Shown piece by piece: positions 1 to 63,336 of a stretch of 63,336 nt of DNA. The position numbers and the translations under genes are program-made. The stretch is from assembly GCA_022787565.1 (NCBI GenBank), contig JALFVN010000011.1, positions 1 to 63,336 on the forward strand, written 5' to 3'. Positions within the stretch are counted from its first letter, which is position 1. Each line of letters starts with the position of its first letter. The notes under the pieces were generated by a model. It saw only the letters and a list, made by a program, of their open reading frames with translations. It made no database searches and was not told the DNA's origin. Source of the DNA: Clostridiales bacterium (GTDB lineage: Bacteria; Bacillota; Clostridia; Oscillospirales; Oscillospiraceae).

Positions 1-44
1 TGAAAAATTGCGGAAATACACACAAGTATTCCCGCAATTTTTCA
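1..44. terminator. Long hairpin at window start, probable terminator of a gene outside the window
   Basis: A 13-bp stem (1-13 with 32-44) extends across one A/C mismatch into five more pairs (15-19 with 26-30) around a 6-nt loop. The arms carry A and T runs at their outer ends, so the hairpin could terminate transcription in either direction. The gene it serves would lie to the left of the window. Confidence 0.6.
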
Positions 45-86
45 TTTTACCTGAACGAAAAAATCCTCGCTCAAAACTGCTTTGCA

Positions 87-195
87 CCTGAAAAAGAGAG
101 CTTTTTCTGTCAGGCGAGGCGAAAAGCGCAGAAATACTGGATTTGTATTTCGAGCATTTTCAACGAAGCATGACGGGAAAAGATCCTTTTTCAGG
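87..195. repeat. Imperfect palindromic element with nested hairpin
   Basis: The outer arms, 87-115 and 168-195, are near-perfect inverted copies that begin CCTGAAAAAG and end CTTTTTCAGG. Between them lies a second small stem (GAAATAC with GTATTTC). No other copy was recognised in this window. No convincing gene was seen in 1-360; short open frames here have no recognisable product. From 196 to 362 nothing specific was found. Confidence 0.5.
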
Positions 196-362
196 CTGCC
201 GGATCCCTACCTTGCATGCCCTAAAGTGATGATACTTTGCCGGCTGTGTTGTTCTCTTAAGTCCATTGTCGCTGTTTCATGGATTCTGTCCGTAATACGC
301 GTTTTCCCTTCGCAAGCCGGAAGTTTTCCCTGTCTCCTTGCTGGGGATTCATACAGGACGCT

Positions 363-500
363 CATAAAAAGCAGAGATAGTCTACTTTTATAGCGCGTCA
401 CAGTCTGCATGAGACGTTTTTACGCGTTTCACGAAGTAGGACGACGCTTTATGCGGCGGTTGTCCCATAAAAAGTGTCTACTTTTTATGGGAAGATAGTA
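363..500 (+). repeat. Hairpin-bracketed repeat, family C, copy 1
   Basis: Related along its length to 58552-58702 (shared segments include AGTCTGCATGAGACG and GCGCGTCA). Each end is an A/T-rich hairpin. The left one (364-391) is imperfect. The right one is a perfect 12-bp stem, 464-475 with 480-491, around a GTCT loop. It abuts the degV stop codon, so the right hairpin probably also serves as the degV terminator on the minus strand. Confidence 0.7.
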
Positions 501-1340
501 TCAGTTCCTGAAAAAAGCAACCGCAATGGCGCCCGGCCCCGCATGCGTGCCAATCACGCTGCCGACGGTTGTATAACGGATATGCTCCAGTCCCGTTTCC
601 CAGAGCTGCTTGCTGTCCTCGATATATTTTCGCAGCAAAGCGTCAGAGAGACCGGTGTAGCCCAGCAGAACCGGCTTGCTGAAATCCACGCCGCCGGCTT
701 TTTCCATCTCCTGCACCAACAGGTTGTTCCCCATTTTTGAGCCCCGGGCCTTCCCCAGGATCCGGATCTCACCGTCGGCAACGGCGATTACCGGTTTAAT
801 GTTCAGTACAGCGCCGGCAAACGCCGCAGTTTTGGAAATGCGGCCGCCCTTCTTCAGATATTCAAGGGTATCCACCAGCGCCACCAGCAGGACTTTTCCC
901 TTCTCTTCCTCCAGCCTTTCGGCAATCTCTTTTGCTCCAAGACCGTTCTCCTTGAGTTGAAGAGCCAGTTCCGTTAAAATGCCTCCGCCAATAGCCGCGC
1001 TTCCACTGTCCACCACATAAATGTTCTCATAGTCCCCGGCGGCGATCACGGCGCTCTGATAGGTGCCGGAAAGCTTGGCAGCCAAGGTGATCACAACGGC
1101 GCTTTCTCCGGCCTGCTTCACCTTTTCATACTCTGCCTGAAAGGACGCAGGCGTCGCCTGACTGGTCGTGGGATGCACGTCAGTTTCCACCAGCTTCTCA
1201 TAAAAGGCTTTGTGGTCGATGGTAACACCGTCAATAAATTCCTCTTCGCCAAAATGGACCGTGAGGGGTACCACGCTGACCCGGGATTTCACCTCGGGCA
1301 TCAGATCTGTGGTGGAATCCACGATTATTCTTGTTTTCAT
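501..1340 (-). CDS. DegV family fatty-acid-binding protein
   Basis: A full-length DegV protein of 279 aa that opens with the family's typical N-terminus (TRIIVDSTTDL) and carries the conserved VVPLTVHFG strand. DegV proteins bind a fatty acid. Several, such as FakB, present it to the kinase FakA for phosphorylation and entry into phospholipid synthesis. No FakA-like kinase lies in this window. The gene starts 13 nt after the MarR-type gene and is presumably cotranscribed with it. Family assignment is firm; a FakB role is inference. Confidence 0.9.
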   Translation of the reverse strand: MKTRIIVDSTTDLMPEVKSRVSVVPLTVHFGEEEFIDGVTIDHKAFYEKLVETDVHPTTSQATPASFQAEYEKVKQAGESAVVITLAAKLSGTYQSAVIAAGDYENIYVVDSGSAAIGGGILTELALQLKENGLGAKEIAERLEEEKGKVLLVALVDTLEYLKKGGRISKTAAFAGAVLNIKPVIAVADGEIRILGKARGSKMGNNLLVQEMEKAGGVDFSKPVLLGYTGLSDALLRKYIEDSKQLWETGLEHIRYTTVGSVIGTHAGPGAIAVAFFRN

Positions 1341-1353
1341 CTCTAAATTCCTT

Positions 1354-1821
1354 TCATTTTGGGGATGTTATGCCTTGTTTCCCTCTGTTTTTTGCCACGG
1401 CCTCCAAACTTTCGCTGATAGTAGTCAGGCCGTGGTAAAAGGAAAGCCGTTCTTCCTCCGTCAGGCCAACGCTGACTTCCTCCAGTACGCAGTCGATTTT
1501 TTCGGAGATCATTTTTCCGAACGCTGTGCCCTTTTCAGTCAGAAGTAACGGACTTTTATACCGTTTTGCGTTTTTTGCATCACAGCTCACAAATCCGTTG
1601 ACCTCCAGATATTCCAGAGCGCGGGAGATGGTCGCTTTATCTTCCTCGCAGCGCTCACACAGCTCCGTAGCTGTCAGGCCCCTGGCGGCGTACAGATAAT
1701 ACAGGCAGGAGATATGGGCGCTGCGCAGATTGTATTCCGCCATCTCCTGGTTTTTGATTTTGCGGATATTGCGGCTGATCCGGTTGATCAGGACAGTGAA
1801 GGTCTCAAAACGTTTTTCCAT
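1354..1821 (-). CDS. MarR family transcriptional regulator
   Basis: A 155-aa winged-helix protein. Residues about 45-100 hold the MarR helix-turn-helix (LTATELCERCEEDKATISRAL) and wing. The ATG at 1821 follows a GGAGAG Shine-Dalgarno; the longer open frame upstream runs through the promoter and palindrome and is not credible as coding. It is the first gene of a two-gene unit with degV. A perfect palindrome overlaps the predicted transcription start, so autorepression is likely. Pairing with a fatty-acid-binding protein suggests a FabT-like lipid-responsive regulator, but no fab gene is nearby to support that. Confidence 0.88.
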   Translation of the reverse strand: MEKRFETFTVLINRISRNIRKIKNQEMAEYNLRSAHISCLYYLYAARGLTATELCERCEEDKATISRALEYLEVNGFVSCDAKNAKRYKSPLLLTEKGTAFGKMISEKIDCVLEEVSVGLTEEERLSFYHGLTTISESLEAVAKNRGKQGITSPK

Positions 1822-1834
1822 AGCGGCTCTCCTT

Positions 1835-1850
1835 TGTTGAAATTTCAACA
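1835..1850. promoter_or_regulatory. Perfect 16-bp palindrome, probable MarR operator
   Basis: TGTTGAAATTTCAACA is its own reverse complement. It begins at the predicted +1 of the marR-degV promoter and ends 13 nt before the ATG, which suits a repressor site. Known facts: MarR proteins bind palindromes of about this size. Inference: the product of the adjacent gene binds here. Confidence 0.65.
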
Positions 1851-1856
1851 GGCCGG

Positions 1857-1885
1857 ATTGTACCACAGTCTTGGTGAAATTGCAA
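1857..1885 (-). promoter_or_regulatory. Promoter of marR-degV
   Basis: On the minus strand, TTGCAA (1880-1885), a 17-nt spacer and TACAAT (1857-1862) preceded by TGG, an extended -10. Transcription would start near 1850. Confidence 0.7.
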
Positions 1886-2263
1886 TAAGGAATATGCAGA
1901 CATACCGGAATAACGGCAACGGGTCAAATCCGGTCAAAATGCTGAAGTATTTCTGCCGCTTTCCCTTCCATGCAGCTTGTGGTATACTTCTAAGAACAAA
2001 AAGGGAGGGTTTACCATGTTGCTTCAAGCAAAAAAGAAAAGTATCCCACCAGGCTTCCCCGTTGCGCCGCCCGGTGGAACCCGGTCCGCGGCTCTTCCGG
2101 CCGTGCCCCGCCGCGCCGCCTTTCCCGGCGTCAAGGCATCGCCAAAAGATGTGCAAAATACGCAAGCACATTTTACAAGCGCTCGTGTATATTGTTCTTT
2201 TTCTGATAAATTTTTTGTGCATATCATCTAAAAAAATTTTTAATTTTTTTGTGCTTCCGTCAA
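1886..2263. other. Intergenic stretch between divergent regulators, no firm gene
   Basis: No recognisable gene. An ATG at 2016 has a good Shine-Dalgarno (GGGAGGG) and opens 71 codons to 2231, but the protein is Pro/Ala/Arg-rich, has no recognised domain and ends in an A/T-rich tract. It is reported here only as a possible small ORF. The last 60 bases are strongly A/T-rich and lead into the gntR promoter. Confidence 0.3.
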
Positions 2264-2292
2264 TTGAAAAGCGTAAATCAGCTATGTATAAT
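2264..2292 (+). promoter_or_regulatory. Promoter of the GntR regulator gene
   Basis: TTGAAA (2264-2269), a 17-nt spacer and a perfect TATAAT (2287-2292). The start codon follows 24 nt later, after an AAAGGAGAA ribosome site. Confidence 0.75.
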
Positions 2293-2315
2293 ACAGACGT
2301 AAAGGAGAAACGGAT

Positions 2316-2975
2316 ATGTCCCTCAAGAAAAATTTGGATGTCAAGGTTTTTGAGCAGCTTCGGGAAATGGTAATTCGCAGTGAGTGGACCCCCGGACAGG
2401 CCCTCAGCGCCGACGAGCTTGCCGCGTTCTTCGGGGTAAGCAAGACCCCGGTGCTGCACGCGCTCAAGCGCATGGAAGAGCAGAAGATGCTCAACGTAAC
2501 TTCAACTGGTCACTTCTATGTTCCTGAATACTCGGAAAAAGACATTTGTGATCTGCTGGAAATGCGGGCGCTTCTTGAACGCCAGACCATTCTCAAGCTC
2601 AGCACGCACAGGGAACTCCTTGATTTTTACGAACTGTCTCTGTTGGTCACAGAGTGCTCCGCCGCAAACAAGCACGGAAACGTGGTTTCTGCCCGAAAAG
2701 CAGATATGGAGTTTCACCGTCTCCTTACAAACTCCGTCAACAACCCCTATCTCAGCGATCTTTACGACCGGATCCTGTCTCAGTTCATCGTTGCCAACTA
2801 CCTGCTGACTGACCCGACACAGGCACAGCAAACCATCGCGGCGGACGAGCATGTTACGATTCTGGAGGCAATCAGGGCCGAGGATTACACCGCCGCCTGT
2901 GCCGCCATGGATATGCATATTTTTGGCGCAAGAGACAAGATTCTGAAGAAAATGCGTCTGCGGGATGCAGACTGA
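2316..2975 (+). CDS. GntR family regulator, FadR/FCD type
   Basis: A 219-aa protein with an N-terminal GntR winged helix (about residues 5-70, including LSADELAAFFGVSKTPVLHAL) and an all-helical C-terminal FCD ligand domain with conserved Asp/His positions (FHRLLTN and the C-terminal MDMHIFGARDKI). FCD regulators usually sense an organic acid or sugar acid and control the adjacent catabolic genes. It is the first gene before the aldolase and tripartite transporter, reading the same way, and probably regulates them. The ligand cannot be read from the sequence. Confidence 0.9.
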   Translation: MSLKKNLDVKVFEQLREMVIRSEWTPGQALSADELAAFFGVSKTPVLHALKRMEEQKMLNVTSTGHFYVPEYSEKDICDLLEMRALLERQTILKLSTHRELLDFYELSLLVTECSAANKHGNVVSARKADMEFHRLLTNSVNNPYLSDLYDRILSQFIVANYLLTDPTQAQQTIAADEHVTILEAIRAEDYTAACAAMDMHIFGARDKILKKMRLRDAD

Positions 2976-2990
2976 TTCCTCTGGCAAAGG

Positions 2991-3009
2991 CCGGAAGCCT
3001 CCGGTTTTT
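2991..3009 (+). terminator. Short hairpin with T run between gntR and the aldolase gene
   Basis: CCGGA (2991-2995) pairs with TCCGG (3000-3004) around AGCC and is followed by five T. The stem is weak, so readthrough into the aldolase gene is plausible. Confidence 0.4.
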
Positions 3010-3050
3010 GAATAAATTATCTTTATACAATATTTTGGAGGGCTATCAGA

Positions 3051-3965
3051 ATGAACGTTAGAGACACTGCAAAGAAGCCTTACGGCATTTGCCCCGCTTC
3101 CATGACAATTTGGAATGCAGACCAGACCTATAACAAAAAGGGCATGGAGAAATACCTGACCTGGATGCTTGACAACGGCGCACACTCCATCTCCATCTGC
3201 GGCTCCACCGGTGAAAACGTCGCAATGAACATGGAAGAGCAGCGCGAGATCATCGGTCATGTCGCTTCTTTCCTCGGTGGTCAGGTTCCCCTCATTGCAG
3301 GCACCGGCCGTTATGACACGCTCAACACCATCAAAATGAGCCAGTATGCAGCGGAAGTTGGCTGCGACGGCGTTATGGTCATTCTTCCCTACTACCTTTC
3401 TCCGCACAAAAAGGCTGTTATGCAGCACTTCCGTGACATCCGCGCAGCCATCGACATCCGCATGATGATCTACAACAACCCCTGGTTTGCCGGCTACGAA
3501 ATGACCGTTCCCGAAATCATCGAGCTGGTCGAAGACGGCACCATTCAGGACATCAAGGCTGCCCATGGCGATCCCGACCGTGTCCATAAGCTCAAGTTCT
3601 ACCTGGGCGACAAGCTGAACGTGTTCTACGGCCATGACTACTGCGCCGCAGAGGCTCTCCTGGTCGGCGAAGCTGACGGCTGGCTGTCCGGTTATCCCGC
3701 CGTTCTCACCAAGCAGTGCCGCGCCATCTACGACGCCGCAAAGGCCGGCGACGTGCAGGGCACCATCAAGGCTCAGCAGAACATCCAGCCCTACATTGAT
3801 TACTTCTTCAACGACAAGGTCAACGGCGTTCCCCACTGGCAGGAGATCTGCAAGTACACGCTGCAGGCACAGGGTCTGGACGTGGGTTGGCCCAGAAAGC
3901 CTCTGGGCGAGCTGGATGACGCAAACAAGAAAAAGATTGAGAAGCTCCTTGCCGATATGGACTGA
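3051..3965 (+). CDS. DHDPS/NAL-family class I aldolase
   Basis: A 304-aa (beta/alpha)8 protein of the dihydrodipicolinate synthase / N-acetylneuraminate lyase superfamily. Seen: the STGEN loop (SICGSTGENVAM), the YNNP segment carrying the proton-relay Tyr, and the Schiff-base Lys region (DIKAAHGD). The family cleaves or condenses pyruvate-type keto acids. Here the neighbours are a tripartite transporter, a 2-hydroxyacid dehydrogenase and a sugar kinase rather than lysine genes, so a catabolic keto-acid or sugar-acid aldolase or dehydratase is more likely than DapA. Strong ribosome site TGGAGGG. Substrate unknown. Confidence 0.88.
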   Translation: MNVRDTAKKPYGICPASMTIWNADQTYNKKGMEKYLTWMLDNGAHSISICGSTGENVAMNMEEQREIIGHVASFLGGQVPLIAGTGRYDTLNTIKMSQYAAEVGCDGVMVILPYYLSPHKKAVMQHFRDIRAAIDIRMMIYNNPWFAGYEMTVPEIIELVEDGTIQDIKAAHGDPDRVHKLKFYLGDKLNVFYGHDYCAAEALLVGEADGWLSGYPAVLTKQCRAIYDAAKAGDVQGTIKAQQNIQPYIDYFFNDKVNGVPHWQEICKYTLQAQGLDVGWPRKPLGELDDANKKKIEKLLADMD

Positions 3966-4061
3966 GTCCCCGACTCATTCCTGTTCGTAAATTCGTAAGA
4001 AATGATGCGCTGCGCAAACGGCGTATCAAAAAAATAAAAAAAAACAAAAGGAGACAACAAA

Positions 4062-5108
4062 ATGAAGAAAGTGCTTGCACTCATTCTTGCGCTCTGCATG
4101 GTCTTTGCTCTGTGCGCATGCGGATCCAGTGCCCCTGCCGAAACCCCTGCTCCTGCCGAGACCCCTGCCGAAGCTCCTGCTGAGGCTCCCGCCGAAGCAC
4201 CCGCAGAAGGCGTCGACCTCTCCAACGCCTCCGTCACCATCATCTGCCCCTACGGTGCAGGCGGCGGCACCGACACCACCATGCGTGTTCTTGCCCAGGC
4301 CGCTGAGAAGGTCGTCGGCGGCACCTACACTGTTGAGAACCACACCGGCGGTTCCGGCACCACTGGTCTTTATGACTGCCTTGCCGCAGAGCATGACGGC
4401 TACACCCTCGCTACCGCTTCTGTTGACCTCATCACGCTGTCTCTTCTCGGCATTGCCGACGATCTGACTCTGGACACCTTCGCTCCCATCTGCATCCTCA
4501 ACGGTGAGCCTGCCGCAATCATTGTCCCCGCCGACAGCCCCTATCAGACCATTGAAGACTTTGTCCAGGCCGGCATCGACAATCCCGGCACCGTCACGCT
4601 GGCCAACGCAGGCGCCGGCAACATCTGGCACCTGGCCGCCATCGGCGTTGAACTGAAAACCGGCGCTTCCTTCAGCCACATTCCTTACAGCGACGGCACC
4701 TCCGCTTCTCTGCCCGCAGTTCTTGCCGGCGACGTTGACGCCGTGATCTGCTCCCCCGCTGAGGCCGCTTCCTTCATCGAAGCCGGCGATCTGAAGGTCC
4801 TCGCAGTCGCTGCCGCCGATCGTCTCCCCGCATATCCTGATGTTCCCACCTTCACCGAAAGCGGCGTTGATCTGATCATCATGGCCCTTCGCGGCCTGTG
4901 CGTGCCCGCAGACGCCCCTGCCGATGTGGTCGCCGCCATGCAGGACGCCTTTGCAGAGGTCATCGCTTCTGAAGAGTGCCAGCAGCTGCTTGCCGACGCA
5001 AACCAGACCTATATGCCCTTTGACGCAGAAGGCACCGCCGAGCTGCTCAACGGCATGCGCTCCAACTACGAAGCCATCATTGAAGCTTACCTCGCAAGCG
5101 CTGGCTGA
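4062..5108 (+). CDS. Tripartite tricarboxylate transporter substrate-binding lipoprotein (TctC type)
   Basis: A 348-aa secreted binding protein. Residues 1-20 form a lipoprotein signal peptide ending in the lipobox LCAC, with Cys20 as the lipidated residue. Residues about 24-50 are a Pro/Ala/Glu linker made of repeated AEAP units. The remainder is a Bug/TctC fold with the typical ICPYGAGGGTD ligand loop and NHTGGSG segment. It would capture an organic acid at the cell surface and pass it to TctA/TctB. Shine-Dalgarno AAAAGGAGA. A stable hairpin follows the stop codon. Confidence 0.93.
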   Translation: MKKVLALILALCMVFALCACGSSAPAETPAPAETPAEAPAEAPAEAPAEGVDLSNASVTIICPYGAGGGTDTTMRVLAQAAEKVVGGTYTVENHTGGSGTTGLYDCLAAEHDGYTLATASVDLITLSLLGIADDLTLDTFAPICILNGEPAAIIVPADSPYQTIEDFVQAGIDNPGTVTLANAGAGNIWHLAAIGVELKTGASFSHIPYSDGTSASLPAVLAGDVDAVICSPAEAASFIEAGDLKVLAVAAADRLPAYPDVPTFTESGVDLIIMALRGLCVPADAPADVVAAMQDAFAEVIASEECQQLLADANQTYMPFDAEGTAELLNGMRSNYEAIIEAYLASAG

Positions 5109-5142
5109 TCATTTGTAAACACATAAGCAGCCTAGTAACCCG

Positions 5143-5172
5143 GGGCGTGCACGAACCCGTGCACGCCCTTTT
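5143..5172 (+). terminator. Intercistronic hairpin between tctC and tctB
   Basis: A perfect 11-bp G/C-rich stem (5143-5153 with 5158-5168), loop AACC, followed by only four T. It lies inside the transporter operon, so it may act as a partial terminator and a 3' stabiliser that keeps binding-protein mRNA above membrane-subunit mRNA. That role is inference from other transporter operons. Confidence 0.7.
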
Positions 5173-5194
5173 GCTAAAAAAGGAGTCTCTGCCC

Positions 5195-5662
5195 ATGAAG
5201 CTAAAACATCTCAATCTGATTTTTTCAGGAATGTTGATCGTTCTGGCAGGAATTTTCTTCAAATACGCCGATACCTTTAAGATGCTTCCCGGACAGGCCG
5301 ATATCGGCCCCAAAGCATTCCCCAGATTCGTGTCTGTCGTAATTGTGATTCTGGCAATTCTTCTGATCATTACCGAGCTTAAGAAAAATGATCAGACCAA
5401 GGTTCAGCTGTTTAACCTGAAATTCCTGATCGGTCTTGTCACTGCTGTTCTCTATTTTCTCCTGTTTAAAAAGGTCGGCTTCGTTCTGTGCAGCATGGTT
5501 TCCATCTTTGTCATGGAAGTTCTGCTTCTCAATGAACCATTCAAAAAGGCCTGGCCTCTGGTCACCGGCGTTGCCGTCATCGTCCCTATTGTGATCTATC
5601 TTGTTTTCGGCATGGCGCTCAAGGTCCCCCTGCCCGCCGGACTTCTTTCATTCTTGTCCTGA
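5195..5662 (+). CDS. Tripartite tricarboxylate transporter small membrane subunit (TctB type)
   Basis: A 155-aa protein with about four predicted membrane helices and the family's small-subunit layout. The ATG at 5195 has AAAGGAG at the right distance. An upstream in-frame ATG lies inside the intercistronic hairpin and is rejected. It works with the large TctA subunit that follows 12 nt downstream. Confidence 0.88.
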   Translation: MKLKHLNLIFSGMLIVLAGIFFKYADTFKMLPGQADIGPKAFPRFVSVVIVILAILLIITELKKNDQTKVQLFNLKFLIGLVTAVLYFLLFKKVGFVLCSMVSIFVMEVLLLNEPFKKAWPLVTGVAVIVPIVIYLVFGMALKVPLPAGLLSFLS

Positions 5663-5674
5663 GGAGGGAATAAA

Positions 5675-7159
5675 ATGGTATTTATTCAATCTCTCCTGAC
5701 CATTCTGCACCCGTCGGTCCTGCTGGTGATGATCATCGGCAGTATCGGAGGCATAGTGATCGGCGCAATGCCCGGCCTGACCTCTGTCATGGGTGTTACC
5801 CTGCTGCTTCCCTTTACCTACGGTATGGATGCAACCACCGGTATGGCGATGCTGCTTTCCATCTCCTTCGGCGCGATCTATGGCGGGTCGATCACTGCCA
5901 TTCTGATCGGCACTCCCGGTACGCCCGCCTCTGCGGCTACCATGATAGAAGGCCGCCAGTTTGCGGCCCGCGGCGAGGGCGGAAGAGCTCTCGGCATTTC
6001 CACCGTTTCCTCCTGGGTCGGCGGCACGATCAGCGCCATCATGCTTATTCTGATTGCTCCCCAGCTGGCCAAGCTTGCTTTGAAATTCGGCGCTCCCGAG
6101 TATTGCACCCTTTGCCTGTTCGGTCTTACGATTATCGCCTCCATTTCCGGAAAAAGTCTGCTTAAGGGCGCAATTGCCGGTTTTCTGGGCTTGCTGATCT
6201 CCACGATCGGCATTGACCCCATGACCGGTTTCTCCCGTTTTGCCTTTGGCAACATCAATCTGTACAGCGGGCTTCAGACCGTTCCGCTGATGATCGGTCT
6301 CTTTGCGATCAGCCAGGTTTTTGTCAACCTGAAAGACGGCGTGGAGCAAAACGTCATTACCCAGAAAGTAACCAGCATTCTCCCCTCCTGGTCTGATCTA
6401 AAGCAGTCTCTTCCCGTTGCCATCCGCAGCGGTTTCATCGGTACCTTTATCGGAATCATCCCCGCAGCCGGCGCAGATATTGCCGCCTTTGTCTCCTACG
6501 ACGTGGCGAAAAAATTCTCCAAGCACCCTGAGGCTTTCGGAACCGGCTGCATTGAGGGTCTTGCCGCTCCTGAAGCGGGCAACAACGGCGATACCTCCGG
6601 CGCTCTTGTTCCCATGCTGACCCTGGGCGTACCCGGTGACGCAACCGCCGCCGTCCTTGTGGGCGCACTTACGCTTCACGGCCTTCAGCCCGGCCCCACG
6701 CTCTTCACCAAGGACATTGTGGTCGTAAACGATATCTTTGCCAGCGCGCTGATCGCCAATCTGCTTTTCCTGATTTTCGGCCTTCTGGGAATTCGCTTAT
6801 TTATCAAGATCATTCAGATCAAGCCCTACATCCTGACGCCCATCATTTTCGTGCTGTGCATCATCGGTTCCTTTGCTCTGCGCAATAATATCTTTGATGT
6901 AGGCGCAATGCTGATCATTTCGGTAATCGGCTACTTCTTTGTCTATCTTGAAATCCCAATCGCGCCTATCGTCCTTGCCCTGATTCTCGGGCCCATGTTC
7001 GAAAGCAACATGCGCCGTTCGCTTCTGCTTTCCCAGGGCAGCTTCACGATCTTCTTCACCCGTCCCATTTCCCTCTTCTTCATTCTGCTGGCCGTTATTT
7101 CTCTGCTGTGGCCCATTCTGCGCAAGAAGCTTGAGAAGGAGACCGGTGCCTCTCTCTGA
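5675..7159 (+). CDS. Tripartite tricarboxylate transporter large membrane subunit (TctA type)
   Basis: A 494-aa polytopic protein with about 11-12 helices. The conserved TctA motifs are present: GAMPGLTSVMG near residue 30, GGSITAILIGTPGTP at about 70-84, and EAGNNGDTSGALVPMLTLGVPG around 295-320. It forms the ion-coupled channel for the substrate delivered by the TctC lipoprotein. It is the last transporter gene and is followed by a hairpin and a family A repeat element. Confidence 0.95.
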   Translation: MVFIQSLLTILHPSVLLVMIIGSIGGIVIGAMPGLTSVMGVTLLLPFTYGMDATTGMAMLLSISFGAIYGGSITAILIGTPGTPASAATMIEGRQFAARGEGGRALGISTVSSWVGGTISAIMLILIAPQLAKLALKFGAPEYCTLCLFGLTIIASISGKSLLKGAIAGFLGLLISTIGIDPMTGFSRFAFGNINLYSGLQTVPLMIGLFAISQVFVNLKDGVEQNVITQKVTSILPSWSDLKQSLPVAIRSGFIGTFIGIIPAAGADIAAFVSYDVAKKFSKHPEAFGTGCIEGLAAPEAGNNGDTSGALVPMLTLGVPGDATAAVLVGALTLHGLQPGPTLFTKDIVVVNDIFASALIANLLFLIFGLLGIRLFIKIIQIKPYILTPIIFVLCIIGSFALRNNIFDVGAMLIISVIGYFFVYLEIPIAPIVLALILGPMFESNMRRSLLLSQGSFTIFFTRPISLFFILLAVISLLWPILRKKLEKETGASL

Positions 7160-7180
7160 TCCGGCATTTTGAAACAGCAT

Positions 7181-7208
7181 GACCGGCTGAAACGGGTTTC
7201 AGCCGGTC
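7181..7208. repeat. Gene-end hairpin, left copy flanking family A element
   Basis: An 11-12-bp stem (GACCGGCTGAAA with its complement) around a CGGG loop. The 26 bases 7183-7208 recur exactly at 7418-7443 on the other side of the element. The right copy is followed by ATTTTCC and looks like the original tctA terminator; the left copy runs straight into the element. Confidence 0.85.
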
Positions 7209-7417
7209 GAGACTGTTAAAAATCTATACTTCAATCGTCGACAATAGAGTCGCAGGGGAGCGCGAGGGGGTAAGGCCCGCCTCGCGTTACAATAACCCGC
7301 CGCCAAAAAGCTTGAAAGATCAAGCTTTTTGGGCGAAGCAGCGTTTTGAAGAAATCAAAACGCTCGGCGGTTGAAGCGGTCAAAAAAGTCCCTCTGGGTC
7401 TTTTTTGACAAGCTGGC
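7209..7417 (+). mobile_element. Family A structured repeat element, copy 1
   Basis: About 205 nt, non-coding. It starts GAGACTGTTAAAAA, ends TTTTTTGACAAGCTG, and contains several hairpins: GCGAGG/CCTCGC, an 11-bp stem AAAAAGCTTGA, a stem GCGTTTTGA, and a terminal stem beginning GTCAAAAAAG. It is closely related to 20094-20296 (opposite orientation) and to the start of 63038-63336. It is bracketed by exact 26-bp copies of the local hairpin. No protein is encoded. Confidence 0.85.
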
Positions 7418-7443
7418 CCGGCTGAAACGGGTTTCAGCCGGTC
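7418..7443. repeat. Gene-end hairpin, right copy flanking family A element
   Basis: An exact repeat of 7183-7208. See that entry for the stem. It lies 21 nt before the ATG of the next gene, so it may also attenuate transcription into the downstream membrane-protein gene. Confidence 0.85.
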
Positions 7444-7464
7444 ATTTTCCAAGGGAGTGTTTGC

Positions 7465-8589
7465 ATGGCGTATCAATTTCATCTGACACGCGAGCAATAT
7501 CTTGACACACTGAAACTTGAACTGAAAAATCAACGCCGGGATCCTCTCCACCTTCTGGTATCCTTTCTGCTCACCGTTGTGCAGTTCGCGTGGGTCGTCT
7601 TTCTGCTCACCCATGCTGAACTGGCCGACCAAACGAAGCTGATCCTTGCTCTTGTTTCCGCGGCCTTATTCTGCGGCACGCTCTGGTGGAATCTGGCGCT
7701 GAGCAGCCGCGCAAAGCGGAAACTCCACGCCATTGAAAAGGCCGGATATTTATACCAGGACTTTACCTCCCTGATCCGGATCAAGGTGGACGACGGCGTT
7801 CTGAACATTTACGGCGGAAAAAACAAGCTCTCCTATGACTGTGCTTATCTGCGCGGCTTCTCCTTTGTGGGTGAAATGCTTGCGCTGGTTTTTTCCAATG
7901 GGCAGGCTGTCCATCGTATCCTCATCCCCATATCCGCTTTCGGCGGGCGCAAGGAAGCCGCCCTATTTGCCGGAAAGCTGGAAGACATCGGTGCCGGAGC
8001 AGATCGGGATCTTGCAGAGGCGCCGGACTGTGTGGTAGAGTATATCTCCGGGGAAAAAGATTTTGTCTCCGACTATATCCGCGGCTGCCGCACCGCCTAC
8101 CGCACGTCCTACATGCTGACCAACTCCTTTCTTCTGAAGATCCTGCTGGCAGTATTTTTGGTATGGTGCGTGTGCAACGGGAGCATCAGCGGCGCAGTCT
8201 GGCAGTTTTCCGCCTGCCTTGCCGCTATTCTGCTTCTCTCCAGGCTCCTCATTGTTTTCAGCCCGCTGATCCGTCTTTCCGCAGGAAAATACGCAGAAAA
8301 TCTGTTTTCCGGTGCAGAACGGATGACTTTCCGTGTTACCGTCGATTCCCAATATCTGACGATCGCATCAGACTCCTTCTGTAACCGTTTTTCTCTGGAG
8401 CGGGTCTCCGTCGTTGAAAAAACCTCCCATGCCCTTTATATCTATCTGCGCGGCGGGATCATTCAGGCTATTCCCGCAAAAGCTTCAGACGCCCATTCCC
8501 TGTCCCGCTGCTATGTTCTGCTGCAGGCGCAGGCGGAGAAAAACAAATTACAGCACAAAAAGTTCAGCGTTCTTCGCAGGAGGAAATAA
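7465..8589 (+). CDS. Membrane protein with tandem YcxB-like modules
   Basis: A 374-aa protein built from two similar halves. Residues about 30-75 are two membrane helices, followed by a soluble beta-rich segment (about 85-185). Residues about 220-265 are again two helices, followed by a second soluble segment (about 280-360). The layout of two helices plus a PH-like domain resembles YcxB-like proteins. Function is unknown. It starts with GGGAG upstream and ends 3 nt before the dehydrogenase gene, so it belongs to the catabolic block. A membrane sensor or accessory role would be speculation. Confidence 0.75.
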   Translation: MAYQFHLTREQYLDTLKLELKNQRRDPLHLLVSFLLTVVQFAWVVFLLTHAELADQTKLILALVSAALFCGTLWWNLALSSRAKRKLHAIEKAGYLYQDFTSLIRIKVDDGVLNIYGGKNKLSYDCAYLRGFSFVGEMLALVFSNGQAVHRILIPISAFGGRKEAALFAGKLEDIGAGADRDLAEAPDCVVEYISGEKDFVSDYIRGCRTAYRTSYMLTNSFLLKILLAVFLVWCVCNGSISGAVWQFSACLAAILLLSRLLIVFSPLIRLSAGKYAENLFSGAERMTFRVTVDSQYLTIASDSFCNRFSLERVSVVEKTSHALYIYLRGGIIQAIPAKASDAHSLSRCYVLLQAQAEKNKLQHKKFSVLRRRK

Positions 8590-8592
8590 AGA

Positions 8593-9588
8593 ATGAATAT
8601 TTTGGTCATCTGTATTAAATTTCCTGAGGGGTTTAACCGGGATTTCCGTGACCGTCTCGCCGGAGTGGCCCCCGGGGCAAATATTGTCTATCTGGAGGAT
8701 GAAGAGCGCAGTGAGCAGGAGCGGATCGCGCTTCTGGAACAGGCTGACGTCATAATCGGGTGGTTTCCCGGCAAGTGGCTGCAATACTGCAAGCGCGTAA
8801 AGCTGATCCATCTGGACAGTGCCGGGGCAGACACGCTGATCGACAACCCGGACTTTCCTGCGGGGGCGACTCTCTGCAACGCATCCGGCGCCTACGGCCA
8901 GATCATGGCAGAGCACGCGCTGGGCCTTCTGATGGCGATTTGCCGCCGCATTCCTTATTATTACAGCAACATGGCCCGGCATGACTGGCGTCGCGGCACG
9001 CCGGACAAGCCCATTGAAGGGAGCGATGTGCTGATCCTTGGCGCAGGCGATATCGGTACCCATGCCGCCCGTTTTCTTCGTCCTATGCTGGGCAGCGGCT
9101 CCATCACCGGCGTCCGCCGCGTACCGCGGGCTGTGCCGGAGGAATATGACGCCATGATTACCTTTGAAGACCTTGACCGGGCCCTTGCCCGGGCGGACAT
9201 CGTGATCTGTGCTCTGCCCTCTACTCCCCAGACCGCCGGGCTTCTGAACGCGGAAAGGCTGCGGCGCATGAAAGCTGACGCGGTCCTGATCAACGTGGGC
9301 CGCGGCTCTCTGATCCCCCTTGACGACCTGAACGAAGTCCTCCGGGAAGGTCATCTTTACGGCGTAGGGATCGACGTGGCAGAGCTGGAGCCTATCCCGG
9401 CCGGTCATCCGATTTGGGATTGCGGGCAGTTGATCATTACACCCCATTCCGCCGGAATCGCCCTGTCCCAGACTTCACCTACTTATCAGCGTGTGTTTGC
9501 TATTATTATGGAAAACATAGCAAATTTTGTGAACGGGAAGCCTTTGAACCACGTTGTTGACCGGGCCACCGGTTATCGCAGGCTGTAA
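8593..9588 (+). CDS. D-2-hydroxyacid dehydrogenase (NAD-dependent)
   Basis: A 331-aa protein. The Rossmann motif LGAGDIGTHAARFL lies near residues 148-160. The catalytic set is visible: Arg in NVGRGSLI, Glu in VAELEPI and His in ITPHSAG. The family interconverts 2-keto acids and D-2-hydroxy acids. The NAD domain lacks the usual GxGxxG third-Gly spacing variants seen in glycerate dehydrogenases, so the substrate cannot be assigned. Within this block it could reduce or oxidise the keto acid handled by the aldolase. Start supported by AGGAGG. Confidence 0.9.
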   Translation: MNILVICIKFPEGFNRDFRDRLAGVAPGANIVYLEDEERSEQERIALLEQADVIIGWFPGKWLQYCKRVKLIHLDSAGADTLIDNPDFPAGATLCNASGAYGQIMAEHALGLLMAICRRIPYYYSNMARHDWRRGTPDKPIEGSDVLILGAGDIGTHAARFLRPMLGSGSITGVRRVPRAVPEEYDAMITFEDLDRALARADIVICALPSTPQTAGLLNAERLRRMKADAVLINVGRGSLIPLDDLNEVLREGHLYGVGIDVAELEPIPAGHPIWDCGQLIITPHSAGIALSQTSPTYQRVFAIIMENIANFVNGKPLNHVVDRATGYRRL

Positions 9589-9663
9589 AGCGGCGAATGA
9601 TCCCCGTTTTGACCATCAGGCGGGGCTTTCCGCAGGAAACCGATTGAAATAAGGAGAAGAGAA

Positions 9664-10659
9664 ATGAAGAAGCCCAGAATACTTGTTGTCGGCAGTTTTA
9701 TGATGGATTTGATCGCCACGACGACCCGTGCGCCGGAAGAAGGAGAGACCGTGATCGGTCTGAAATTCCGCACCGCGCCCGGGGGAAAGGGCGCAAACCA
9801 GGCTGTTCAGTGCGCCCGTCTCGGGGCTGACGTGACCATGGTGGGCCGTGTCGGCGGCGACGCCTTTGGCGAAGTGCTGGTGGATTCCGCCAGAAGCGCC
9901 GGGATCGACGTTGCCCATGTGACCGTAGATCCGGAGGAGTCCACCGGCGTCGCCCAGATCACCCTTGAGGTCTCCGAGAAAAACGCGCTCAACCGCATTA
10001 CCGTCTGCCCCGGGGCAAACTTCACCATGACCCGGGAGCATATCGCCTGGTTGGAGAAGGAAATCGGAAATTATGATATCGTCATGATGCAGCTCGAACT
10101 GCCCATGGCAATTATCGAGACCGTGGCACGCTGGGCAAAATCCGCCAATGTACCTGTAATGCTGAATCCTGCTCCCGCAGCCCCCTTGAGCGATGAGCTG
10201 TTGTCCTGCATTACCTACCTCTCACCCAACGAGCACGAGGCCGCTATGATGGCCGGCCACGGGATCGACGTATCAAACGGCATCAACATGGAGGATGTAA
10301 AGGTCGTTTCCGACTGGTTTGCCCGTCGCGGTGTGTCAAAGCTGATCATCACCATGGGCGAAAACGGCTCTCTGATCGCGGGCAGAGAGGGCATCGGCCA
10401 CACCGATTCCGTCCGCATGGAACGGGTGGTGGACACCACCGCCGCCGGAGATTCCTTTGTTGCTGCCTTTTGCGTGGGTCTTACTGCAGGTCTTGAGGAA
10501 GTGGACGCTCTTGCCTTTGCAAGCCATGCCGCGGCCATCACCGTGACCCGCATGGGGGCGACCCCCAGCCTTCCCACCATTGAGGAGGTTCAGGCCCTGA
10601 TCCGCCAGCGGGGACGCGCCGGATTTGACGCCGGGATTCTGGACGCTTTGAAAAAGTAA
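9664..10659 (+). CDS. Ribokinase-like PfkB family sugar kinase
   Basis: A 331-aa protein close to RbsK in layout: an N-terminal VVGSFMMDL strand, the PGGKGANQAVQCARLG substrate loop near residues 38-55, NPAPAA in the middle, and the C-terminal anion hole with the catalytic Asp in DTTAAGDSFVAAF. It phosphorylates a pentose or related sugar with ATP. It is the last gene of the rightward catabolic block and is followed by an 18-bp terminator hairpin. Ribose is the default guess, but no ribose transporter is present. Confidence 0.9.
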   Translation: MKKPRILVVGSFMMDLIATTTRAPEEGETVIGLKFRTAPGGKGANQAVQCARLGADVTMVGRVGGDAFGEVLVDSARSAGIDVAHVTVDPEESTGVAQITLEVSEKNALNRITVCPGANFTMTREHIAWLEKEIGNYDIVMMQLELPMAIIETVARWAKSANVPVMLNPAPAAPLSDELLSCITYLSPNEHEAAMMAGHGIDVSNGINMEDVKVVSDWFARRGVSKLIITMGENGSLIAGREGIGHTDSVRMERVVDTTAAGDSFVAAFCVGLTAGLEEVDALAFASHAAAITVTRMGATPSLPTIEEVQALIRQRGRAGFDAGILDALKK

Positions 10660-10756
10660 AAGGGACGGCGTCATCCTGAACGCATCGACGCCGCAGTGAC
10701 CCCGTATATTGAAAACCCCAAGGTCTACCACATCAGTCCTGTGGCCGGCTTTGACA

Positions 10757-10802
10757 AACACCGCGGACAGAAACTCTTTTCGGTTTCTGTCCGCGGTGTT
10801 TT
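10757..10802. terminator. Bidirectional terminator between ribokinase and anti-sigma genes
   Basis: A perfect 18-bp stem (10757-10774 with 10783-10800) around an 8-nt loop, with a T run on the plus side and A run on the other. It lies between convergent genes. Confidence 0.9.
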
Positions 10803-10823
10803 CGCCGCTGTTTTGCTTTTCTT

Positions 10824-11684
10824 TTATGCCCGATCCTGTTTTCGCTGCCGGAGCTCACGGCACAGGAGCGTGAGTATGGCGTACACGCCGCAGGCCGCCA
10901 TCAGGATAAAGCCGAAGTCCCGCCCGGCGTCAAAGCTGAGGGTTTGAAAGCCCATGATCAGCACATGACCGGTGAGATAGGAAACCGGGACAAAGAAGAT
11001 CTGCCGGAACAGGGCCCCCGCCTCTTTCTTCCGCAGCAGGAGCCACAGCAGTGCGGACACTGCGCCCAGCAAAAGCGCAAGATACACATAATAACCCAGC
11101 ACCAGCCGGGGCAGCACCTGCATACCGGCGGCGTCCGTCTCCCCCGCAAGCAGGACTGTATTTTCACCCTGCGTCTCCCAACAGTAATACAGGGCGTCCA
11201 CCTTGGGAATGGTCATGGTTTCGATTTTGCTGCGCCGGTCCATGGGGGAGGTCCAGGCATAGAGAATGGCCATGGTTCCTCCCTCCGGGTCCTCTCTGGT
11301 CTCCAGGCTGGCCCGGGCAACACCGGTAAAGCGGATCTCGATTTTGTCCCCAAGGTCCCTGACGCTGATCCGGTTTTCGGAATAGGGGTAATATTCGGGT
11401 TTACTGTACCAGGAAAAAAAGCTCACCAGCAGCACAAACACCAGCAGCGCCGCCATGGCCGCCGTCCGGAGCCTCCGGTTTATCAGCTCTTTTTTGATTT
11501 TTTTCAGCCCTTCGCCGCTGTCTACCGGCAGGGGCTCTGTTTTTTTCATGTTCTCCTTCAGTCTCCGGCAGTCGGGGCAGTTTTTCAGGTGGCTCTCCAC
11601 CAGCGCTTTGGACTCCTCGCTGCACAAGTCCTCGGTATACAGCGGCAAAAGATCCCGGATCACGCCGCAGGGAATATCGTTCAT
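10824..11684 (-). CDS. Zinc-containing anti-sigma factor, membrane-bound
   Basis: A 286-aa protein. The N-terminal cytoplasmic part holds the anti-sigma zinc motif His-x3-Cys-x2-Cys (SHLKNCPDCRRL, about residues 31-42). A membrane helix follows at about 75-93, then an external domain and three further helices in the last 110 residues. It overlaps the sigma gene by ATGA, so the two are translationally coupled. It is expected to hold the partner sigma factor inactive until a cell-envelope signal arrives. The signal is unknown. Confidence 0.88.
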   Translation of the reverse strand: MNDIPCGVIRDLLPLYTEDLCSEESKALVESHLKNCPDCRRLKENMKKTEPLPVDSGEGLKKIKKELINRRLRTAAMAALLVFVLLVSFFSWYSKPEYYPYSENRISVRDLGDKIEIRFTGVARASLETREDPEGGTMAILYAWTSPMDRRSKIETMTIPKVDALYYCWETQGENTVLLAGETDAAGMQVLPRLVLGYYVYLALLLGAVSALLWLLLRKKEAGALFRQIFFVPVSYLTGHVLIMGFQTLSFDAGRDFGFILMAACGVYAILTLLCRELRQRKQDRA

Positions 11685-12175
11685 TCTTCCTCCGCCTTTC
11701 TGTTCGCGTTGATTTTGGCTTTCGCCCGGTGGAATGTGACACAGGCCCAGTTTTCCGTTTTGCCGAAAAGCGCGCCGATCTCCCGGAAGCCCAGCTGGCC
11801 GAAAACCCGCAGGGAGAACACCTCCTTGTAAGGCTCCGGCAGTTCGTGGAGCAGCCGGTGGAGCCGCATGCTCTCGTCTCTGCGCAGCGCGGCGCTCTCC
11901 GGGCTCTCGCCGGGGGCTTCGATCTCAGGCAGTTCCTCCAGCGGCTCCGGTTTTTTCTGCCGCTGCTGGGAGATAAACTTGTTCTTTGCAATACCGCAGA
12001 GCCAGGTTTTCAGCCCGCATTCACCCCGAAAACCGTCGATGGCCTGCAGAGCCTTGAAAAAGGTCTCCTGGGTCAGTTCCTCCGCGGCGTGCACGTCCCG
12101 CGTCAGGCCCAGGGCATAGCGGTAAACCAGGTCGAAATTTTCCCGATACAGCTCCTCAAATTCCCGGTTCGTCAC
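11681..12175 (-). CDS. ECF-type RNA polymerase sigma factor
   Basis: A 164-aa sigma-70 family protein with region 2 (residues about 8-75, including DVHAAEELTQETFFKAL and TWLCGIAKN) and region 4 (about 105-155, including LPEPYKEVFSLRVFGQLGFREIGALFG). Start is GTG at 12175 behind AAGGAGGTG. It belongs to the anti-sigma-coupled ECF group. An ECF-like promoter precedes it, suggesting that it drives its own operon. Confidence 0.93.
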   Translation of the reverse strand: MTNREFEELYRENFDLVYRYALGLTRDVHAAEELTQETFFKALQAIDGFRGECGLKTWLCGIAKNKFISQQRQKKPEPLEELPEIEAPGESPESAALRRDESMRLHRLLHELPEPYKEVFSLRVFGQLGFREIGALFGKTENWACVTFHRAKAKINANRKAEEE

Positions 12176-12197
12176 ATTCTCACCTCCTTACACTTCT

Positions 12198-12225
12198 TAG
12201 ACGCAGGGGAAGCGGAAATCTTACA
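12198..12225 (-). promoter_or_regulatory. ECF-type autoregulatory promoter of the sigma operon
   Basis: On the minus strand, TGTAAG (12220-12225), a 16-nt spacer and CGTCTA (12198-12203). This matches the TGTAAC/CGTC pattern of envelope-stress ECF promoters. A TATAAT at 12229-12234 may be part of a second, housekeeping promoter without a good -35. Confidence 0.6.
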
Positions 12226-12257
12226 GGGATTATATCATTTTTTCTGCATAAAAACCG

Positions 12258-12346
12258 GTCATCCTGAGCGAAGCGAAGGATCCCGTAAACAGGACAAAAA
12301 GCCACTGAATACGGGATCCTTCGTCGCTGTCGCTTCTCAGGATGAC
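12258..12346. repeat. Inverted repeat, family B ('HPERSEGS' type), copy 1
   Basis: Arms that begin GTCATCCTGAGCGAAGCGAA and end with its near complement enclose a short variable centre. The same repeat occurs at 15118, 15582, 19021 and 27226, and as a half copy at 15532. Translated on the minus strand the arm reads CHPERSEGS, a common false ORF start. Confidence 0.85.
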
Positions 12347-12354
12347 AGGTTGTA

Positions 12355-14331
12355 CTACACGGCGTCAAAGGTCACCGTGACCTTGAACAAATCGCCGTCC
12401 ACCATCAGATCCAATTGGGCGCCCTGGAGCTGGGCCAGACTGCGGGCAATGGACAGGCCCAGGCCGCTGCCCTCGGTATTGCGGGAGCTGTCGCCCCGGA
12501 CAAAGCGCTCCATCAGCTCGTCGCCGGAGATGTTCAGCTGATATTTGGAGACGTTCCGGAAGGTCATGACCGCCTTGCCCGCCTGCTTTTCCAGGTTGAG
12601 ATACACTCTCGTCCCCGGCTGGGCGTATTTGCAGATATTGTTCATCAGATTGTCCAGAATACGCCACAGGTGCCGCCCGTCAGCCAGCACCGTCACAGGC
12701 TCCTCCGGCTTTTTCAAAATCAGCTCCAGGCCCTGGGCGCTGAGCTTCTCGCCGTACTCCCCCGCCGTCTGGTCCAGCAGGACGCCCAGCTCGCAGCGCT
12801 CCAGATTTACGGTCAGGTTGCCCGTGGATGCCTTGGACGCCTCCACCAGATCCTCTGTCAGCTTTTTCAGCCGTGCGGACTGGCGCTGAAGCACCTCGAT
12901 ATACTCCTGTGCTTTTTCGTTTTCGATGTTCTCCTTGGAGAGCAGGTCCACATAGTTCACAATGGAGGTCAGGGGCGTCTTAATGTCATGGGACACATTG
13001 GTAATGAGTTCGGTTTTGAAATGCTCGCTCTTCATCCGCTCGTTCACGGCCCTGCTGATGCCGTCGCGGATACTGTTCAGGTCGTTGGCATGGTCCAGCA
13101 GGTCGCCGTGCATATATTTGGTGTCGATGCTGTAATTCATATCGCCCCGGGCAATTTTGGACGCTCCGGTGCGAAGCCGCTTCACGCAGGCCAGCAGATA
13201 CACCAGCAGCGCCAGCAGCACCGCCCGCTCCACGAACCAGCCGAAGAGCTGTGCGCCGGTGGAATGTTCGGTGGCGCAGATATAGATGAACTCCACCAGC
13301 AGCACCGCCGCCACGGCAAAGCCGGTGCGGCCCAGCAGGGGCAGGCCGTGGATAAAGGCCCGGAACAGTCTTCCGGCCTTTTTCAGCAGCCGCCAGCACC
13401 AGCAAAGGATGCGGTAGATCAGGCAGCTTTTGACCACGTTTTTCAGCTTCAGGCGGGTGGAAAGGCTCATGAAGAACAGGAACAGCAGCAGCTCGCCCAG
13501 AACGAAGGCCACCAGCAGGCCCAGCAGATTGGCAAAGGCAAAGCTGCGTCCAACTTCAATCCCAAGGGCAATCGGGCAGCAGATTACAATCGCCATCACC
13601 GCCGTGAACAGGTCAAAGGGGATGCGGTCGATGAAATTGGGGGTAATGGTGTCGCTGCCGTCCCGGTGTCCGGCGGCGCTCATCAGAAAGACGAACAGCA
13701 GAATAGAAATTATCAGAGAGACAAGGGCAACGGCGATCAGTTCATAGCGCAGCCCATAGGCCCTTTCATAGCTGTCCAGCGCGAAGCTGATATTGTCCGA
13801 AGCCACCCGGTTCTTCAGAATATAGCCCTTCAGGCTGCTGACCATGGGCTGCTCCACTTCCGGTTCGTCTGTGATCTCCGGCGTGGATGCAGGCATCTCC
13901 CCGTCCGGAGAGGATGTGGGAACCGGCGTGTTTACCGGCGCGGAAGCCTCCTCTGCCAGGGCTTCCCCCAGCCATGAATAATCATACCAGTGTCCGATAC
14001 TATACTCTTCGGTATATTGGGTCGTCCGGCCTTTCAGCCCGTCGTACAGCAGATTGCCGTTCTGGTCATAGAGCTGAAAACAGTAGTTGGACGTGGTATA
14101 CATCTCCTCCGGCTCCACGCCGTAGTACAGCATCTCCGCCGTCCGGTAGGAATAGTCGGCGCACAGTCTGCCCAGCGCAAAGTCCTTTCCGGTCTGATAG
14201 GACTCAGGGTAAACCCCCATCACCGCCAGAAAGGTAACGCCCAGGGCGGAGACGGCAAAGGCCAGCACTGTCGCCGTCAGCAGGATGATCGCCACAGTCT
14301 TGGCCAGCGGACTTCCCTTCAGCTTTTTCAT
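12355..14331 (-). CDS. Membrane sensor histidine kinase
   Basis: About 658 aa. A first helix near residues 12-38, an external sensor segment to about 195 with a Pro/Ser/Thr-rich stretch, then about five more helices between 198 and 386, which is more than in classical two-helix sensors. The kinase core has the phospho-acceptor His in NVSHDIKTPLTSI (about 448), the N box RILDNLMNNICKYA and the G box GSGLGLSI. ATG at 14331 is preferred over the GTG two codons upstream because AAGGGG is better placed. It starts 3 nt after the response-regulator stop. The stimulus is unknown. Confidence 0.92.
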   Translation of the reverse strand: MKKLKGSPLAKTVAIILLTATVLAFAVSALGVTFLAVMGVYPESYQTGKDFALGRLCADYSYRTAEMLYYGVEPEEMYTTSNYCFQLYDQNGNLLYDGLKGRTTQYTEEYSIGHWYDYSWLGEALAEEASAPVNTPVPTSSPDGEMPASTPEITDEPEVEQPMVSSLKGYILKNRVASDNISFALDSYERAYGLRYELIAVALVSLIISILLFVFLMSAAGHRDGSDTITPNFIDRIPFDLFTAVMAIVICCPIALGIEVGRSFAFANLLGLLVAFVLGELLLFLFFMSLSTRLKLKNVVKSCLIYRILCWCWRLLKKAGRLFRAFIHGLPLLGRTGFAVAAVLLVEFIYICATEHSTGAQLFGWFVERAVLLALLVYLLACVKRLRTGASKIARGDMNYSIDTKYMHGDLLDHANDLNSIRDGISRAVNERMKSEHFKTELITNVSHDIKTPLTSIVNYVDLLSKENIENEKAQEYIEVLQRQSARLKKLTEDLVEASKASTGNLTVNLERCELGVLLDQTAGEYGEKLSAQGLELILKKPEEPVTVLADGRHLWRILDNLMNNICKYAQPGTRVYLNLEKQAGKAVMTFRNVSKYQLNISGDELMERFVRGDSSRNTEGSGLGLSIARSLAQLQGAQLDLMVDGDLFKVTVTFDAV

Positions 14332-14333
14332 TG

Positions 14334-15026
14334 TCACTTGCCCCTTTCCATTTTATAGCCCTGGCCCCAGACGGCTTTGATGTATCTGGGCTCGGCAGGG
14401 TTGATCTCGATTTTTTCGCGCAGGTGACGAATGTGTACGGCAACGGTACTCTCAGCGCCGAAAGGCTCATCGTTCCAGACCTTCTGATAGAGGGTCTTTG
14501 GCGGGAAAACCTGTCCCGGATGCTGCATCAGAAACTTGAGAATATCATATTCCGTGGGGGTTAGACTTACAGGCTCCCCGTCCACGGTGACCTCCTTGCT
14601 CTTGTCGTCCAGGCTGATGCCGCCGATGGTGATGCTGCTCTCCTTCACACTGCCGCCGCCCAGAAGCATGTAGCGGCGCAGCTGGGAGCGGACTCTGGCC
14701 ACCAGCTCCACGGGGTTGAAGGGCTTGGTGACATAGTCATCGGCCCCCACGTTCAGACCCAGGATCTTGTCGGTATCCTCGCCTTTGGCCGTGAGCAAAA
14801 TCACGGGAACATTGTTCTCCTCCCGGAGCTTGACCATGGCGCTGATGCCGTCCATTTCGGGCATCATAATGTCCATCAGCACCAGGTGGATATCCTCACT
14901 GGCCACAATGCGCAGGGCTTCCTTGCCGTTATAGGCCAGGAAGGTGTTGTAGCCCTCAGACTCCAGATAAATTTTCAGGGCCGATACAATATCCTTTTCG
15001 TCGTCGCAGATCAGTATGTTGTACAC
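14334..15026 (-). CDS. OmpR/PhoB family response regulator
   Basis: About 230 aa. The receiver domain has acidic residues at DD 8-9, the phospho-acceptor Asp52 (LVLMDIMMPEMDG) and the Lys of VTKPF. The C-terminal winged helix has the typical LTPTEYDILKFLMQ and VAVHIRHLREKIE. GTG at 15026 is chosen because GAGGTG sits just upstream; the ATG at 15044 directly adjoins the -10 box and would precede the transcript. It is the first gene of the two-component operon. Confidence 0.93.
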   Translation of the reverse strand: MYNILICDDEKDIVSALKIYLESEGYNTFLAYNGKEALRIVASEDIHLVLMDIMMPEMDGISAMVKLREENNVPVILLTAKGEDTDKILGLNVGADDYVTKPFNPVELVARVRSQLRRYMLLGGGSVKESSITIGGISLDDKSKEVTVDGEPVSLTPTEYDILKFLMQHPGQVFPPKTLYQKVWNDEPFGAESTVAVHIRHLREKIEINPAEPRYIKAVWGQGYKMERGK

Positions 15027-15044
15027 TCTTTTCACCTCGCGCAT

Positions 15045-15073
15045 ATTGTACGATAAGGGGCATTAAGAACCAA
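15045..15073 (-). promoter_or_regulatory. Promoter of the two-component operon
   Basis: On the minus strand, TTGGTT (15068-15073), a 17-nt spacer and TACAAT (15045-15050). Upstream, between about 15074 and 15102, repeated TTAAG-like hexamers (TTAAGA, TTAAAG, TTAAGG), two of them 11 nt apart, look like OmpR-family half-sites and may allow autoregulation. Confidence 0.65.
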
Positions 15074-15117
15074 GGCCTTAATACTTTAAGATTTTCTTAA
15101 CGCTGTTCTGTCATTTT

Positions 15118-15205
15118 GTCATTCTGAGGAGCGCAGCGACGAAGAATCCCGTATTCAGAGGCTTCCCGTTCTCTTCACGGGATCCTTCGCTCCGCTCGGG
15201 ATGAC
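15118..15205. repeat. Inverted repeat, family B, copy 2
   Basis: Starts GTCATTCTGAGGAGCGCAGC and ends with the complementary arm GCTCGGGATGAC. It lies between the response-regulator promoter and the GIY-YIG gene. Confidence 0.85.
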
Positions 15206-15230
15206 AGGGGATTTTGAGAGAAAGAACCCA

Positions 15231-15515
15231 TCAATCCCATTTTAGTGACAAATCCTCCCACTGGGGATTAACACTCTCCACAAGCGCATTTTTCTTTGCG
15301 CGGGTCCATCCTTTGAGCTGCTTTTCCCTTGCGATTGCAGATTCAATGTCAGGACCGTTTTCAAAATACACCAGTTTGTGGACATTGTACTTTTTTGTAA
15401 AGCCGTCTACAGCACCGTTTTTATGTTCATAAAGACGTCGTCGTAAATCGCTGGTTACTCCTATGTACATTACCCGATTATTGTCGTTGGTGAGAATATA
15501 TACAAAGCAGTTCAC
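15231..15515 (-). CDS. Small GIY-YIG nuclease-domain protein
   Basis: About 94 aa. The N-terminal half is a GIY-YIG domain: FVYILTN, MYIGVTSDLRRRLYEHK with the catalytic Arg, and LVYFE. The C-terminal end resembles the short UPF0213-like proteins. GTG at 15515 follows AAGGAG by 6 nt; the longer frame to 15623 runs through a family B repeat and is rejected. The gene is isolated and sits between family B repeats. Function unknown; DNA cleavage is inferred from the domain. Confidence 0.8.
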   Translation of the reverse strand: MNCFVYILTNDNNRVMYIGVTSDLRRRLYEHKNGAVDGFTKKYNVHKLVYFENGPDIESAIAREKQLKGWTRAKKNALVESVNPQWEDLSLKWD

Positions 15516-15531
15516 CACATTCTCCTTCTCT

Positions 15532-15562
15532 TTACGGGATCCTTCGCTCCGCTCAGGATGAC
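15532..15562. repeat. Half copy of family B repeat
   Basis: Only the right arm (ACGGGATCCTTCGCTCCGCT followed by CAGGATGAC) is present, directly upstream of the GIY-YIG gene. Confidence 0.75.
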
Positions 15563-15581
15563 AGTTTCTTTTTCTCTTCCT

Positions 15582-15670
15582 GTCATTCTGAGGAGCGCAG
15601 CGACGAAGAATCCCGTGTTCCAAGGCTTCCCGTTCTCTTCACGGGATCCTTCGCTTTCGCTCAGGATGAC
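15582..15670. repeat. Inverted repeat, family B, copy 3
   Basis: Complete copy with both arms. The left arm is nearly identical to that of the copy at 15118. With that copy it brackets the GIY-YIG gene. Confidence 0.85.
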
Positions 15671-15688
15671 AGGGGATTTTAGCAAATC

Positions 15689-15709
15689 AGGCCCACCGGG
15701 GGTGGGCCT
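15689..15709 (-). terminator. Terminator hairpin of lepA
   Basis: A 9-bp stem, AGGCCCACC with GGTGGGCCT, around GGG. It lies just past the lepA stop and is followed on the minus strand by GATTT. Confidence 0.65.
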
Positions 15710-15713
15710 GAGC

Positions 15714-17519
15714 TTATTCATCCAGCTTGAGAACAGCAAGGAAAGCCTCCGTGGGGATCTGGACCGTCCCCAACTGGCGCATTTTCTTTTTGCCTTCCTT
15801 CTGCTTTTCCAGCAGCTTCTTTTTGCGGGTGATGTCGCCGCCGTAGCACTTGGCCAGCACGTCCTTGCGCATGGCCTTCACGGTCTCCCTGGCGATGATC
15901 TTGCCGCCGATGGCAGCCTGGATGGGTACCTCGAAAAGCTGGCGGGGGATGTTCTCCTTCAGCTTTTCACAGAGCTTTCTGGCTCTGGGGTAGGCTTTGT
16001 CCCGGTGGGCGATGAAGCTGAGGGCATCCACCTGGTCGCCGTTTAGCAGCATATCCACCTTTACCAGGTCGCTGGTCTTATATGCGCTGAACTCATAGTC
16101 CAGGGAGGCATAGCCCTTGGTGCGGGCCTTCAGGGTGTCGAAAAAGTCGTAGATGATCTCGTTTAAGGGCATCTCATAATGCAGCTCTACCAGGCGGGTA
16201 TCCAGATACTGCATGTTCTTATATTCGCCCCGCCTGTCCTGGCAGAGAGGCATGATATTGCCCACAAACTCATTGGGGGTAATGATGGAGACCTTCACAT
16301 AGGGCTCCTCCGCCTCCGTGATCACCGTGGGATCGGGGTAATTGTGGGGATTATCCACCATAACAACGCCGCCGTCGGACTTGATGACCTTGTAGATGAC
16401 GGAGGGCAGGGTAGTGACCAGATCCAGGTCAAACTCCCGCTCCAGCCGCTCCTGGATGACCTCCATATGGAGCATACCCAGAAAGCCGCAGCGGAAACCG
16501 AAGCCCAGGGCCACGGAGCTCTCCGGCTCAAAGGACAGGGAAGCGTCGTTCAGCTTCAGCTTTTCCAGCGCGTCCCGCAGATCGGGGTATTTGGAGCCAT
16601 CCTCTGTATAAATGCCGCAGTAGACCATAGGACGGGCAGGCCGGTAGCCGGGCAGCGGCTGGGCCGTGGGCCGGACAGCGTCGGTAACGGTGTCGCCCAC
16701 CTGGGTGTCCGCCACGTTCTTGATGCTGGCAGTAAAGTAGCCCACGTCACCGGCAGACAGCTCCTCACAGGGGTCAAGGCCGATGGGACGCAGGTGTCCT
16801 ACCTCCACCACCTTGTATTTGGCGCCGGTGGACATGAGCAGCACCTCGCTGTCCTTACGGATGGAGCCGTCCACAAGGCGCATAAAGACGATAACGCCCC
16901 GGTAGTTGTCGTACTGGCTGTCGAAAATCAGGGCTTTCAGCGGTGCATTGGGATCCCCCGCGGGGGCGGGGACATTCTTTACAATATCGTCCAGAACCGC
17001 GTCGATGTTGATGCCTGCCTTGGCGCTGATCTCCGGCGCGTCCTGGGCCGGGATGCCGATAATCTCCTCGATCTCGTCCTTTACCCGCTGAGGCTCGGCG
17101 GCAGGCAGATCGATCTTGTTCACCACGGGCAGGATCTCCAGATTGTTGTCCAGCGCCAGATAGGTGTTGGAGAGGGTCTGTGCCTCCACGCCCTGGGAGG
17201 CGTCCACCACCAGCACTGCGCCCTCGCAGGCGGCCAGGGAGCGGCTGACCTCGTAGTTGAAGTCCACATGGCCCGGGGTGTCGATCAGGTTCAGGGTATA
17301 GGTCTGCCCGTCGGCCGCCTTGTAATTCAGGCCTACAGCCCGGGCCTTGATGGTGATGCCCCGTTCCTTTTCCAGATCCATGTTGTCCAGGATCTGGTCC
17401 TCCATGATCCGCTGCTCCACCGCGCCGCACTTTTCGATCAGCCGGTCGGAGAGGGTGGATTTGCCGTGGTCAATGTGAGCGATAATGGAAAAATTTCTGA
17501 TAAGCTTCTGGTCTGTCAT
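15714..17519 (-). CDS. lepA: Elongation factor 4 (LepA)
   Basis: A 601-aa translational GTPase of normal LepA length. G motifs are seen at AHIDHGKST, the DTPGHVDF region and NKIDLP. Domains II, III and V follow, then the LepA-specific C-terminal domain ending with the basic [17 protein letters not shown] segment. It acts on stalled or mistranslocated ribosomes. It overlaps the upstream xre gene by ATGA. Confidence 0.97.
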
Positions 17520-17848
17520 GTTGTCTCCCCGTCTGTTCTGCCGGTAAATTCGTCCAGCGCCATCTCTGCCCGGTCTGCCATGGCGCGCAGTTGTCCAATA
17601 AAGGCTCTGGCCGCATCCGCTGTACTTTTCACGCCGTCAGGCTCGTCTGTCCGGCCCAGAAGAAAGTCCGCCGAAACGCCATAGTAGTCGCAGGCGCGGC
17701 AGACAAAGGCAAGACCCGGCTCTCTGGCCCCGTTTTCATAATGGCTCAAAAGCGCCTGGCTGATTTTCAGATCGGCTGCCGCAGCCCGCTGGCTGATGTT
17801 TCTCTGCTTCCGCAGGGCGGACAGCGTTTCCGGAAAGCTTCTGTTCAT
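17516..17848 (-). CDS. Xre family helix-turn-helix regulator
   Basis: A 110-aa protein with an N-terminal Cro/C1-type helix-turn-helix (residues about 7-62, including [23 protein letters not shown]), then LLGRTDEP, a tail typical of small Xre regulators. It is coupled to lepA by overlap. No toxin or phage gene is nearby. Target unknown. Confidence 0.88.
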
Positions 17849-17936
17849 TTCTTTTTTTCACGTCCGTTTTCTATGATAACACGGAGTATTATAAAGGCAA
17901 ATTATCACTTTGTAAACAGAAAATGTATCAATGTTC

Positions 17937-17965
17937 TTGAAAAAGGGAAAAAGTAGTGGTAAAGT
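17937..17965 (+). promoter_or_regulatory. Promoter of pta
   Basis: TTGAAA (17937-17942), 17-nt spacer, TAAAGT (17960-17965) with a TGG extended -10. The start codon is 47 nt downstream. Confidence 0.6.
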
Positions 17966-18012
17966 AGAACTGTTGGAAATCAACCATCATCTGTTTATTG
18001 GAGGTATTCAGT

Positions 18013-19011
18013 ATGTTTGAAAATCTGGTAGAGATCCTCAAGGCAAATCCCCGCAAAATTGTCTACACCGAGGGTTCCGATGCCCGTATTCTCGAGTCCG
18101 CCGCAAGACTGAAAAAGGGCGGCTTTCTGACTCCTGTTCTGGTTGGCAACGTGGATGAGGTTAAGGCCGCGGCGGCCAAGGGCGGCTTCGACATCGAAGG
18201 GCTTGAGATCCTCGATCCTCTTACTTACGATAGAATGGACGAAATGGTCAACACCATGGTGGAGCTCCGCAAGGGCAAGATGAGCGCCGAGGACTGCCGC
18301 GCCGCTCTCTCCAAGGGCAACTACTTCGGCACCATGCTGGTGAAGATGGGCGTGGCCGACGCTCTGCTGGGCGGCGCCACCTACTCCACCGCCGACACCG
18401 TCCGTCCCGCTCTGCAGCTGGTCAAGACCAAGAAGGGCGCAAACCTGGTAAGCTCCTGCTTCATTATGGTCCGCGGCGAAGAGATGCTGGCCATGGGCGA
18501 CTGCGCCATCAACATCTCCTACGAGGACAAGCTGGACAAGGAGGGCAACGTTACCCTGACCGCAGCCCAGCAGCTGGCCGAGGTGGCCGTAGAGACCGCC
18601 AAGACCGCAAAGGTCTTCGGCATCGACCCCAAGGTCGCCATGCTGTCCTACTCCACCAAGGGCTCCGGCAAGGGACCCAACGTGGATCTGGTGCGCAACG
18701 CCACTGCCATCGCCAAGGAGATGGCTCCCGACGTGGCAATCGACGGCGAGATGCAGTTTGACGCGGCTGTCTCCCCTGTTGTGGGCCAGCTCAAGTTCCC
18801 CGGCAGCCCTGTCGCCGGCTATGCCAACACCTTCATCTTCCCCGAGATCCAGTCCGGCAACATCGGCTATAAGATCGCCCAGCGTCTGGGCGGCTTCGCG
18901 GCCTACGGCCCCATCCTGCAGGGTCTGAACGCCCCCATCAACGACCTGTCCCGCGGCTGCGACGCGGAGGAGGTCTACCAGATGTCCATCATCACTGCCG
19001 CGCTTGCATAA
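18013..19011 (+). CDS. pta: Phosphate acetyltransferase
   Basis: A 332-aa protein of the short PTA/PTB family (no extra N-terminal domains). It carries the conserved VYTEGSDARILESA start, MLSYSTKGSGKGP and DGEMQFDAA segments. It converts acetyl-CoA and phosphate to acetyl phosphate, the first step of acetate formation with ATP gain. No ackA is adjacent. ATG at 18013 follows TTGGAGG; an in-frame TTG 15 nt earlier lies within the ribosome site. Confidence 0.95.
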   Translation: MFENLVEILKANPRKIVYTEGSDARILESAARLKKGGFLTPVLVGNVDEVKAAAAKGGFDIEGLEILDPLTYDRMDEMVNTMVELRKGKMSAEDCRAALSKGNYFGTMLVKMGVADALLGGATYSTADTVRPALQLVKTKKGANLVSSCFIMVRGEEMLAMGDCAINISYEDKLDKEGNVTLTAAQQLAEVAVETAKTAKVFGIDPKVAMLSYSTKGSGKGPNVDLVRNATAIAKEMAPDVAIDGEMQFDAAVSPVVGQLKFPGSPVAGYANTFIFPEIQSGNIGYKIAQRLGGFAAYGPILQGLNAPINDLSRGCDAEEVYQMSIITAALA

Positions 19012-19020
19012 AAGCATTCT

Positions 19021-19108
19021 GTCATCCTGAACGAAGTGAAGGATCCCGTAAACAGGACGTAAAGCCTCTGAATACGGGATCCTTTTTCGCAATGCTCCTC
19101 AGGACGAT
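19021..19108. repeat. Inverted repeat, family B, copy 4
   Basis: Left arm GTCATCCTGAACGAAGTGAA; the right arm ends CTCAGGACGAT, slightly diverged. It fills the gap between pta and tadA and may form the pta terminator. Confidence 0.85.
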
Positions 19109-19129
19109 GGAAAATTATTGGAGGTCACC

Positions 19130-19576
19130 ATGGAACGGGAAGAATATATGTCTCTTGCTCTCGCTCTGGCAAGGGAGGCGGCTCAGGCCGGCGAGGTGCC
19201 GGTGGGCTGCCTGATCACAGACGGTGAAGGCCGTATCATCGGCCGGGGCCGGAACCGCCGGGAGGAGAGCGGCGACGCTACCGCCCACGCGGAGGTGGAG
19301 GCTATCCGGCAGGCCTGCGCCGCTCTGGGAAACTGGCGGCTGGAAAACTGCGTCCTCTATGTGACGCTGGAGCCCTGCCCCATGTGTACCGGGGCCATCA
19401 TCAATTCCCGTATCCCCACGGTGGTCTTTGGGGCGCGGGAGGCTCTTTCCGGTTCCTGCGGCAGTGTGATCGACCTGTTTTCCGAAAATTACGGCCATCA
19501 TCCCGCCGTTTTCGGCGGCGTCCTGGCGGAGGAATGTGCCGCGCTGCTGCGGGATTTTTTCCGGGGGAAACGATGA
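19130..19576 (+). CDS. tadA: tRNA-specific adenosine deaminase
   Basis: A 148-aa cytidine-deaminase-fold protein. The zinc site is visible as HAEVEA (His plus the catalytic Glu) and PCPMC (two Cys). It deaminates A34 to inosine in the tRNA-Arg anticodon. ATG at 19130 follows TTGGAGG. The stop overlaps the RAYT start (ATGA), so the transposase gene is translationally coupled to an essential gene. Confidence 0.93.
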   Translation: MEREEYMSLALALAREAAQAGEVPVGCLITDGEGRIIGRGRNRREESGDATAHAEVEAIRQACAALGNWRLENCVLYVTLEPCPMCTGAIINSRIPTVVFGAREALSGSCGSVIDLFSENYGHHPAVFGGVLAEECAALLRDFFRGKR

Positions 19577-20076
19577 AAGAAAATGCCAAAAGGAAAAGCA
19601 CTCGCCTGAAAAACTACAATTACAGCCAAAACGGGGCATATTTCCTCACCATATGTACAAAAGACCGCAAAATGCTGCTCGGCAGCGTAGGGGCCGGCGT
19701 CCCCGACGGCCCACAGGTCCACCTTTCGGAATATGGAGCAGAAGTTGAAAAAGTCATTTGTTCTATCAACGACACATATGAACATATCTCCATTGAAAAA
19801 TACGTTGTGATGCCGAATCATGTCCATATGATTGTACTGATCGATCGTGGCGCAAACGGGCCGTCGAGGACGCCGGCCCCTACAAACGCTGATATCCCTG
19901 CGCTGGTATCTGTTTTCAAACGCTTTGTTAATCGGAGAACGGGGCAGAATATTTGGCAGCGGTCCTATTATGAACATGTTATTCGCGGCGGGCAGGACTA
20001 CCTGGAAATATGGAAGTATATCGACGAAAATCCCCTGCGCTGGAACGAAGACGAATATGCAAAAACAGACGGCTGA
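19573..20076 (+). CDS. REP-associated tyrosine transposase (Y1_Tnp / RAYT)
   Basis: A 167-aa HUH-type transposase-like protein. Seen: the HUH motif in MPNHVHMIV (about residues 76-84), and the C-terminal FWQRSYYEHVIR-type segment followed by WKYIDENPLRW, where family members carry the catalytic Tyr. The N-terminal RLKNYNYSQNGAYFLTICT is also typical. It is a single domesticated-looking copy with no IS ends. The last codons and stop lie inside a 33-bp hairpin that is repeated 203 nt downstream around a family A element. Confidence 0.9.
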   Translation: MKENAKRKSTRLKNYNYSQNGAYFLTICTKDRKMLLGSVGAGVPDGPQVHLSEYGAEVEKVICSINDTYEHISIEKYVVMPNHVHMIVLIDRGANGPSRTPAPTNADIPALVSVFKRFVNRRTGQNIWQRSYYEHVIRGGQDYLEIWKYIDENPLRWNEDEYAKTDG

Positions 20077-20093
20077 CAGCCGTCTGTTTTTCA
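20061..20093. repeat. Gene-end hairpin, left copy flanking family A element
   Basis: AAAAACAGACGGCTG pairs with CAGCCGTCTGTTTTT; the 33 bases recur exactly at 20297-20329. The RAYT stop codon (TGA, 20074-20076) is in the centre of the stem. Confidence 0.9.
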
Positions 20094-20296
20094 GCTTGTC
20101 AAAAAAGTCCTTTCAGGGCTTTTTTGCGCTTCAACCGCCGAGCGTTTTGAAAAATTCAAAACGCTGCTTCGCCCAAAAAGCCTGAAAAATCAGGCTTTTT
20201 TGCGGCGGGTTATTGTAACGCGAGGCGGGTCTTAACCCCCTCGCGCTCCCCCGCGGCTCTGTTGTCGACGATAAAGCATCGTTTTTTGGCGGACTC
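20094..20296 (-). mobile_element. Family A structured repeat element, copy 2
   Basis: 203 nt in the opposite orientation to copy 1. Read on the minus strand it begins GAGTCCGCCAAAAAACG and ends TTTTTTGACAAGC. Internal hairpins match those of copy 1. In the AAAAAGCYTGA stem a T-to-C change is matched by A-to-G on the other arm, keeping the pair. It lies between the RAYT gene and the convergent phosphoribosyltransferase gene. Confidence 0.88.
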
Positions 20297-20329
20297 AAAA
20301 ACAGACGGCTGACAGCCGTCTGTTTTTCA
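20297..20329. repeat. Gene-end hairpin, right copy flanking family A element
   Basis: Exact 33-bp repeat of 20061-20093. It lies 16 nt past the end of the convergent phosphoribosyltransferase gene and can terminate both strands. Confidence 0.9.
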
Positions 20330-20345
20330 TATGCTGCGGGAAATA

Positions 20346-20900
20346 TTATGCCTTTACGCTGCCGTCGGGGTTGAAGAGGGGCAGGGGAGCGAGGACGATG
20401 ATGTCGTCTCTGCTCTGGGCGTCGCCCTCGGCCAGAACGGCCATTTTGCCGGCAATGACGCCGCCGGCCCGGGTCACCAGCTCCTCCATGGCGTGGAGAG
20501 ACTCGCCGGTTGAGATCACGTCGTCAACAATCAGCATCCGCTTTCCCTTGATCAGCTCGGCGTCAGCCGTGTCGATGACCAGCTTCTGCATGCTCATGGT
20601 GGTGATGGACTTCACATTCACCTCGAACACGCCGGACATATAGGCCTTTGCGCCCTTGCGGGCCAGGAAGTATTTCTCCGCCCCGCTCTGGCGGGCCATT
20701 TCGTACAGCAGGGGTATTGCCTTTGCTTCCGGCGCGATGATGTAATCGTACTCGGGTGCGCGCTTGAGAAGCTCGGCAGCGCAGTGGACTGTCAGCTCAA
20801 CATCGCCGAACATGACGAAGGCGCCGATGTACAGGTCGTCGGTGACCTTGCACAGGGGCAGTTCCCGTTTTAAGCCGGCAATGTCCATCTCGTAAGTCAT
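20346..20900 (-). CDS. Type I phosphoribosyltransferase, adenine-PRT-like
   Basis: A 184-aa protein with the PRPP-binding motif MLIVDDVISTGES (about residues 138-150) and a preceding YDYIIAPEAKAIPL strand. The layout is nearest to adenine or xanthine phosphoribosyltransferases, which salvage bases with PRPP. The base-specificity hood cannot be read with certainty, and regulatory PRT proteins such as PurR lack the extra domain here as well. Single-gene unit with its own promoter. Confidence 0.85.
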   Translation of the reverse strand: MTYEMDIAGLKRELPLCKVTDDLYIGAFVMFGDVELTVHCAAELLKRAPEYDYIIAPEAKAIPLLYEMARQSGAEKYFLARKGAKAYMSGVFEVNVKSITTMSMQKLVIDTADAELIKGKRMLIVDDVISTGESLHAMEELVTRAGGVIAGKMAVLAEGDAQSRDDIIVLAPLPLFNPDGSVKA

Positions 20901-20945
20901 TTTGTTTTTCCTCCTGAGAGTATAATAATTTATCCAAACATTGTT

Positions 20946-20973
20946 ATTTTACCGTATGTACGGAAAAAATCAA
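20946..20973 (-). promoter_or_regulatory. Promoter of the phosphoribosyltransferase gene with palindrome in the spacer
   Basis: On the minus strand, TTGATT (20968-20973), 16-nt spacer and TAAAAT (20946-20951). The spacer holds CCGTAnnTACGG (20952-20963), a 12-bp palindrome that could be an operator. Confidence 0.5.
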
Positions 20974-21009
20974 GTATTTCCGCGAAAAAAGCGGGGCAAA
21001 AACAAAGAA

Positions 21010-21031
21010 CCGCACAGTTTCGGCTGTGCGG
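21010..21031 (-). terminator. Terminator of the HtrA-like protease gene
   Basis: An 8-bp stem, CCGCACAG with CTGTGCGG, around TTTCGG, followed on the minus strand by TTCTTTGTTTTT. Confidence 0.8.
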
Positions 21032-21095
21032 CCCTTCGTTTTGGGAGAAAAGAGAGGATTTATAGGAGTAGAAAAGTAGCAAATGAATGTCCCGT

Positions 21096-22487
21096 TCAGG
21101 GATTGGCAGAGTCGGGCACAGCCTCGTCAAAGGTGACGGTGATGGTTCTGCTCTCGCCTGCCCTGTACAGCTCCACTTCGGCGGTGTCGCCGGCGGAGTA
21201 CTGCTTGATGGCCTGCTTCAGGTCGCTGTAGCCCGTGATCTCCACATCACCCAGCTTGGTGATGATGTCGCCGGACTGAATGCCCGCGTTGTCGGCACAG
21301 CTGCCGGGCTCAACAGACTTGATAAAGGCGCCGATGGGCATGTTGTAATACTGGCTGTACATGGAATTGTAGCGCTCGTCTATGGAAACGCCCATGTAAG
21401 CCTTGCCGGTGACATAGCCCTTGTTGATCAGGTCTTCGGCAATTTTGACCGCGTCGTTGATGGGGATGGCAAAGCCAAGTCCTTCCACGCCGGTTTCGCT
21501 GTACTTTGCGGTGACGATGCCGACTACCTCGCCGTTGGCGTTATATACGGGGCCGCCGGAGTTTCCGGAGTTCACGGCCGCGTCGATCTGGAACATGTTG
21601 ATGGCCTCGGCGCTTTCATCGGTAGTGATGAGGCGGTCAAGGGCGCTGACACGACCGGTAGTCATGGAAAATTCCAGCTCGCCCAGGGGATTGCCCACCG
21701 CGTATACATCGTCGCCCACGGAGAGCTTGTCGCTGTCACCGAAAGTGACCGGGTCAAGGCCGCTGGCGTCGATCTTCAGCACGGCAATGTCGTTGCAGTC
21801 CTCAACGCCTACGATAGACGCTTCATACCGGGTGCCGTCGTGGAGCATGACCGTAACGGCATAATTGCCTTTGTAGGCATACTCGATCACATGGTAGTTT
21901 GTGAGAATATATCCGTCCGCAGAGACGATAAAGCCGGATCCGCTGACGGCGGAGGAGCTGGTCTGGCCGAAGAAGTTGGTGTAGGTCACCTCGGTGGTGA
22001 TGCCGACTACCTCACTGCAGGCCTGATCGTATATGGCGGCAATGGGTTTAGCCGTTGTAGTGGTGCTGACGGGAGCGGGCGTTGTGGACGTCTGGCCGAC
22101 GGACAGGCTCTCTTTCGTCTGCTCTTCCAGCTTTTCCTCCATAGCGGCGATCCTGCCGTTTATGCTGCCGGCCATGACGCCTGCGCCGCACAGACCGCCC
22201 AGGAGGGCGCATACCAGGCACATGCACAGGGCCCTTGCCCATTTGCCGTGAGGCTTTTTCTCTTTGGGCGCTTTGGCAGGTTTCTCGGGTGGAGTGTAGT
22301 ACCGGGGCGGTACGGTGTTCTCATTTTCGGGAACATAGTGCGCATCGGAGTAAATTTTCTGCGTGTAACCGTTTTTGTAGTGGTATTCGCCGTTTACTCT
22401 GTCCGTGTCGCCTGAGTAACCGCCGGAGCTCTGCTGTTCAGGGTTGATGTTTTCTTTTCTTTGCTCGTTATCGGCGGGTTCAAACAT
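21096..22487 (-). CDS. HtrA/DegP-like membrane-anchored serine protease
   Basis: A 463-aa protein. Residues 1-83 are cytoplasmic, polar and disordered; one membrane helix spans about 86-107. An S/T-rich linker leads to a trypsin-like domain with the triad His199 (LTNYHVIEY), Asp233 (NDIAVLKI) and Ser310 (NSGNSGGP). A PDZ domain covers about 365-455. This is the YkdA/YvtA/YycK arrangement in which the protease domain lies outside the membrane and degrades misfolded exported proteins. All catalytic residues are present. Confidence 0.95.
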   Translation of the reverse strand: MFEPADNEQRKENINPEQQSSGGYSGDTDRVNGEYHYKNGYTQKIYSDAHYVPENENTVPPRYYTPPEKPAKAPKEKKPHGKWARALCMCLVCALLGGLCGAGVMAGSINGRIAAMEEKLEEQTKESLSVGQTSTTPAPVSTTTTAKPIAAIYDQACSEVVGITTEVTYTNFFGQTSSSAVSGSGFIVSADGYILTNYHVIEYAYKGNYAVTVMLHDGTRYEASIVGVEDCNDIAVLKIDASGLDPVTFGDSDKLSVGDDVYAVGNPLGELEFSMTTGRVSALDRLITTDESAEAINMFQIDAAVNSGNSGGPVYNANGEVVGIVTAKYSETGVEGLGFAIPINDAVKIAEDLINKGYVTGKAYMGVSIDERYNSMYSQYYNMPIGAFIKSVEPGSCADNAGIQSGDIITKLGDVEITGYSDLKQAIKQYSAGDTAEVELYRAGESRTITVTFDEAVPDSANP

Positions 22488-22632
22488 AAGGAAGACCTCT
22501 TTTTGCGCTGATTTATTTTACGAGTATAAAATAACAGGCATTTATGACCTTGTAATGAACAAACTCGCAAAAAATTTTAAACAAAGCGCATATTTTTTAT
22601 AAACACAGGCCAGAAAACGCCTTTCCAAAGAG

Positions 22633-22661
22633 AAAAAAGAAGGGGCCGGCCCTTCTTTTTT
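22633..22661. terminator. Bidirectional terminator between ABC permease and HtrA genes
   Basis: A perfect 12-bp stem (AAAAAAGAAGGG, 22633-22644, with 22650-22661) around GCCGG. It ends the ABC operon on the minus strand. Confidence 0.85.
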
Positions 22662-22671
22662 CCTTATCCTT

Positions 22672-24510
22672 TTAGTAAATGAATTCGGCAGCGGGCTCGC
22701 CGCTCTCTTCCTCATAGAGCTCCCGCTGGGTCATCACCGTGAAGTCCGTGTTCTCCCGGATCCAGTTCATGGCGTTTTCCTCGTCCAGGCACAGCGTCTC
22801 ATAAATATAGCTCCACTTCTGGTCCTCGCCTGTGCCGGTGACAAATTCCAGGTTGATATCAATAGTGGACACCGTATCCAGATACGCGTCGCTCTCTCCG
22901 ACCCACAGCCTGCCGGCCGTCCCCGCTTCCAGGTCTTTGCGTATACACTGGTAGAGGGCAAAAACCTGCTCATCCGTCAGACTGAGGCTCTCGCCCTGAT
23001 AATTTCCCTCCTCGTCACGCCAGCTCATATAGATGTCGCCGTAGCTGATATTCGTAATGGTCACCGGGAAGGAGGGCACGATGCGGCGTATCCGGGCCTC
23101 CTCCACATTCTCCAGCGCCTCATACCGGCGGATATCCGAATCCGGGTCGTTCAGTGCTTCCCGGTCACAGCGGATGGGATAGCGCCGGATCAGGGTACCC
23201 CCATCTTTCAGCATATATCGGATGGTCACGATATATCGCTCGTCCGCGCTCTCGTTTTCCGATTTGTTGTCCACAAGGCTTTGGTGCAGCTGCGTCAGTG
23301 CCTGAATATTCTCCGGCTCTGTCAGCTCTGTGTTGTTTCCCAAAAACCATGCTGATTCCACCTGATCCGCCTCCGGGATCCGCCGCTCATAGCCGAAAAG
23401 ATCAAACTCCCAGGCCATGGTCAGCACAGCCAGGATGAGGCAGCTGACCAGACAGCCCTTCCACTTGCCGGGAAAGACCTTCAGGGTTTTCCGCATCAGC
23501 ATCTCCGCCGCGTAATAGCCGATCAGCGCCCCCACCAGCAGCAGCGCCAGCACCAGCAGGGCGGCCGCAATGCCGCTTACATTGCCGGGAACCAGCCAGT
23601 CATAGACCACAAAGGCCAGCACCACCGCAGTGCCGAAGGTCATGCAATATTTGAACACCGGCTTCAAGACCGGTACCGCCACCACGTCCGTGGCCCGCTC
23701 CATCTGCCGTCTGCGATAGATCAGCAGGGCCAGCGCCGCGCATACAAGGCCGGCGGCGCAGTAGATTCCCAGCACACCCAGGCCGTTCACCTGGTATGCA
23801 TTGGTCACAGCCTGCACCATGCCGTCTGCGTCTATATAATTTACCGGCATGACCGCCAGGGAATTGAGCAGCTCCATAATGGGAGAGAGGACAAGCAGCG
23901 TACAGCTGGAGGCGTTCATGCCGTAGACAAAGGCGCCGAGCAGGTACCTGACCGCCCGCTCCGCCACATAGACCGTCAGGTTCAGCACCAGATACAGCAC
24001 CGGCAGCACCACCAGATTGCCGGTGAGCACGGCGCAAAATACGGCAAAGCCGTAAAAGCTGATGTTGCCCATAACCGCCATGGCAAGCCACAGCAGCAGG
24101 GTTTTGAAATAAACCAGTCTGCCGCCGTAAAACAGGGCGGTGATGAGCATCACCAGCACATCGGCGGCCAGCAGCGGCATAAGGCCGGTGAGAAAGGCGG
24201 TAAGGAACATGGTCTCCCGGCGGATCGGCAGCATATTCATCATGCCGCAGCTTTTGGTGGAATAGAGGTAGTTGAACATGGCCATGGCCGAGAGCACCCC
24301 TACCACCATAGAGATATACACCACGTCCACTCCCGTGTTCAGGAGGGTGTAGTTCAGCATTTCTCCCGGCGCCAGCCGGTCCACCCTGCCGGACAGAACA
24401 GCCGGCGTCACCAGCAGAAGCAGCACAAAATAGCCGAGCCACAGGGGCCAGTAGCGCTTCAGCAAATTCAGGGCCACGCCCTTATTAAATAACGATGTCT
24501 TTGACTTCAC
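22672..24510 (-). CDS. ABC transporter permease of a YtrA-regulated system
   Basis: About 612 aa. Roughly ten membrane helices lie between residues 20 and 375, followed by a large extracytoplasmic C-terminal domain of about 230 residues. The early NYLYSTKSCGMMNMLPIRRE loop is typical of permeases in GntR-ATPase-permease operons of Clostridia. GTG at 24510 is preferred (GGGAGG 8 nt upstream), overlapping the ATPase gene by 26 nt. The substrate is unknown; related systems often answer cell-wall antibiotics. Confidence 0.82.
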   Translation of the reverse strand: MKSKTSLFNKGVALNLLKRYWPLWLGYFVLLLLVTPAVLSGRVDRLAPGEMLNYTLLNTGVDVVYISMVVGVLSAMAMFNYLYSTKSCGMMNMLPIRRETMFLTAFLTGLMPLLAADVLVMLITALFYGGRLVYFKTLLLWLAMAVMGNISFYGFAVFCAVLTGNLVVLPVLYLVLNLTVYVAERAVRYLLGAFVYGMNASSCTLLVLSPIMELLNSLAVMPVNYIDADGMVQAVTNAYQVNGLGVLGIYCAAGLVCAALALLIYRRRQMERATDVVAVPVLKPVFKYCMTFGTAVVLAFVVYDWLVPGNVSGIAAALLVLALLLVGALIGYYAAEMLMRKTLKVFPGKWKGCLVSCLILAVLTMAWEFDLFGYERRIPEADQVESAWFLGNNTELTEPENIQALTQLHQSLVDNKSENESADERYIVTIRYMLKDGGTLIRRYPIRCDREALNDPDSDIRRYEALENVEEARIRRIVPSFPVTITNISYGDIYMSWRDEEGNYQGESLSLTDEQVFALYQCIRKDLEAGTAGRLWVGESDAYLDTVSTIDINLEFVTGTGEDQKWSYIYETLCLDEENAMNWIRENTDFTVMTQRELYEEESGEPAAEFIY

Positions 24511-25378
24511 GGTCTGCACCTCCCAGCTCGTAAATGAAGATCTCCTCCAGATTCAGCGGAACCACGTCCAGAAACAGAGGGCCCGCGGCGGAAATTTTTG
24601 CCGTCAGCTCCTCCGCGCTGCCCCGCAGGATCAGCTGCTGCAAACGCCCGGTGGAGGAGCTGTGCAAAATCTCCAGCCCCTCGGGCAGCTTGCCGCCATC
24701 GGCAAAGGCCAGCTGGATCTTTACAATGTTGTCCTGCAGCTCGGAAAGACTCCGCTCCACCAGCATTCTGCCGTGGTTCATGATGCCCACATGGTCGCAC
24801 ACGTCCTCCAGCTCCCGCAGGTTGTGGGAGGAGACCAGTACGGTGGTACCGTTTTCCGCCACGTCAGAGAGCAGCGCGCTCCAGACCTGCCGGCGCATCA
24901 CCGGATCCAGGCCGTCCACCGGTTCATCCAGGATCACTACCTCCGGGCACTGGGCCATGGCCAGCCAGAAGGCCGCCTGCTTCTGCATGCCCTTGCTCAG
25001 CTTGCGCATGGGCTGCTTTCTGTCCAGGTTGAACAGCGCCGAAAGCGTTTCAAAGCGCTCCGGGCTGAAGCGGGGGTACACGCTGCGGTAAAACTTCATC
25101 ATGTCGTTGATGGTGGCCTGGGTATAATAGAAAATATCGTCGGGTATGTAGGCGATTCTCCCCTTGATCTCCGGGTTTTCATATACGGGCTGCCCGTCGA
25201 TCCGCACCTGGCCGGAATCCTGCCGGTAGATCCCCGCCAGATGGCGGATGACCGTGGACTTGCCCGCGCCGTTGGGCCCCACCAGGCCGTATACCGCGCC
25301 CCTGGGCACATGGATGTCCAGCCCGTCCAGAGCCCGGAAGCCCTCAAAGCTCTTTATCAGCTTATTTACCTGGATCAT
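24485..25378 (-). CDS. ABC transporter ATP-binding protein
   Basis: A 297-aa ATPase. Walker A is GPNGAGKSTVIRHL (about residues 35-48). The signature region is KLSKGMQKQAAFWLAMA, a variant of LSGGQ, followed by Walker B VVILDEPVDGLDPV and the switch His in SSHNLRELE. It powers the adjacent permease. It overlaps the GntR gene by ATGA. Confidence 0.93.
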   Translation of the reverse strand: MIQVNKLIKSFEGFRALDGLDIHVPRGAVYGLVGPNGAGKSTVIRHLAGIYRQDSGQVRIDGQPVYENPEIKGRIAYIPDDIFYYTQATINDMMKFYRSVYPRFSPERFETLSALFNLDRKQPMRKLSKGMQKQAAFWLAMAQCPEVVILDEPVDGLDPVMRRQVWSALLSDVAENGTTVLVSSHNLRELEDVCDHVGIMNHGRMLVERSLSELQDNIVKIQLAFADGGKLPEGLEILHSSSTGRLQQLILRGSAEELTAKISAAGPLFLDVVPLNLEEIFIYELGGADREVKDIVI

Positions 25379-25737
25379 TGCTCATTTCCTCCTCTCAGGA
25401 GCGCCATAAGCTCCTCCTCTGTGACGCCCATGAGCCGCAGCTCCTTTACAAGGGCCTTGTATTTTTCCAGCAGCTCCGCCTTTCGCTGCTCCACCGCCGC
25501 ATCCGTCTTGCTGACGAAGCTGCCTCTGCCGGGGACGGAGCAGATATAGCCCTCCGTCTCCAGCTCCCGGTAGGCCCGCTGTATGGTGTTGGGGTTTATG
25601 GTGAGCTGGGCGGCAAGCTCCCGCACCGAGGGCATTTTTTCGCCCGCCGGCAAAATGCCGGACAGGATCAGCTGGCGGAAGCTGTCCCTCACCTGCTCGT
25701 AGATAGGCCGTGGGTCCCGGAAATTGATATTGATCAC
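25375..25737 (-). CDS. GntR family regulator, YtrA subfamily
   Basis: A 120-aa protein: a GntR winged helix (residues about 10-75, including MPSVRELAAQLTINPNTIQRAYRELE) with only a short C-terminal dimerisation tail, the YtrA type. GTG start behind GGAGG. It heads the ABC operon and probably represses it until an inducer appears. Confidence 0.92.
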   Translation of the reverse strand: MININFRDPRPIYEQVRDSFRQLILSGILPAGEKMPSVRELAAQLTINPNTIQRAYRELETEGYICSVPGRGSFVSKTDAAVEQRKAELLEKYKALVKELRLMGVTEEELMALLRGGNEQ

Positions 25738-25754
25738 CTTAACACCTCCGTGTT

Positions 25755-25781
25755 AACTGTGTTAATTATATTAGTACAGTT
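25755..25781 (-). promoter_or_regulatory. Candidate operator and -10 region of the YtrA-type operon
   Basis: AACTGT (25755-25760) and ACAGTT (25776-25781) form an inverted repeat around a minus-strand TATAAT (25765-25770). A second inverted repeat, TTAACAC with GTGTTAA (25739-25745, 25750-25756), encloses the GGAGG ribosome site. Either could be the YtrA site. Confidence 0.5.
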
Positions 25782-25865
25782 AGTATACACAGTGGTCTGC
25801 CCTTTGTCAAGCATATATTCCCTTTCAGTTTTTTAAGTTTTTCTCCGGAAATTTAATGCGCTACA

Positions 25866-25894
25866 TTGACAAAGTGAACGGAACAAAGTATAAT
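25866..25894 (+). promoter_or_regulatory. Consensus promoter of lysA
   Basis: TTGACA (25866-25871), 17-nt spacer, TATAAT (25889-25894): a full sigma-A consensus. Transcription would start near 25901. Confidence 0.9.
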
Positions 25895-25930
25895 CACCCG
25901 GTAAAGATGGAAAAACAGAGGGGACGAAAC

Positions 25931-27223
25931 ATGCTTTCAGACAATATCGGCCGCAGCGGCAGCCGCCTGACCTTTGCCGGCCACGATGTGACGCACCTTG
26001 CGGAACAATACGGCACACCGCTTTACCTGATGGACGAGGAGCGCATCCGGCGCAACTGCCGCATGTATCTTCAGGCTTTTCGCAGCAGCTTCGGCGGCAA
26101 TTCCCTGCCCCTTTATGCCAGCAAGGCGGCGTCCTTCAAACAGATATACCGCATTATGGCCCAGGAGGGCATGGGCGTGGATACGGTCTCCTCCGGGGAA
26201 ATCTTTACCGCCCTCAGCGCCGGCTTTCCGCCGGAGCGGATATTCTTCCACGGCAACAGCAAGACCGACGCAGACATCCGTTACGGTGTGGCGTCCGGCA
26301 TCGGCTGTTTTGTGGTGGACAATACCGAGGAGCTGCTGGCCCTGAACAGAGAGGCCGGGTGCCAGGGCAAGAAGCAGAAGGTACTGCTGCGCATCACGCC
26401 GGGTATCGATCCCCATACCTACGACGCGGTGAATACCGGCATGGTGGACTCCAAGTTTGGCGTTCCGGTGGAGACAGGGCAGGCCATAGAATTTGTGGCT
26501 CTGGCCCTGACGATGGAAAATCTTCAGCTTTGCGGACTGCACTGTCATGTAGGCTCCCAGGTCTTTGACGAGGACGTGTTCGAACGCACGGTGGACCTCA
26601 TGGTCCGCTTCATGGCGCAGGTCCGGGACGAGCTGGGCTTTACGCTTGAGGAGCTGAATCTGGGCGGCGGCTACGGCACCCGCTATCAGGACAGCGAGCC
26701 CCAGGTGGATATTCCCGCCCGCATTGCGGAGGTGGCAAAGCGGCTGCGGGAGCAGTGCGCAAAATATGCCTTCCCCCTGCCCCGAATTCTGATGGAGCCG
26801 GGGCGGAGTATCGTGGCAGACGCTGGCATGACCCTGTACACCGTCAGCTCCGTCAAGCGCATTCCCGGCTACAAGAGCTATGTGGCCGTGGACGGCGGTA
26901 TGACCGACAACCCCCGCTACGCCCTGTACGGCTCCCGGTACACCGTGTACCACGCGGAAAAGAGCGGCGGTAAGGAGGCCGTCTTTGATCTGGTGGGCCG
27001 CTGCTGCGAAAGCGGCGATATCATTCAGCCCAAGGTCTCTCTGCCGGAGGATACCTGCCGGGGCGATATCATCGCCGTGTGCACCACCGGGGCCTATAAC
27101 TACTCCATGGCCTCCAACTACAACCGTCTCCCCCGCCCGCCCATCGTCATGCTGAGAGAGGACGGCGCATATCTGGCCGTCAAGCGGGAGAGTCTGGAAG
27201 ATCTCTGCGCGCTGGATATTTAA
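25931..27223 (+). CDS. lysA: Diaminopimelate decarboxylase
   Basis: A 430-aa PLP enzyme. The PLP Lys is in LPLYASKAAS (about residue 60), with HCHVGSQ, the Gly-rich LNLGGGYGTRY and the C-terminal CCESGDI and GAYNYSMASNYN motifs. It makes lysine from meso-diaminopimelate. ATG at 25931 follows AGAGGGGAC; earlier in-frame ATGs at 25856 and 25907 are excluded because they lie before or right at the predicted transcript start. Confidence 0.95.
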   Translation: MLSDNIGRSGSRLTFAGHDVTHLAEQYGTPLYLMDEERIRRNCRMYLQAFRSSFGGNSLPLYASKAASFKQIYRIMAQEGMGVDTVSSGEIFTALSAGFPPERIFFHGNSKTDADIRYGVASGIGCFVVDNTEELLALNREAGCQGKKQKVLLRITPGIDPHTYDAVNTGMVDSKFGVPVETGQAIEFVALALTMENLQLCGLHCHVGSQVFDEDVFERTVDLMVRFMAQVRDELGFTLEELNLGGGYGTRYQDSEPQVDIPARIAEVAKRLREQCAKYAFPLPRILMEPGRSIVADAGMTLYTVSSVKRIPGYKSYVAVDGGMTDNPRYALYGSRYTVYHAEKSGGKEAVFDLVGRCCESGDIIQPKVSLPEDTCRGDIIAVCTTGAYNYSMASNYNRLPRPPIVMLREDGAYLAVKRESLEDLCALDI

Positions 27224-27225
27224 CA

Positions 27226-27313
27226 GTCATTCTGAGGAGTGAAACGACGAAGAATCCCGGAAACAGAAGCTGATACTTCTGAATACGGGATTCTTCGCTT
27301 CGCTCAGAATGAC
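27226..27313. repeat. Inverted repeat, family B, copy 5
   Basis: Left arm GTCATTCTGAGGAGTGAAAC, right arm ending CTTCGCTCAGAATGAC. It lies between convergent lysA and cinA and may serve as their terminator. Confidence 0.85.
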
Positions 27314-27321
27314 TTTTTTCT

Positions 27322-28578
27322 TTACATCACCTTAAGCCCGGTCAGATAGCGGCGCATCATGTCGTAGACATGGTTTCCGGCCATGCGGCGGATGAAGCTG
27401 CGGGTGCGGAAGGTGCCCAGATGCAGCTCCTTGACCCAGGTCTGTTCCGGCGCGGCCATGGAGACAAACACGGTGCCCACCTCGTGCACGCCGTCCCCAT
27501 CGGGGCCGGCAAGGCCGGTGACGCCCACGCCGATATCGCTGCCCAGCAGGGAGCGCACACGCTCCGCCATCTCCTTTGCCACCTCGAAGCTGACGGCGCC
27601 CTTTTCTTCGATCAGGGCCGGGTCAATGCCCAGAAGCTTTGCTTTTGCCTCATTGGTGTAGGTCACCACACCGCCCAGGAAGCATTCACTGGCTCCGGGG
27701 ATATCGGTAAAGCGGCGGGCAATGTCGCCGCCGGTACAGCTCTCCGCGGCGGAAAAGCGCAGCCGCTTTTCCCGCTGGAGCTGGATCACGGCCTCCTCGA
27801 TGCACTCCACGTCCATGCCGTATACGACCTCGCCCAGTTTTTCCTTCACATGGGCAATAATGGGCTTCAGCATCTCCTCCGCCTCAGCCTCGCTGCGGGC
27901 TTTGGCCGTCACCTGCAGCAGGCAGTCGCACTCCTTGGCATAGGGAGCCATGGAGGGATTTGTCATGGCGTTCATCTCATCCCGGAACAGCTGATCCACG
28001 GCGCTTTCCCCCATGCCGAAGATGCGCAGGGAGTGGGAGACAATTTGCTCGTCCGATAGTTTTTTCAGATAGGGTATGGCACAGGTGCGGAACATGGCGT
28101 TGCACTCCTTGGGCGGGCCGGGGATCATGATGACGATCTTCCCGTCCTTTTCAAAGGCGCAGCCCGGGGCGGTGCCCCAGTCGTTGTGAAAAACCATGCA
28201 GCCCTCCGGCAGCATGGCCTGCTGAAAGTTGTTGGGCGTGAGCAGTTTGCCGATGTTGATATATTCGTACAGGCCCTTTTGCTCATTCTCGTCCCGAACC
28301 AGCCTGAGACCGAAGGCTTTCGCCAGGATCTGCTTTGTCAGGTCATCACAGGTGGGGCCCAGGCCGCCGGTGGTGATGATGATATCCGCCCGCTCCTTTG
28401 CCACCTTTACACATTCCTCCAGCCGCTGGGGATTGTCCCCCACCACGGTGTGATAGCGCACATTGATGCCGATCTGAGACAGCATTTCAGAGATGTCTCT
28501 GGCGTCGGTATTGGTCACATGGCCCAGCAGCAGCTCCGTGCCCACGGAAAGAATTTCGGTGTTATAGGTCTTACTCAT
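27322..28578 (-). CDS. cinA: CinA-like protein (nicotinamide-nucleotide amidase / competence-damage inducible)
   Basis: A 418-aa two-domain protein. The N-terminal MoaB/MogA-like domain has EILSVGTELLLG and TTGGLGPTCDD. The C-terminal CinA domain has SAAESCTGG and GVTGLAGPDG. The C-terminal domain deamidates nicotinamide mononucleotide. ATG at 28578 overlaps the thiI stop; the in-frame TTG at 28584 is less likely. Last gene of the long leftward run. Confidence 0.95.
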   Translation of the reverse strand: MSKTYNTEILSVGTELLLGHVTNTDARDISEMLSQIGINVRYHTVVGDNPQRLEECVKVAKERADIIITTGGLGPTCDDLTKQILAKAFGLRLVRDENEQKGLYEYINIGKLLTPNNFQQAMLPEGCMVFHNDWGTAPGCAFEKDGKIVIMIPGPPKECNAMFRTCAIPYLKKLSDEQIVSHSLRIFGMGESAVDQLFRDEMNAMTNPSMAPYAKECDCLLQVTAKARSEAEAEEMLKPIIAHVKEKLGEVVYGMDVECIEEAVIQLQREKRLRFSAAESCTGGDIARRFTDIPGASECFLGGVVTYTNEAKAKLLGIDPALIEEKGAVSFEVAKEMAERVRSLLGSDIGVGVTGLAGPDGDGVHEVGTVFVSMAAPEQTWVKELHLGTFRTRSFIRRMAGNHVYDMMRRYLTGLKVM

Positions 28579-29746
28579 TTTCAAGCCGTATCCTTTCTAT
28601 GCCCTTTACCGCCTCGTCCACCAGCGCCTCAACATCCAGTGTGCTCTCCGCCGCTTCCACGTCCTTCAGCTTGGGGTGGGTGCGGGGGTGCCTGGGGGTA
28701 AACACGGTGCAGCAGTCCTCATAGGGCAGAATGGAGGTCTCAAAGGTGCCGATCTTCCGGGCCAGGGTCACGATCTCCTCCTTGTCCATGCCGATCAGCG
28801 GCTGGAGCACAGGCAGGTCAACGACTGCCTGGGTGGAGGCCATGGCCTCCATGGTCTGGCTTGCCACCTGGCCCAGATTTTCGCCGGTGACGATGGCCTT
28901 TGCGCCGTTGGCATCCGCAATGCGTTTGGCAATGCGCATCATGAAGCGGCGCATGATCAGCGTAAAATACTCCTCCGGGCATTTATCCCGGATCTCCTCC
29001 TGGATATGGGTAAAGGGCACCACTTCCAGGGTCATTCTGCCGCAGTATTCGGTGAGCTGGCGTCCCAGTTCCACCACCTTGTCCTTGGCCTGCTGGGAGG
29101 TATAGGGGAAGGAGAAGAAATGCACCGGGATCAGGCGCACGCCCCGCTTTGCGATCATATAGGTGGAAACCGGGCTGTCGATGCCGCCGGAGAGCAGCGT
29201 TACCGCGATCCCGTTTGAGCCCACAGGCATACCGCCCGCGCCGGGCACGGGGGTGGCGTGGACATAGGCGGCCAGGTCCCGGACCTCCAGATGGACGGTG
29301 AGCTCCGGCTCGTGGACGTCCACCTGCACATTGGGATAGGCCTCCGCCAGCAGGCCGCCCACATACTGGCTCAGCTGGATGCTGGTCATAGGGAAACTCT
29401 TGTCGCTGCGCTTGGACTCCACCTTGAAGCTCCTGACCCGCTCCATATCTTCACGAAGATACGCAATCGCCAGCTTTGCTATGGCGTCCTTGTCCTTTTC
29501 ACAGGCGGCGGCCCGGCTGAGTTTAATGACGCCGAAGACTTTTTTCAAGGCCGCAAAGGCGGCGTCCATGTCGGCTCCGTCCTCCTGGGCCTCCACATAC
29601 ACCGTGGACTGCAGGCAGTAGACCCGGAACTTTCCGATAGGCTCCAATCTGCGGCGCACATTGCTCATCAGCTTCTGCTCAAAAGATTTCCGGTTGAGAC
29701 CCTTGAGCACGATCTCCCCCAGCTTGAGTAATATAATGTCGTTCAT
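28571..29746 (-). CDS. thiI: tRNA 4-thiouridine synthase ThiI
   Basis: A 391-aa protein: N-terminal ferredoxin-like and THUMP domains (about 1-165), then the PP-loop ATP pyrophosphatase with SGGIDSPVSTYM (about 185-196). It lacks the C-terminal rhodanese domain of the E. coli enzyme, the usual form in Gram-positives, where a dedicated cysteine desulfurase supplies sulfur. ATGA overlap with comM. Confidence 0.95.
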   Translation of the reverse strand: MNDIILLKLGEIVLKGLNRKSFEQKLMSNVRRRLEPIGKFRVYCLQSTVYVEAQEDGADMDAAFAALKKVFGVIKLSRAAACEKDKDAIAKLAIAYLREDMERVRSFKVESKRSDKSFPMTSIQLSQYVGGLLAEAYPNVQVDVHEPELTVHLEVRDLAAYVHATPVPGAGGMPVGSNGIAVTLLSGGIDSPVSTYMIAKRGVRLIPVHFFSFPYTSQQAKDKVVELGRQLTEYCGRMTLEVVPFTHIQEEIRDKCPEEYFTLIMRRFMMRIAKRIADANGAKAIVTGENLGQVASQTMEAMASTQAVVDLPVLQPLIGMDKEEIVTLARKIGTFETSILPYEDCCTVFTPRHPRTHPKLKDVEAAESTLDVEALVDEAVKGIERIRLENE

Positions 29747-31266
29747 GTATTGTTCTCCCTGAAATCATAGGTTCTGTACTGTATGGCCTCGGCGATGTGG
29801 GAAACGCCGATATCCCTTTCTCCTTCCAGGTCCGCGATGGTGCGGGCAACCCGCAGGATACGGTCATAGCTTCTGGCCGAGAGGCCCATGGCGTCAAAGG
29901 CATCGTGCATCAGCTCCTCGCACTCCGGCGACAGGGCGCAGAAGTCCCGCAGCTCCCGGCTGCCGATATGGGCGTTGCACATGCTGCCATCGTCCTGATA
30001 GCGCTGGCGCTGTATGCTCCGGGCAGCGTCCACCCGCTTTTTGATCTCCCCGGAGCTCTCCGCCGGGGCGCGGCGCTTCAGCTCCTCAAAATCCAGAGCA
30101 GGGACCTCCACAATAATGTCTATCCGGTCCAGCAGCGGGCCGGAGATCCGGCTGTGGTAGCGGCGGATATCCCGCTCAGAGCAGCGGCATCGTCCGGAGG
30201 GGTGGCCGTACCACCCGCACTTGCAGGGGTTCATGGCGCAGACCAGCATGAAGCGGCTGGGAAAGGTCACCGTTCCTGAAACGCGGGACACGGTCACCTC
30301 CCCGTCCTCCAGCGGCTGGCGCAGGACCTCCAGGGCATCGCCGCGAAATTCGGGCAGCTCGTCCAGAAACAGCACGCCGTTATGGGCAAGGCTGATCTCT
30401 CCCGGCCGGGGCGTGCTTCCGCCGCCGGAAAGGCCGATGGCGGACACCGTGTGGTGAGGCGCCCGGAAGGGCCGCAGGGACACGATGGGATGCTCACGGC
30501 TGGTGAGTCCCGCCACCGAATGGATCTCCGTGGACTGGATCATCTCCTCCCGGCTCATGTCCGGCAGAATCGTGGGAAGCCGCTTTGCCATCATAGACTT
30601 GCCCGCCCCCGGCGGGCCGACGATCAGAATGTTATGTCCGCCTGCGGCGGCGATCTCAAAGGCGCGCTTTACGTTTTCCTGTCCTTTAACGTCGGAAAAA
30701 TCCGGCATACCGGGGCAAAAGCGTTCCGGCTCCGGCTGCTTTGCCGGCGGGATGCTGATTTCCCCCCGCAGGTGCCGGATCAGCTGCTCCACATTTTCCA
30801 CCGGAAAAACCGATATCTCCTGGGCGAAGGCGGCCTCATCCGCGTTGTCCGCCGGGACAAAGAGCCGTTTTACCCCACGGCGCATGGCGGCAATGGCCAT
30901 GGGCAGCGCACCGGCCACCGGGCGCAGCTCCCCGGTGAGGGACAGCTCCCCGATAAAGGCGCAGTCCTCCCCCGGTTTTTCAATATCACCGGCAGCGGAC
31001 AATATCCCGATCAGGATGGGCAGATCGTAGACCGTGCCCGCCTTTTTCTTGTCCGCCGGGGCCAGGTTCACCGTCATGCGGCTGACGGGAAAGCGGTATC
31101 CGTTGTTCTTGATGGCGGCCCGGACACGCTCCCGCGCCTCCTTTACCGCCGCGTCGGGCAGACCCACGATCTCAAAGCCGGGCAGACCGTTGGAGATATA
31201 CACCTCCACGGCCACCATGTAGCCGCCCACGCCGCTGACGCCCATACTTTTTATACGGGAAAACAT
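29743..31266 (-). CDS. comM: YifB/ComM-type AAA+ ATPase (magnesium-chelatase-like)
   Basis: A 507-aa protein with an N-terminal Lon-protease-like S5 fold domain (about 1-170), a central AAA+ module (Walker A GPPGAGKSM; Walker B GVLFLDELPEF) and a C-terminal Mg-chelatase subunit domain. ComM is a branch-migration helicase used in natural transformation. ATG at 31266 follows GGAGGA; the longer frame begins in a non-conserved stretch. Confidence 0.92.
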   Translation of the reverse strand: MFSRIKSMGVSGVGGYMVAVEVYISNGLPGFEIVGLPDAAVKEARERVRAAIKNNGYRFPVSRMTVNLAPADKKKAGTVYDLPILIGILSAAGDIEKPGEDCAFIGELSLTGELRPVAGALPMAIAAMRRGVKRLFVPADNADEAAFAQEISVFPVENVEQLIRHLRGEISIPPAKQPEPERFCPGMPDFSDVKGQENVKRAFEIAAAGGHNILIVGPPGAGKSMMAKRLPTILPDMSREEMIQSTEIHSVAGLTSREHPIVSLRPFRAPHHTVSAIGLSGGGSTPRPGEISLAHNGVLFLDELPEFRGDALEVLRQPLEDGEVTVSRVSGTVTFPSRFMLVCAMNPCKCGWYGHPSGRCRCSERDIRRYHSRISGPLLDRIDIIVEVPALDFEELKRRAPAESSGEIKKRVDAARSIQRQRYQDDGSMCNAHIGSRELRDFCALSPECEELMHDAFDAMGLSARSYDRILRVARTIADLEGERDIGVSHIAEAIQYRTYDFRENNT

Positions 31267-31323
31267 AGCGTCCTCCTGTCCGTCAAACAGGGGCGGCAAA
31301 GCCGCCGCCCCTGTCAATATTTT

Positions 31324-33105
31324 TTAATCTTCGGTCTCTCCCACCAGCGCAATATGCAGCTCGTCCAGCTGCTTTTGTTCCACGGTGGAGGGTGCGCCCA
31401 TCATGATATCCTGGGCGTTCTTGTTCATGGGGAAAGCAATGACCTCGCGGATGCTCTCCTCGCCGGAGAGAAGCATGACCATCCGGTCCACGCCCGGCGC
31501 GATGCCCGCGTGAGGGGGAGCGCCGTAGCAGAAAGCGTTGTACATGGCGGGGAACTTTTTCTTCACGTCCTCCTCGCCCAGACGCACCATTTCAAAGGCC
31601 TTGATCATGATCTCCGGGTCGTGGTTACGCACTGCGCCGGAGGACAGCTCCACACCGTTGCAGACCAGGTCGTACTGGTCGGCGGTGATGGTCAGGGGAT
31701 CGATCTCGCCCCGCTCGGCCTTCAGCAGCACATCCAGACCGCCGGAGGGCATGGAGAAGGGGTTGTGGCAGAATTCCAGCTCGCCGGACTCCTCGCCGAT
31801 CTCGTACATGGGGAAGTCCACGATCCAGCAGAACTCGTATCTCTCCTTGTCCATATGGCCGGGGACGGCGGCCCCCAGCATCTTGCGCATGACGCCGGCG
31901 GTCTTCTGGGCCGTGCCCTTGTCGCCGGCGGCTACGCCCACCAGGCAGCCGGGCTTCAGATCCAGGGCGCTGACGATGCTGTCCTTCCGGTCGGCCAGGA
32001 ACTTTGCCACGCCGCCAGCCAGCTCGCCCTTTTCGTCCACCTTGAACCAGAAGGGCTTGGTACCGGCCTGCACCTCCACGTCGGCGCAGAGCTTGTCGAT
32101 ATTTTTTCTGGTCATGTCGCAGTTGGTGACCACAATGGCTTTCACGGTGTTGCCGGGAGCGAAGGGGCCGAACTCAGTGCCCTGTACCAGGGCGGTGATG
32201 TCCTGCACCGTAAGATCAATGCGCAGATCCGGCTTGTCGGAGCCGTATTTCTCCATGGCCTCCAGATAGGGGATGCGCTTGAAGGGGGCGGAGGAGGCGA
32301 TATCATAGGTGCCGTATTTGGCAAAGATGGGAGGCAGCACGTCCTCCAGAACGGCAAAGACGTCGTCCTGGGTGGCAAAGGCCATCTCCATATCCAGCTG
32401 ATAGAACTCGCCGGGAGAACGGTCGCCTCTGGCGTCCTCGTCGCGGAAGCAGGGGGCGATCTGGAAATAGCGGTCAAAGCCGGCAGTCATCAGCAGCTGC
32501 TTGAACTGCTGGGGTGCCTGGGGCAGGGCGTAAAACTTGCCCGGGTGCTTTCTGGCAGGGACCAGATAGTCTCTCGCGCCCTCAGGGGAGGAGGCGGTCA
32601 GGATCGGGGTAGTGATCTCCAAAAAGCCGTGCTCCGTCATGGCCTGACGCAGAGCGGCGATCACGTTGCAGCGCAGGATGATGTTCTGCTTTACGGCGGG
32701 GTTTCTCAGATCCAGGTAGCGGTATTTCAGGCGCTGGGTCTCGTCCGCCTCCCGGCTGCGGTTGATCTCAAAGGGCAGCTCATTATAGCGGCACTTGCCC
32801 AGGATCTCGATCTTCTCCGGGACGACCTCGATGTCGCCGGTGGGGAGCTTGGGATTTTTGCTGGCGCGCTCGCGCACCACGCCCTCCACGGAGATGGTGG
32901 ACTCCTTGTTGATGGACTTGACAATGCCCATCATCTCGGCGTTCTCCACTACCACCTGGGTGGTGCCGTAGAAGTCGCGGACGACCACAAAGGCGAAGTT
33001 GCTGCCCACCTCGCGGACATTTTCCATCCAGCCGACGATCTTTACTTTTTCACCCACATTCTCCATGCGGAGCTCGTTGCAGGTATGGGTACGGGACTGA
33101 AACAT
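31324..33105 (-). CDS. aspS: Aspartyl-tRNA synthetase
   Basis: A 593-aa bacterial-type class II synthetase: an N-terminal OB fold (about 15-105), motif 2 FRDEDARGDRSPGEFYQLD, the bacterial GAD insertion in the middle and motif 3 APGVDRMVMLL at the C-terminus. No T-box leader was seen upstream. It follows hisS by 33 nt. Confidence 0.97.
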   Translation of the reverse strand: MFQSRTHTCNELRMENVGEKVKIVGWMENVREVGSNFAFVVVRDFYGTTQVVVENAEMMGIVKSINKESTISVEGVVRERASKNPKLPTGDIEVVPEKIEILGKCRYNELPFEINRSREADETQRLKYRYLDLRNPAVKQNIILRCNVIAALRQAMTEHGFLEITTPILTASSPEGARDYLVPARKHPGKFYALPQAPQQFKQLLMTAGFDRYFQIAPCFRDEDARGDRSPGEFYQLDMEMAFATQDDVFAVLEDVLPPIFAKYGTYDIASSAPFKRIPYLEAMEKYGSDKPDLRIDLTVQDITALVQGTEFGPFAPGNTVKAIVVTNCDMTRKNIDKLCADVEVQAGTKPFWFKVDEKGELAGGVAKFLADRKDSIVSALDLKPGCLVGVAAGDKGTAQKTAGVMRKMLGAAVPGHMDKERYEFCWIVDFPMYEIGEESGELEFCHNPFSMPSGGLDVLLKAERGEIDPLTITADQYDLVCNGVELSSGAVRNHDPEIMIKAFEMVRLGEEDVKKKFPAMYNAFCYGAPPHAGIAPGVDRMVMLLSGEESIREVIAFPMNKNAQDIMMGAPSTVEQKQLDELHIALVGETED

Positions 33106-33138
33106 AGTTTTCCTCTTTTCTCTATTAAAAAATATAGA

Positions 33139-34494
33139 TCACTCTTTGATCACGGCGCTCTCGTTGCGCTTTTCCACGGCTTTGCGGATAAACTCCGCCG
33201 CCTGGGCGGGGCCGAGCTTGACCTGCTCTCCGCTCTGCATATTCTTCACGGAGAGGACGCCTTCCCTGATCTCATCCTCGCCCACCAGGGCCACGAAGGG
33301 TACACCCAGCTTGTCGGCATAGCTCATTTTGGCCTTGAATTTTTTCTTTTCCCCGTAGAGCTGTGTGCGGATGCCGCCGGCACGCAGAGCCGTAGCAGCG
33401 GAGACGGCATAGCCCAGTTCCTCCGTCATGGGGATGACCAGTGCATCGCAGGGAGCGGAGACAAAGTCCTCCGACAGCAGACCCTGCTCGCTCAGCACAT
33501 AGAACAGCCTGGTCAGGCCGATGGAGATGCCCACGCCGGGCAGCTGCTTGTCGGTATAGTATTCCGCCAGATTATCATAACGACCGCCGGAACAGACGGA
33601 GCCGATCTCCGGATGCTCGGTCATCACGGTCTCGTACACTGTGCCGGTGTAGTAATCCAGCCCGCGGGCAATGGTCAGGTCGATGGCAAAGTTCTCCTCC
33701 GGCACGCCGAATTCGCCCAGATAGCGGGTAACGGCGATCAGCTCGTCCAGCCCCTGGTCGAAGGTTTCGTCCATACCCCGGTAGTTTTCCAGCCTTGCAA
33801 TGACTTCCGCGTTGCTGCCGCAAATGGCCATGAAGTCCAGCACATTTTCCGCCTTGCAGGGCAGCATCTTCACCTCGTCGATCAGAAGCTGCTTTACCTT
33901 TTCCGCGCCGATCTTATCCAGCTTGTCCACGGTGCGCATGATCTCCCCGGCCTTCTCGCTCATGCCGTTCATGGCATAAAAGCCGTTGAGGATCTTGCGG
34001 TTATTGACCCGGATCTTGAACTTGGTGATGCCCAGCTTGGTGAAGGTATTATAGATTACGGAGGGGATCTCCGCCTCGTTGATAATATCCAGCTTTCCGT
34101 CGCCGATGATGTCGATATCCGCCTGGTAAAATTCCCGGAAACGGCCGCGCTGGGCCCGCTCGCCCCGGTAGACCTTGCCGATCTGATAGCGGCGGAAGGG
34201 GAAGCTCAGCTCGCTGTAATGGGCAGCCACATATTTTGCCAGAGGCACAGTCAGATCGAAGCGAAGGGCCAGGTCGCTGTCGCCCTTGGTGAAGCGGTAG
34301 ATCTGTTTTTCCGTCTCCCCGCCGCCCTTGGCCAACAGCACCTCCGCCAATTCGATGACCGGCGTATCCAGCGGCGTGAAGCCGTAGACCGAATAGCTGC
34401 GGCGCAGGACCTCCATCATGCGCTCCATTTTCATCTGCTGACGGGGCAGAAGCTCCATAAAGCCCGACAGCGTGCGTGGTGACACCTTTGCCAT
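33139..34494 (-). CDS. hisS: Histidyl-tRNA synthetase
   Basis: A 451-aa class II synthetase. Motif 2 is RYQIGKVYRGERAQRGRFREF; the His-specific segments LTIARGLDYYTG and CSGGRYDNLAEYY are present. A C-terminal anticodon-binding domain follows. The hisS-aspS pair is common in Bacillota. Ends with the short Lys/Glu tail. Confidence 0.96.
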   Translation of the reverse strand: MAKVSPRTLSGFMELLPRQQMKMERMMEVLRRSYSVYGFTPLDTPVIELAEVLLAKGGGETEKQIYRFTKGDSDLALRFDLTVPLAKYVAAHYSELSFPFRRYQIGKVYRGERAQRGRFREFYQADIDIIGDGKLDIINEAEIPSVIYNTFTKLGITKFKIRVNNRKILNGFYAMNGMSEKAGEIMRTVDKLDKIGAEKVKQLLIDEVKMLPCKAENVLDFMAICGSNAEVIARLENYRGMDETFDQGLDELIAVTRYLGEFGVPEENFAIDLTIARGLDYYTGTVYETVMTEHPEIGSVCSGGRYDNLAEYYTDKQLPGVGISIGLTRLFYVLSEQGLLSEDFVSAPCDALVIPMTEELGYAVSAATALRAGGIRTQLYGEKKKFKAKMSYADKLGVPFVALVGEDEIREGVLSVKNMQSGEQVKLGPAQAAEFIRKAVEKRNESAVIKE

Positions 34495-34526
34495 ATATAA
34501 ATCCCTTTCCTTACATCATGATAATT

Positions 34527-34550
34527 GGCGCGGCATAAAAATGCCGCGCC
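34527..34550 (-). terminator. Hairpin between mgsA-like gene and hisS
   Basis: A 10-bp G/C-rich stem (GGCGCGGCAT with ATGCCGCGCC) around AAAA, without a T run on the minus strand. It is probably an attenuating or mRNA-processing hairpin within the operon rather than a full terminator. Confidence 0.5.
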
Positions 34551-34568
34551 GCTCTTAAATCCGGCATT

Positions 34569-34973
34569 TTATCTCTTCTGGGGATTGACGATGTTGCGCC
34601 AGTCAAGATCGCCCCGGCGCAGGCCCTGCACCAGTACTTCCGCAGTGGCCGCGTTGGTGGCGAAGGGGATCTGATACTGGTCGCACAGGCGCTCGATCTT
34701 GTTGATATCATCAAAGCCCTTGGGGTTTGCCGGGTCGCAGAAGAACAGAACCAGATCGATTTCGTTAAAGGAGATGCGGGCGCCGATCTGCTGGGCGCCG
34801 CCCTGGTCCGCATGGAGATAGAGGGTGATGGGCAAGCCCGTTGCCTCAGACACGAGCTTTCCGGTAACATGGGTGGCGCAGAGGGAATGCTCTGCCAGTA
34901 TTCCGCAATATGCGATGCAGAACTGCACCATAAGCTCTTTTTTTCTGTCGTGTGCCATCAATGCGATATTCAT
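34569..34973 (-). CDS. Methylglyoxal-synthase-like protein with altered active site
   Basis: A 134-aa MGS-fold protein, slightly shorter than known enzymes. It keeps AHDRKK and the overall order of strands (IALMAHD, DLVLFFCDP, IPFATNAATAE). However, the conserved GGDQQ(V/I)G, whose Asp is the proposed catalytic base of E. coli MgsA, reads GGAQQIG, and the phosphate-binding His region (PHDPDV in E. coli) reads GFDDIN. True MgsA turns dihydroxyacetone phosphate into methylglyoxal; with these changes that activity is doubtful. Comparison is from memory of the E. coli and B. subtilis sequences. Confidence 0.8.
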   Translation of the reverse strand: MNIALMAHDRKKELMVQFCIAYCGILAEHSLCATHVTGKLVSEATGLPITLYLHADQGGAQQIGARISFNEIDLVLFFCDPANPKGFDDINKIERLCDQYQIPFATNAATAEVLVQGLRRGDLDWRNIVNPQKR

Positions 34974-35112
34974 ACTCTTCTCCGTTTCTTATATTGTGAA
35001 ATAATTATAAACACTGAAGACCCAAACTGCAACAAAAAATTTGGTTCCTGATGAGTTTTTTGCTTTTTTCAGCGCAAAAACCCGCGGACTGTTGCATGCT
35101 TTGTTTCTTTCC

Positions 35113-37266
35113 CTACTTCAAAAGGGACATTTCGGACTCAGAGGAGTCGCTGTAGCTCTTGATGTTGTAGTACACGTCCAGAATCTGTCTTGCCATGAAA
35201 GCACAGTTGGCGCCGGCCTTACCGCGCTCTACCACGATGGCCACAGCCACCTCGGGGTCGTCATAGGGCCCGTAGCAGATAAAGATGGCGTCGTTGACGA
35301 TGTTCTCGCCCTTCTGGGCAGTACCGGTCTTGGCCGCGGTGCGCTGGGAGCTGACCTGATCCACAAAGTACTTGGCAACGCTCGGGTTGTTGCCCAGGTC
35401 GTTTGCCACTTCATACATGCCCTCGTGTACCGCGTCCCAGTTGTACTGGGCGGTCTCCACCGTGCTGAGCACCTCAGCCTCACGCTGATAGATCTCTTCG
35501 CTGTAATCAAAATTGCGGACAGATTTCAGAATGGAGGCCGTATGTCTTGTGCCGCTGTTGGCCACAGCCGCGCAGTATTCTGCCAGCTGCAGGGGAGAGA
35601 AAATGCTGTCTGACTGACCGATGGCCGCCTGCAGCGTATCACCGATACGCCACGGTGTTCCCGCGTAGTCCATGTGGTTTTCCTGGTTGGACATGTTGCC
35701 CACCGTCTCCACAAGCTCAATACCGGTCGGCATTCCCAGGCCGAAGTTGTGGGCAAATTCGCCCAGCGCGTCAACGCCCAGATCGTTGGCAACGGTATAG
35801 AAGAAGTAGTTGCAGGAGTGGAGCAGCGCGCCGGTGACGTTCAGCTCCGGGTGGGTATAGTGCTCCCCGTTGCCCATGGAGTTCCAGATCCAGCACTCAG
35901 GGGCGTAGCCTTCCGAGGCATATCTGGTGTAAACGCCCTCGCAGTCCACTTTGGTTTCAGTATTGATAATGCCCTCTGTCAGCGCGGCGATGGCCGTGCA
36001 GGGCTTGAAGGCCGAGCCGGGAGCATAGGCGCCCATCAGCGCGCGGTTGAACAGCGGCGCGTTTTCCGTCTCCAGAAGCTCGGAATATTTTTCAATAATG
36101 GTGGTAACATCGTAGGTGGGCCAGCTGGCAAGGGCCAGCGGCTCGCCGGTCTTTACGTCCACCACCACGGCGGCTCCGCCGGTGATCTCCCAGTAGCCGT
36201 CCTCAAAGGTCCACAGGCCCTTGGCTTCCTGCTCGCCCTTTTCCGTGGTCCGTTCCTGCATCAGTATGCGGATGCCGTTATCCAGAATACGTTCCACCTG
36301 CTCCTGCAGGACGATATCGATGGTGAGGTAAACATGGTTGCCGGGCACCGGCTCCTTGGTATACACCGTGCTGAGTATGGTGCCGGAGGCGTTTCGCGTC
36401 TCTTCCACGGTGCCGTCTTCGCCGTGGAGATATTCCTCAAACGCGTACTCCACGCCGTCCTTGCCCACCACGGCGTCGTTGGCGTAGTCCCGCAGAGAGT
36501 ATTTTTCGTACTCCTCCTGGGTCATCAGACCCACATAGCCCAGCAGATGGGCGGCATATTCGGTGCCGTATTCACGGGTATAGGCTCTTGTAATCTCAAT
36601 GCCGGCCAGCTTGTTTTCCATGATGGAGGTGATCAGCGCCATGCTGGCATCCTGGACGAACACATAGTCTGCCGTGTTGATGGAATAGCGGACGTTGATG
36701 GAATAGCGCAGCCCCGCGATCTTACGCATCTCCTCAGCGGAGTAGCTGTTATCGATCTCATAGCGGGTGCGCATATAGCTCAAAAGCTCAACGGCGCTGG
36801 GATATTCGGATATCCCCGCGTTCTTGAACTGTTTTGCTCTGGTCTCGTCCTTGAAGTAGGCCTCCAGCATGGTGCGCTGGATATCCGTCATGTTCTCGTC
36901 GTATTCAAAGGGCGGCTCCGTGGTAATGGGCAGATCATCGGTATAGGTATCGCCGAACTCCTCTACCATCTCGATCAGTTCCAGGATCGTCCCGTTGGGA
37001 TCGTCGGAGGCAAAAAGCTTGGATGTATCGATCGTAAGGTTATAGCATTCCTTATTGCTGACCAGTACACGCCCGTAGCGGTCAAGGATATTGCCTCTGG
37101 ACGCAGTGACTCTGCTCTCCTCCGTTGTTGTCGCACTGCTTCGGTTATAATACTCCTCGCCCTCGATGATCTGGAGCTTGTAGAGAAACACCAGATAGAC
37201 GGAAAGCAGGATCATCAGCAGAATAACGATAATGGCAACTCTGCCGGGTTTGACAAGTTTGTTCAT
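35113..37266 (-). CDS. mrdA: Penicillin-binding protein 2 (class B transpeptidase)
   Basis: A 717-aa class B PBP. One N-terminal membrane helix (about 9-31), a PBP dimerisation domain (about 50-320) and a transpeptidase domain with the active-site Ser418 in SAFK, the SCN motif at 484-486 and KTG at 646-648. All three catalytic motifs are intact. It sits directly behind mreC-mreD, so it is the elongation-type PBP2 rather than the sporulation or division PBP; no PASTA domain is present. Confidence 0.94.
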   Translation of the reverse strand: MNKLVKPGRVAIIVILLMILLSVYLVFLYKLQIIEGEEYYNRSSATTTEESRVTASRGNILDRYGRVLVSNKECYNLTIDTSKLFASDDPNGTILELIEMVEEFGDTYTDDLPITTEPPFEYDENMTDIQRTMLEAYFKDETRAKQFKNAGISEYPSAVELLSYMRTRYEIDNSYSAEEMRKIAGLRYSINVRYSINTADYVFVQDASMALITSIMENKLAGIEITRAYTREYGTEYAAHLLGYVGLMTQEEYEKYSLRDYANDAVVGKDGVEYAFEEYLHGEDGTVEETRNASGTILSTVYTKEPVPGNHVYLTIDIVLQEQVERILDNGIRILMQERTTEKGEQEAKGLWTFEDGYWEITGGAAVVVDVKTGEPLALASWPTYDVTTIIEKYSELLETENAPLFNRALMGAYAPGSAFKPCTAIAALTEGIINTETKVDCEGVYTRYASEGYAPECWIWNSMGNGEHYTHPELNVTGALLHSCNYFFYTVANDLGVDALGEFAHNFGLGMPTGIELVETVGNMSNQENHMDYAGTPWRIGDTLQAAIGQSDSIFSPLQLAEYCAAVANSGTRHTASILKSVRNFDYSEEIYQREAEVLSTVETAQYNWDAVHEGMYEVANDLGNNPSVAKYFVDQVSSQRTAAKTGTAQKGENIVNDAIFICYGPYDDPEVAVAIVVERGKAGANCAFMARQILDVYYNIKSYSDSSESEMSLLK

Positions 37267-37285
37267 TGGGGTTCCTTTCTTGTGC

Positions 37286-37780
37286 TTACTCTATCCATTT
37301 TGCCGGCGGAAAGTAAGCCAGCACAGCGGGGGGCAGTGACCACAGCGTCTGCAGGATCACCGTGGACAGGAAGGCAAAGGACCAGCCCTCCAGAACCAGT
37401 ACCCGCAGCATCTGGGCCACTCCCGTGACCAGCAGTGCGGCGCAGGCAGCCACCATATAGGCGAAAAAGCGCCTGTTGATAAAAAACTGGGAAACAAAGC
37501 CCACCGCAAAGGCGATTGCAGGGAACAGCAGGGTAAAGCCCACCGTGCTCTCCACATAGAACATGTCCGCAAAAATGCCCATGAGCAGCCCGAAAATGGC
37601 CCCCCATGAAGCGCCTTCGAACATACCCACCGCGACCACCGCCGCTGGCAGCATAAAGGGGCAGACGCCCAGCGGCCGGATCTGCGTCAGGGCCATATTC
37701 TGAAAAATCAGCACCAGAAACAGATACAGCGCATACAGCAGCATTCTGCGGAGATTGATTTTTGCCAATAACTCTTTCAA
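37286..37780 (-). CDS. mreD: Rod-shape protein MreD
   Basis: A 164-aa membrane protein with about five helices and the typical MreD opening (RRMLLYALYLFLVLIFQNMAL). It joins MreC and PBP2 in the elongation complex. It lies between mreC (2 nt) and mrdA (19 nt). No mreB gene is next to this set in the window. Confidence 0.88.
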   Translation of the reverse strand: MKELLAKINLRRMLLYALYLFLVLIFQNMALTQIRPLGVCPFMLPAAVVAVGMFEGASWGAIFGLLMGIFADMFYVESTVGFTLLFPAIAFAVGFVSQFFINRRFFAYMVAACAALLVTGVAQMLRVLVLEGWSFAFLSTVILQTLWSLPPAVLAYFPPAKWIE

Positions 37781-37782
37781 AA

Positions 37783-38625
37783 TTACTCCACCACTTCAAA
37801 GCTCTTGATCACAAAGACCTGCACCAGGGAATCAAATTCGCACTGCGGTTCAACCAGACCGTATTCGATCTGGCCGCCCGCCTCGGTCTGCACGGCGGTA
37901 AGCTTGCCGATGACCAGGCCCGCCGGGAACGCGCCGCCGGAGCCGGAAGTCAAAACCTCATCGCCCACAAAGATCTGCGCGCCGTCGGCAAGGAAGGTGA
38001 GCTTGGCCAGCTTATCCTTCATCAGGGAAAACTCGCCCAGGACGATGCCGGAAGCGCCGGTGTTGCCCACATAGGCGCCAAGGCTCATATCCACGTCAAT
38101 AACCGTACTGACGGTTGCCCAGGTCTCTCCCAGCTCGGTGATCTGTCCAACCACAGCGTTATACTCCGTGACCACCGGGTCGCCCAGCTCAATGCCGCTG
38201 CTGGCCCCTTTGCTGATGGTAAAGGAGTGAGACCAGTTGGAGGAGGACCAGAGCACCACCTTGCAGGACTCAAACTCATAGTCCGTGTGCTTCTCTCTCA
38301 GGTTCAGCAGCTCCCGCAGGCGCTGGTTTTCCTCAGAGGCCTCAATACCGTCGCGGGCAGACTGCTGCGCTTCGGCAAGCTGGGTGCGCAGAGACTCATT
38401 TTCCGCCATGAGGGAATCATACTCGTAAAGATAGCCGTATATGGTATCAAACCAATTGACCGCAGAGCTGACCACCTTCTGCACCGGAGAGAGCAGCACA
38501 CCGGAGGCATTGTGGAACAGGCTGATCTGACCGCCCCGGGCCGCGTTGCTGAGACTGATGATCAGCACCACTGCCGCCACAATGATCCCCATTCGAATTC
38601 CGTTTTTCTTAAGATAGTCTTTCAA
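37783..38625 (-). CDS. mreC: Rod-shape protein MreC
   Basis: A 280-aa protein: one membrane helix (about 10-30), a coiled-coil stretch (about 70-112, including ENESLRTQLAEAQQ) and the beta-barrel MreC domain to the C-terminus. It links the cytoskeletal elongation machinery to PBP2 outside the membrane. It overlaps maf by ATGA. Confidence 0.93.
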   Translation of the reverse strand: MKDYLKKNGIRMGIIVAAVVLIISLSNAARGGQISLFHNASGVLLSPVQKVVSSAVNWFDTIYGYLYEYDSLMAENESLRTQLAEAQQSARDGIEASEENQRLRELLNLREKHTDYEFESCKVVLWSSSNWSHSFTISKGASSGIELGDPVVTEYNAVVGQITELGETWATVSTVIDVDMSLGAYVGNTGASGIVLGEFSLMKDKLAKLTFLADGAQIFVGDEVLTSGSGGAFPAGLVIGKLTAVQTEAGGQIEYGLVEPQCEFDSLVQVFVIKSFEVVE

Positions 38626-39194
38626 AGAAGTCCAACTCCCTGTTTATTGAGCATTTCTCCCAGTCTGCACAGCGGCAGACCCATAACGTTGAAAAAGTCG
38701 CCGTATATCCCGCGGACAAAGAGAGAGCCTTTGCCCTGTGCGCCGTAAGCGCCGGCTTTGTCCATAGGCTCGCCGGTATCCACATAGCGTTCAATCTCCT
38801 GCCGCGTAAGCTGGCGGAAGCTGACCCGGCTCATCTCGGACTGCACGTCCAGATGCCCGTTGTGCATCACCGTCACCCCGGTAAAGACCTGGTGGGTATC
38901 GCCGGAGAGGGACTCCAGCATTTCTATTGCCTCCTGCCGGGAGTGGGGCTTGCCATACACTCTGCCGTGGTGCCACACGATGGTATCGGCGGCGATCACC
39001 ACATCGCTCCTGTCGCAGAGTTTGGATACCTCCATCGCCTTGGCGGAAGAGATGGCCATGACCATTTCCTCCGGGCCCGCGCCCTCCGGCGCGGTCTCCT
39101 CCCCCGTGGCGGGGATGACCTTCAGATCACTAACGCCCAGCATCTCCAGAAGTTCCTTTCGCCGGGGAGATGCGGATGCCAGAACAATGCTCAT
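38622..39194 (-). CDS. maf: Maf family nucleotide pyrophosphatase
   Basis: A 190-aa protein with the Maf N-terminus VLASASPRRKELLEMLG, DVVIAADTIVWHHG and the SGDTHQVFTGV segment. The family hydrolyses dTTP, UTP or modified nucleotides to limit their incorporation. Placement before mreC is a long-standing Bacillota arrangement. Confidence 0.94.
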   Translation of the reverse strand: MSIVLASASPRRKELLEMLGVSDLKVIPATGEETAPEGAGPEEMVMAISSAKAMEVSKLCDRSDVVIAADTIVWHHGRVYGKPHSRQEAIEMLESLSGDTHQVFTGVTVMHNGHLDVQSEMSRVSFRQLTRQEIERYVDTGEPMDKAGAYGAQGKGSLFVRGIYGDFFNVMGLPLCRLGEMLNKQGVGLL

Positions 39195-39215
39195 TTTCTT
39201 TTACCCCTTGTTTTT

Positions 39216-41300
39216 TCAGTCTACCCCTCTGTAGTACAGCCCGCGGGTCAGTACATTGGGTTTATAGTCGGAAAGGCCCAGATAGCCCTTGGCCACTTCC
39301 ACGCACTCCCTGGCGCTTTCCGTGCTGAACATCAGCCGGAGGCCCCAAAGTCCTGCGGAGTACAGATCTTCCTTTTTGTCGGCCAGATAAAGCTTGTGGG
39401 CGTTATAGATCACGTTGCGGCAGCCGAACTCCTTCACCACCGGGAACACAGAGCCCATTCTGTCGGACATCTGGCCCGGCGTCTGGCAGTTGCAGCGGCC
39501 TGCGCTCTCTCGGATCACGCACTGGTCGGAAACCATCAGCGGCAGGCGGCCATACACAATGATCTCCGTGTCAATGGGCTTGGCCATGGCCCTGATCTGG
39601 GACAGGCGCAGCTCGAAGGAGGCCGTGGCGGACAAAAAGCCCGCCTGCTGCAAAACCTCCATGGAGTAGGAGTTAAAGGCGTTCATTCCAAAGTCTGCCC
39701 GGAGCTTCATCCCGGCCTGTCTTGCCAGCAGCGCATGGCCCAGATTGCCCACCAGTGCCTCGTTCACGCCGAAATCGAACAGCTTTTCCACGGCATCATA
39801 GACCGTTTTCACCTGGTCATCGGTGATGATGCGGGGCAGGACCGCCACGATCCTGGCGCCGTTATTGATGAAGGGCCGAATGATATTGAAGTCCTCCGCC
39901 ATAAGCAGGGCGGGAACGTAGAGATAATCCGGCTTCAGCTCCGCCAGCTCCGGTGAAAGCTGCTCCGCCGTGCGGACCTGAAAAATCTTCACCGGGTCGG
40001 TGATGGCGGGGACATTTGCCGGAGGCGGCGGCAGACGGAAGGCCCGGCGCTGAGGCGGGGCAGCCCGCTTCTCCGACAGGTCGGAGATGAGCTTGCGCCT
40101 CAGCTCGTTAACCTCGGAGGCCGGCAGAAACAGACCCGGCGCAGTCTTGGCCTTATTTTCCACGCAGTAATAAGGGGTGCCGCCGGTCTTGTACATCTGT
40201 TCCACCAGGTAGGATTCCGTCAGTCCCTGGCGCTTGGCCCGCTCGGGCACAGGGCCGAAAGCCACGGATTTATTCCCGTCGTTGTCAAAGGCGATGGCCT
40301 TGATCCGCTCTCCCTTTTCGCACACGGTGTAAAAATGCACCGGGACCCGGCGGAGCTCGCCGTCGGAATAGCCCTTGCGGGCAGTGGAGAAGATCTTTTC
40401 CGCATCCTTGTCCGGTTCGCCCCGGACGCCGAACATGTCTTTTTTATCGCCGTCAAAATAGCCCTGGGTGAAGCCCTGGCGGGAGAAGGTCTTTTCCAGC
40501 ATCTCCATCTCCTCGGGGCTTGGCTTGCGCTTTTCCTTGAGGGCTTTGGCATAAATATCGGTAACGATGGCCGTGTACTCGGGCCGCTTCATGCGCCCTT
40601 CGATCTTCAGGCAGGCCACACCTGCCTCCTCCAGCTCCCGGAGCCGGTCCACAAGGCAGTTGTCCTTCAGGGAAAGAGGATAGTCATCCATCCGGCCGCC
40701 CAGACTGTACTGCATACGGCAGGGCTGGGCACACATGCCCCGGTTGCCGCTGCGCCGGCCGATCAGGCTGGACATGTAGCACTGGCCGGAGTGGCAGAAG
40801 CACAGAGCCCCGTGGACGAACACCTCGGTTTCGATAGAGGCGTGCTTGGTGATAAATTTGATCTGCTCCAGGCTCAGCTCACGGGCCAGAACGGCACGGG
40901 TCAGGCCCATTTCGGCGGCAGCCTCCACACCGGCAAGGTTATGCAGACTCATCTGGGTGCTGGCATGGAGAGGAATGTCCGGCAGGGTCCGGCGTATGGC
41001 GCTGACCAGGCCCAGATCCTGCACGATCAGCCCGTCCGCCCCCATGGCAGAGGCAAGCCGCGCGTTTTCCACGGCGGCCTCCATCTCCCGGTCGTTGACC
41101 AGGGTGTTCAGGGTGACGTAGACCTTGCAGCCGCGGATGCGGCAATAGCGCATGGCTTTTTCAAATTCCTCATCGGTAAAATTTTTCGCGCCCCGGCGGG
41201 CGTTGAAATCGCCCATGCCCAGATATACGGCGTCCGCGCCGTTCTGCACGGCGGCGATCACAGCCTCAGGAGAGCCTGCGGGAGAGAGCAGCTCTATCAT
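39216..41300 (-). CDS. Peptidase U32 family protein (RNA hydroxylation type)
   Basis: A 694-aa protein, the long form. The U32 signature is seen around FVHGALCFCHSGQCYMSSLIGRRSGNRGMC, with the clustered Cys that hold an iron-sulfur centre. A large C-terminal extension (DUF3656-like) covers about 380 onward. Homologues RlhA and TrhP add hydroxyl groups to 23S rRNA or tRNA with prephenate-derived input; others were called collagenases. The ATG at 41300 follows GAGGAG; the GTG at 41315 lies inside the ribosome site. First gene of the long leftward operon. Confidence 0.9.
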   Translation of the reverse strand: MIELLSPAGSPEAVIAAVQNGADAVYLGMGDFNARRGAKNFTDEEFEKAMRYCRIRGCKVYVTLNTLVNDREMEAAVENARLASAMGADGLIVQDLGLVSAIRRTLPDIPLHASTQMSLHNLAGVEAAAEMGLTRAVLARELSLEQIKFITKHASIETEVFVHGALCFCHSGQCYMSSLIGRRSGNRGMCAQPCRMQYSLGGRMDDYPLSLKDNCLVDRLRELEEAGVACLKIEGRMKRPEYTAIVTDIYAKALKEKRKPSPEEMEMLEKTFSRQGFTQGYFDGDKKDMFGVRGEPDKDAEKIFSTARKGYSDGELRRVPVHFYTVCEKGERIKAIAFDNDGNKSVAFGPVPERAKRQGLTESYLVEQMYKTGGTPYYCVENKAKTAPGLFLPASEVNELRRKLISDLSEKRAAPPQRRAFRLPPPPANVPAITDPVKIFQVRTAEQLSPELAELKPDYLYVPALLMAEDFNIIRPFINNGARIVAVLPRIITDDQVKTVYDAVEKLFDFGVNEALVGNLGHALLARQAGMKLRADFGMNAFNSYSMEVLQQAGFLSATASFELRLSQIRAMAKPIDTEIIVYGRLPLMVSDQCVIRESAGRCNCQTPGQMSDRMGSVFPVVKEFGCRNVIYNAHKLYLADKKEDLYSAGLWGLRLMFSTESARECVEVAKGYLGLSDYKPNVLTRGLYYRGVD

Positions 41301-41362
41301 TCTCGTACTCCTCACATAGTTATCGCATGATATTACACTGTATTATACCACAGACAAGCCTA

Positions 41363-41391
41363 TTGCGACAAGATAAAATTGATGCTATAAT
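41363..41391 (+). promoter_or_regulatory. Promoter of the dnaD-dnaC operon
   Basis: TTGCGA (41363-41368), 17-nt spacer, perfect TATAAT (41386-41391). It decides the dnaD start: the ATG at 41392 adjoins the -10 box and cannot be used. Confidence 0.8.
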
Positions 41392-41442
41392 ATGTATCCA
41401 CTGAAAAATAAGTATGAAAAAATTTTTAACACGGTACCGGAC

Positions 41443-42378
41443 ATGACAGAAAACCAGATCAACAACTCAATACCCGCCGCTGCGGCAGACAAGCTGATCG
41501 CCGCCCACGACGGCGATGTGGCCCTGCTTTACATATACTATTCCCGCACAGGCTGTACAGACCCGGAGCAGGCGGCTCATGACCTGTGCCGCACGCTGCG
41601 GGAGATCAGCAGCGCGGAGGAGAAGCTGCGCCGCATGGGCCTGTGCCCGGGCAGCGCTCCGGCCTTTTCAGCGCCCGCTGTTTCCGCGCCGGCACCCGAA
41701 GAAAAGTGCCCGCCCGAGGACGTCATGCCGGAGTATACGGCGGAGGATATCGTCCTGCGCTCCAAAAGCGACGAGAGGTTCTCTGTTATCCTTTCGGAGG
41801 CCAAGCGGGTCTTTGCCCGCAATCTGAACAGCAGCGACATGAAAATGCTCTTCGGCATTTACGACTATCTGGCGCTCCCCGCCGAGGTCATTCTGGAGCT
41901 TTTGAACTACTGCGCGGAGACCGCCGCCGAAAAGGGCGAGGGCAAGCGCCCCTCCCCCCGCAGTGTGGAAAAGGAGGCCTACCGCTGGGCAAACCGGGAG
42001 ATCCTGACCCTTGAACAGGCGGAAGAATACATCAGGGAGCAGAAATCCCTGCGGGAGTCCGTCAGCCTGATAAAAAACGCCCTGGGCATCCGCAGCAGGG
42101 AGCTGACGCCCACGGAGGCAAAATATATTGCTTCCTGGCTGGGCATGGGCTTTGGAGAGGAGTCCATCCTTATTGCCTATGACCGGACTGTCACCAGCAC
42201 AGGCGCGCTGAAATGGCCTTACATGAACAAGATCATCTGCTCCTGGCACGAAAAAAAGCTCCACACGCCCCAGGAGATCGAGGCCGGGGACGGGAGAAAG
42301 CGGCCCGCCCAGGGGAAGAGCGGCGCAGTAACCGGAGTAGACATGAACGAACTGAAAAATATCGTAAACAAAATATAA
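41443..42378 (+). CDS. DnaD domain replication protein
   Basis: About 311 aa. Two tandem DnaD/DnaB_2 helical modules: about 115-195 (SVILSEAKRVFARNLNSSDM...) and about 210-280 (LIKNALGIRSRELTPTEAKYIASW). A Pro/Ala-rich linker lies near 80-100. DnaD-type proteins help open DNA and recruit the helicase loader at oriC or at stalled forks. ATG at 41443 is the first in-frame start after the promoter, but its ribosome site is weak (GGTACCGG). Followed 12 nt later by the loader gene. Confidence 0.85.
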   Translation: MTENQINNSIPAAAADKLIAAHDGDVALLYIYYSRTGCTDPEQAAHDLCRTLREISSAEEKLRRMGLCPGSAPAFSAPAVSAPAPEEKCPPEDVMPEYTAEDIVLRSKSDERFSVILSEAKRVFARNLNSSDMKMLFGIYDYLALPAEVILELLNYCAETAAEKGEGKRPSPRSVEKEAYRWANREILTLEQAEEYIREQKSLRESVSLIKNALGIRSRELTPTEAKYIASWLGMGFGEESILIAYDRTVTSTGALKWPYMNKIICSWHEKKLHTPQEIEAGDGRKRPAQGKSGAVTGVDMNELKNIVNKI

Positions 42379-42390
42379 GGTGGGCAGACT

Positions 42391-43383
42391 ATGGCATACG
42401 ACGGCAAGCTTCTGGCCAGAGCCAGAGCACAACTGGACATTATCCGCAGCGACAACCAGGCGGAGCATCAGCGCCGTCTCAGTCTGGTATACGCCCGTGC
42501 GCCGGAGATCCGGCGCATAGACGAGACCATGCGCCGCCAGATGACGGAACTTGTGCGGCTGACCATCTCCCGTCCCGCGGATCTGAAGGCGCGGCTGGCC
42601 GCGCTGGAAAAGGACAACCTGGATATTCAGGTGCGCCGGGCGGAGCTGCTGGTGGAAAACGGCTGGCCGGTGGAATATCTGGACGACATTTACTCCTGCC
42701 CCAAATGCCGGGACACCGGCGTATATGAGGGCGGGGTCTGTTCCTGCCTGGAAAAGCTGTATAACAAAGAGCTGACAAAAGAGCTGGGCACCCTGCTGCA
42801 GCACGGGGACGAGAGCTTCGCGCGCTTTGACCTGAATTATTACGACGCGTCCCCCGTCAACGGCGTCTCCCCCCGGGAGACCATGACCATGGTGCTGGAA
42901 GCCTGCCGCAAATTTGCGGACAATTTCCCCGCCGTATCGGCAAACCTGCTGTTTCAGGGCGGCACCGGGCTGGGCAAGACCTTTCTTTCCGCCTGTATCG
43001 CCAGAGTGGTGGCGGGCAAGGGCTTTTCCGTCTGCTACGACTCCGCCTCCGCCGCGCTGGGCGCTTTCGAGCTTCAGAAATTCTCCCGGGATCCGGAGGA
43101 AAGCGAAGCTGCCTCCGCCAGAGTGCGGCGTATGCTGGACTGTGACCTGATGATCCTGGATGATCTGGGAACCGAGATGGTCAGCTCCGTCTCTGCAAGC
43201 GCTCTGTATACTCTTTTGAATACCCGGCTGGTAAACGGGAATAAAATGATTATCAGCACCAACTGCTCCGACGAGGAGCTGCTGAAAAAGTACACCCCGC
43301 AGATCTACTCCCGCATCAAGGGGGAGTTTCTGCGCCTGCCCTTTGTGGGGCGGGATATCAGGCTGATCCGGAAAGGAGTATAA
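42391..43383 (+). CDS. DnaI/DnaC-like helicase-loader ATPase
   Basis: A 330-aa protein. An N-terminal helical part leads to a Cys-rich zinc site (CPKCRDTG...CSC, about residues 105-121), then an AAA+ ATPase with Walker A GGTGLGKTFLS (about 190) and Walker B DLMILDDLGTE (about 250). This is the DnaI arrangement. It would load the replicative helicase together with the DnaD protein upstream. Confidence 0.9.
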   Translation: MAYDGKLLARARAQLDIIRSDNQAEHQRRLSLVYARAPEIRRIDETMRRQMTELVRLTISRPADLKARLAALEKDNLDIQVRRAELLVENGWPVEYLDDIYSCPKCRDTGVYEGGVCSCLEKLYNKELTKELGTLLQHGDESFARFDLNYYDASPVNGVSPRETMTMVLEACRKFADNFPAVSANLLFQGGTGLGKTFLSACIARVVAGKGFSVCYDSASAALGAFELQKFSRDPEESEAASARVRRMLDCDLMILDDLGTEMVSSVSASALYTLLNTRLVNGNKMIISTNCSDEELLKKYTPQIYSRIKGEFLRLPFVGRDIRLIRKGV

Positions 43384-43386
43384 ACC

Positions 43387-44412
43387 ATGCAGCACGAGAT
43401 CACCGAAGCGATTCCCCTGCTGGATGAGCAGGGCAATCTGAACCAGGCGGGCTACGCCAAAAAGCTTCTGCCTGTCTACCGGCGGGACAGCATAAAGGTC
43501 GGCAAAACCCGCATCAAGGAATGGGACTACTACCTTGTGAACAACGGCCGCTTCGCTCTGGGCCTTACCGTAGACGACAACGGCTATATGGGACTGGACT
43601 CCATCTCCCTTCTGAATTTTGAAGAGGGCTGGGAGATCACCAAAAGCCCCATGAGCTTTATGCCTCTGGGCCGGCGCAAGATGCCGGAGACCTCCGCCGT
43701 GGGCGATGTGAAGCACGCCGGAGCCCACCACAGCATCAGCTTTATCAATGACGGCAGCGGAAAGCGTGTGCTCTCCGCCAGGATGAGCGATTTCGGCCCC
43801 GAGGGGCTGCTCTGCGCCAACATTGAGCTGACGGACGAGCCGGAGGAGAGCATGGTCATCTGCACGCCCTTCGACAGGGCCGGGCATTTCTATTTCAACC
43901 AGAAAATCAACTGCATGCGCGCCAGCGGCCAGGTCTATTACGGCGGCCGCTGCTATGAGTTCGACCCGGCGGAGAGCTTCGCCGTTCTGGACTGGGGCCG
44001 GGGCGTGTGGACCTATCACAACACCTGGTACTGGGGCTCCGCCTCCTACCATGTGGACGGAGTGCCCTTCGGCTGGAACATCGGCTACGGCTTCGGCGAC
44101 ACCTCCGCCGCCAGCGAGAACATGCTCTTTTACGACGGCAAGGCCCACAAGCTGAGCCAGGTGAAATTCAACATTCCGGGAGACGAAAAGGACTTCCTTT
44201 CCCCCTGGACCTTCACCTCAGACGACGGGCGCTTTGAGATGGACTTCCGGCCCGTACTGGACCGGGCCTCCTGCACCGATATCAAGCTCATCAAATCCGA
44301 CCAGCACCAGGTATTCGGCCGTTTCACCGGGAAAGCCGTACTGGACGACGGCCGGGTGATTGAGATAAAAGACTTTCCCGGCTTTGCCGAAAAGGTGGAG
44401 AACAAGTGGTAA
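43387..44412 (+). CDS. DUF2804 family protein
   Basis: A 341-aa soluble protein of the DUF2804 family. It is rich in Trp and aromatic residues (WDYYLVNNGRFALGL, WGRGVWTYHNTWYWGSA). The fold resembles lipocalin-like beta-barrels, but no function is established. It starts 3 nt after the loader gene, so it is in the same transcript. The reading frame continues open after its stop codon into the small ORF described next. Confidence 0.82.
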   Translation: MQHEITEAIPLLDEQGNLNQAGYAKKLLPVYRRDSIKVGKTRIKEWDYYLVNNGRFALGLTVDDNGYMGLDSISLLNFEEGWEITKSPMSFMPLGRRKMPETSAVGDVKHAGAHHSISFINDGSGKRVLSARMSDFGPEGLLCANIELTDEPEESMVICTPFDRAGHFYFNQKINCMRASGQVYYGGRCYEFDPAESFAVLDWGRGVWTYHNTWYWGSASYHVDGVPFGWNIGYGFGDTSAASENMLFYDGKAHKLSQVKFNIPGDEKDFLSPWTFTSDDGRFEMDFRPVLDRASCTDIKLIKSDQHQVFGRFTGKAVLDDGRVIEIKDFPGFAEKVENKW

Positions 44413-44583
44413 AGTCCGGCATCGCTCTATAAAGGAAGGATGCTCTTTGGTGAAGCTGAACCGGACGCGGGTGACCCATGGAGTCTGACCCTCCAACAAA
44501 AACAGAGGGACGCAAAGGGAAAAAGCAGCGAGACGGTCACAAAAAAGCATCCGTCCGGCCATCATGCCGGCATTAATCTATAA
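44413..44583 (+). other. Small in-frame ORF overlapping a foldable RNA region
   Basis: ATG at 44440, right after AAAGGAAGG, opens 47 codons to a TAA at 44581-44583, in the same frame as the DUF2804 gene ended by a TAA at 44410-44412. The peptide begins MLFGEAEPDAGDPWS and ends HHAGINL; no family was recognised. The same DNA can fold: GGATGC (44438-44443) with GCATCC (44547-44552), GGGTGACC with GGTCAC inside, and CCCTC with GAGGG innermost. It could be a small gene, a structured RNA or a readthrough tail. Confidence 0.35.
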
Positions 44584-44586
44584 AAG

Positions 44587-44639
44587 ACGCCCAAAAGGTG
44601 CTGGAGCGCAAACTCCAACACCTTTTTGTGTTTGGGCGT
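44587..44639. terminator. Bidirectional terminator between DUF2804 and the iron repressor
   Basis: Nested stems: outer ACGCCCAAA with TTTGGGCGT, inner AAGGTG with CACCTT and TGGAG with CTCCA. It lies between convergent genes. Confidence 0.8.
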
Positions 44640-44645
44640 ATTCTC

Positions 44646-45014
44646 TTATTCCTTTCCGGCGTGTTTTTTTATGGCCCGGAAGGTCTCCTCGCTGATCACA
44701 TGCTCGATCTTGCAGGCGTCCTCCGCCGCTACTTCGGGATCAACGCCGATATGGACAAAAAACTCCGTCAGCATCTGGTGCCGCTCGTAGGTCCGCTCCG
44801 CCACGCGGCGTCCCTCATCCGTCAGCGTCAGATAGCCGTTCGGATCCATCTCCAGATAGCCGCCGCTTTTCAGCAGGCCCACAGCGCGGCTGACGCTGGG
44901 CTTGGAATAGCCCATGTAATCCGCCACATCAATGGAGCGCACCGGCTTTCCCTTTAACGACAATATGAGTATCGTTTCCAGATACATCTCTCCCGATTCC
45001 TGCAGCTGCATCAT
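44646..45014 (-). CDS. DtxR family metal-dependent repressor, iron-type ligands, short form
   Basis: A 122-aa protein: winged helix (residues about 5-65, including SIDVADYMGYSKPSVSRAVGLL) and helical dimerisation domain. Residues matching the DtxR/IdeR ancillary and primary sites are seen: Met10 (GEMYLETI), His79, Cys101, Glu104 and His105 (DACKIEHVIS). MntR-type Mn regulators have Asp and Glu where this has Met10 and Cys101, so iron is the likelier signal. The SH3-like C-terminal domain of classical DtxR is absent. Start may be either of two adjacent ATGs. Confidence 0.88.
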   Translation of the reverse strand: MMQLQESGEMYLETILILSLKGKPVRSIDVADYMGYSKPSVSRAVGLLKSGGYLEMDPNGYLTLTDEGRRVAERTYERHQMLTEFFVHIGVDPEVAAEDACKIEHVISEETFRAIKKHAGKE

Positions 45015-45036
45015 GACCGCCTCCTTTTTTCAGCCA

Positions 45037-45065
45037 AGAGTACCACATTTCCGCCCTACTTTCAA
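45037..45065 (-). promoter_or_regulatory. Promoter of the DtxR-family gene
   Basis: On the minus strand, TTGAAA (45060-45065), 17-nt spacer and TACTCT (45037-45042) with a TGG extended -10. GGAGG follows before the start. Confidence 0.5.
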
Positions 45066-45128
45066 GTATTGCCCTGTCCTATCGAAAGAATCTTAAACAA
45101 AAAACAAACAAAAACCTTCAAATTCCAC

Positions 45129-45157
45129 TTGTAATAAATTTGGTTTCCCTGTATAAT
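45129..45157 (+). promoter_or_regulatory. Promoter of the acyltransferase-fold gene
   Basis: TTGTAA (45129-45134), 17-nt spacer, perfect TATAAT (45152-45157). The roughly 110-nt leader that follows can form two hairpins: GGGAA/TTCCC near 45211-45229 and CGGCGTG with CACGCCG at 45234-45250. Confidence 0.7.
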
Positions 45158-45276
45158 AACAATGCTTAAAAAATTGGAACCAAATCCAGGCAGAGAGAAA
45201 CGCGGGAAGCACCGCTTTCCCTGTTTTGAAACGGCGTGCCGCACGCCGAAGAATCTGCGGCAGAAGGGAGAACAAT

Positions 45277-46155
45277 ATGGCAAGATATAGACGCCAGTTT
45301 GGCGACAGAAAAGAAGGCAGGCTCCTCCGCTCCCTTCCCGCCTTCAACCGTTTCATGCCTTTTATCATGCCTGTGCGCAACGACGCCTGCAATCAGTATG
45401 AGGAGAGCTTTGAGGTTACAAACGTTGACCGCCGCCTGCGCAGGCTGCGTGTGGACGGCTACAAAGGGATCGGTATACTCCATTTCCTGATCGCCGCCTA
45501 CATCCGGGGCGTGTCCATGCTGCCCGGAATCAACCGTTTTGTGGTGGGCCGCCGCATTTACGCCAGAAACAATATTGAGGTAGTCATGACGGTAAAGCGC
45601 ACCATCGCTCTCGGCGCGCCGGAGACCACCATCAAGGTCCAGTTTGAGCCTACGGATACCATTTTCGACGTTTACCGCAAGATGAACGAGAAGATCGAGG
45701 AGATCAAATCCAACGAGGGGAACAACAACACCGAGGACGTGGCGGAAGCCCTGTCCCGGCTACCCCGTTTCCTGCTCCGTTTTGCCATTCTCCTTCTCCG
45801 TATCATGGACTACTTCGGCTGGCTGCCTGAGGCCCTCACCGACGCAAGCCCCTTCCACGGCTCCATGATCATCACGGATCTGGGTTCACTTCGCATCGGG
45901 CCCATCTACCACCACATCTACAATTTCGGCACCCTGCCCGTCTTTATCGCTTTCGGCGCCAAGCGCCATGCCTATGAACTTGACCGGCATGGCAACATGG
46001 TGGATCACAAATATGTGGACTGCAAGATGGTCATGGACGAGCGCACTGTGGACGGCCACTATTACGCCCAGTTCCTCCAGGCCTACCGCTACATTTTCCA
46101 GCACCCCGAGATCCTTGAGACTCCCCCCACAAGAGTCATGGAGGATGTCCGCTGA
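45277..46155 (+). CDS. CoA-acyltransferase-fold protein (2-oxoacid dehydrogenase E2 catalytic-domain-like), catalytic His replaced
   Basis: A 292-aa protein starting behind AAGGGAG. The C-terminal two-thirds resembles the E2/CAT catalytic fold: GSMIITDLGSLRIGPIYHHIYNFGTLPVFIAFG corresponds to the E2 beta-strand core, and MVMDERTVDGHYYAQFL to the HxxxDG active-site motif. Here the motif reads E255-R-T-V-D259-G260, with Glu in the His position. There is no lipoyl or subunit-binding domain. It has its own promoter and terminator. Activity and substrate are unknown; a ligand-binding or altered-chemistry role is possible. Confidence 0.72.
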   Translation: MARYRRQFGDRKEGRLLRSLPAFNRFMPFIMPVRNDACNQYEESFEVTNVDRRLRRLRVDGYKGIGILHFLIAAYIRGVSMLPGINRFVVGRRIYARNNIEVVMTVKRTIALGAPETTIKVQFEPTDTIFDVYRKMNEKIEEIKSNEGNNNTEDVAEALSRLPRFLLRFAILLLRIMDYFGWLPEALTDASPFHGSMIITDLGSLRIGPIYHHIYNFGTLPVFIAFGAKRHAYELDRHGNMVDHKYVDCKMVMDERTVDGHYYAQFLQAYRYIFQHPEILETPPTRVMEDVR

Positions 46156-46243
46156 ACAGAAAAAGACTCCCGGACCTTTCTCCGGCGTTTCATGGGGTCA
46201 ATTTGTGAATCTGCCCCAATAAGTGAATATTTTTTCTTTGAAA

Positions 46244-46273
46244 GGAGGCTGTGTTTCGGTACAGCCTCCCTTT
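46244..46273 (+). terminator. Terminator hairpin after the acyltransferase-fold gene
   Basis: GGAGGCTGT (46244-46252) pairs with ACAGCCTCC (46261-46269), loop of eight, then TTTT. It lies about 90 nt past the stop codon. Confidence 0.75.
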
Positions 46274-46406
46274 TCTGTTCATGCGACCTCATCGGGTATC
46301 TGCTCAGCCGCAGTCCAAGCAATAGACTAATCCAGAGAAAATATTCTGCTCTGCCATATGCGCTTAAAACTCCTGCGTCAGCGGCACCCAATGCTCATCA
46401 GCCATA

Positions 46407-47726
46407 TTATTCCGCAATGCGGTACTTCTGCTGTTTGCCGGAACCTTCTTTGATCAGGAGACCTTTCTCGACCATATCCCGCAGAATCAAGATCGCGGTC
46501 GCCTGAGATACTTTCAACTCTGCTTCCACATCTTTGCGAACGATGTATCCCAGCTTTTCGGCCAAACGGAGCAGTATTTCCTGCCGTTCTGCTTTATCAG
46601 CGACCTTCAATGGGGCTGTAGCGGTTACATCTTTTCGAGCACCTGCAAAGTTGATGTTAGGTAGTGTAATTTTGAAGGCGTTATCTGTAACCTCAAACTG
46701 CGGCTTTGCAGCGCAGTCGGCGTAGCTCTCATAAATTTTCAGAATACCAGTGCCGTAAGCTTCAATTAGTTTCAGCCGATAAAATGCATTGGCCAAATTT
46801 GGATTACGGAGCACAGATACACCGAGCATAATATCGTCAAAAGTAAGGCCGCGAACCAGACCGCCAATGGTCACAAACTCAATACGGTCATCGAAGATGC
46901 TGATCAGCGTGGAGCCGCTGAAGCTGTAATCACGATGGGTGATGGCGTTGAGCAATGCTTCGCGTAACGCCTCGCTGGGATAATCCCGCCTGTCAATGCG
47001 TTCCAGCCCTTCAAATTCCGCGCGGGTTCGGTTGAACTGATCAATGTAGGAATAGGCATCCTCCAACTGCGTGAGCAAAGAGCCGCTCAACTCCTTGCGG
47101 TCACGGAACACGCTTTTCTTGCTGCCATCAAATACAGCCAGCTTGATGGTATGAACGCATTGATCAGATAGCAGCATACCAAGGTTGGTGTAGGTACCGT
47201 CGGAGCCGATGATGTTCAGCGTGCGCTTCTGCTGATCACCAAAAGGAAGACTGCGCTTTGCAAAATAACTTTCCGTTTTTTCAAAGGTCAACTGCTGATT
47301 GATGGAACGAGCATCCTCGTAACGGTCGCCGCTCGTCTCCTTGATCATATTCAGTATGGCTGTCTCAGAAGCGGGAACGGAGGATGCACTCTGGCGAACA
47401 TACACGCCCTCCGGCCGAATACCCTTTCCGGAGAGGTAATAGGGTCGGGCAGTACCTCTCTGGACAGCAATAACCACAACAGCTTTTCCTTCCATAGTTT
47501 CAACTGCGCACTCGGTAAACATGGTAATATCCGGACGAATTGAATCCCGGATCATATTGGTGACACGAAGCATGGTTTCGTCGGGTTTTTCGACACCTTG
47601 GACGCTTCCGTTATCATCAATGCCAATATATATTTTGCCGCCGTCCGTATTTGCAAAGGCAACTACCGCATATTTGATATCATCCATGTACTCACGCTTA
47701 AATTCCGTGGTCTTATTCTCAATCAT
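46407..47726 (-). CDS. AlbA_2 (Schlafen-like) domain transcriptional regulator
   Basis: A 439-aa protein. The N-terminal AlbA_2/Schlafen domain starts TTEFKREYMDDIKYAVVAFANTDGGKIYIGIDD (about 4-36). The middle part holds a GHKL-like HATPase_c_4 region (LREALLNAITHRDYSFSG), and the C-terminus has a winged helix (about 385-435, including GYIVRKDVEAELKVSQATAILILRDMVEKG). Such proteins are frequent accessory regulators in gut Bacillota. A strong palindrome overlaps its promoter, suggesting autoregulation. It stands alone between unrelated genes, so recent gain is possible. Confidence 0.88.
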   Translation of the reverse strand: MIENKTTEFKREYMDDIKYAVVAFANTDGGKIYIGIDDNGSVQGVEKPDETMLRVTNMIRDSIRPDITMFTECAVETMEGKAVVVIAVQRGTARPYYLSGKGIRPEGVYVRQSASSVPASETAILNMIKETSGDRYEDARSINQQLTFEKTESYFAKRSLPFGDQQKRTLNIIGSDGTYTNLGMLLSDQCVHTIKLAVFDGSKKSVFRDRKELSGSLLTQLEDAYSYIDQFNRTRAEFEGLERIDRRDYPSEALREALLNAITHRDYSFSGSTLISIFDDRIEFVTIGGLVRGLTFDDIMLGVSVLRNPNLANAFYRLKLIEAYGTGILKIYESYADCAAKPQFEVTDNAFKITLPNINFAGARKDVTATAPLKVADKAERQEILLRLAEKLGYIVRKDVEAELKVSQATAILILRDMVEKGLLIKEGSGKQQKYRIAE

Positions 47727-47750
47727 AAAACAGCCCCCGTTCTAATATGC

Positions 47751-47790
47751 TTTCTAATAATTATTATAAAGATTATTAGAAAGAAATCAA
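47751..47790 (-). promoter_or_regulatory. Promoter with 11-bp inverted-repeat operator for the AlbA_2 gene
   Basis: TTTCTAATAAT (47751-47761) and ATTATTAGAAA (47772-47782) are perfect inverted copies around a 10-nt centre. Within and beside them lies a minus-strand promoter: TTGATT (47785-47790), 16-nt spacer, TATAAT (47763-47768). A protein bound to the palindrome would block the -10 box. Confidence 0.7.
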
Positions 47791-48042
47791 GAGCAAAAAG
47801 AATATGTTTTTGCATCATGCTGTCGATTGCACTGCAACAGCAAAACACGGCTGCTATCGCGTTTACAATCACAAATTTATCCATGTACATGATATTGGAC
47901 ATAAACGAGAATAGCCACAAGCCATCGAATGATGACTTGCGGCTATTTCATTTGTTCCGTACCGGTAGTTCCCATGGGAGTTCATTTCGTTTCCCTATAT
48001 GATGGAGCACTTCCGCCCGGGAGAATTTTTGGTTCGGAATGA
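47791..48042. other. Intergenic region downstream of murC
   Basis: No gene recognised. Around 47911-47951 AATAGCC-A-CAAG can pair with CTTG-C-GGCTATT, a hairpin that could terminate murC transcripts running leftwards. The remainder is A/T-rich without further structure that I can see. Confidence 0.4.
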
Positions 48043-49410
48043 TTATTTTGTGATGTTCTCGCCGATTTTATATACGTCGCCTGCGCCGACAGTCAGGATA
48101 ATGTCTCCCGGCTGGGCAATGCGGCGAAGGGCCGTCTCCAATTCGGTGAAGGTGGGGAAGAACAGCGCGCCGTCCACCTCTTCCGCCAGCGCCGAGGAGG
48201 AGATGCCAATGGTGTTCTGCTCCCGTGCGGCAAAGATCTCCGCCAGCAGCAGTACGTTTGGCCGTTTGAGCTGCTCCACAAAATCGTTGAACAGGGCGGC
48301 GGTGCGGCTGTAGGTATGGGGCTGGAATACCAGGATGCTGCGCTTGTAGTTCAGCTTTTCCACCGTGTCCAGCAGGGCCTTCAGCTCGCCGGGGTGATGG
48401 GCATAATCGTCGTACACATCGGCCCCGTTGAATTTTCCCTTGAACTCAAAGCGGCGGCCTGCGCCGTTGAAGCCCGCAAGGCCATATTTTACCGCGTTGG
48501 GCCGAACGCCCAGGCAAATGGCGGCGGCGGTGGCCGCAAGGGCATTCTTCACGTTGTGCACGCCGGGAACGTGAAGGGTCACATCGGTGAATTTCTTTCC
48601 CTTGTACATCACGTTGAAGTGGGAATTTGCCCCCAGATAGGTGATGTCTTCCGCGTATACGTCCGCATTGGGGCCCAGACCGAAGGTCATGATCTTCCTG
48701 CCGATGCCGCTGACCGCGTCCATGGTGTTCTGATCGTCCGCGTTTGCCACAATGCAGCCGTCTTCCGGGGTGCGGCAGGCGAACTCCCGGAAAGAGTGCT
48801 TCACATCCTCCAGGTCCTTGAAAAAGTCCAGATGGTCCGCCTCGATATTGAGCACCACCGCCACCGTGGGGTGGAAGGACAGGAAGGAGTTATAATATTC
48901 GCAGGCCTCCATGACAATGGTGTTGCCGTGACCTACCCGGTGTCCGGCGTTGAGCAGAGGAAGGGTGCCGCCGATCATCACGGTGGGGTCCTTGTCCGCC
49001 GCCATCAGAATATGGGTACACATGGAGGTCGTGGTGGTCTTTCCGTGGGTGCCGGAGATGCAGAGGGCGTTTGCATAGTCCTTGGAGATGGCGCCCCAGG
49101 CCTGGGTGCGCTCGAATACGGGGATCCCCTTCTCCCGGGCGGTAAGGATCTCCGGGTTATCGTCGTGGACAGCGGCGGTGCGGACCACAAATTCCACATC
49201 GTCGGTGATATTCTCCGCGTGGTGGCCGGAAATGACCCTTATTCCGTGATCGCGCAGATTGCGCACATTCGCCGTCTCGTTCATATCCGAGCCGGTGATG
49301 TTCAGGCCCATACCGCAGAGCACCTCAGCCAGAGAGGACATGGACACACCGCCTATGCCGACAAGATGGCCCCGTCTTCCGGGGGAGAGGAAGTTATCAA
49401 AATCTATCAT
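48043..49410 (-). CDS. murC: UDP-N-acetylmuramate--L-alanine ligase
   Basis: A 455-aa Mur ligase. N-terminal Rossmann GIGGVSMSSLAEVL, ATP loop GTHGKTTTTSMCTHIL (about 110-125), the central EACEYYNSFLSF and the DDYAHHPGE motif of the C-terminal domain. It adds the first residue of the peptidoglycan stem peptide. Monocistronic and divergent from cca. Confidence 0.96.
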   Translation of the reverse strand: MIDFDNFLSPGRRGHLVGIGGVSMSSLAEVLCGMGLNITGSDMNETANVRNLRDHGIRVISGHHAENITDDVEFVVRTAAVHDDNPEILTAREKGIPVFERTQAWGAISKDYANALCISGTHGKTTTTSMCTHILMAADKDPTVMIGGTLPLLNAGHRVGHGNTIVMEACEYYNSFLSFHPTVAVVLNIEADHLDFFKDLEDVKHSFREFACRTPEDGCIVANADDQNTMDAVSGIGRKIMTFGLGPNADVYAEDITYLGANSHFNVMYKGKKFTDVTLHVPGVHNVKNALAATAAAICLGVRPNAVKYGLAGFNGAGRRFEFKGKFNGADVYDDYAHHPGELKALLDTVEKLNYKRSILVFQPHTYSRTAALFNDFVEQLKRPNVLLLAEIFAAREQNTIGISSSALAEEVDGALFFPTFTELETALRRIAQPGDIILTVGAGDVYKIGENITK

Positions 49411-49458
49411 AAAACAAGCTCCAAAATGAGTATTGATGTAGCGCGTTCAAAATGCTAA

Positions 49459-49490
49459 AATACCAATGGTATCGTTGGTATTATAATACC
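49459..49490. promoter_or_regulatory. Cluster of overlapping GGTAT palindromes between murC and cca
   Basis: ATACCAATGGTAT (49460-49472) and GGTATTATAATACC (49477-49490) are each perfect palindromes, and AATACCAA with TTGGTATT (49459-49466, 49475-49482) forms a third, overlapping one. A TATAAT at 49482-49487 lies inside the second. Probably a regulator site that controls one or both divergent genes; the protein is unknown. Confidence 0.5.
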
Positions 49491-49548
49491 CCGGCACCGC
49501 CATTGCAACAGGTTTTTATCCCCCATAATTTCTCAGGAGTGGTTAATC

Positions 49549-50742
49549 ATGGCAAGAATCACGCCGCCGAAATATGTCAAACACATCATGATCACGCTTC
49601 AGGCCCGGGGGCACGCGGTATGCCTTGTGGGCGGCTGTGTGCGTGACATGATCCTTGGCGTACAGCCTCAGGACTGGGATATCTGCACCAGCGCCCTGCC
49701 GGAGCAGGTCATGGAGATCTTCCCCCATTCCCGCCCTACCGGGCTGAAGCACGGCACGGTAACGGTCACAGAGAACGCAAAAAGCGTGGAGGTGACCACC
49801 TTCCGCAGTGAAAGCGAGTATACAGACCACCGCCACCCGGACTCGGTGAGCTTTGTGGGCGATCTCACCGCCGACCTGAGCCGCCGGGATTTTACCATGA
49901 ACGCCATCGCAGTACACACCGACGGCCTTGTGTCCGACCCCTTCGGCGGGATGGACGATATCAAAAACAAGCTGATCCGCTGCGTGGGCGATCCGGAAAA
50001 GCGCTTTGAGGAGGATGCCCTGCGCATGTTCCGGGCCATCCGCTTTTCTGCCCGGCTGGGTTTTGCCATTGACCCGGATACCCGGGCCGCCATCGAAAAA
50101 AAAGCCCCCCTGGCCGCCACCCTGGCCGCGGAAAGAGTCCGGGACGAGGCGGAAAAGATCCTGCTCACCAAACAGCCGGAGCTGATCTTTGATCTGATCA
50201 GCGCCGGGCTTTTGGACCACTATCTGCTCCACCGGCCTTCGGACGACGCCCTGCTTCGGCGAATATCCGCCCTCCCCCGGAAAGCGCTGCCCCGCTGGGC
50301 TGCGTTCTGCCGCATTCTCCAGCAAAGCGGCTGCATCAGCAGCCCCACAGATTTTCTCCTGTCCCTCCGGCTGGACAGCCGCACCATACGCTGCTGCGCC
50401 GATTGCGCCGCGCTGCTGGAGCAGGCCCCGCCGGGCAGCAGCGTGGAGTGGAAAAGGCTGCTCTCCCGCAAGGGGGTAGATACCGTGACCTGCGCTGCCC
50501 AGTGCAGCGACGCGCTCCGCGGCGGTGAGAGTCAGAAGGCGCTGAAGGCCGTGCTGAAAAGCGGCGAATGTTTTTCCATGAAGCATCTGGCCGTCACGGG
50601 AGACGACCTGCTGGCGCTGGGCATACACGGGCGGCAGCTGGGCGAAATGCTCAAATTCCTGCTGGACTATGTGATGGAATACCCGGAGAACAACAGGCGG
50701 GAGCTGCTTTTGTCCCTGGCAAAATATTCTGAGGAGAGCTGA
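49549..50742 (+). CDS. cca: CCA-adding tRNA nucleotidyltransferase
   Basis: A 397-aa class II enzyme. The nucleotidyltransferase head has LVGGCVRDMILGVQPQDWDICTSA (metal-binding DxD), followed by DLSRRDFTMNAIA and the neck motif DALRMFRAIRFSARLGF. It builds or repairs the CCA end of tRNA. No HD domain is seen. Heads a four-gene rightward unit. Confidence 0.94.
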   Translation: MARITPPKYVKHIMITLQARGHAVCLVGGCVRDMILGVQPQDWDICTSALPEQVMEIFPHSRPTGLKHGTVTVTENAKSVEVTTFRSESEYTDHRHPDSVSFVGDLTADLSRRDFTMNAIAVHTDGLVSDPFGGMDDIKNKLIRCVGDPEKRFEEDALRMFRAIRFSARLGFAIDPDTRAAIEKKAPLAATLAAERVRDEAEKILLTKQPELIFDLISAGLLDHYLLHRPSDDALLRRISALPRKALPRWAAFCRILQQSGCISSPTDFLLSLRLDSRTIRCCADCAALLEQAPPGSSVEWKRLLSRKGVDTVTCAAQCSDALRGGESQKALKAVLKSGECFSMKHLAVTGDDLLALGIHGRQLGEMLKFLLDYVMEYPENNRRELLLSLAKYSEES

Positions 50743-50745
50743 ACC

Positions 50746-51312
50746 ATGGATAGCTGGGAGAAACTAAAGGCCGAATGTGCCGCCTGCCGGAACTGCGCCC
50801 TCTGTCAGACCAGGCACAATCTGGTTTTCGGCGTGGGCCGGGAGGACGCCGAGGTCATGTTCATCGGCGAAGGCCCCGGCGAGCAGGAGGATCTGAAGGG
50901 CGAGCCTTTTGTGGGCCCTGCCGGGAAGCTCCTGGACACCATGCTGGAGATCATTGACCTGGACAGGAGTAAAGTGTATATTGCCAACATGGTCAAATGC
51001 CGCCCGCCCCGGAACCGGGATCCGCAGAATACGGAGCAGGACGCCTGTTCCGGCTGGCTGCGCCGTCAGATCGCGCTGGCAGACCCAAAGATCATTGTCT
51101 GTCTGGGCCGTATCGCCGCAATGGGCATGATCGACCCGGAATTTCGCATCACAAGAGAGCATGGGCAGTGGTTTGAACGGGACGGCCGCATGTTCATGGC
51201 CACCTACCATCCCTCCGCCCTGCTGCGAGACCCGTCAAAACGGCCCGAGGCCTTTGAGGATCTGCGGGAGCTGCGGAGCAAAATACGGCAAATCTGCCGC
51301 AAAACTTACTGA
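50746..51312 (+). CDS. Uracil-DNA glycosylase, family 4 (iron-sulfur type)
   Basis: A 188-aa protein. N-terminal CAACRNCALC supplies two iron-sulfur Cys, with two more (CRP..., C in SGWL region) later. The active-site loops GEGPGEQEDLKGEPFVGPAGKLLD and HPSALLR are present. It removes uracil from DNA. Starts 3 nt after cca. Confidence 0.92.
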   Translation: MDSWEKLKAECAACRNCALCQTRHNLVFGVGREDAEVMFIGEGPGEQEDLKGEPFVGPAGKLLDTMLEIIDLDRSKVYIANMVKCRPPRNRDPQNTEQDACSGWLRRQIALADPKIIVCLGRIAAMGMIDPEFRITREHGQWFERDGRMFMATYHPSALLRDPSKRPEAFEDLRELRSKIRQICRKTY

Positions 51313-51326
51313 AAAGGCAATTTTTT

Positions 51327-52229
51327 ATGGTACAATTCAAAACCGTCACCCTCCGGGACAAGGCCTGGGTGGATGAGATCGTCATGGCCGAGAACAGCCC
51401 CAGCGCGGACTACAATTTCGGCAACATCTATATCTGGGACAAGCATTATCGCCAGCTTATCTGCCGCCTGGGCGGTCGTATGCTCACCAAGCTGCGCTAC
51501 GAGGGCAAGCCCACCTTTGTTTTTCCCATCGGCACCGGGCCTCTGCGCCCGGCCATTGAGGCGCTGCGGGAATTTGCCGCCTTCAAGGGCTATCCTTTCC
51601 GCCTGCGGGGCCTGACAGAGAAGCACATACAGCAGCTTGAGGCGGAATACCCGGGCTGCTTTGAATATACGGAGGACGTGGACTGCGCGGACTATATTTA
51701 CCGGGCGGACAAACTCTCCACCTATTCGGGCAAGGCCCTCCACGGCAAGAAAAACCACTGCAACCGCTTTGAAGCGGAAAACGACTGGGATTTTGTCCCC
51801 CTGACCCGGGAACTGATCCCCGGCTGTCTGGACATGCTGGACCTGTGGTCCGAAGAAAACGCCCAGCGGCTGGACAAAAGCATCGCCTTTGAGCACGACG
51901 CCATCATCCGGGCCTTTGCCGCCTTCGAGCAGCTTGGTCTGAAGGGGGGCGTGCTCCGTATCTCCGGCAGGATCGTGGGCTTCACCGTGGGCGAATTTGC
52001 CTGCCCGAACACCTTTAATGTACATTTTGAAAAGGCGGAGGCGGACATCAACGGCGCCTATCCCATGGTGTGCCGGGAACTCACCCGGATGCTGATGGCA
52101 AAATACCCGCAGCTTGTGTACATGAACCGGGAGGACGACATGGGATTGGAACCCCTGCGCCAGTCCAAGCTGTCCTACAAGCCGGAATACCTGCTGAAAA
52201 AATACACTGCGGGGTGGATAAATGCCTGA
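51327..52229 (+). CDS. DUF2156 protein (lysyltransferase-like GNAT fold)
   Basis: A 300-aa protein of the DUF2156 family, whose fold is a double GNAT as in the catalytic domain of phosphatidylglycerol lysyltransferase (MprF). Visible family features are TYSGKALHGKKNHCNRF and the C-terminal INREDDMGLEPLRQSKLSYKPEYLL-type ending. There is no membrane part, so it is not MprF itself; an aminoacyl or acyl transfer role is inference. It overlaps the next gene by 8 nt. Confidence 0.85.
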   Translation: MVQFKTVTLRDKAWVDEIVMAENSPSADYNFGNIYIWDKHYRQLICRLGGRMLTKLRYEGKPTFVFPIGTGPLRPAIEALREFAAFKGYPFRLRGLTEKHIQQLEAEYPGCFEYTEDVDCADYIYRADKLSTYSGKALHGKKNHCNRFEAENDWDFVPLTRELIPGCLDMLDLWSEENAQRLDKSIAFEHDAIIRAFAAFEQLGLKGGVLRISGRIVGFTVGEFACPNTFNVHFEKAEADINGAYPMVCRELTRMLMAKYPQLVYMNREDDMGLEPLRQSKLSYKPEYLLKKYTAGWINA

Positions 52230-53034
52230 ATTCAACATCCGGGAATACAAAAGGGAGGATATCCCCGCCCTTAGCCGCCTGTGGGAAAAGACCTTTGGGG
52301 ACAGCCCGGAGCTGATCGCGGAATTTTTCCGTCTGCTGCCCGGCATGGGCACGGGCCTTACGGCGGTGCAAAACGGGAAAATCGTGGGCGCCGCCTATGT
52401 GATTATGGGCATGGAGCTGACCGGCGGTGAACTTGCCCCCGTGCCGGGCGCATATATTTACGCCGTGGCCGTGGAGGAATGCTGCCGCGGTCTGGGCGCC
52501 GGAGGCGCGCTGACCCGGGCAGCCCGGGATGCGGGTCTGCGCCGGGGTGCAGCCTTTGTGTGTACTCTGCCCGCAAGCGACAGTCTGTACGGCTGGTACA
52601 GGGAGCTTCTGGGCGTGGAGCCGGTTCTGTTTCGCCGCACGTTCCGCTCAGACTGCGCGGCGCGTGAGCCGGTAATGCCGGTGAGCGTCACGGAATATAT
52701 GCGCCGGCGGGAAGCTGTTCTGCGTGGGCAGCCCCATCTGCGCCTGTCCTCCCCAGCCCTTGAATTCCAGTACCGGCTCTGCAAGGCCTACGGCGGCGGC
52801 TTTTTTGCCGTGGGCAGCGGCATCTGCGCCGCCTATCTGGACGGGGAGACCGCCCTCATCCGGGAGCTGCTGATGGACGGGGAAAATCATTACGCTGCCG
52901 CGGCCTCGATAGGCGCAGCGATGGGCGCAAAGGATTTTATTCTGTACAGTCCTGCCCCGGAGGGTGAGCCCTATATCGCCGCCCTTCCCGGCTCCGTACC
53001 GGCCGGCTGTGTATGGAACCTGTCTTTTGACTGA
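52222..53034 (+). CDS. GNAT family acetyltransferase
   Basis: A 270-aa protein. The N-terminal GNAT domain shows IREYKREDIPALSRLW and, as acetyl-CoA motif, VAVEECCRGLGAGGALTRAA (about 80-100). The C-terminal half is divergent, as in two-domain Eis-like or MshD-like GNATs. Substrate unknown. Coupled to DUF2156, which may point to a shared acyl-transfer process. Confidence 0.85.
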   Translation: MPEFNIREYKREDIPALSRLWEKTFGDSPELIAEFFRLLPGMGTGLTAVQNGKIVGAAYVIMGMELTGGELAPVPGAYIYAVAVEECCRGLGAGGALTRAARDAGLRRGAAFVCTLPASDSLYGWYRELLGVEPVLFRRTFRSDCAAREPVMPVSVTEYMRRREAVLRGQPHLRLSSPALEFQYRLCKAYGGGFFAVGSGICAAYLDGETALIRELLMDGENHYAAAASIGAAMGAKDFILYSPAPEGEPYIAALPGSVPAGCVWNLSFD

Positions 53035-53165
53035 TGAACTTAAAAAAATTAATTTTGTATTTTACATTTTTGTAACACAATGGGTGTTTTTTACGAAACA
53101 ACTGTGGGGTATTATCATACTCGCAAGTAACAGTTTTTCATCTTTTTCATTTTGTCCTCAACCAT

Positions 53166-53206
53166 ATAAACAAAACGGAGCAGCCTGGCTGCTCCGTTTT
53201 GTTTAT
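53166..53206. terminator. Strong bidirectional terminator before murT
   Basis: A perfect 19-bp stem (53166-53184 with 53188-53206) with loop CTG and A/T-rich flanks. It ends the cca-to-GNAT unit, 130 nt past the last stop. The A/T-rich stretch between (53035-53165) has no gene; a small RNA that ends in this hairpin is possible, but no good promoter was found. Confidence 0.9.
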
Positions 53207-53212
53207 GCTCAC

Positions 53213-53241
53213 TTGCCAGCCGGGTGGAGCCGTGGTATAAT
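53213..53241 (+). promoter_or_regulatory. Promoter of murT-gatD
   Basis: TTGCCA (53213-53218), 17-nt spacer, perfect TATAAT (53236-53241). Confidence 0.8.
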
Positions 53242-53300
53242 AATTTCTCATTTTATTTCATAAACAAGTACTATATATTTATAATCTGGAGCACAACACT

Positions 53301-54674
53301 ATGAATCTGAGAGCCATACTCGCCATTCTTCTCTGCAAGGCCCTGCGCCTTGTTTCCCGCCTGCTGCACCGTGGCGGCACCGCCATGCCCGGCCGCTGGG
53401 CGCTGAAGGTCTGCCCTGATCTGCTGGAGTTATTGGCAAAAGACGTGAAAAGCGTGGCCATCACCGGCACCAACGGCAAAACCACCAGTTCCCGCATGAT
53501 CGAACAGGCCTTTTCCGAAAAGGGCCTGAACTACTTTGCCAACCGCTCCGGCGCAAACCTGATCAGCGGCATCACCACGGAATTTGTAATGAACGCCGGC
53601 CTTACCGGCCGTCCCCGGAAGGAGTACGCCGTGATCGAGTGCGACGAGGCCGCGGCCCGGAAGGTGTTTTCTCAGTTAAAGCCCAAGGTTGTGGTGGTCA
53701 CCAACCTGTTCCGTGACCAGCTGGACCGTTACGGCGAGGTGACCCACACCCTGGAAAACATCCGGGTGGCCATGCAGGGCGCGCCGGAGGCGGTGCTCTG
53801 CCTGAACGCGGACTGCTCACTGACCGCCTCCCTGGCAGACGACCTGCCCAACAAAGTGGTCTATTTCGGCATTGACCGGGGCGCGGCCCCCTCCCGGCCC
53901 AAGCCTGAGATCTCCGACGCCACCCACTGTATCCGCTGCAAAACCGAATATGAATACGATTATATCAGCTACGGCCATCTGGGTGGCTTCCGCTGCCCCA
54001 AGTGCGGCTACCGCCGCCGCAAGGCGGACTTTGCCGTCACCGACATCACCGAACAGCGCCCTGACGGCAGCACCGTCGTTATGGACATCCAGGGGGAAAA
54101 GCGCATTGTCAACGTGAATCTGCCTGCCATGTACAACATCTATAACGCCGTGGGCGCAGTCACCGCGGCGGTGGAGATGGGCCTTGACGCAGACACGGCG
54201 GTGAAGGCCCTGGCGGACTTCCGGTGCGGCTTCGGGCGCATGGAGCAGTTCAGCCTGGGTAAGGGCGGCACCAGAATGATGCTGGTGAAAAATCCTGCCG
54301 GCTGCAACCAGGTGATCGAATTTTTAGAGAACATCAAGGAAAAGTTCATTCTGGTCGTCTGCCTCAACGACCGGGGCGCCGACGGCACCGACGTGTCCTG
54401 GATCTGGGACGCGGATTTTGAGGGGCTGACCACGCTTGGCGGCTATCTGGACCGGGTGATCGTCTCCGGCGACCGGGCCGGTGACATGCGGGTGCGCATC
54501 AAGTACGCCGGGATCCCCGACGAACACATCAGCATGCAGCGAAATTACGAGGAACTGGTCAGATGGATCGGGCAGCAGGATATGCCGGTATTCATCATGC
54601 CCACCTATACCGCCATGCTGGAGCTGCGGCAGGTCGTGATCCGGCACTGCGGCGGCGCGGATTTCTGGGAATAA
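53301..54674 (+). CDS. murT: Lipid II isoglutaminyl synthase, Mur-ligase subunit MurT
   Basis: A 457-aa Mur-ligase-like protein: GTNGKTTSSRMIEQAF ATP loop (about 55-70), a zinc ribbon unique to MurT with paired Cys (CIRCKTEYEYDY and CPKCGYRR, about 212-240), and the C-terminal DUF1727 domain. With GatD it amidates the alpha-carboxyl of D-Glu in lipid II. GatD follows 12 nt downstream. Confidence 0.95.
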   Translation: MNLRAILAILLCKALRLVSRLLHRGGTAMPGRWALKVCPDLLELLAKDVKSVAITGTNGKTTSSRMIEQAFSEKGLNYFANRSGANLISGITTEFVMNAGLTGRPRKEYAVIECDEAAARKVFSQLKPKVVVVTNLFRDQLDRYGEVTHTLENIRVAMQGAPEAVLCLNADCSLTASLADDLPNKVVYFGIDRGAAPSRPKPEISDATHCIRCKTEYEYDYISYGHLGGFRCPKCGYRRRKADFAVTDITEQRPDGSTVVMDIQGEKRIVNVNLPAMYNIYNAVGAVTAAVEMGLDADTAVKALADFRCGFGRMEQFSLGKGGTRMMLVKNPAGCNQVIEFLENIKEKFILVVCLNDRGADGTDVSWIWDADFEGLTTLGGYLDRVIVSGDRAGDMRVRIKYAGIPDEHISMQRNYEELVRWIGQQDMPVFIMPTYTAMLELRQVVIRHCGGADFWE

Positions 54675-54686
54675 GGAGGGGCGGAA

Positions 54687-55412
54687 ATGGAACTGAAGAT
54701 CTGCCACATGTACCCCGACGTGCTGAACCTTTACGGTGACAGGGGCAATGTAATGTGCATGACAAAGCGCCTGCAGTGGCGCGGAATAGAGGCCAGCGTC
54801 ACCAAGCTGCCCATCGGCGCGGAGAAGAGCCTTGCCGGCTTTGACCTGGTATTCATCGGCGGCGGGCAGGATTTTGAACAGCAGGTGCTGCTGGAGGATC
54901 TGCACCGGGGCAAGGACCGGGAGATCATCGCCGCCATTGAGGACGGGGTCACCTTTCTGACCATCTGCGGCGGCTTTCAGATGCTGGGCAGCTACTATGA
55001 GACCTATGACGGCAAACGCTGCGATTTTATCGGAGCGCTGGATCTGTACACTGTCGGTTCAAAGACCCGCATGATCGGCAACTATAAATTCCAGTGCGGC
55101 CCCGACGCCGGCGGCAGCGTGGTAGTGGGCTTTGAAAACCACAGCGGCAAGACCAGACTGGGCAGCGGCGTAAAGCCGCTGGGCACGGTGCTGGCCGGTT
55201 ACGGCAATAACGGCGAGGACAAGACCGAGGGCGTACACTATAAAAACGTGTTCGGTACTTACAGCCACGGCCCCCTGCTGCCCAAAAACCCGGCGTTCTG
55301 CGATTTTATGCTGAAAACCGCCCTTGCGCGCAAATACGGCCGGGCGGAACTTGCGCCTCTGGACGACAAGGCGGAACTTTTCGCCCACGACGAGATGTGC
55401 GCGAAGCTGTAA
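54687..55412 (+). CDS. gatD: Lipid II isoglutaminyl synthase, glutaminase subunit GatD
   Basis: A 241-aa class I glutamine amidotransferase (CobB/CobQ-like). The nucleophile Cys is in LTICGGFQMLG and the His in GTYSHGPLLPKNP. It feeds ammonia to MurT. It starts with the typical LKICHMYPDVLNLYGDRGN. The murT-gatD pair marks a Gram-positive cell wall. Confidence 0.95.
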   Translation: MELKICHMYPDVLNLYGDRGNVMCMTKRLQWRGIEASVTKLPIGAEKSLAGFDLVFIGGGQDFEQQVLLEDLHRGKDREIIAAIEDGVTFLTICGGFQMLGSYYETYDGKRCDFIGALDLYTVGSKTRMIGNYKFQCGPDAGGSVVVGFENHSGKTRLGSGVKPLGTVLAGYGNNGEDKTEGVHYKNVFGTYSHGPLLPKNPAFCDFMLKTALARKYGRAELAPLDDKAELFAHDEMCAKL

Positions 55413-55425
55413 AGGGGAAGCACAA

Positions 55426-56694
55426 ATGATACGCTTTTTCAACGGAAGAACCCTCCGCTTCGGCGGCGGGATGAGAATAACCGAAGATGAAGTCTGGGTG
55501 GACGGCGGCAGCATCGTCCATGTGGGCCCCGCGCCGGAGGCGCTGCCTGAATTTCAGCGGCAGATCGACCTGAAGGGCGATCTGCTGATTCCCGGCTTCA
55601 AAGACGCCCACACCCACACCGCCATGACCTTCCTCCGCTCTCTGGCGGACGACATGCCTCTGGACAAGTGGCTCAGCGAACAGGTCTGGCCCAACGAGGC
55701 GAAGCTCACCGGCGAGGCTGTGTACTGCTTTACCCGGCTTGGTATTCTGGAATACCTGTCCGGCGGCATCACCTCCGCCTTTGACATGTATGTAAAAAAC
55801 GATTCTTACGCCCAGGCCTGTATCGACTCCGGCTTTCGCACGGTGATCTGCTCCGGGCTGAACAATTTTGACGCGGACCCGGAGAATATTGAGCGGGAAT
55901 ACCTGAAATTCAACCATCTGCATGAGCTTGTCTCCTATGCGCTGGGCATCCACGCGGAGTATACCACCTGCATGGAGCGGATGGAGTATATGGCCTCTCT
56001 GGCGGAGAAGTATCAGGCCCCCTGCTACATGCACTGTGCCGAGACGAAAAACGAGGTGGAGGGCTGTATCGAGCGCTATGGGCTGACCCCACCCCAGCTT
56101 CTGGACAGGGTGGGCCTTTTCCGCTATGGCGGCGGCGGCTTCCACTGCACCTGGATGAGTGAAGAGGATGTCTCCCTTTTTGCCCGGAAGGGCCTTTGGG
56201 CCGTTACCAACCCCGCCTCCAATCTGAAGCTGGCCAGCGGCATCGCCCCCATCGCCCGTATGCAGCGCGCCGGGGTGAAGCTCGCCATCGGTACCGACGG
56301 GGCGGGCAGCAACAACGCCCTGGACATGTTCCGGGAGATGTATCTGGTCACCGCTCTGCAAAAATACGCGGAGGACGACGCCTCCGCCTGCCCTGCCGAC
56401 ACCGTGCTGGAGATGGCCTGTGCAGGCGGCGCCCGGGCCATGGGCCTTTCCTGCTGCGACGATATCGCCCCCGGCAAGAAGGCCGACCTGGCGGTGATCG
56501 ACCTGCACCGGCCCAACATGCAGCCGCTGAACAATATCGGCAAAAATCTGGTCTACGCCGGTTCCAAGGAGAATGTGCGCCTGACCATGGTCAACGGCAA
56601 GGTTTTGTATGAAAACGGGGAGTTTTTCATCGGCGGGGAGCCGGAGCGCATCTATGCAGAAGCAAATGACTTCATGCGGAGGCTGAGAGCATGA
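55426..56694 (+). CDS. Amidohydrolase, MTA/SAH-deaminase-like
   Basis: A 422-aa metal-dependent hydrolase. Metal ligands are seen at DAHTHT (HxH, about 57-62), HCAETKNEVE, FHCTWMS and GTDGAGSNNALD. The pattern is that of 5'-methylthioadenosine / S-adenosylhomocysteine deaminases and related chlorohydrolase-type enzymes. ATG at 55426 follows AAAGGGGAAG. It sits 13 nt behind gatD and overlaps the PHP gene by ATGA. The exact substrate is not certain. Confidence 0.85.
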   Translation: MIRFFNGRTLRFGGGMRITEDEVWVDGGSIVHVGPAPEALPEFQRQIDLKGDLLIPGFKDAHTHTAMTFLRSLADDMPLDKWLSEQVWPNEAKLTGEAVYCFTRLGILEYLSGGITSAFDMYVKNDSYAQACIDSGFRTVICSGLNNFDADPENIEREYLKFNHLHELVSYALGIHAEYTTCMERMEYMASLAEKYQAPCYMHCAETKNEVEGCIERYGLTPPQLLDRVGLFRYGGGGFHCTWMSEEDVSLFARKGLWAVTNPASNLKLASGIAPIARMQRAGVKLAIGTDGAGSNNALDMFREMYLVTALQKYAEDDASACPADTVLEMACAGGARAMGLSCCDDIAPGKKADLAVIDLHRPNMQPLNNIGKNLVYAGSKENVRLTMVNGKVLYENGEFFIGGEPERIYAEANDFMRRLRA

Positions 56695-57530
56695 AAAGGA
56701 TCGACCTGCATGTACACACCACCGCCTCCGACGGCACAGCAAGCCCGGCGGAGGCGGTGAGACTGGCAAGGGAGGCCGGTCTTTCGGCCATTGCCATCAC
56801 CGACCACGACACGGTCTCCGGCTATGCCGAGGCCGCCGAAGCCGGGGAAAAATATGGCGTAGAGGTGGTTCCCGGCATCGAGATCAGCACAAAATACGGC
56901 CGGGCAGTGCACATTCTGGGCTATTATATCGACCCTGATTCGGACAAGCTGGCCCCGGTGCTGGAATGGGTAGTACACGACCGGGACGAGCGCAACCGGA
57001 AAATGGCGGAGCTGATGGCAGCGGATGGGCTGCCCGTCAGCTACGAGGAGATGCACCGCCGCTTCGGCGCGGTGATCGGCCGGCCCCACTTTGCCGAGGT
57101 GCTGGTGGAGCTGGGTCTTGCCAGAGATATCCGGGACGCCTTTGACCGCTATGTGGAAAAGGGGCAGAAATATTACCTGCCCAGGAACTTTCTCAGCATT
57201 GAGCGCTCCATTGAGATCATCCGGGAGGCCGGCGGCGTTCCGGTCCTGGCCCATCCCTTCCAGTACAAGCTGGACGACGCGGGACTTCGGGAGCTGATCG
57301 GGCACTGCATGGAGAGCGGCCTGCAGGGCATGGAGTGCCGCTACTCCGGTTACAGTGTGGAACAGAGCAAATACCTGGGCCGTCTGGCGGAGGAATACGG
57401 ACTGATCAAAACCGGCGGCAGCGATTTTCACGGGGATAACAAAAAGCACATCTCCATCGGTACCGGCACCGGCGGGCTGGACGTGCCCTATAAATATCTG
57501 GAAAGGCTGCGCCAAGCCGCCGGATGCTGA
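56691..57530 (+). CDS. PHP-domain phosphoesterase (RNase AM / pAp-phosphatase type)
   Basis: A 279-aa PHP protein. Metal-binding motifs IDLHVHTTASDG, ITDHDTVSGY, VLAHPFQ and GSDFHGDNK are all present. The family (YciV/TrpH) hydrolyses 3',5'-nucleotide bisphosphates or short 5' RNA ends. It overlaps the upstream amidohydrolase gene by ATGA. Confidence 0.9.
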   Translation: MKRIDLHVHTTASDGTASPAEAVRLAREAGLSAIAITDHDTVSGYAEAAEAGEKYGVEVVPGIEISTKYGRAVHILGYYIDPDSDKLAPVLEWVVHDRDERNRKMAELMAADGLPVSYEEMHRRFGAVIGRPHFAEVLVELGLARDIRDAFDRYVEKGQKYYLPRNFLSIERSIEIIREAGGVPVLAHPFQYKLDDAGLRELIGHCMESGLQGMECRYSGYSVEQSKYLGRLAEEYGLIKTGGSDFHGDNKKHISIGTGTGGLDVPYKYLERLRQAAGC

Positions 57531-57564
57531 GCCTTTCCGGACGGGATAAATTGCGGGAGGTTTT

Positions 57565-58221
57565 ATGGACGCCTATATAAGAGAGCAGCTTCTCCCCATC
57601 TGGGATTACATGCACATGAATATGGCGCTGTCACGGGCCGACTGTATTGTGGGCTTTGGCTGTTATAACGACGACATCGCCCTCCGCTGCGCGGAGTTGT
57701 ATCACCAGGGCTGGGCGCCGAAGCTGCTGTTTACCGGCGGTCTGGGGCGCAACACCCTGGGTCTCTGGGCGGAGAGCGAGGCTGCCCGCTTCGGCCGGAT
57801 CGCCCTTGTCCGGGGCGTGCCGGAAAAAGACCTGATTTTGGAGGACAAGGCCTCCAATTCCGCAGAAAACATCCTGTTCACCCGGAGAAAACTGGAGGAG
57901 CTGGGGCTTCCCTGCGGAAAAATCATCGCCGTACACAAGCCGTTCATGGAACGCAGGCTCTACGCCGCACTGAAGGTCTACTGGCCCGATGTGGAGGCGG
58001 TGCTGACCTCTCCGCAGTTGGATCTGGATGAATATGTCGCCCGCTCCGTGGCCCAGGGGCTCAGCGAGCAGACCGTGATTGACGTGATTGTGGGAGACTT
58101 TCAGCGCATGGAGGTCTATGCGCAAAGAGGCTATCAGATCCCCCAGTTCATCCCGCCTCAGGTCAGGCGCTGCTTTGATGCTCTTGTGGCCGCAGGCTGC
58201 ACCAGTGAGCTTGTGACTTGA
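57565..58221 (+). CDS. DUF218 (YdcF-like) protein
   Basis: A 218-aa soluble protein of the DUF218 family: IVGFGCYND at the N-terminus, LLFTGGLGRNT and the ASNSAENILFTRRKL motif typical of YdcF/SanA. No membrane helix. E. coli YdcF binds S-adenosylmethionine; ElyC and SanA act in the envelope. Last gene of the murT unit. Function unknown here. Confidence 0.85.
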   Translation: MDAYIREQLLPIWDYMHMNMALSRADCIVGFGCYNDDIALRCAELYHQGWAPKLLFTGGLGRNTLGLWAESEAARFGRIALVRGVPEKDLILEDKASNSAENILFTRRKLEELGLPCGKIIAVHKPFMERRLYAALKVYWPDVEAVLTSPQLDLDEYVARSVAQGLSEQTVIDVIVGDFQRMEVYAQRGYQIPQFIPPQVRRCFDALVAAGCTSELVT

Positions 58222-58224
58222 CGG

Positions 58225-58253
58225 TTGACAAGCGAAAACCGATGTGTTAGACT
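58225..58253 (+). promoter_or_regulatory. Promoter upstream of the carAB leader
   Basis: TTGACA (58225-58230), 17-nt spacer, TAGACT (58248-58253). The -35 starts 4 nt past the DUF218 stop. Transcription would begin near 58260, leaving a 460-nt leader before carA. Confidence 0.6.
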
Positions 58254-58551
58254 ATGCAAAATTGATTTTTAAGACGATACGGGATATCGGCAAGATCGAG
58301 CTATAAGGGCCTTGGCGCGGCTGTCCGCGCCGGTATTTGGCGCGCTCGCTCTGCCGGTTTCCGGCGGGGCTTTTGTTTTGCCCGGAGGAATGGTGACGGT
58401 AATGAGCGCAGCAAGCAGAGTACAGACCGGCCTTTTTCCCGCGCAGCAGGCGTATTTTTCGCAGGCTGCGCCGATCATCGTTTTTTCTCTTCCCGACCTG
58501 GCAGAGCGTTTTAATCGCTTTGCCGGCCGGGATTTTACTTTTACTAGACTC
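58254..58551 (+). other. Structured leader of carAB with candidate attenuator
   Basis: Hairpins in order: CGATA/TATCG (58275-58289), GGCGCGG/CCGCGCC (58314-58331) and GCCGG/CCGGC (58353-58365) followed by GGGG and CTTTTGTTTT, which looks like a terminator. A 55-codon frame begins at ATG 58390 behind GGAGGA and runs to 58557 into the repeat; its product is not recognised. No PyrR-binding consensus or known riboswitch was recognised. Confidence 0.4.
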
Positions 58552-58702
58552 CCATAAAAAGTAGACAAAGTCTACTTTTTATAGCGCGTCAGCGCGTCGG
58601 AGTCTGCATGAGACGTCTTCTGCACATTTCGTGCAGAAGGGCGACGCTTCAAGCGGCGCCTTTTCGATAAAAAGTAGACACTTTTTATCGAAAAATAGTA
58701 TT
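58552..58702 (+). repeat. Hairpin-bracketed repeat, family C, copy 2
   Basis: Related to 363-500. The left hairpin is a perfect 13-bp stem (58554-58566 with 58570-58582). The right is a 15-bp stem (58661-58675 with 58680-58694) around AGAC, where copy 1 has GTCT. A central stem CTTCTGCAC/GTGCAGAAG (58617-58639) is present. It ends 17 nt before the carA start, so it separates leader and gene. Confidence 0.75.
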
Positions 58703-58719
58703 ATCGGGAGGGATAAGCA

Positions 58720-59817
58720 ATGCTGAAGGAATTTGACAGGAAGCTGGTTCTGGAGGACGGCGCCGAGTACTACGGCTTCGGCTTCGGCGACAAAGGGGAC
58801 GCAGTGACGGAGATCGTTTTCAACACCTCCATGGTGGGCTATCAGGAGATCGTGTCAGACCCCTCATACACCTACCAGACCGTGGTGATGACCTACCCGC
58901 TGATCGGCAACTACGGCATGGCGGACGAGGATTTTGAGACCAGGATCCCCACCATCGGCGGCCTTGTGGTTCGGGATTACAACGACTCCCCCTCCAACTT
59001 CCGCTACACCAAAACCCTGTCCGAGATCATGGAGGAGTGCCGCATCCCCGGCATTTACGGCGTGGACACCAGAAAGCTGGCCCGCTCTATCCGCGATATC
59101 GGCAGCCGAAAAGCCATTCTCACCGCCGCAGACGCCCCTCACGAGGAGGCCATGAGTATTCTGGCCGCCACCGCCCTGCGGCGGGACGGTGTAGCCAAGG
59201 TCAGCTGCAAAAAGCGCTGGTATTCCCGCACGCCCAACCCCAATTTCAACGTGGTGGCGGTGGACTGCGGCATCAAGCTGAACATCATCCGCTCTCTGAA
59301 CGCCAGAGGCTGCAATGTGACCGTGGTGCCCTGGAATACCTCGGCGGAAGAGGTGATGAAGATGAAGCCCGACGGGCTCTTCCTCTCCAACGGTCCCGGC
59401 GACCCCCAGGACGTGCAGCCGGTGATTGAGCTGGTAAAGCAGCTTCGCGGCAGACTCCCCATTTTCGGCATCTGCCTGGGCCACCAGATGATCAGTCTGG
59501 CCTACGGCGCGGAGACCTACAAGCTGAAATTCGGCCACAGGGGCGGCAACCATCCTGTGCGGAATCTGGACACAGGAAAGATCGAGATCACCTCCCAGAA
59601 CCACTCTTACGCCGTGTCGGAAAAGAGCCTTGAGGGCACCGGCCTCACTGCCACTCACATCAATCTGCTGGACGGCACGGTGGAGGGCGTAAAGTGCGAA
59701 AAGGACAGGATCTTCAGCGTCCAGTACCATCCGGAAAGCGCCCCCGGTCCCCAGGACAGCGCCTATTTGTTTGACCGCTTTATTGCTTTGATGAAGGAGG
59801 CCAGGGAAAATGCCTAA
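58720..59817 (+). CDS. carA: Carbamoyl-phosphate synthase small subunit
   Basis: A 365-aa glutamine amidotransferase subunit. The catalytic Cys is in FGICLGHQM, the His/Glu in [13 protein letters not shown]-terminal part: [23 protein letters not shown]. It supplies ammonia for carbamoyl phosphate (pyrimidines, arginine). Start follows GGGAGGG. The stop overlaps carB by 8 nt. Confidence 0.97.
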
Positions 59818-62800
59818 AAGAACGGATATCCACAAGATCCTTGTGATCGGCTCCGGCCCCATCGTCATCGGCCAGGCCGCGGAATTTGACTACGCGGGCA
59901 CCCAGGCCTGCCTGGCCCTGAAGGAAGAGGGCTATGAGGTTGTGCTCTGCAACTCCAACCCCGCCACCATCATGACCGACACCTCCATTGCCGACAAGGT
60001 GTACATGGAGCCGCTGACCCTTGAATATATTGCCAAAATTCTCCGCTACGAGCGCCCGGATGCCATTGTCCCCGGCATCGGGGGCCAGACGGGCCTGAAT
60101 CTGGCGGTACAGCTGGAGAAAAAGGGCGTTTTAAAGGAGTGCCAGGTGGAGCTGTTGGGCACCAGCAGCAAGAGCATCGAGCAGGCAGAGGACCGGGAGC
60201 AGTTCAAGGAGCTGTGCCAGCGTCTGGGCGAGCCGGTGCTCCCCTCCGAGATCGCCGAGAGCATGGAAGAAGGCCTGCTTGCGGCGGAGCATATCGGCTA
60301 CCCAGTGGTGCTGCGCCCCGCTTTCACCCTGGGCGGCACCGGCGGCGGCTTTGCCAACGACGAGCAGGAATTCCGGGAGCTGATGAAAAACGCTCTGGCC
60401 CTTTCTCCCGTCCATCAGGTGCTGATTGAAAAGAGCATCAAGGGCTACAAGGAGATCGAATACGAGGTGATGCGGGACGCGAACGACACCGCCATCACCA
60501 TCTGCAACATGGAGAACATCGACCCGGTGGGCATCCACACCGGCGACTCCATTGTGGTCTGTCCTTCCCAGACCCTGACCAACAAGGAATACCACATGCT
60601 CCGGGACAGCGCCCTGCGGATCATCCGGGCGCTGAAGATCGAGGGCGGCTGCAACGTCCAGTTTGCCCTGGATCCCCACTCCTTCCAGTACTATCTCATC
60701 GAGGTCAACCCCCGTGTCTCCCGCTCCTCCGCCCTGGCCTCCAAAGCCAGCGGCTACCCCATCGCCAGAGTGTCCGCCAAAATCAGCGTGGGCATGACCC
60801 TGGACGAGATCCCCATCGCCAACACCCCCGCCGCCTTTGAGCCCACCCTTGACTATGTGGTCACCAAAATGCCCCGCTTCCCCTTTGACAAGTTTGCCTC
60901 CGCCGACAACCGGCTCAGCACCCAGATGAAGGCCACCGGCGAGGTGATGAGCGTGGGCCGCACCATTGAGGAGAGCCTGCTGAAGGCCATCCGCTCTCTG
61001 GAGATCGGCGTATACCACCTGCACATGAAAAAATTTGACAGCATGAAATCCGACGAGCTGCTGCGCTATGTGGCCCAGGGCACCGACGATAGGATCTACG
61101 CCATCGCCCAGCTGCTGCGAAACGGCATGGACATGGGCCTGATCGCAGACGCCACCCAGATCGACCTGCTGTTCATCGAAAAGCTGCGCAACATCGTTCT
61201 GGAAGAGGAGGAGCTGCGCCGCCACCCCTGGGATATGGCCGTGCTGGCCGACGCAAAACGCATGGGCTTCTGCGACAGAGCCATTGCGGATTTCTGGAGC
61301 ACCAGCGAGCTGAATGTGTATAAAAAGCGCATTTTCAAGGGCATCATGCCGGTATACAAAATGATCGACACCTGCGCCTCGGAATTTGAAAGCTATATTC
61401 CCTATTTCTACTCCACCTACGAGCAGGAGAACGAATCCATTGTGTCCGACCGGAAAAAGGTAGTGGTCCTGGGCTCCGGCCCCATCCGTATCGGCCAGGG
61501 TGTGGAGTTTGACTATTCCACCGTCCATGCCGTCAGCACCATCAAGAAGGCGGGCTACGAGGCCATCATCATCAACAACAACCCGGAGACCGTCTCCACC
61601 GACTACACCTGCTCCGACAAGCTGTATTTCGAGCCTCTCTGCGCCGAGGACGTGATGAACATCGTCCTGATGGAAAAGCCTGTGGGCGTTATCGCCTCTC
61701 TGGGCGGGCAGACCGCTATCAATCTGGCCCAGCCGCTGATGGAGCGGGGCGTGAAGATCATCGGCACCGACTGCCAGGCTATTGAGCGGGCCGAAAACCG
61801 GGACAGCTTTGAAAAGATCCTGGAGCAGCTGAACATCCCCCAACCCCAGGGCCGCGCCGTTACCAATATTGAGGACGGCGTGAGCGCCGCAGAGCAGATC
61901 GGCTACCCGGTGCTGGTTCGCCCCAGCTTTGTTCTGGGCGGCAGAGCCATGCAGATCGTGGCCAACGAGGAACAGCTGCGCCACTACCTGAAAACCGCCG
62001 TTGAGGTGGATGAGGACAAGCCTGTGCTGGTAGATAAATATATCCAGGGTAAAGAGGTAGAGGTTGACGCAGTCTGCGACGGGACGAACGTTTTTGTTCC
62101 CGGTATCATGGAGCTGGTGGAGCGCACCGGCATCCACAGCGGCGACTCCATCAGCGTCTACCCGCCCTTCAGCATCTCCCAGAAGGTCCGGGACACTATT
62201 CTGGACTACACGGAAAAGCTGGGACTGGGCATCGGCATCATTGGCCTGTACAACATTCAGTTCATCGTGGACAAGGACGAAAACGTGTTCATCATTGAGG
62301 TCAATCCCCGCTCCTCCCGCACCGTTCCCTTCCTGTCCAAGGCCACGGGATACAGTCTTGCGGATATCGCCACTCTGGTCATTCTGGGCAAAAGTCTGAA
62401 GGAACAGGGCCTGAACATCCGCTACCCGGAGGAAAAGCAGCGCCACTATGTAAAGGTCCCTGCTTTCTCCTTCTCCAAGCTCAGCGGACTGGACGCCTAC
62501 CTGTCCCCGGAGATGAAGTCCACCGGCGAGGCCATCGGCTACGATAAGAGCATGACCAGAGCCCTGTTCAAGGCTCTCCAGGCCTCGGGCATGAACGTGA
62601 TGAATTACGGCACGGTCTTTGTCACCGTGGCCGACTGCGACAAGGAAGAGGCCCTGCCTCTGGTCCGCCGCTTCTACAATATGGGCTTCAACATTGAGGC
62701 TACAAGAGGCACAGCGGAGTTTCTCAAGGCCCACGGCATCCGCACGAGGGTGCGCCGGAAGATCAGCGAGGGCTACACAGAAATTCTGGACAGCCTCCGC

Positions 62801-62989
62801 CAGGGCTATGTGACCTATGTGATCAACACCAGGGATGTCAGCGACCATGACCTGCTGTCCGACGGCCACGCCATCCGCCAGTGCGCGGTGGAAAACAACG
62901 TCAGCGTCTTTACCGCCCTGGACACCGTCCGCGTGCTGCTGGATGTGCTGGAGGAGACCACCCTGGGCATCTCCACCATCGACGGCTGA
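59810..62989 (+). CDS. carB: Carbamoyl-phosphate synthase large subunit
   Basis: A 1059-aa protein with the expected two homologous ATP-grasp halves: first [19 protein letters not shown] (about 14-32), second [20 protein letters not shown] (about 552). The C-terminal MGS-like allosteric domain (about 930-1059) is complete. It makes carbamoyl phosphate from bicarbonate, ammonia and two ATP. Followed by a terminator hairpin and a family A element. Confidence 0.98.
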
Positions 62990-63010
62990 ACATGAAACAC
63001 AATAACAATC

Positions 63011-63037
63011 AGAAGGCTTCCGCAACGGAAGCCTTCT
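63011..63037 (+). terminator. Terminator hairpin of carB
   Basis: A 12-bp stem, AGAAGGCTTCCG with CGGAAGCCTTCT, around CAA. The usual T run is missing because a family A element begins at once. By analogy with the other two loci, a second copy of this hairpin is expected beyond the window. Confidence 0.8.
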
Positions 63038-63336
63038 GAGACTGTCAAAAAACTATGCTTTTTCGTCGACTATAGAGCCGCGGGGGAGCGCGAGGGGTAG
63101 CAAAGCGGCGCTGCGGTAGTGAATGACATGCCGGTGGCATGTCAGAGCCGCAGCGTGACCGAGCCTCAGCGAGACCAAGACCCCCTGCTCTCCTTGCCGC
63201 AATGCTGTTTGCGGGCCTGTTTCACGACGGCCCGCAAACAGCGCGGCTGCGGAAATTGCGCATCGTCTTCATCTGCCACAGGCAGCGACGAAGCGCAATA
63301 CTCGCGTTACAATAACCCGCCGCCAAAAAGCTTGAT
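63038..63336 (+). mobile_element. Family A structured repeat element, copy 3, expanded and cut by window end
   Basis: Begins GAGACTGTCAAAAAACTATG like copy 1. After GCGAGGGG it carries about 200 extra bases (63098-63300) not present in copies 1 and 2, then resumes with CTCGCGTTACAATAACCCGC and AAAAAGCTTGAT to the window end. The extra part itself has hairpins: TGACATGCC/GGCATGTCA, and a 14-bp stem GCTGTTTGCGGGCC. No gene seen. Confidence 0.82.

Follow-up and report, generated by a model that had tools for sequence, protein, structure and literature searches.

Whole-hairpin duplications around a short, probably IS1182-derived element in a Clostridiales genome

The element and its flanking hairpins

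The window (the whole 63,336-nt stretch of a Clostridiales genome that was analyzed) contains copies of a short element bordered by hairpins. The first copy is a 207-nt MITE on the plus strand (7209-7415; left end GAGACTGT, right end GACAAGCTG). It lies between two copies of a hairpin, neither assigned to a strand, at 7181-7208 and 7416-7443, the left of which follows the gene named tctA in a preliminary description of this DNA. A terminator scan marked 7181-7208 as terminator-like on the minus strand and 7418-7441 as terminator-like on the plus strand. The 26-nt exact repeat that had been reported on the two sides of the element (7183-7208 and 7418-7443) is indeed present; with boundaries set by the terminal inverted repeats, the element spans 7209-7415 and the duplicated unit is a 28-nt hairpin with one mismatch.

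The earlier claim that a different hairpin is duplicated at a second locus was likewise borne out. At this locus, a 205-nt MITE copy on the minus strand (20092-20296) separates two exact copies of a 31-nt hairpin (20061-20091 and 20297-20327, no strand assigned), and the entire shared stretch measures 34 nt. Neither hairpin was flagged in the terminator scan, their loop being shorter than the scan allows. An open reading frame at 19384-20076, which resembles a REP-associated tyrosine transposase and scores under both curated cut-offs, has its stop within the duplicated hairpin. A third MITE copy, in a long form on the plus strand, is truncated by the end of the window (63038-63336); the hairpin on its left (63011-63037, no strand assigned) has a matching hairpin past the right end of the MITE, at the start of contig C8 (L017).

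Bacterial MITEs are generally short, lack a transposase, and have inverted ends and a target duplication. No transposase coding sequence was found in the 207-nt element, and no listed frame of at least 120 aa lies within it; the element occurs in multiple copies, and its ends are common with an autonomous IS. These ends form an imperfect inverted repeat; read inward, each of the two is (G/C)AGnnTGTCAAAAAA. A BLAST search of the window's own genome gave 48 matches to the element, several of which are pieces of one element; most copies are about 205 nt long, with long forms of 321 and 397 nt and a shorter one of 167 nt (L028). In a search that covered the genus and other families of the order, with other genera of the same family left out, matches were found in 23 of 60 genomes (the window's own, which is counted, and 59 relatives), including 22 of the 36 other genomes of the genus and none of the 23 from other families of the order, the per-genome copy counts being lower bounds, with no more than 13 candidates scored. 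In addition, a degenerate core pattern matched 21 stretches in a named species collection, all of them in records titled Clostridia, Clostridiales, Eubacteriales, Ruminococcaceae, or Oscillospiraceae bacterium.

As single-stranded DNA, the interior of the MITE folds far better than shuffled sequences (z = -9.8), and 97.5% of the pair cells pair in an alignment of 49 copies. Two-sided changes were observed in 9 of 36 interior pairs, amounting to 86 cells compared with a shuffle mean of 31 and at most 19 in slid controls. The number of further pair types (24 versus 22.2 in shuffles) was not above shuffles, 80 of 500 of which reached 24. The first interior hairpin, which is visible in single sequences, was left unpaired by RNAalifold. 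The interior structure is probably maintained, and its candidate roles are a mobile terminator and a transposase-facing DNA hairpin. Identity with a known structured RNA or a group II intron was rejected, Rfam giving 0 matches in the window at gathering score.

Matching flanks and the geometry of the duplication

A total of 118 loci were gathered across the genus. The core was present in 116 of them and both ends in 63, and 61 also had at least 40 nt of flank on each side; the core matches left out were 53 with an end missing or too diverged and 2 with short flanks. Left and right flanks were compared against a null of 5000 mismatched left/right pairs (99th percentile 23, maximum 40). The score exceeded 23 in 48 of 61 loci, where 1% would be expected, and 40 in 39 of 61. 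The earlier claim that insertion leaves a hairpin on both sides is supported. The 61 include one insertion seen twice (L018 and L022, giving 60 separate loci) and some loci that are possibly orthologous between species (L127 and L129 look so), and one of the 48 matching loci, L139, is doubtful by eye.

Thirteen of the 61 loci were below the threshold. Two of these (L125 and L162) match with one copy inverted (scores of 40 and 34 versus 19 and 14), and the other 11 match in neither orientation (L012, L028, L030, L040, L043, L061, L133, L145, L148, L158, and L160). By eye, clear but different hairpins are present on the two sides of L028, L043, and L061, the outer stem alone is common to both flanks of L145, and in the remaining non-matching loci a hairpin is seen on a single side, or no convincing one is seen. 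The flanks match better with one inverted in 6 of the 61 loci (L039, L125, L129, L136, L158, and L162), and L056 and L247 also have an inverted look by eye, a pattern that flipping of palindromes might give; a palindrome, however, scores whichever way it is read.

The geometry of the duplication was analyzed in rebuilt empty sites by a free hairpin search, using 17 IS sites (see below) and 39 MITE sites, the latter being the loci among the 61 with distinct sequences that also satisfied a more stringent, ungapped comparison. The duplication length depends on the site, ranging from 18 to 41 nt overall (19-39 nt for MITE and 18-41 nt for IS sites). Exact centering on the hairpin dyad was found in 40 of 56 sites (25/39 MITE and 15/17 IS). 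The edges of the duplication lie at most 2 nt from both hairpin feet in 24 of 39 MITE and 9 of 17 IS sites, compared with 2.5% for random placement. The cuts do not always fall at the foot, and the stem often continues outside the duplication, by as much as 14 nt. The correlation between the length of the duplication and that of the freely found hairpin was only 0.64 for MITE and 0.17 for IS sites. In most of the remaining sites the stem runs past the duplication, and at L142 the search picked another hairpin; the rule is thus symmetry about the palindrome and not a strict foot cut. Strict foot-to-foot cutting was rejected, since the r of 0.98 measured inside the duplication is circular and the free search shows dyad-centering instead.

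An explanation by ordinary DDE transposition, with a long and variable stagger that favors intergenic terminators and with no direct part for DNA shape, would accommodate lengths of 18-41 nt and ends that are not always at the hairpin foot. However, dyad-exact centering in 40 of 56 sites is unexpected of a palindrome-blind stagger, which makes this explanation unlikely. The target is probably recognized by its shape, because the spacing of the cuts follows the symmetry of the palindrome and is not fixed.

IS1182-family partners and the breadth of hairpin duplication

Membership of the IS1182 family, defined by a score above the NF033551 cut-off of 270 bits, was found for the transposases at L080 (380.8 bits), L073 (389.8 bits), and L088 (296.7 bits). 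The L088 frame is broken, L080 and L100 are cut by the contig, and L099 has one stop. Both L088 and L099 have MITE-like ends and an exact repeat on both flanks, a 32-nt hairpin in the former and 41 nt in the latter. The ends in the duplicating IS1182 clade are such as CAGnnTGTCrAAAA, CAGnnTGTAGACAAA or CAGnnTGAAGACAAA, and ISfinder gives long or variable repeats for IS1182. By eye, the left 50 nt of the MITE resemble the left end of the IS1182 element beyond the terminal repeat (CTGTCAAAnAACTATGC, then AATAG and GGGGG). Because this resemblance extends past the inverted repeat, the MITE is, judging from sequence, probably an internal-deletion derivative of an IS1182 element.

No IS1182 transposase above the NF033551 cut-off was found in the window's own genome, and none of its proteins retrieved with three Pfam models and NF033551 has MITE ends or exceeds the IS1182 cut-off. 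The mobilizing enzyme is therefore missing from this genome or unassembled. Three transposases of the same genome were rejected as partners, as the MITE terminal motifs were not found at the loci of C36 and C34 or, partly by eye, at the ends of C59; NCBIfam identifies C59 and C36 as IS5-type. The own and related genomes also have a second type of end, TGTAGACAAA (L023 at about 1640-1700, L216 near the right tctA hairpin, L095, L118, and L121-L123). It adjoins IS1182-type transposase matches at L095, L118, and L121-L123, and it may represent a further family of MITEs.

With a probability of about 0.85, the element is a non-autonomous, internally deleted MITE of an IS1182-family DDE IS, one clade of which targets and duplicates palindromes. 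The preliminary description had held that DDE transposons do not duplicate hairpins; this view has to be given up, as both the ends and the hairpin duplication are common with IS1182-family DDE transposons. A very improbable alternative is that the hairpins are part of the element, as in a REP/REPIN-like composite moved by a Y1 transposase (RAYT), e.g., that of 19384-20076. A weak match to REP-associated tyrosine transposases does adjoin copy 2 (60.6 bits, cut-off 80; Y1_Tnp 20.6 bits, cut-off 23), but the flanking hairpins are unrelated between loci, no conserved REP palindrome is found at the copies, and the terminal repeats resemble those of IS1182 elements with the same kind of duplication. 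A RAYT/REPIN origin was rejected on the ground that the flanking hairpins differ between copies.

Duplicated hairpins were found around 17 IS1182 copies, 2 in the genus and 15 in other genera, plasmids, or phages, and 16 of the 17 are exact. An order-level set comprised 24 IS1182 loci, which came from 17 genomes out of 295 at an E value of at most 1e-90; at 10 of the loci, a palindromic repeat abuts the inverted repeats. Nine of these are exact, and in L247 two bases of the loop differ; a single IS of G300 accounts for four of the ten. Among plasmids and phages, where 334 and 14 records, respectively, had a match, 9 loci were chosen, and 5 of them likewise have a duplicated hairpin (Sutcliffiella horikoshii, Enterococcus faecalis pGTC3, Enterococcus faecium E6043, and Streptococcus phages Javan87 and phiJH1301-3), while two others, L284 and L287, are bordered by unlike hairpins. 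The IS loci were found by repeat scanning with, for L099 and the plasmid/phage loci, a filter that favors palindromes.

In a transposase tree, all 17 duplicating rows fell into one group of 29 rows (100/100 support), and none of the 20 other rows duplicates. The 12 non-duplicating rows of the group comprise eight with a different hairpin on each side by eye (L095, L096, L097, L238, L243, L244, L284, and L287), L288 without a clear left hairpin, L100 and L291, which were cut by the contig or record end when first fetched, and L101. At the right end of L101 (G088:C132), another IS1182-type end starts at the expected position of the right hairpin and the contig stops soon after, as if the other IS had replaced this hairpin. 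A second tree placed IS1182 rows from plasmids of Staphylococcus equorum, Butyrivibrio, Enterococcus casseliflavus, Bacteroides (ISBf3), and Subdoligranulum outside the duplicating group, with under half of the columns filled in four of these five added rows and with IS1272 not among the rows. The repeat scan detected no duplicated hairpin in the five. Copies lacking the duplication, which according to the preliminary description would refute its proposal, do exist in part: 11 of 61 MITE loci are without a match, and 8 of 29 IS-clade rows are mismatched, one of the latter being explained by recombination between copies.

Mismatched hairpins are common in the IS clade and need an explanation. 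L244, on the chromosome of G300, is bordered by hairpin A to its left and hairpin B to its right; in the plasmid pTVN (Thermocaproicibacter melissae, NZ_CP101828.1; L291/L292) the two are swapped, B being the left and A the right hairpin. The transposase row of pTVN is identical to that of L244, and the pTVN sequence is 100% identical to G300 contig C2 over the 560 bases searched. Recombination of one copy flanked by A with another flanked by B leaves just such reciprocal hairpins. This sequence comparison shows recombination as one route to mismatched flanks, known for L244/pTVN alone among the exceptions. Moreover, the reciprocal hairpins at the two IS1182 copies suggest that pTVN (19.4 kb, with a type III-A cas10 gene; replicon type not listed) is a circle that recombination between IS copies has either released from the chromosome or integrated into it.

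Single-hairpin empty sites, another check proposed earlier, were obtained at one orthologous site. At the insertion C63:144054-144376 of the own genome, beside a gene that we take to be clpP, the closest relatives G098 and G121 match both flanks with a 19-nt overlap (94 and 93% identity on one flank, 91% on the other) and have a single hairpin with the same core sequence. A match to this site was found in 96 genomes, and 28 sites were viewed; most hairpins of the 26 besides G098 and G121 have diverged in sequence (L189 has an irregular form, and L212 was seen in part). No empty site was found at the tctA locus, where G121 alone matched both flanks. G121 has another insert of about 550 nt there, between two copies of the same terminator, and the MITE is nested within this insert, in a second, duplicated hairpin. 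The loop of the tctA hairpin is inverted between the own genome and G121 (L216). Since the elements match from locus to locus but the hairpins around them are unrelated, it is the target that is duplicated and not a part of the element, as first proposed, and the single-hairpin empty site in the two closest relatives agrees with this. That a pair of hairpins preceded the element, which then originated or recombined between the two, is hardly credible: the hairpins on either side do differ in some copies, but there is one hairpin at the C63 site in the two closest relatives (91-94% identical flanks) and, by eye, in the other 26 orthologues viewed, and the L244/pTVN mismatches are reciprocal, as from recombination between two copies.

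Proposed mechanism and comparison with known systems

For the IS1182-derived MITE, the transposase most likely acts at the base of an extruded hairpin. The target hairpin would be extruded as a cruciform or as a single strand, two transposase-bound ends would join the symmetric 5' sides of two hairpins, and gap repair would copy the entire hairpin to both sides. In terms of the DDE reaction, joining of the element 3' ends to the 5' sides of the opposed hairpins, together with gap filling, would leave the hairpin duplicated. In the cases looked at, the target palindrome is often a terminator-like one at a gene end. Each flanking gene could keep a terminator, which would make the insertion nearly harmless. 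It is plausible that the duplication serves to keep both neighbors terminated, and this suggests how insertions may spare their neighbors, i.e., by leaving a terminator to each.

IS1182-family elements are reported to target palindromes (Siguier et al. 2015, as cited in PMC5678879 and PMC4923244), a feature found here as well. In the parts of these two reports drawn on here, hairpin targeting by the family comes with deletion of the hairpin: IS1272 is reported to replace or partly delete its target hairpin without duplication, and both the IS1272 data of Wan et al. (PMC5678879) and Furi et al. (PMC4923244) describe deletion. The present elements resemble IS1272 and TnSha1, as portrayed in the same parts, in belonging to the IS1182 family and in having hairpin targets that are often terminators and show no sequence consensus. 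Unlike IS1272, for which deletion without target duplication is described there, they duplicate the whole hairpin; the hairpin target is thus common with IS1272-type replacement, whereas hairpin deletion without duplication was not found. Hairpin duplication was drawn by Wan et al. as an alternative pathway b, and in the part of that report drawn on here no insertion is attributed to this pathway (PMC5678879). A literature search revealed, among the titles and abstract openings listed, none on whole-hairpin duplication by an IS. The loci described here provide many natural cases of an outcome otherwise found, in the sources so covered, only as a drawn model, namely a DDE transposase duplicating a whole stem-loop target, and shape-guided target choice is now directly testable.

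As far as the parts of PMC10969869 and PMC6382973 used here describe them, RUP and MITEAba12 are similar to the present MITE in being short, in lacking a transposase, and in having inverted ends and a target duplication. In contrast to these elements, the present MITE is bordered by duplications of an entire palindrome, whose length varies, and its interior shows a high degree of structure together with compensatory changes.

The odds are about even that the IS1182 clade reads DNA shape, acting on an extruded hairpin with a cut spacing set by the palindrome and not by a fixed stagger, and with duplication versus the deletion reported for IS1272 depending on the clade. If true, this would imply transposases that are structure-addressed and whose outcomes are mirror images; pairs of matching hairpins would then serve as barcodes that record later recombination. 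Matching hairpins are also a practical marker, pointing to insertion partners, contig joins, and recombination between copies. Contig ends with matching hairpins were observed for the window (63011-63336) and C8 (L017), and for the end of C1 (L014) and the start of C4 (L004); each of these pairs is predicted to join through a MITE copy.
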